A stretch of DNA of 10,469 bases from Candidatus Magasanikbacteria bacterium RIFCSPLOWO2_02_FULL_44_11 (GTDB taxonomy: Bacteria > Patescibacteriota > Patescibacteriia > Magasanikbacterales > GWA2-37-8). Positions 1-10,469 of the stretch are shown here, in pieces; position 1 is the first letter of the stretch, and each line of letters starts with the position of its first letter. The translations under genes were made by a program, and so were the position numbers. The notes under the pieces were generated by a model. The model was not told the DNA's origin, ran no database searches, and saw only the letters and a list, made by a program, of their open reading frames with translations. Location: NCBI GenBank assembly GCA_001783035.1, contig MFQK01000053.1, forward strand, positions 726 through 11,194, read 5' to 3'.

Positions 1-1900
1 TAATAATAAAAACATCGGCGGTAGAGCGCGGCCAAAGCTCGTGACCGCGGATGGTTTGTTCAATAATTCCGGTTATGGAAACGATGTCGCCGAGGCGGTA
101 TTCATTTGTAGTAATATTCGTGCCTTTTTTTATAGTGACCAGCAATTCGTCGGCGCCATCATCGATATAAAGTTGTGAGGCAAGTCGTTTGGTAATTTCT
201 CCTTCAATGGAAACGAGTTTTCCAGGTTGTTCTGTCGCCTCGGCGATCGATGTTGTAGAAGCGTTAAGGACTGTCTGCGTGCCAATTTGGATTTTCTCGG
301 CTTTGATTCGTGGAATTCCGTTGGCAAGAGACACGACCCCGGTTACGTCGGCCCATTGGCCGAGCGTAAGCGGCGGGAATTGTTTATTTTGTTTGTATAT
401 TTGCAGACCTCCGGTTGCATCGACCAGATACCACGATTGGCTGCTGAAAACACCGGGCATTACCGCCACCTGCCCGCGTACTGTCGTCCGCGTACCGATC
501 GGCAGTTCGCGCGCTTTTGCGATTGAGTGTTTGGCGAGCGGTGGTATGTTTATGGCTTCGCTGGCAATAGTTACGATTTCTTCGGTAATATCGGCGTTAT
601 CTAGTGGCAAAGGCGGTGTGCCCGGAGTAGGCGCAGCCCACCGCCAACCATCGTCGGTCAGTTGATAGCTTTTTTGTCTGCTTATTTTTTCATAAATAAT
701 GCTGTCGGCGAGGGTTGTGCTCGAGCTTAAAAGGTAGACAGTCGCTCCAGTATTCGACAACGATAATCCGGTGGCTGCTTTTGAAAATATTGCATAGGCG
801 CCGCCGGACAGCGTAGTCGACGGCGGTATCGTGAACTGGTTGCCATTATCGAGCACGATTCGCCAAGCCGAGACATCGGCAGTTGAGGTGCCGGTATTGT
901 AGAGTTCTATAAATTCTGAATATATTTCGTCGTCGGGATAGAGCTCGGTGATGCGGATGGGCGTGGTGGTGGGCGCGGCGACCCAAAGGTTGCCGCGATA
1001 GGTGCCGGTTGAGCCACTGGTGCTGGCGGCGGCGATTGTTACAGGCCAAAGCCCGCTTGCCGAAAAGCGATGGTTGATTACTTGCCCTTCATATGTTGAT
1101 GATGCGATGAGCCAGGAATAAAAAATGATGCCTCCGCGCGTGTCGGCGGTTTCACTAACCTGAAGAGTTGTGGTGGTATGTACAATGGCCAGGGTCGGTA
1201 AATTCACTTTCCAATGGATTGTTGGTGGTATGATTGTTTTTGGTGCGGTCGTAGTGATCGTGGTTGGTTTTGGCTCCGGTGGAGCCGGTTTAAGCGGCGG
1301 GCTGTAGATTATAGCGCCGACAGGCTGGTCGATGGGAGTAATATAGTTGGCGTAGCCGGGAGTTGGGTCGGCGGTGCGGGACCAGTCGCTGTCGCGGTCG
1401 TGGTCGTCGCCATCGGTGGCGCGAGCGAGCGCTTCACCTTTTTTTGGTGCCGGAAGCGTTGATCCATAATCGACCCGGTCGGCCGCGATGTTTTTTTGGT
1501 CATATAATATAACGCTGTCGCCGTCATTATTGAGGTAATTTGAACTTAAATTGATTAACAACCACTGTTTGGGCTCGATTATGCCGGTAATTTTGGCGAT
1601 AGTGCAGCTAGTTGAACGATTATCGCAAAGATACCAATCTTCAATATCTATGGCTGAATCGCCAGCATTGAACAGTTCTACCCATTCTTTGCTACCGGTG
1701 ATCGGATTTGGGTAAATTTCGTTGATAATAAGCTGATTTATGGAGATGGAGGTGGAATTTGAGTCTGCAGCCGGTTCTTCGGCGATAATAAGCTGATTTA
1801 TGGAGATGGAGGTGGAATTTGAGTCTGCAGCCGGTTCTTCGGCCTGTGCGGATGGCGCAAACAAGCCGATGATGACGAAAAAAATGAGGTTTAACCACAT
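1..1900 (-). CDS. Secreted lamin-tail-domain / OB-fold protein (C-terminus beyond window)
   Basis: An uninterrupted frame runs from ATG at 1898-1900 to the window edge, giving 633 residues without a stop. Residues 1-20 form a signal peptide ending AQA before EE, a type I signal peptidase site. Residues 21-60 are two identical 20-residue blocks encoded by a DNA tandem repeat. Residues 56-187 form a lamin tail domain (EIYPNP, EWVELFN, DIEDWYL, then NNDGDSVILYD). A Thr/Pro-rich linker leads to a PKD/Ig-like beta domain (about 225-312). A second lamin tail domain spans 315-427 (RITELYPDD, EFIELYN). Residues 463-540 and 543-633 each read as an OB-fold-like domain (TTVRGQVAV...WYLVD; LVSIEGEIT...LYIDDG). 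LTD plus OB-fold order occurs in extracellular nucleases such as ExeM, but no catalytic domain lies inside the window. The product is probably exported and surface-associated. No Shine-Dalgarno is visible; an AT-rich TATAAT lies 22-27 bp upstream of the ATG. Domain calls come from reading motifs, so LTD is firm and OB is moderate. Confidence 0.88.
   Translation of the reverse strand, partial: MWLNLIFFVIIGLFAPSAQAEEPAADSNSTSISINQLIIAEEPAADSNSTSISINQLIINEIYPNPITGSKEWVELFNAGDSAIDIEDWYLCDNRSTSCTIAKITGIIEPKQWLLINLSSNYLNNDGDSVILYDQKNIAADRVDYGSTLPAPKKGEALARATDGDDHDRDSDWSRTADPTPGYANYITPIDQPVGAIIYSPPLKPAPPEPKPTTITTTAPKTIIPPTIHWKVNLPTLAIVHTTTTLQVSETADTRGGIIFYSWLIASSTYEGQVINHRFSASGLWPVTIAAASTSGSTGTYRGNLWVAAPTTTPIRITELYPDDEIYSEFIELYNTGTSTADVSAWRIVLDNGNQFTIPPSTTLSGGAYAIFSKAATGLSLSNTGATVYLLSSSTTLADSIIYEKISRQKSYQLTDDGWRWAAPTPGTPPLPLDNADITEEIVTIASEAINIPPLAKHSIAKARELPIGTRTTVRGQVAVMPGVFSSQSWYLVDATGGLQIYKQNKQFPPLTLGQWADVTGVVSLANGIPRIKAEKIQIGTQTVLNASTTSIAEATEQPGKLVSIEGEITKRLASQLYIDDGADELLVTIKKGTNITTNEYRLGDIVSITGIIEQTIRGHELWPRSTADVFII
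1724..1843. repeat. Perfect 60-bp tandem duplication inside the secreted protein gene
   Basis: Positions 1724-1783 and 1784-1843 are identical base for base, and the identity stops exactly at both outer edges (T1723 vs C1783; G1784 vs C1844). The unit is 20 codons, so the frame is kept. It duplicates protein residues 21-40 as 41-60 (AEEPAADSNSTSISINQLII in shifted phase), directly after the signal peptide cleavage site. No silent differences have accumulated, which points to a recent slippage/duplication event, a contraction-expansion locus, or an assembly artefact. Confidence 0.97.
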
Positions 1901-1921
1901 AGATTGGCTAGATAATAATTA

Positions 1922-1927
1922 ATTATA
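1922..1927 (-). promoter_or_regulatory. Possible -10 box for the LTD protein gene
   Basis: Read on the minus strand this is a perfect TATAAT, about 22 bp before the ATG at 1900, so transcription would start near 1915 and leave about 15 nt of leader. No good -35 hexamer is found at 16-18 bp spacing, so the call rests on the -10 match in a very AT-rich stretch. Confidence 0.35.
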
Positions 1928-1973
1928 TGTTGTTTAGCACATAGCTCATATAGAAAAGATAAATTTTCGTGAA

Positions 1974-2102
1974 ATGAGGATAAGTAAGGTGGTTAATTAT
2001 ATTTTTGAGTTGGTTATGGTCACCGAAGGCGACTATCCCCAATACCTCGTAGTCGAGGAAAGTGAAAAATGTGATTGGCTACGGTATGTTTGTATACACT
2101 AG
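1974..2102 (+). CDS. Possible 42-residue small protein, unrecognised
   Basis: ATG at 1974 opens 42 codons closed by TAG at 2100-2102; a second in-frame ATG at 2016 would give 28 residues. The product starts MRISKVVNYIFEL and is acidic in its second half (EGDYPQ, EESEKCDW) with two cysteines. No Shine-Dalgarno is seen, no family is recognised, and the stop codon falls inside the core of the palindrome at 2088-2113. Two small hairpins also lie inside the frame (2019-2033, 2045-2058), so the segment could instead be a structured RNA or non-functional sequence. Chance remains a serious explanation at this length. Confidence 0.25.
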   Translation: MRISKVVNYIFELVMVTEGDYPQYLVVEESEKCDWLRYVCIH

Positions 2103-2113
2103 TCTATACAAAC
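2088..2113. promoter_or_regulatory. 26-bp near-perfect palindrome, copy 1
   Basis: Left arm GTTTGTATA (2088-2096) and right arm TATACAAAC (2105-2113) are exact reverse complements around a core C-ACTAGT-C whose ACTAGT is itself a palindrome. The only break in symmetry is the C/C pair at 2097 and 2104. Perfect dyad symmetry of this size fits an operator for a homodimeric regulator. The 11+6+11 geometry would also suit a recombinase core site. The binding protein is unknown. Confidence 0.7.
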
Positions 2114-2143
2114 TGGGGATAACTCGGTGCACAAAGTGGATAA
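2114..2143 (-). promoter_or_regulatory. Two DnaA-box-like 9-mers
   Basis: On the minus strand TTATCCCCA (2114-2122) and TTATCCACT (2135-2143) each differ by one base from the DnaA consensus TTATCCACA. They lie 21 bp apart, about two helical turns, in the same orientation. The first abuts the right arm of palindrome copy 1. A weaker plus-strand CTATCCCCA lies at 2033-2041. Downstream sequence (2155-2190) is AT-rich. This could be an origin-like element or a DnaA-controlled regulatory site; dnaA or dnaN is not in the window. Confidence 0.45.
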
Positions 2144-2189
2144 AAAGCTGGTAAGTTTGTCATTTTATATCTAAAATAAGCCAAATATT

Positions 2190-2215
2190 GTTTGTATAGA
2201 CTAGTGTAGACAACA
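2190..2215. promoter_or_regulatory. Palindrome copy 2, inverted relative to copy 1
   Basis: The first 19 bases (2190-2208) equal the reverse complement of copy 1 exactly: GTTTGTATAG, then ACTAGT, then GTA. The right arm has decayed to TAGACAAC. The two copies therefore face each other as inverted repeats with centres 102 bp apart and about 76 bp between them. A 19-bp exact match at this distance is not expected by chance and indicates a shared binding or recombination function. Confidence 0.7.
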
Positions 2216-2280
2216 AATTATGTGTTCAAAGGCTGTTTTTTGGCTAACTTTTAACTAAAAACGGTTCTTTTGGTTAAGGC

Positions 2281-2309
2281 TTGACAAATTGTCACAGAAG
2301 TGCTATACT
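2281..2309 (+). promoter_or_regulatory. Strong sigma70-type promoter for the structured RNA
   Basis: A perfect TTGACA (2281-2286), a 17-bp spacer and TATACT (2304-2309) predict initiation near 2315-2317. A small dyad, TGACA-AAT-TGTCA (2282-2294), overlaps the -35 box and could be an operator. No ORF follows at useful distance, so the promoter appears dedicated to an RNA. Confidence 0.85.
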
Positions 2310-2540
2310 ATATATGTTGATCTTTCAACAATTTAGTTTCCTTACTACAACTTCGGGTGAAGCAGTGGAATCGCAGTTGCTCTCATTATAAAAAGCAGCG
2401 GCAATTCCATACTGCAAAGACGGTATCCTCAAATTAGGTTCCATGACCCACAAGCGATTGGTACCGCCGAGGTAATACCCCCGCGTGGTTGGAAACATTT
2501 TTCTTTTGGGCGCATGAACGCCCCGTCAATCTGACGGACA

Positions 2541-2572
2541 GTTCTCGCTTATTAGAATTTAAAGGCGAGAAC
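2541..2572 (+). promoter_or_regulatory. Candidate antiterminator hairpin
   Basis: GTTCTCGC (2541-2548) pairs perfectly with GCGAGAAC (2565-2572) around a 16-nt loop. The 3' arm is the same segment that forms the 5' arm of the terminator that follows, so the two structures exclude each other. This arrangement is typical of transcription attenuation, where ligand or protein binding to the upstream RNA chooses between them. Confidence 0.55.
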
Positions 2573-2609
2573 CTCAAAATAAAAATAATTGGGTTTACTC
2601 GCCTTTTTT
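2562..2609 (+). terminator. Intrinsic terminator after the structured RNA
   Basis: AAGGCGAG (2562-2569) pairs with CTCGCCTT (2598-2605), and the inner AACCT (2570-2574) pairs with GGGTT (2591-2595). The helix is followed by a T-rich tract (2604-2615). The stem is GC-rich where it matters, so this should be an efficient stop unless the competing hairpin forms. Confidence 0.85.
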
Positions 2610-2653
2610 ATTTTTAATAATAACAGACCTCTAACAAAACAGGACTCTGACGG

Positions 2654-2682
2654 TTGACAGAATAGTTTTTTTTCGGTACCAT
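2654..2682 (+). promoter_or_regulatory. Promoter for the dksA-lspA-comM operon
   Basis: A perfect TTGACA (2654-2659), a 17-bp spacer and TACCAT (2677-2682, four of six consensus bases) predict a start near 2689, about 30 nt before the first gene. Its position just after a terminator suggests the operon need not depend on read-through from the structured RNA. Confidence 0.6.
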
Positions 2683-2718
2683 AAAAAAATAGTATTAACC
2701 AGTTTTATCGAGTATTAT

Positions 2719-3093
2719 ATGGCTAAATCTATCGTAACAAAAACTTCATTTACCGCTGAATTCTTTGATAAAATTAAGGAAATTCTATTAAAAAATAAAA
2801 CGAAGTTTGAAAAAGAATTAAAGAACCAGGAAGGCGATGGTCCGTTTCCGGACTATGGTGATTCCGAAGAGGATAATGCTCGAGAAATTGCCGATTACGA
2901 AGCAAACTTATCAATAGAAAACGATTTACTGCGATCGTTGCGAGATGTGAATTCAGCTTTGAAGCGGATTGAAAAAGGTGACTACGGTATTTGCCGTTAT
3001 TGCAAAAAAGCCATCGAAGAGAGGCGGCTGCTCGCGCGACCAACTTCCAGCGCCTGCGTCGCCTGTAAAAAAACAATCATCCAGGAGGCCTAA
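2719..3093 (+). CDS. DksA/TraR-family zinc-finger transcription regulator
   Basis: The 124-residue protein has the family layout. An N-terminal helix (about 10-38) and a second helix (about 52-86) form the coiled coil, with an acidic turn between them (DYGDSEEDNA, 45-54). The C4 zinc finger GDYGICRYC...ACVAC uses Cys 92, 95, 113 and 116, followed by a short helix. DksA-type proteins insert the coiled-coil tip into the RNA polymerase secondary channel and modulate initiation, often with ppGpp in proteobacteria. An acidic/Ala tip is present, but the exact DksA DxxDxA arrangement is not obvious, so TraR/YteA-like behaviour is equally possible. It is the first gene of a tight cluster: lspA follows after 18 bp. 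No Shine-Dalgarno is visible before the ATG, and the start is chosen because it is the first ATG after the promoter and gives a family-typical length. Confidence 0.9.
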   Translation: MAKSIVTKTSFTAEFFDKIKEILLKNKTKFEKELKNQEGDGPFPDYGDSEEDNAREIADYEANLSIENDLLRSLRDVNSALKRIEKGDYGICRYCKKAIEERRLLARPTSSACVACKKTIIQEA

Positions 3094-3111
3094 GGGGCCG
3101 CTTCGGAAAGT

Positions 3112-3570
3112 ATGACAAAACAACGCACCCTACTTTATGGAATTTTTATCTGTGGTGTGTTTATATATATAGACCGATGGTTTAAATGGCAGTCGTTGCA
3201 CGACTGGTCATTATCGGTACTTATCAATTCCAAATTAGGCTGGCTGCCTTTTTTGAATGACGGTGTCGCTTTTGGGTTACCCGTGCCTATGGCGTGGGTG
3301 AAATTTATAACCGTTCCTTTGATTGTTGGAATGGGCTATTTTATGGCGCGCGAGTATCGGCGCGGTCCGAATATGTCCGAGTGGAAGTTAATCGGATTTA
3401 TGGCGGTTATTTCTGGTGCGGTATCAAATCTTGTTGATCGGCTGGTTTACAATAAGACCATAGACTATATTTTGATTTTCACCGGAGTAATAAACCTGGC
3501 TGATGTAATAATTATTGCCGGTTTTCTACTTTTGTATTTTACGCATAAACGTTTGCCGACGGCAACGTAA
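3112..3570 (+). CDS. lspA: Lipoprotein signal peptidase (SPase II), divergent
   Basis: The 152-residue polytopic membrane protein cleaves the signal peptide of diacylglyceryl-modified prolipoproteins. Four hydrophobic segments are seen (about 6-22, 62-78, 92-108 and 121-143). Family motifs are present in order. D21-R-W-F-K stands where DQxxK is usual. LNDGVAFG (48-55) matches NxGxAFG. SGAVSNLVDR (101-110) corresponds to the GGxxGNxxDR box. NLADVIIIAG (128-137) corresponds to FNxADxxxxxG. The catalytic aspartate pair is therefore D109 and D131. The substitutions DQ to DR, and GGxxGN to SGxxSN, mark it as a diverged member, though the catalytic residues are intact. It lies 18 bp after the dksA-like gene and 15 bp before comM, so it is probably co-transcribed. 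No lipobox protein is encoded in this window. A GGAAAG ahead of the ATG is a weak ribosome-binding site. Confidence 0.88.
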   Translation: MTKQRTLLYGIFICGVFIYIDRWFKWQSLHDWSLSVLINSKLGWLPFLNDGVAFGLPVPMAWVKFITVPLIVGMGYFMAREYRRGPNMSEWKLIGFMAVISGAVSNLVDRLVYNKTIDYILIFTGVINLADVIIIAGFLLLYFTHKRLPTAT

Positions 3571-3575
3571 TGATT

Positions 3576-3582
3576 AAGGAGG
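3576..3582 (+). promoter_or_regulatory. Strong Shine-Dalgarno before comM
   Basis: AAGGAGG lies only 3 nt before the ATG at 3586, a close spacing. It is the best ribosome-binding site in the window and fixes the comM start, since most other genes here lack one. Confidence 0.75.
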
Positions 3583-3585
3583 GTT

Positions 3586-5091
3586 ATGTTTTGTACGCTT
3601 CGTGCGGCCGAACTCGTCGGTCTTGATTGTGTGCCGGTCAATGTGGAAGTTGACCTGCACAAAGGACAAACGAATTTTGCAATTGTCGGTTTGGCCAACG
3701 CCGCTATTAAGGAAGCCAAAGATCGTCTTTATGCGGCTATAAAAAATGCCGGTTTTAACTATCCTTTTAATTTTCGGATTGTTATAAATTTGGCGCCGGC
3801 CGACCTTCATAAGGAAGGTTCGGCCTATGATTTGCCGATGGCGCTAGGAATCGTGGCTCTGAGCAATGGTTGGCAATTTGATGTTCAAGATGCGTTGGTT
3901 GTCGGTGAATTGGCGCTTGATGGTAACGTTCGCCATGTGCGCGGGGTCTTGCCGCTTGCCTTGTGGGCACGCGATCACGGCTTGAAAAGGCTTTTTGTTC
4001 CAGCCGATAATGCCGAAGAGTCAACGCTGGTTGATGGGTTAGTCATTTTTCCCGTGCATCATCTTGGTGAGTTGGTGGAACATTTGCAGGGTAAGCGGCA
4101 AATTGAGCCGTTCGTTGGCAAGGCTTTTGAAAATGAGGTGGTGTTGGCAAGCGATTTAGATTTTTCATTGATCAAAGGACACCACACCGCTAAGCGGGCA
4201 CTCGAAGTCGCTGCCAGCGGGGGACACAATGTTTTGATGAGCGGTCCGCCTGGTTCCGGTAAAACACTTTTGGCTCGTTCTTTGCCTTCGATTTTGCCGC
4301 CGCTTACCGAGCAGGAAAAAATCGAAGTGACGATGGTTTATTCAGTCGCCGAAACGCTCAAAACCAATCTTGTGAAAGAGCGGCCGTTTCGTTCGCCGCA
4401 TCACACGGCATCGGGGGCGGCGCTTATCGGTGGAGGCCATATCCCTCGACCGGGCGAAATTTCTATGGCCCATCGCGGAGTACTTTTTCTCGATGAATTT
4501 CCGGAATTTTCACGAGGTGTTATTGAAAGTTTGCGACAACCACTGGAAGATGGTGTGGTTACAGTCGCGCGGGCGGAACGGACGGTTAGTTTTCCGGCGC
4601 GGTTTATGTTAATAGCCAGCCAAAATCCTTGTCCGTGCGGCTACGCGAGCGATCCCGAACATCCCTGCGTGTGTACCGGGGCGCAGTTGGCGCGATATAA
4701 TAAAAAAATAAGTGGCCCATTGCTCGACCGCATAGATATTCTTTTGGAAGTGCCGCGTTTGCCGGTGGAATCGCTTATGACTAGCACGCGTGCCGAACCA
4801 TCGTCAGCGATTCGGGAGCGTGTCCTTATGGCTCGTGAGCGACAAACACGCCGCTTCAAAGGATTGTCCATACACACTAACAGTGAAATGCAGGGAGAAA
4901 TTTTGGCGCAATTTTGTGAAATAGATCAACCGTCATGGGAGCTTGTTAGGCAAGCTGTTGAGCGATATAAATTATCGGCTCGGGCGTATAATCGCGTGCT
5001 CAAAGTCAGTCGCACCATCGCCGACTTGGCCGGAAGTGAAAATATTCAGCTGCCACATCTGGCCGAGGCTTTGCAGTTCCGATTATCCTAG
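3586..5091 (+). CDS. comM: ComM / YifB-family Mg-chelatase-like AAA+ helicase
   Basis: The 501 residues match the ComM/YifB family in length and layout. An N-terminal Lon-protease-like ChlI domain (about 1-165) starts in family style (LVGLDCVPVNVEVDL, FAIVGLANAAIKEAKDR, NLAPADLHKEGSAYDLP). The AAA+ core has Walker A GPPGSGKT (220-227), FRSPHHTAS (268-276), Walker B VLFLDEF (299-305) and an arginine motif DRIDI (381-385). A four-cysteine cluster NPCPCGYAS...CVC (Cys 349, 351, 361, 363) probably binds zinc. The C-terminal Mg-chelatase helical domain includes SARAYNRVLKVSRTIADL (464-481). ComM is a hexameric branch-migration motor that helps integrate single-stranded DNA taken up in natural transformation in proteobacteria. 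Many Patescibacteria also carry it. No residue appears missing. It is the last gene of the dksA-lspA-comM cluster, with a terminator 6 bp after the stop. Confidence 0.95.
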   Translation: MFCTLRAAELVGLDCVPVNVEVDLHKGQTNFAIVGLANAAIKEAKDRLYAAIKNAGFNYPFNFRIVINLAPADLHKEGSAYDLPMALGIVALSNGWQFDVQDALVVGELALDGNVRHVRGVLPLALWARDHGLKRLFVPADNAEESTLVDGLVIFPVHHLGELVEHLQGKRQIEPFVGKAFENEVVLASDLDFSLIKGHHTAKRALEVAASGGHNVLMSGPPGSGKTLLARSLPSILPPLTEQEKIEVTMVYSVAETLKTNLVKERPFRSPHHTASGAALIGGGHIPRPGEISMAHRGVLFLDEFPEFSRGVIESLRQPLEDGVVTVARAERTVSFPARFMLIASQNPCPCGYASDPEHPCVCTGAQLARYNKKISGPLLDRIDILLEVPRLPVESLMTSTRAEPSSAIRERVLMARERQTRRFKGLSIHTNSEMQGEILAQFCEIDQPSWELVRQAVERYKLSARAYNRVLKVSRTIADLAGSENIQLPHLAEALQFRLS

Positions 5092-5096
5092 ATTAC

Positions 5097-5127
5097 AAAA
5101 AACAACCCATAAATATGAGTTGTTTTT
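5097..5127 (+). terminator. Bidirectional intrinsic terminator after comM
   Basis: AAAACAAC (5099-5106) pairs with GTTGTTTT (5119-5126), extended by CATA/TATG in the loop, with A-run and T-run on either side. It ends the comM transcript. Read on the minus strand it also has a T tract and can end the transcript of the 107-residue gene at 5179-5502. Confidence 0.8.
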
Positions 5128-5132
5128 AGATG

Positions 5133-5153
5133 TGCCGACGAAGTGCGTCGGCA
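5133..5153. repeat. GC-rich perfect hairpin, possibly a dispersed repeat
   Basis: TGCCGACG (5133-5140) and CGTCGGCA (5146-5153) form a perfect 8-bp stem with a 5-nt loop, and GGCAC at 5154-5158 repeats part of the left arm's complement. It stands out against AT-rich surroundings and has no T tract. It resembles small intergenic palindromic elements, but only one copy is visible in this window. Confidence 0.45.
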
Positions 5154-5178
5154 GGCACCTCCCTGCGTTGTGTCCTGG

Positions 5179-5502
5179 CTAGGACAAGACCAGAATGTAG
5201 AGGTCTGAATCGGGATGAGGCCAATCGCCACGATGAGTTGGGTCCGGGCGTCGTCGTTTGAAAAAGAACATATTATTGAGCAGTTCCCCATCCCAATTGT
5301 CTGGGTTGAAAGAAACACTCTTGGTACTCATATCGGACATGTTTTTCCCAATGTTTAGGGAAAAATCTTGGTCTATCGGTGAACGTCTAAAACCATAACA
5401 TAGAATGGTGTGAATTTCAGACACACACTCTTTTCTCACCGAGATCAGTGTACTGCCTCGAAAATCTATTTTCATTTCCGAGAGTTGGTGCAGCCAAGAC
5501 AT
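5179..5502 (-). CDS. Hypothetical 107-residue protein, unrecognised
   Basis: The ATG at 5500-5502 is preceded by AAAGGGG at a spacing of 7 nt, one of the few good ribosome-binding sites here. The frame ends at TAG just before a small dyad (GTCCT/AGGAC) and the bidirectional terminator. A promoter-like TCGACC-17-TATAGT lies upstream at 5550-5578. The product is soluble by appearance, without signal peptide or membrane helix. It has an amphipathic start, a basic patch (KRRRPD, 82-87), scattered Trp and His-Pro residues and a hydrophobic C-terminal LYILVLS. I recognise no domain. It sits alone between comM and the 3D-domain gene, with its own expression signals. These signals, rather than homology, are the reason to call it a gene. 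Confidence 0.6.
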   Translation of the reverse strand: MSWLHQLSEMKIDFRGSTLISVRKECVSEIHTILCYGFRRSPIDQDFSLNIGKNMSDMSTKSVSFNPDNWDGELLNNMFFFKRRRPDPTHRGDWPHPDSDLYILVLS

Positions 5503-5549
5503 AGTAGTCCCCTTTGCCCTTTGGTTCGGGCGCTATGTAGTTGGTGAGT

Positions 5550-5578
5550 ACTATAACAAAAATCGACCCAATGGTCGA
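5550..5578 (-). promoter_or_regulatory. Possible promoter for the 107-residue gene
   Basis: On the minus strand TCGACC (5573-5578, four of six -35 bases), 17 bp, then TATAGT (5550-5555). The -35 lies inside the stem of the preceding terminator, a compact arrangement. Start predicted near 5543, giving about 40 nt of leader. Confidence 0.4.
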
Positions 5579-5582
5579 TTTT
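5559..5582 (-). terminator. Intrinsic terminator of the 3D-domain gene
   Basis: A perfect 10-bp stem (5559-5568 with 5573-5582, arms AAAATCGACC and GGTCGATTTT) encloses a 4-nt loop. On the minus strand it is followed by a T-rich TTTTTGTTA, 36 bp after the stop codon of the gene at 5618. Confidence 0.8.
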
Positions 5583-5617
5583 ATGCCGTGTATTTTAATA
5601 ACTACTGTGTTTGTTAA

Positions 5618-6154
5618 TTATCTTTTCGCCAACTGTTTTTTTGGATAATAGATTTCGACTTCAATATGCTTTCTTCCAAATTTTCGGGCGTCGGCTTTGG
5701 AAGCGTCTAACCAGATATCCATGTGGCCGTAGCCATAGCGGACATTCATGCGATCCCAAACTACAAATTCCTTGTTGCCAAAAAGACGAGGAATTTTGAC
5801 GACTGTGCCGAACGGAAGGCCGTTTGCCGCAATCATGCCATCGTACACCCGTTTACCGGAAGCGGCGATAAAAGGCGTATCATCGGTTTGGTCCGGTGTA
5901 CTAGTATAGGCGGTGATAGTCGCTTTGAGGTGGCGATCTGGAGCGTGAACCACAACATCGGGATAAAAGAGGCGACTTTCAGGTGTTTCGGTGAGGATTG
6001 TCTCTATTGCCAAAAGATCGGCCGTGGTTGGTTCTCCGACTGGTTGGGCATGAGCGAGACCTGGGTTAAAAATGTGTGCCAAAAGAGCCGTTAAAGCTAC
6101 TATATTAGCGGCACCACTGAGTGATTCCAGGACTAATTTTTTGGTAATAGTCAT
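5618..6154 (-). CDS. Secreted 3D-domain (double-psi beta-barrel) cell-wall protein
   Basis: The 178 residues begin with a signal peptide whose hydrophobic core (about 17-30) ends at AHA (34-36) before Q, a type I cleavage site. A short linker (38-75) leads to a 3D domain covering 78-169. Its features are ATITAYTSTPDQTDDTP (78-94), a conserved Gly and DGMIAANGLPFGTVVKIP (105-122), VVWDRMN (131-137), GHMDIWLD (143-150) and a final FGRKHIEVEIYY. This is the fold of MltA, RlpA-like and resuscitation-factor/YocH-type proteins, and the conserved aspartates (D134, D146) match the motif positions. The likely role is binding or cleaving peptidoglycan outside the cell. A YocH-like muralytic role is an inference, because the usual ADTG is replaced by WDRMN. 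The gene is divergent from the class A PBP, with back-to-back promoters. It has an unusually long leader of about 140 nt. Confidence 0.85.
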   Translation of the reverse strand: MTITKKLVLESLSGAANIVALTALLAHIFNPGLAHAQPVGEPTTADLLAIETILTETPESRLFYPDVVVHAPDRHLKATITAYTSTPDQTDDTPFIAASGKRVYDGMIAANGLPFGTVVKIPRLFGNKEFVVWDRMNVRYGYGHMDIWLDASKADARKFGRKHIEVEIYYPKKQLAKR

Positions 6155-6256
6155 AATTTTATGTAGGCTGTTACTTTTACTATCTAAGGCTATCCGACGT
6201 TATAAAGCCGCTTTTACATCACTTTTCTTAGAAAATAGCTAAAGTTAGCGCAAATG

Positions 6257-6284
6257 AAAAAGTACCATTTGGGTACCCCTTTTT
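6257..6284. promoter_or_regulatory. Hairpin in the 5' leader of the 3D-domain gene
   Basis: AAAAAG-TACC (6257-6266) pairs with GGTA-(CCC)-CTTTTT (6272-6284) around a short loop. On the minus strand it lies about 10 nt after the predicted start and is followed by TTTTTCATTTG-like sequence. It could be a weak leader terminator or a 5' stabilising stem. Confidence 0.5.
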
Positions 6285-6299
6285 ATTAAGACGTGCTTT

Positions 6300-6328
6300 A
6301 GTATACAAAAATCAGCAGCTTTTGTCAA
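6300..6328 (-). promoter_or_regulatory. Near-consensus promoter of the 3D-domain gene
   Basis: On the minus strand a perfect TTGACA (6323-6328), a 17-bp spacer and TATACT (6300-6305). Both hexamers match those of the structured-RNA promoter at 2281-2309. Start predicted near 6293, about 140 nt upstream of the ATG. Confidence 0.85.
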
Positions 6329-6340
6329 CTTGGCGCGACC

Positions 6341-6370
6341 TTGCTAAAAGCCTTAAAACAAGGGTATAAT
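6341..6370 (+). promoter_or_regulatory. Promoter of the class A PBP gene
   Basis: TTGCTA (6341-6346), an 18-bp spacer and a perfect TATAAT (6365-6370). The start would be near 6377, which places the upstream in-frame ATG at 6369 inside the -10 box and excludes it from this transcript. The -35 boxes of this and the 3D-gene promoter are 12 bp apart and face away from each other. Confidence 0.7.
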
Positions 6371-6395
6371 GGCACTACTAATTCTCGAAATAGTT

Positions 6396-9251
6396 ATGAC
6401 TTTGCCAAAAAATCCTTTGCGAAAGACTCGTTGGTATGGTGATGTCCCCTCAAACATTCAAAAGTATTGGGGCGCGCAGCCGCGTTCTTGGTGGATTAAG
6501 AAAATTTCTTATGGTCTGCTTATAATTACCGGAGTTGGTATAGTCGGCGGAACTGTTACCATGCTTATTATTAGTCGTGATCTTCCCGATCCGAACAATA
6601 TCAGCGATCGCCAGGTCGCGGAAAGTACGAAAATTTATGATCGTACTGGTGAGCACTTGCTTTACGAAATTTTTCAGAATCAAAAGCGCACGATCGTGAA
6701 GTTGGACGAGATTTCGATCTGGGTGCCAAAGGCTTTTGTTTCGGTTGAAGACAAGTTTTTTTATGAGCACAACGGTGTACGATTGATAAGTATTTTGCGC
6801 GCCGGCGTAAATAATCTGATTGGTCGTAGAACCGGATCTGGTGGAGCCTCGACCATTACTCAGCAGCTTATCAAAAACACGATTGTTGGCAGCGCGCGCA
6901 GTGGATTTCAAGGCTATTTTAGAAAAATAAAAGAAGCGCTTTTGGCTTTGCAGTTGGAAAAAAAGTATTCCAAAGACGACATTTTGAAGATGTACTTGAA
7001 TGAAATTCCGCTTGGGTCGACCAATTATGGCGTGGAGGCGGCGTCACAGAGTTATTTTCATAAAAGTTCCAAAGAGTTGAGTTTGTCGGAAGCGGCTACT
7101 CTGGCGGCTATGACGCAGGCTCCCACGCGTTATCTTAATAATCCGGATTCGTTACGTAACCGACGCGACTTGGTGTTGCGGCTTATGTTTGATCAGGGGT
7201 ATATAACCGAAATTCAAAAGAGCGAGGCCCAGAATACCGCGCTTAGGCTCTACCGCAATAGTGGTATATTCGATTCTCCTCATTTTGTTTTACACGTGCG
7301 ACAGTTGTTGGCCGACCAGTTTGGTGAAAAACTTATTGATACGGGCGGACTTAAGGTGATTACGACCCTTGATTATGATAAGCAAAAAATTGCCGAGGAA
7401 GTGGTTAAAGAACAAGCCGATAAGCTGCTCAAAGATGCCAACGCGAATAACGCGGCGCTGGTGGCGTTAGATCCGAAAACGCACCAAATTTTGGCGATGG
7501 TGGGGTCAATAGATTTTAGAAACGAAGAAGTTGATGGTCAATTTAATGTTGTGACACTCGGGAAACTTCAGCCCGGTTCGTCGTTTAAGCCGTTCGTCTA
7601 TACTTTGGCTTTCCAAAAAGGTTACACGCCGGAGACCGTACTTTACGATGTAAAAACAAATTTTGATGCTCGGGACGGGCAAAAGTATACTCCGCGAAAC
7701 AGTTATGATAAAGAGAATGGTTTGGTGACTATGCGCAAGGCTTTGCAGGGTTCGCTTAATATTCCGGCCGTCAAGACTTTATATTTGACCGGTATAAATG
7801 ACACAGTTGAATTTGCCAAGCGATTTGGTTACAGCACTTTTACAGGCGAATACGGTTTGAGTATGGTCCTTGGCGCGGCTGAAGTGAATTTATTGGAGCA
7901 TACCAACGCCTACGCCACTTTGGCCGATAATGGTCATTATAATCCGCCATCGAGTATTTTGAAAGTGACCGATAATAAAGGGGATACGCTTTATGAATGG
8001 CAAAATGATGAAGGCACGGAAGCGATAGCTCCTGAATTGGCCGCCGAGATAACCGGTGTTTTAACCGATGACGAGGCGCGGGCTTATGTCTTTGGTCGTC
8101 GCGGAAATCTGACTTTACCGGATCGTCCCGTGGCGGCAAAAACCGGCACGACGCAAGAAAGCCGTGATGCTTGGACATTGGGTTACACGCCGAATTTGGC
8201 TGCCGGTGTTTGGGTGGGTAATACTCCCATGCCAAAACCGATGAAAGCCGGCGGAAATCAACTGGCCGGCGGTATTTGGCATAATTTTATGGCTCGAGCC
8301 ACCAAAAGCATGCCGATTGAGTTTTTTCCCGATCCACCGCCAAAAGCGGAGGGTTTGAAACCGGTTTTATCCGGGGCTGATGCCGGCATTAAATTAAAGA
8401 TAAATATGTTGACTGGTCGCATCGCTAATTCTTCGACGCCGGATCATTTGATTGTTGAAAAAGTTTTCTTACCTCCACACGATATCTTGCAATATGTGCG
8501 GCGCGATGATCCGCGCGGCCTCAATCCGGATGTTCCGGAAGCTGATCCGCAGTATCTGGCCTGGGAAGCCGCCCTTCAAGAATGGGTCGCTCGTCAAAGA
8601 GAAAAAGGTGTCACCATCACATTAGAGGAGCCGCCAACCGAATATGACACGGCCCAATCGCTCGAGCTTATTCCCACATTGGAAGTTGTCGTACCGGCCG
8701 CCGGTCAAGTTTATTACACTCGAACGATTAATTTTGAAGTTAACGCGACCGCTCCACGGGGTGTCGGTAAAGTGCATTATTATATAGATGGAATTCGTGT
8801 CGCGACTGCCGATAGTTTCCCATTTAGCGGCAGCTATAGCGCCAGAAATTTGAGCATCGGACCGCATTTGGTTAAAGTCATTGCCGAGGATGATCTGGGA
8901 AACACAGCGGCGAAAGAAATTCAAATAATGATGCAGGCGGATTTTGACCCGCCTTCATTTGAATGGCTCGAAGCATCACCGCTGGCGATTTCCGGTGAAG
9001 AATTCCCCCGCACTTTTTTCATCGATCCGTTTCGTTGGGAGGAGATGAAAGATATTAAAATTTTCTGGAATAATGGCGGTGAAGAACGTCTTATTTATAC
9101 TTTTAATCGGGTCGAAGACAAGCTCCTCGCAAACAGATTGAATTTTACTTGGAAGAATAACCCCGGCCATGGTACGCACTTGTTGAGGGGTGTGATGACA
9201 GATAAACAAGGCCGTTTTGTTGAACGGCAGCTGCAAGTTTTTATCCAATAA
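6396..9251 (+). CDS. Class A penicillin-binding protein (PBP1A-type) with beta-rich C-terminal extension
   Basis: This bifunctional enzyme polymerises lipid II into glycan and crosslinks stem peptides at the outer face of the membrane. Numbered from the ATG at 6396 (951 residues), one transmembrane helix lies at about 37-59 after a basic cytoplasmic tail. The GT51 glycosyltransferase follows: catalytic-Glu motif VEDKFFYEHNGV (117-128, E118), GGASTITQQLIKN (149-161) and RKIKEALLALQLEKKYS (176-192). The transpeptidase has SSFK (395-398, nucleophile S395), SLN (453-455) and KTGT (582-585). All catalytic motifs are intact. After about residue 640 comes a proline-rich linker, an Ig-like domain (about 761-846, with GKVHYYIDG) and a further beta-rich segment to the end. 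Class A PBPs are often 650-800 residues, so this is long. An ATG at 6369 would add nine residues but overlaps the -10 box. The 3' end faces ruvB, 7 bp away. Confidence 0.95.
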   Translation: MTLPKNPLRKTRWYGDVPSNIQKYWGAQPRSWWIKKISYGLLIITGVGIVGGTVTMLIISRDLPDPNNISDRQVAESTKIYDRTGEHLLYEIFQNQKRTIVKLDEISIWVPKAFVSVEDKFFYEHNGVRLISILRAGVNNLIGRRTGSGGASTITQQLIKNTIVGSARSGFQGYFRKIKEALLALQLEKKYSKDDILKMYLNEIPLGSTNYGVEAASQSYFHKSSKELSLSEAATLAAMTQAPTRYLNNPDSLRNRRDLVLRLMFDQGYITEIQKSEAQNTALRLYRNSGIFDSPHFVLHVRQLLADQFGEKLIDTGGLKVITTLDYDKQKIAEEVVKEQADKLLKDANANNAALVALDPKTHQILAMVGSIDFRNEEVDGQFNVVTLGKLQPGSSFKPFVYTLAFQKGYTPETVLYDVKTNFDARDGQKYTPRNSYDKENGLVTMRKALQGSLNIPAVKTLYLTGINDTVEFAKRFGYSTFTGEYGLSMVLGAAEVNLLEHTNAYATLADNGHYNPPSSILKVTDNKGDTLYEWQNDEGTEAIAPELAAEITGVLTDDEARAYVFGRRGNLTLPDRPVAAKTGTTQESRDAWTLGYTPNLAAGVWVGNTPMPKPMKAGGNQLAGGIWHNFMARATKSMPIEFFPDPPPKAEGLKPVLSGADAGIKLKINMLTGRIANSSTPDHLIVEKVFLPPHDILQYVRRDDPRGLNPDVPEADPQYLAWEAALQEWVARQREKGVTITLEEPPTEYDTAQSLELIPTLEVVVPAAGQVYYTRTINFEVNATAPRGVGKVHYYIDGIRVATADSFPFSGSYSARNLSIGPHLVKVIAEDDLGNTAAKEIQIMMQADFDPPSFEWLEASPLAISGEEFPRTFFIDPFRWEEMKDIKIFWNNGGEERLIYTFNRVEDKLLANRLNFTWKNNPGHGTHLLRGVMTDKQGRFVERQLQVFIQ

Positions 9252-9258
9252 TAATTAG

Positions 9259-10284
9259 TTATAAGAGTGTTTGTGCTTTTGGCGCGTCGAACCCGAGGTG
9301 ACTATAGGCGGCGGCAGTGGCGCGTCGCCCCCGAGGGGTACGTTCCAGAAAACCAATTTGCAAAAGAAAAGGTTCGTAAACCGTTTCAATCGTATCCATT
9401 TCTTCCGCAATGGCCGCCGAAAGGGTATTAAGGCCGACCGGACCGCCATTGAATTTTTCGATTAGAAACGAGAGTAGACGGCGATCTATTTCATCGAGTC
9501 CAAATTCGTCGATGCCAAGCATACCAAAGGCTTTTCCGGTAACATGAGTGTCGATCAAACCATTATTGTCGATTTCGGCGACGTCACGAATGCGTTTCAA
9601 AAGTCGGTTGGCAATGCGCGGAGTTCTTCGGGATCGGGCGGCAATGAGCGGTCGCGACGCTTCATCGAGTCTCACGCTCAAAAGGTTGGCGTTGCGGTTG
9701 ATGATACGTTCAATATCGGCAATTTCATAAAAATTTAAATGGTAGGTGTGGCCAAACCGATCGCGAAGCGGATTGGAAATCATGCTTAGTTTAGTCGTCG
9801 CGCCGATTAGCGTGAACCGATTTAATGGCATGCGGATAGTACGCGCGGCCGGACCTTTGCCAAGGATTATATCCAATGAATAGTCTTCCAAGGCGGGGTA
9901 TAAAACTTCTTCGATTGTTTTATTGAGGCGGTGAATTTCGTCGATAAATAAAATTTCTCCTGGTTGCAGGTTAGAAAGAATTGCGGCTAAATCGCCGACT
10001 TTTTCAAGCGCCGGTCCCGAGGTGATCTTGATGGAAGCCCGCATTTCTCGGGCGATAATTGAAGCCAAAGTGGTTTTTCCAAGGCCCGGATTACCATATA
10101 AGAGGATGTGTTCCAGCGACTCGTTTCGTTTTTTGGCGGCTTGGATGGCAACGGTGAGGTTTTGTTTAATTTGTTCCTGGCCGACAAATTCAACCAGATT
10201 TTGCGGCCGAAGGGTAATTTCAAGTACAGCTTCATCAGCTGCTTCAGCCGGTTCAATGAGACGCTCAATATCAGAAATTGTCAT
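9259..10284 (-). CDS. ruvB: Holliday junction branch-migration ATPase RuvB
   Basis: RuvB is the hexameric AAA+ motor that drives branch migration with RuvA. From the ATG at 10284 the protein has 341 residues, the usual family length. It shows Walker A GNPGLGKTT (64-72), Walker B ILFIDEIHRL (111-120), sensor 1 LIGATT (159-164) and PLRDRFG (172-178). Next come a sensor 2 region RRTPRIANRLLKRIRD (219-234) and the winged-helix signature GFLERTPRGRRAT (311-323). The family's usual RGTPR reads RRTPR here, and GATTRAG reads GATTKLS. Both are conservative for fold but unusual. An upstream in-frame ATG at 10323 lies in the -35 box and would add 13 residues without RuvB similarity, so it is rejected. 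ruvA and ruvC are not adjacent. It is convergent with the PBP gene, 7 bp apart, with no terminator hairpin visible between them. Confidence 0.95.
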   Translation of the reverse strand: MTISDIERLIEPAEAADEAVLEITLRPQNLVEFVGQEQIKQNLTVAIQAAKKRNESLEHILLYGNPGLGKTTLASIIAREMRASIKITSGPALEKVGDLAAILSNLQPGEILFIDEIHRLNKTIEEVLYPALEDYSLDIILGKGPAARTIRMPLNRFTLIGATTKLSMISNPLRDRFGHTYHLNFYEIADIERIINRNANLLSVRLDEASRPLIAARSRRTPRIANRLLKRIRDVAEIDNNGLIDTHVTGKAFGMLGIDEFGLDEIDRRLLSFLIEKFNGGPVGLNTLSAAIAEEMDTIETVYEPFLLQIGFLERTPRGRRATAAAYSHLGFDAPKAQTLL

Positions 10285-10294
10285 AGTGACCCGT

Positions 10295-10323
10295 ATTGTA
10301 GTATGGGGTTTGCTAAATTGCAA
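10295..10323 (-). promoter_or_regulatory. ruvB promoter giving a nearly leaderless mRNA
   Basis: On the minus strand TTGCAA (10318-10323), a 17-bp spacer and TACAAT (10295-10300) are each five of six consensus bases. Initiation about 7 nt downstream (near 10288) leaves only about 4 nt before the ATG at 10284, too little for a Shine-Dalgarno. Confidence 0.75.
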
Positions 10324-10363
10324 GCAAAAAAAACCCGCCGGAGTGGCGGGTTTAGGATTTTTT
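10324..10363 (-). terminator. Intrinsic terminator of the gene entering from the right
   Basis: AAACCCGCC (10331-10339) and GGCGGGTTT (10345-10353) form a perfect 9-bp GC-rich stem with a 5-nt loop. On the minus strand it is followed by an eight-T run. It lies 15 bp after the stop codon of the partial gene and directly before the ruvB -35, insulating ruvB from read-through. A plus-strand T run at 10357-10364 makes it potentially bidirectional. Confidence 0.85.
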
Positions 10364-10367
10364 TATA

Positions 10368-10469
10368 TTAGTCGCTGGTTTCGGTGATACAAGCGCCATT
10401 GCTGCAGACTCCAGATTCACAGTCGGTAATGGTCGAAGTGACAAAATAGGTATCACCGTTGGTCGCACA
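10368..10469 (-). CDS. Cys-rich C-terminal fragment of an unidentified gene (N-terminus beyond window)
   Basis: Reading from the window edge, 33 codons are open and end in TAA at 10368-10370, just before a strong terminator. The tail is small, polar and Thr-rich, with four cysteines, and ends with the spacing CESGVCSNGACI followed by TETSD. The absence of lysine/arginine and the Cys/Gly/Ser/Thr composition suggest an exported protein with disulfides. In Patescibacteria such tails occur on pilin-like or other surface proteins, but the family cannot be named from this fragment. Confidence 0.7.
   Translation of the reverse strand, partial: CATNGDTYFVTSTITDCESGVCSNGACITETSD

Follow-up and report, generated by a model that had tools for sequence, protein, structure and literature searches.

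The stretch of DNA analysed here, referred to as the window, is 10,469 nt long, and all coordinates follow its numbering (Table 1). Its genome is designated G000, the genomes and loci compared with it carry G and L labels, and the terms host family, host order and host class denote the taxonomic groups to which G000 belongs, the class being one which we take to be ABY1. A dksA-lspA-comM gene group occupies the plus strand, and the sequence ahead of it contains a promoter-like site, a series of hairpins and a second promoter-like site. An initial sequence-only reading of this DNA had described a near-perfect promoter driving a region devoid of reading frames, and both descriptions hold. The promoter at 2281-2309 (TTGACA-17-TATACT) matches the consensus at 11 of 12 positions, whilst no open reading frame of at least 60 amino acids is present in 2315-2609, the maximum on the plus strand being 42 amino acids. 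On the minus strand, a gene at 2-1900 encodes a large product with an N-terminus resembling that of a secreted protein, and an exact 60-bp tandem duplication (20 amino acids) is found within it at 1724-1843, near the protein start. At about 1500-1800 of L006 (G006 C7) and in L014, further short units of transcription were seen with promoters of this near-perfect type; they are apparently unrelated to the RNA described below.

Table 1. Features mapped in the window upstream of and within the dksA-lspA-comM group
Feature	Position	Strand	Basis or remark
20-bp palindrome TGTATACACTAGTCTATACA, copy 1	2091-2110		0.00 mean expected in 200 shuffles
DnaA-box-like TTATCCCCA	2114-2122	-	1 mismatch to the consensus
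DnaA-box-like TTATCCACT	2135-2143	-	1 mismatch to the consensus
20-bp palindrome, copy 2, imperfect	2193-2212		palindrome scan
RNA promoter, TTGACA-17-TATACT	2281-2309	+	11/12 consensus match; TG ahead of the second hexamer
5' hairpin, UCUUU near the loop	2315-2330	+	fold; putative transcript start at about 2316
P1, 5' strand (GUUUCC + ACUAC)	2336-2348	+	fold, covariation; class-level P1
Arm A, long hairpin with internal loop	2362-2415	+	fold, 21-sequence alignment
Arm B, small internal loop flanked by GGUA/UACC and CCUC/GAGG helices	2422-2479	+	fold, 21-sequence alignment
P1, 3' strand (GUGGU + GGAAAC)	2485-2496	+	fold, covariation; class-level P1
Hairpin C	2501-2557	+	folds in each of 21 homologous stretches, -15.7 to -28.7 kcal/mol
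Terminator hairpin with internal loop, then U-run	2561-2610 (hairpin 2561-2606)	+	fold and conservation
Promoter-like site for dksA, TTGACA-17-TACCAT	2654-2682	+	10/12 match
dksA/TraR-type zinc-finger protein	2719-3093	+	PF01258
lspA, signal peptidase II	3112-3570	+	PF01252
comM-like Mg-chelatase-type ATPase	3586-5091	+	PF01078, PF13541, PF13335

The segment 2316-2609 folds with a predicted free energy of -96.1 kcal/mol (z -6.35), and none of 200 shuffled sequences folded equally well. The closing helix, here termed P1, was recovered where it had first been placed, with 2336-2341 pairing with 2491-2496 and 2344-2348 with 2485-2489; a conserved wobble within it sets U2346 opposite G2487. Three arms had been proposed inside this helix, of which the comparison backs two (2362-2415 and 2422-2479). 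In arm B, pairing reaches 97.6% of cells in both helices across 21 sequences. The predicted common core consists of helix P1, which is long and contains a near-invariant U.G wobble, and of the two arms that it encloses. Downstream of the core, RNAalifold gave no common structure for hairpin C from two alignments of the 21 homologous stretches. The terminator was correctly recognised at the outset; its hairpin and U-run are present in the fold and conserved, though a simple terminator scan of the window reported none. By contrast, the pseudoknot suggested between 2442-2450 and 2507-2516 receives no backing from covariation: among the 21 homologues the own pairing is -16.9 kcal/mol as against -15.9 kcal/mol for cross-species pairings, and the pairing between the arm B loop and the start of hairpin C in the window (-14.5 kcal/mol) is equalled or bettered by 35% of cross pairs.

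A first search at the DNA level covered 95 genomes, among them G000. Its matches were mostly at chance level, with five loci beyond that of the window lying near a dksA-type gene. A covariance model built from four sequences (R1, threshold E<=0.01) detected the RNA in 20 of 25 host-family genomes, G000 included, and in one of 61 other genomes of the host order. A second model, R2, adds G002 (E 5e-6), bringing to 21 the host-family genomes, out of 25, with the RNA upstream of dksA; when R2 was applied to 52 loci with filters off, 11 loci scored at E<=0.016 ahead of a chance-level tail, and G002 alone was counted. In G006 and G008 dksA is present and the RNA was not found in front of it, and neither dksA nor the RNA turned up in G019 or G020. 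In all 21 loci assembled for comparison (20 from the host family and L068 from family f5) dksA lies on the same strand, 3' of the RNA, and a site of the form TTGAC-N16..20-TAnnnT precedes the RNA in every one. The gap between RNA and dksA is 72-283 bp in 19 of these loci, 596 bp in L059 and 817 bp in L066.

These same 21 sequences, fitted to the model structure, make up alignment A6. In its core 92.1% of cells pair, two-sided changes occur at 19 of 30 pairs and the covariation score is 0.360, values which lean towards the model structure because the alignment was fitted to it; sliding the partners by 1-3 columns leaves at most seven pairs with two-sided changes and a score of at most 0.114. 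An unfitted MAFFT alignment of four sequences gave two-sided changes at 6 of 30 pairs, versus at most one in slid controls. The terminator was assessed in 18 homologues, after exclusion of three congeneric sequences whose hairpin is longer. Here 27 cells change on both sides, as compared with no more than 10 in slid controls, and the score is 0.332 against at most 0.172; counted by pairs, the margin is nine of 12, with slid controls reaching seven. The homologous regions upstream of dksA, singled out in the earlier reading as the place to look for covariation, do covary in the core, and the RNA structure is, as judged from these alignments, under selection.

A further conserved element is found at the 5' end. 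The motif G-A/U-U-C-U/A-U-U follows directly after the RNA start (2316-2330) and resembles the boxA consensus; in DNA form, 18 of the 21 homologues have G[ATC][TA]C[AT]TT shortly downstream of the -10 box. Eleven spellings of the motif were looked for in 15 rRNA leaders, over the 600 bases preceding 16S. Three leaders (L184, L185 and L187, all from genomes of the family) contain it, in the form G[AT]TCATTGACAA at 202-313 bases before 16S, and none was found in the other 12. A looser version, lying no more than 32 nt from a -10 box, is present in one of the 15 leaders.

The Rfam 15 models were run with cmscan on the window, on 2250-2720 alone and on two sets of relatives' loci (eight and 14). 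No Rfam family matches at the RNA or comes near its gathering score, the best score in the scan of 2250-2720 being 20.8 bits against a gathering score of 100 (RF03532). No match to the window was found in a plasmid collection, and no description of the RNA was found in the literature searched. Transfer-messenger RNA is of similar length, but its genes are separate from the RNA considered here. No Rfam match to tmRNA (RF00023) was obtained at the RNA, ARAGORN predicts no tmRNA gene in the window or in 12 loci, and this identity was rejected. An ordinary tmRNA gene was identified in 33 of the 37 genomes examined (about 390-420 nt in relatives), and G001, G005 and G010 each possess both a tmRNA gene and the RNA upstream of dksA. 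SmpB scores above the cut-off in 32 of the 37 genomes, its gene mostly adjoining that for tmRNA. A tmRNA-like GAATTCGACAG noticed by eye in L041 was dropped because separate tmRNA genes had been found, and L041 was later matched by the class-level model described below. G000 itself shows neither tmRNA nor SmpB above the cut-off (one weak SmpB match with stops lies on C39), and the same is true of G018, G025 and G039; in G000 this perhaps reflects missing contigs or true loss.

Other housekeeping RNAs fared similarly. RNase P RNA (RF00010) was rejected, as the single match in G000 lies elsewhere (C34:26400-26847, E 3.7e-45) and none falls in the window, and SRP RNA has no match in the window up to E 10. 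The RNA of the raiA motif usually adjoins raiA. This motif (RF03072) has no match at the RNA in the window or in the relatives' loci scanned. A separate weak similarity was recorded at L029:1586-1930, where the Rfam cspA thermoregulator scores 39.8 bits (E 4e-7) against a gathering score of 78. The RNA resembles the raiA motif RNA (ModT) in being a stand-alone structured bacterial ncRNA which is widely conserved, and it can be compared with OLE, GOLLD and ROOL, bacterial RNAs that are large and structured and are reported to have no settled function. OLE differs in its reported length of about 600 nt and its distribution mostly among Gram-positive bacteria, whilst the RNA upstream of dksA has no Rfam match. 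ModT is described as trans-acting, is accompanied by terminator predictions and differs in its bacterial hosts and in a fold with two pseudoknots and helices P1-P8 (PMC11706538). A stand-alone structured ncRNA is a known kind of molecule, and the family itself appears to be new.

The sequence-only reading had also suggested that the RNA might be specific to its lineage, which has turned out to be too narrow a view. Homologues of dksA were located in 125 of 144 genomes of the class and 78 of 86 of the order (E<=1e-6), and the upstream DNA was read for part of them. Outside the host family, 48 regions were sampled (28 of the best-scoring, one of them from the same order, and 20 from lower in the list). 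An A-rich strand, AAAACAAAAACAAAA with at most three mismatches, was present in 32 of these regions at a distance of 200-650 bases ahead of the dksA match. The opposite strand gave five, shuffling would give 4.3, and the motif was not found in the remaining 16 regions. The P1 strands of 35 loci outside the host family pair at -18.5 kcal/mol with their own partner and at -12.5 kcal/mol across species, own pairing beating 90% of cross pairings in 19 of the 35; the windows had been selected visually at anchors of the ACU/GGU type. A duplex test on long flanks in 32 loci (own -50.2, cross -47.7, rank <=0.1 in six) gave no clear signal; it scores any long duplex and was set aside.

A class-level model, R3, was built from an alignment (A9) of 13 loci, all drawn from other orders and families of the class and none from the host order. 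Eight of the 13 pairs of the class-level P1 show two-sided changes in A9, and an A-U, a C-G and a U.G pair are invariant in all 13 sequences; for the whole structure the figure is 9 of 16 pairs, with up to six in slid controls, and the score is 0.377 against at most 0.186. R3 was run on two sets of loci not used in training and matched, at E<=0.002, nine in the set of 55 and 13 in that of 57, as against none of 59 control loci (best control E 0.07). The total is 22 of 112 loci, among which L075 repeats the locus of the window, L166 is contained in L040 and some had earlier been viewed by eye. Four of the matches are from the host order (L121, L148, L162 and L163) and 16 from other genomes of the class; L039 (Candidatus Uhrbacteria) and L041 are also included. 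The other 90 loci, the host family among them, are unmatched at this threshold. An R3 match at L088:692-814 on the plus strand (E 5.2e-7) is on the strand opposite to the dksA of that locus, and the RNA gene may have moved there.

The RNAs of the host family and of the wider class can be joined because two loci match both models, the location is common and the P1 wobble is shared. L074, from another order, has an E value of 2.2e-5 with R2 genome-wide and 4.7e-6 with R3; for L148 the values are 5.7e-5 and 3.8e-5. The U.G wobble of P1 is present in 13 of 13 sequences of A9 and in 19 of 21 of A6. R2 on its own, run genome-wide, reaches only 11 of 380 genomes of the class, comprising 10 of about 12 same-family genomes listed and one other. 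Together these comparisons place relatives in at least one order of the class besides that of the host, and the putative RNA family is one found in several of its families.

The choice between a riboswitch and a dedicated regulatory ncRNA, both of which had been entertained at first, leans to the second. No Rfam family matches, the core covaries and separate promoter-like sites are present in 21 of 21 loci, all of which favour a dedicated ncRNA. That the RNA is instead a cis-acting leader (a riboswitch or attenuator) of dksA-lspA-comM seems improbable. A multi-helix RNA with a terminator ahead of a conserved operon is the arrangement to be expected of such a leader, and an equally improbable mechanism can be formulated, in which a ligand or protein would make UUCUCGC, the 3' side of hairpin C, pair with the 5' side of the terminator (GGCGAGAA), with the result that polymerase continues into dksA. 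In the window this alternative pairing comprises 10 consecutive pairs (-15.9 kcal/mol), and one of 50 shuffles was equally good. Over the 21 homologues, however, with positions in the attenuator test, as in that of the terminator, anchored on the sequences themselves, the attenuator-like pairing is -13.2 kcal/mol for own and -12.9 kcal/mol for cross-species combinations and does not covary; it is no better than in shuffles in L029, L055, L057, L066 and L068. Furthermore, a promoter-like site for dksA (TTGnnn-16..18-TAnnnT, at most 150 bp upstream) follows the terminator in all 21 homologues as judged by consensus match, where 4.1 would be expected by shuffling, and in L059 and L066 the RNA and dksA are held apart by several hundred base pairs of other sequence. 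The riboswitch is disfavoured because the RNA would end before the dksA promoter-like site, because of these long gaps and because the attenuator pairing does not covary.

The surroundings of the RNA promoter raise a different question, that of a connection with chromosome replication. The DnaA-box consensus is TTATCCACA. Two copies of a palindrome of the type TGTATAcACTAGTcTATACA lie about 100 bp apart in the window, with DnaA-box-like sites between them. Sites with one mismatch are not above chance in the window (five found, 2.2 expected), and no exact box (TTATNCACA) precedes the RNA there. Across the host order, 58 upstream regions contain 108 TTATNCACA boxes where 1.8 would be expected, and the 20-bp palindrome (at most three mismatches) occurs in 51 of them, with none expected. 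In the host class, 47 upstream regions hold 42 boxes against 2.3 expected, at least two boxes being present in only 12. In two host-family genomes a distance of 7-12 kb separates the RNA gene from dnaA-dnaN. In G021 the RNA is at 108.6 kb and dnaN and dnaA, with rnpA adjoining, at about 116-119 kb; GC skew runs from -0.08 to -0.14 up to the RNA gene, is near zero at 113-118 kb and is positive beyond. In G017 the RNA is at 52.1 kb, and the turn in skew coincides with dnaA and dnaN at about 39.5-42.5 kb. Elsewhere, G159 is roughly consistent but noisy, G091 could be read on one side only, and no skew switch is seen in the window, nor a clear one in G099. An origin at the RNA itself was rejected, the switch in G021 and G017 being nearer to dnaA-dnaN, and for the same reason the boxes near the RNA need not be the origin. 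The candidate DnaA boxes may regulate the RNA gene or belong to the origin.

It is conceivable on this basis, though we regard it as a poor prospect, that the act of transcription outweighs the RNA, either through firing of the promoter beside the DnaA boxes and palindromes controlling replication initiation, or through the RNA priming or blocking initiation. The abundance of boxes and palindromes in the order and class is in its favour, as is the short distance, in G021 and G017, from the RNA to dnaA-dnaN and to the skew switch. Against it stands the covarying core, which implies that the RNA product itself is selected. The position of the switch in these two genomes, its absence along with that of an exact box in the window, the lack of a clear switch in G099 and merely rough agreement in G159, and the small share of class regions with two or more boxes also argue against it.

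It is very unlikely that in this class the RNA takes the place of a known housekeeping RNA (6S being the most plausible) and binds RNA polymerase. E. coli DksA binds RNA polymerase, and the RNA adjoins the gene for its namesake; its size and autonomous promoter are compatible with such a role, 6S RNA being an autonomous regulatory RNA of comparable size, and no 6S was found in 144 genomes of the class or in G000 at E<=10. That absence is weak evidence because the search detected 6S in only five of 14 control genomes. The 6S models (RF00013) are unmatched at the RNA, and its branched junction differs from the rod-like 6S, a long hairpin with a central bubble.

We consider it likely that a structured ncRNA of about 290 nt is specified by a stand-alone gene of its own at 2281-2610, acts in trans and belongs to a family outside Rfam, encoded as a rule just upstream of dksA. 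That a conserved structured RNA is encoded there is more certain than the whole of this reading. The RNA would be transcribed from its own promoter-like site and terminated before that of dksA. Once folded, it would act in trans as a scaffold or regulator, a step suggested by the gene layout, with P1 and the arms presenting conserved internal loops to a protein or RNA partner; outside the host family the exposed A-rich strand would also be presented. Since the promoter adjoins DnaA boxes and a palindrome in the origin region, synthesis of the RNA may be tied to the replication cycle, so that it would perhaps be made in step with replication. It is unlikely that this is a class-wide origin-proximal regulatory RNA, its promoter controlled by DnaA and a putative palindrome-binding protein, which links replication to transcription or translation and stands in for 6S-type RNAs.

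An RNA whose structure has been kept across several families is probably important to its hosts, since their genomes are only about 1 Mb in size. Its location near dksA, near DnaA boxes and, in two genomes, near the dnaA-dnaN region provides concrete hypotheses as to what its role may be.
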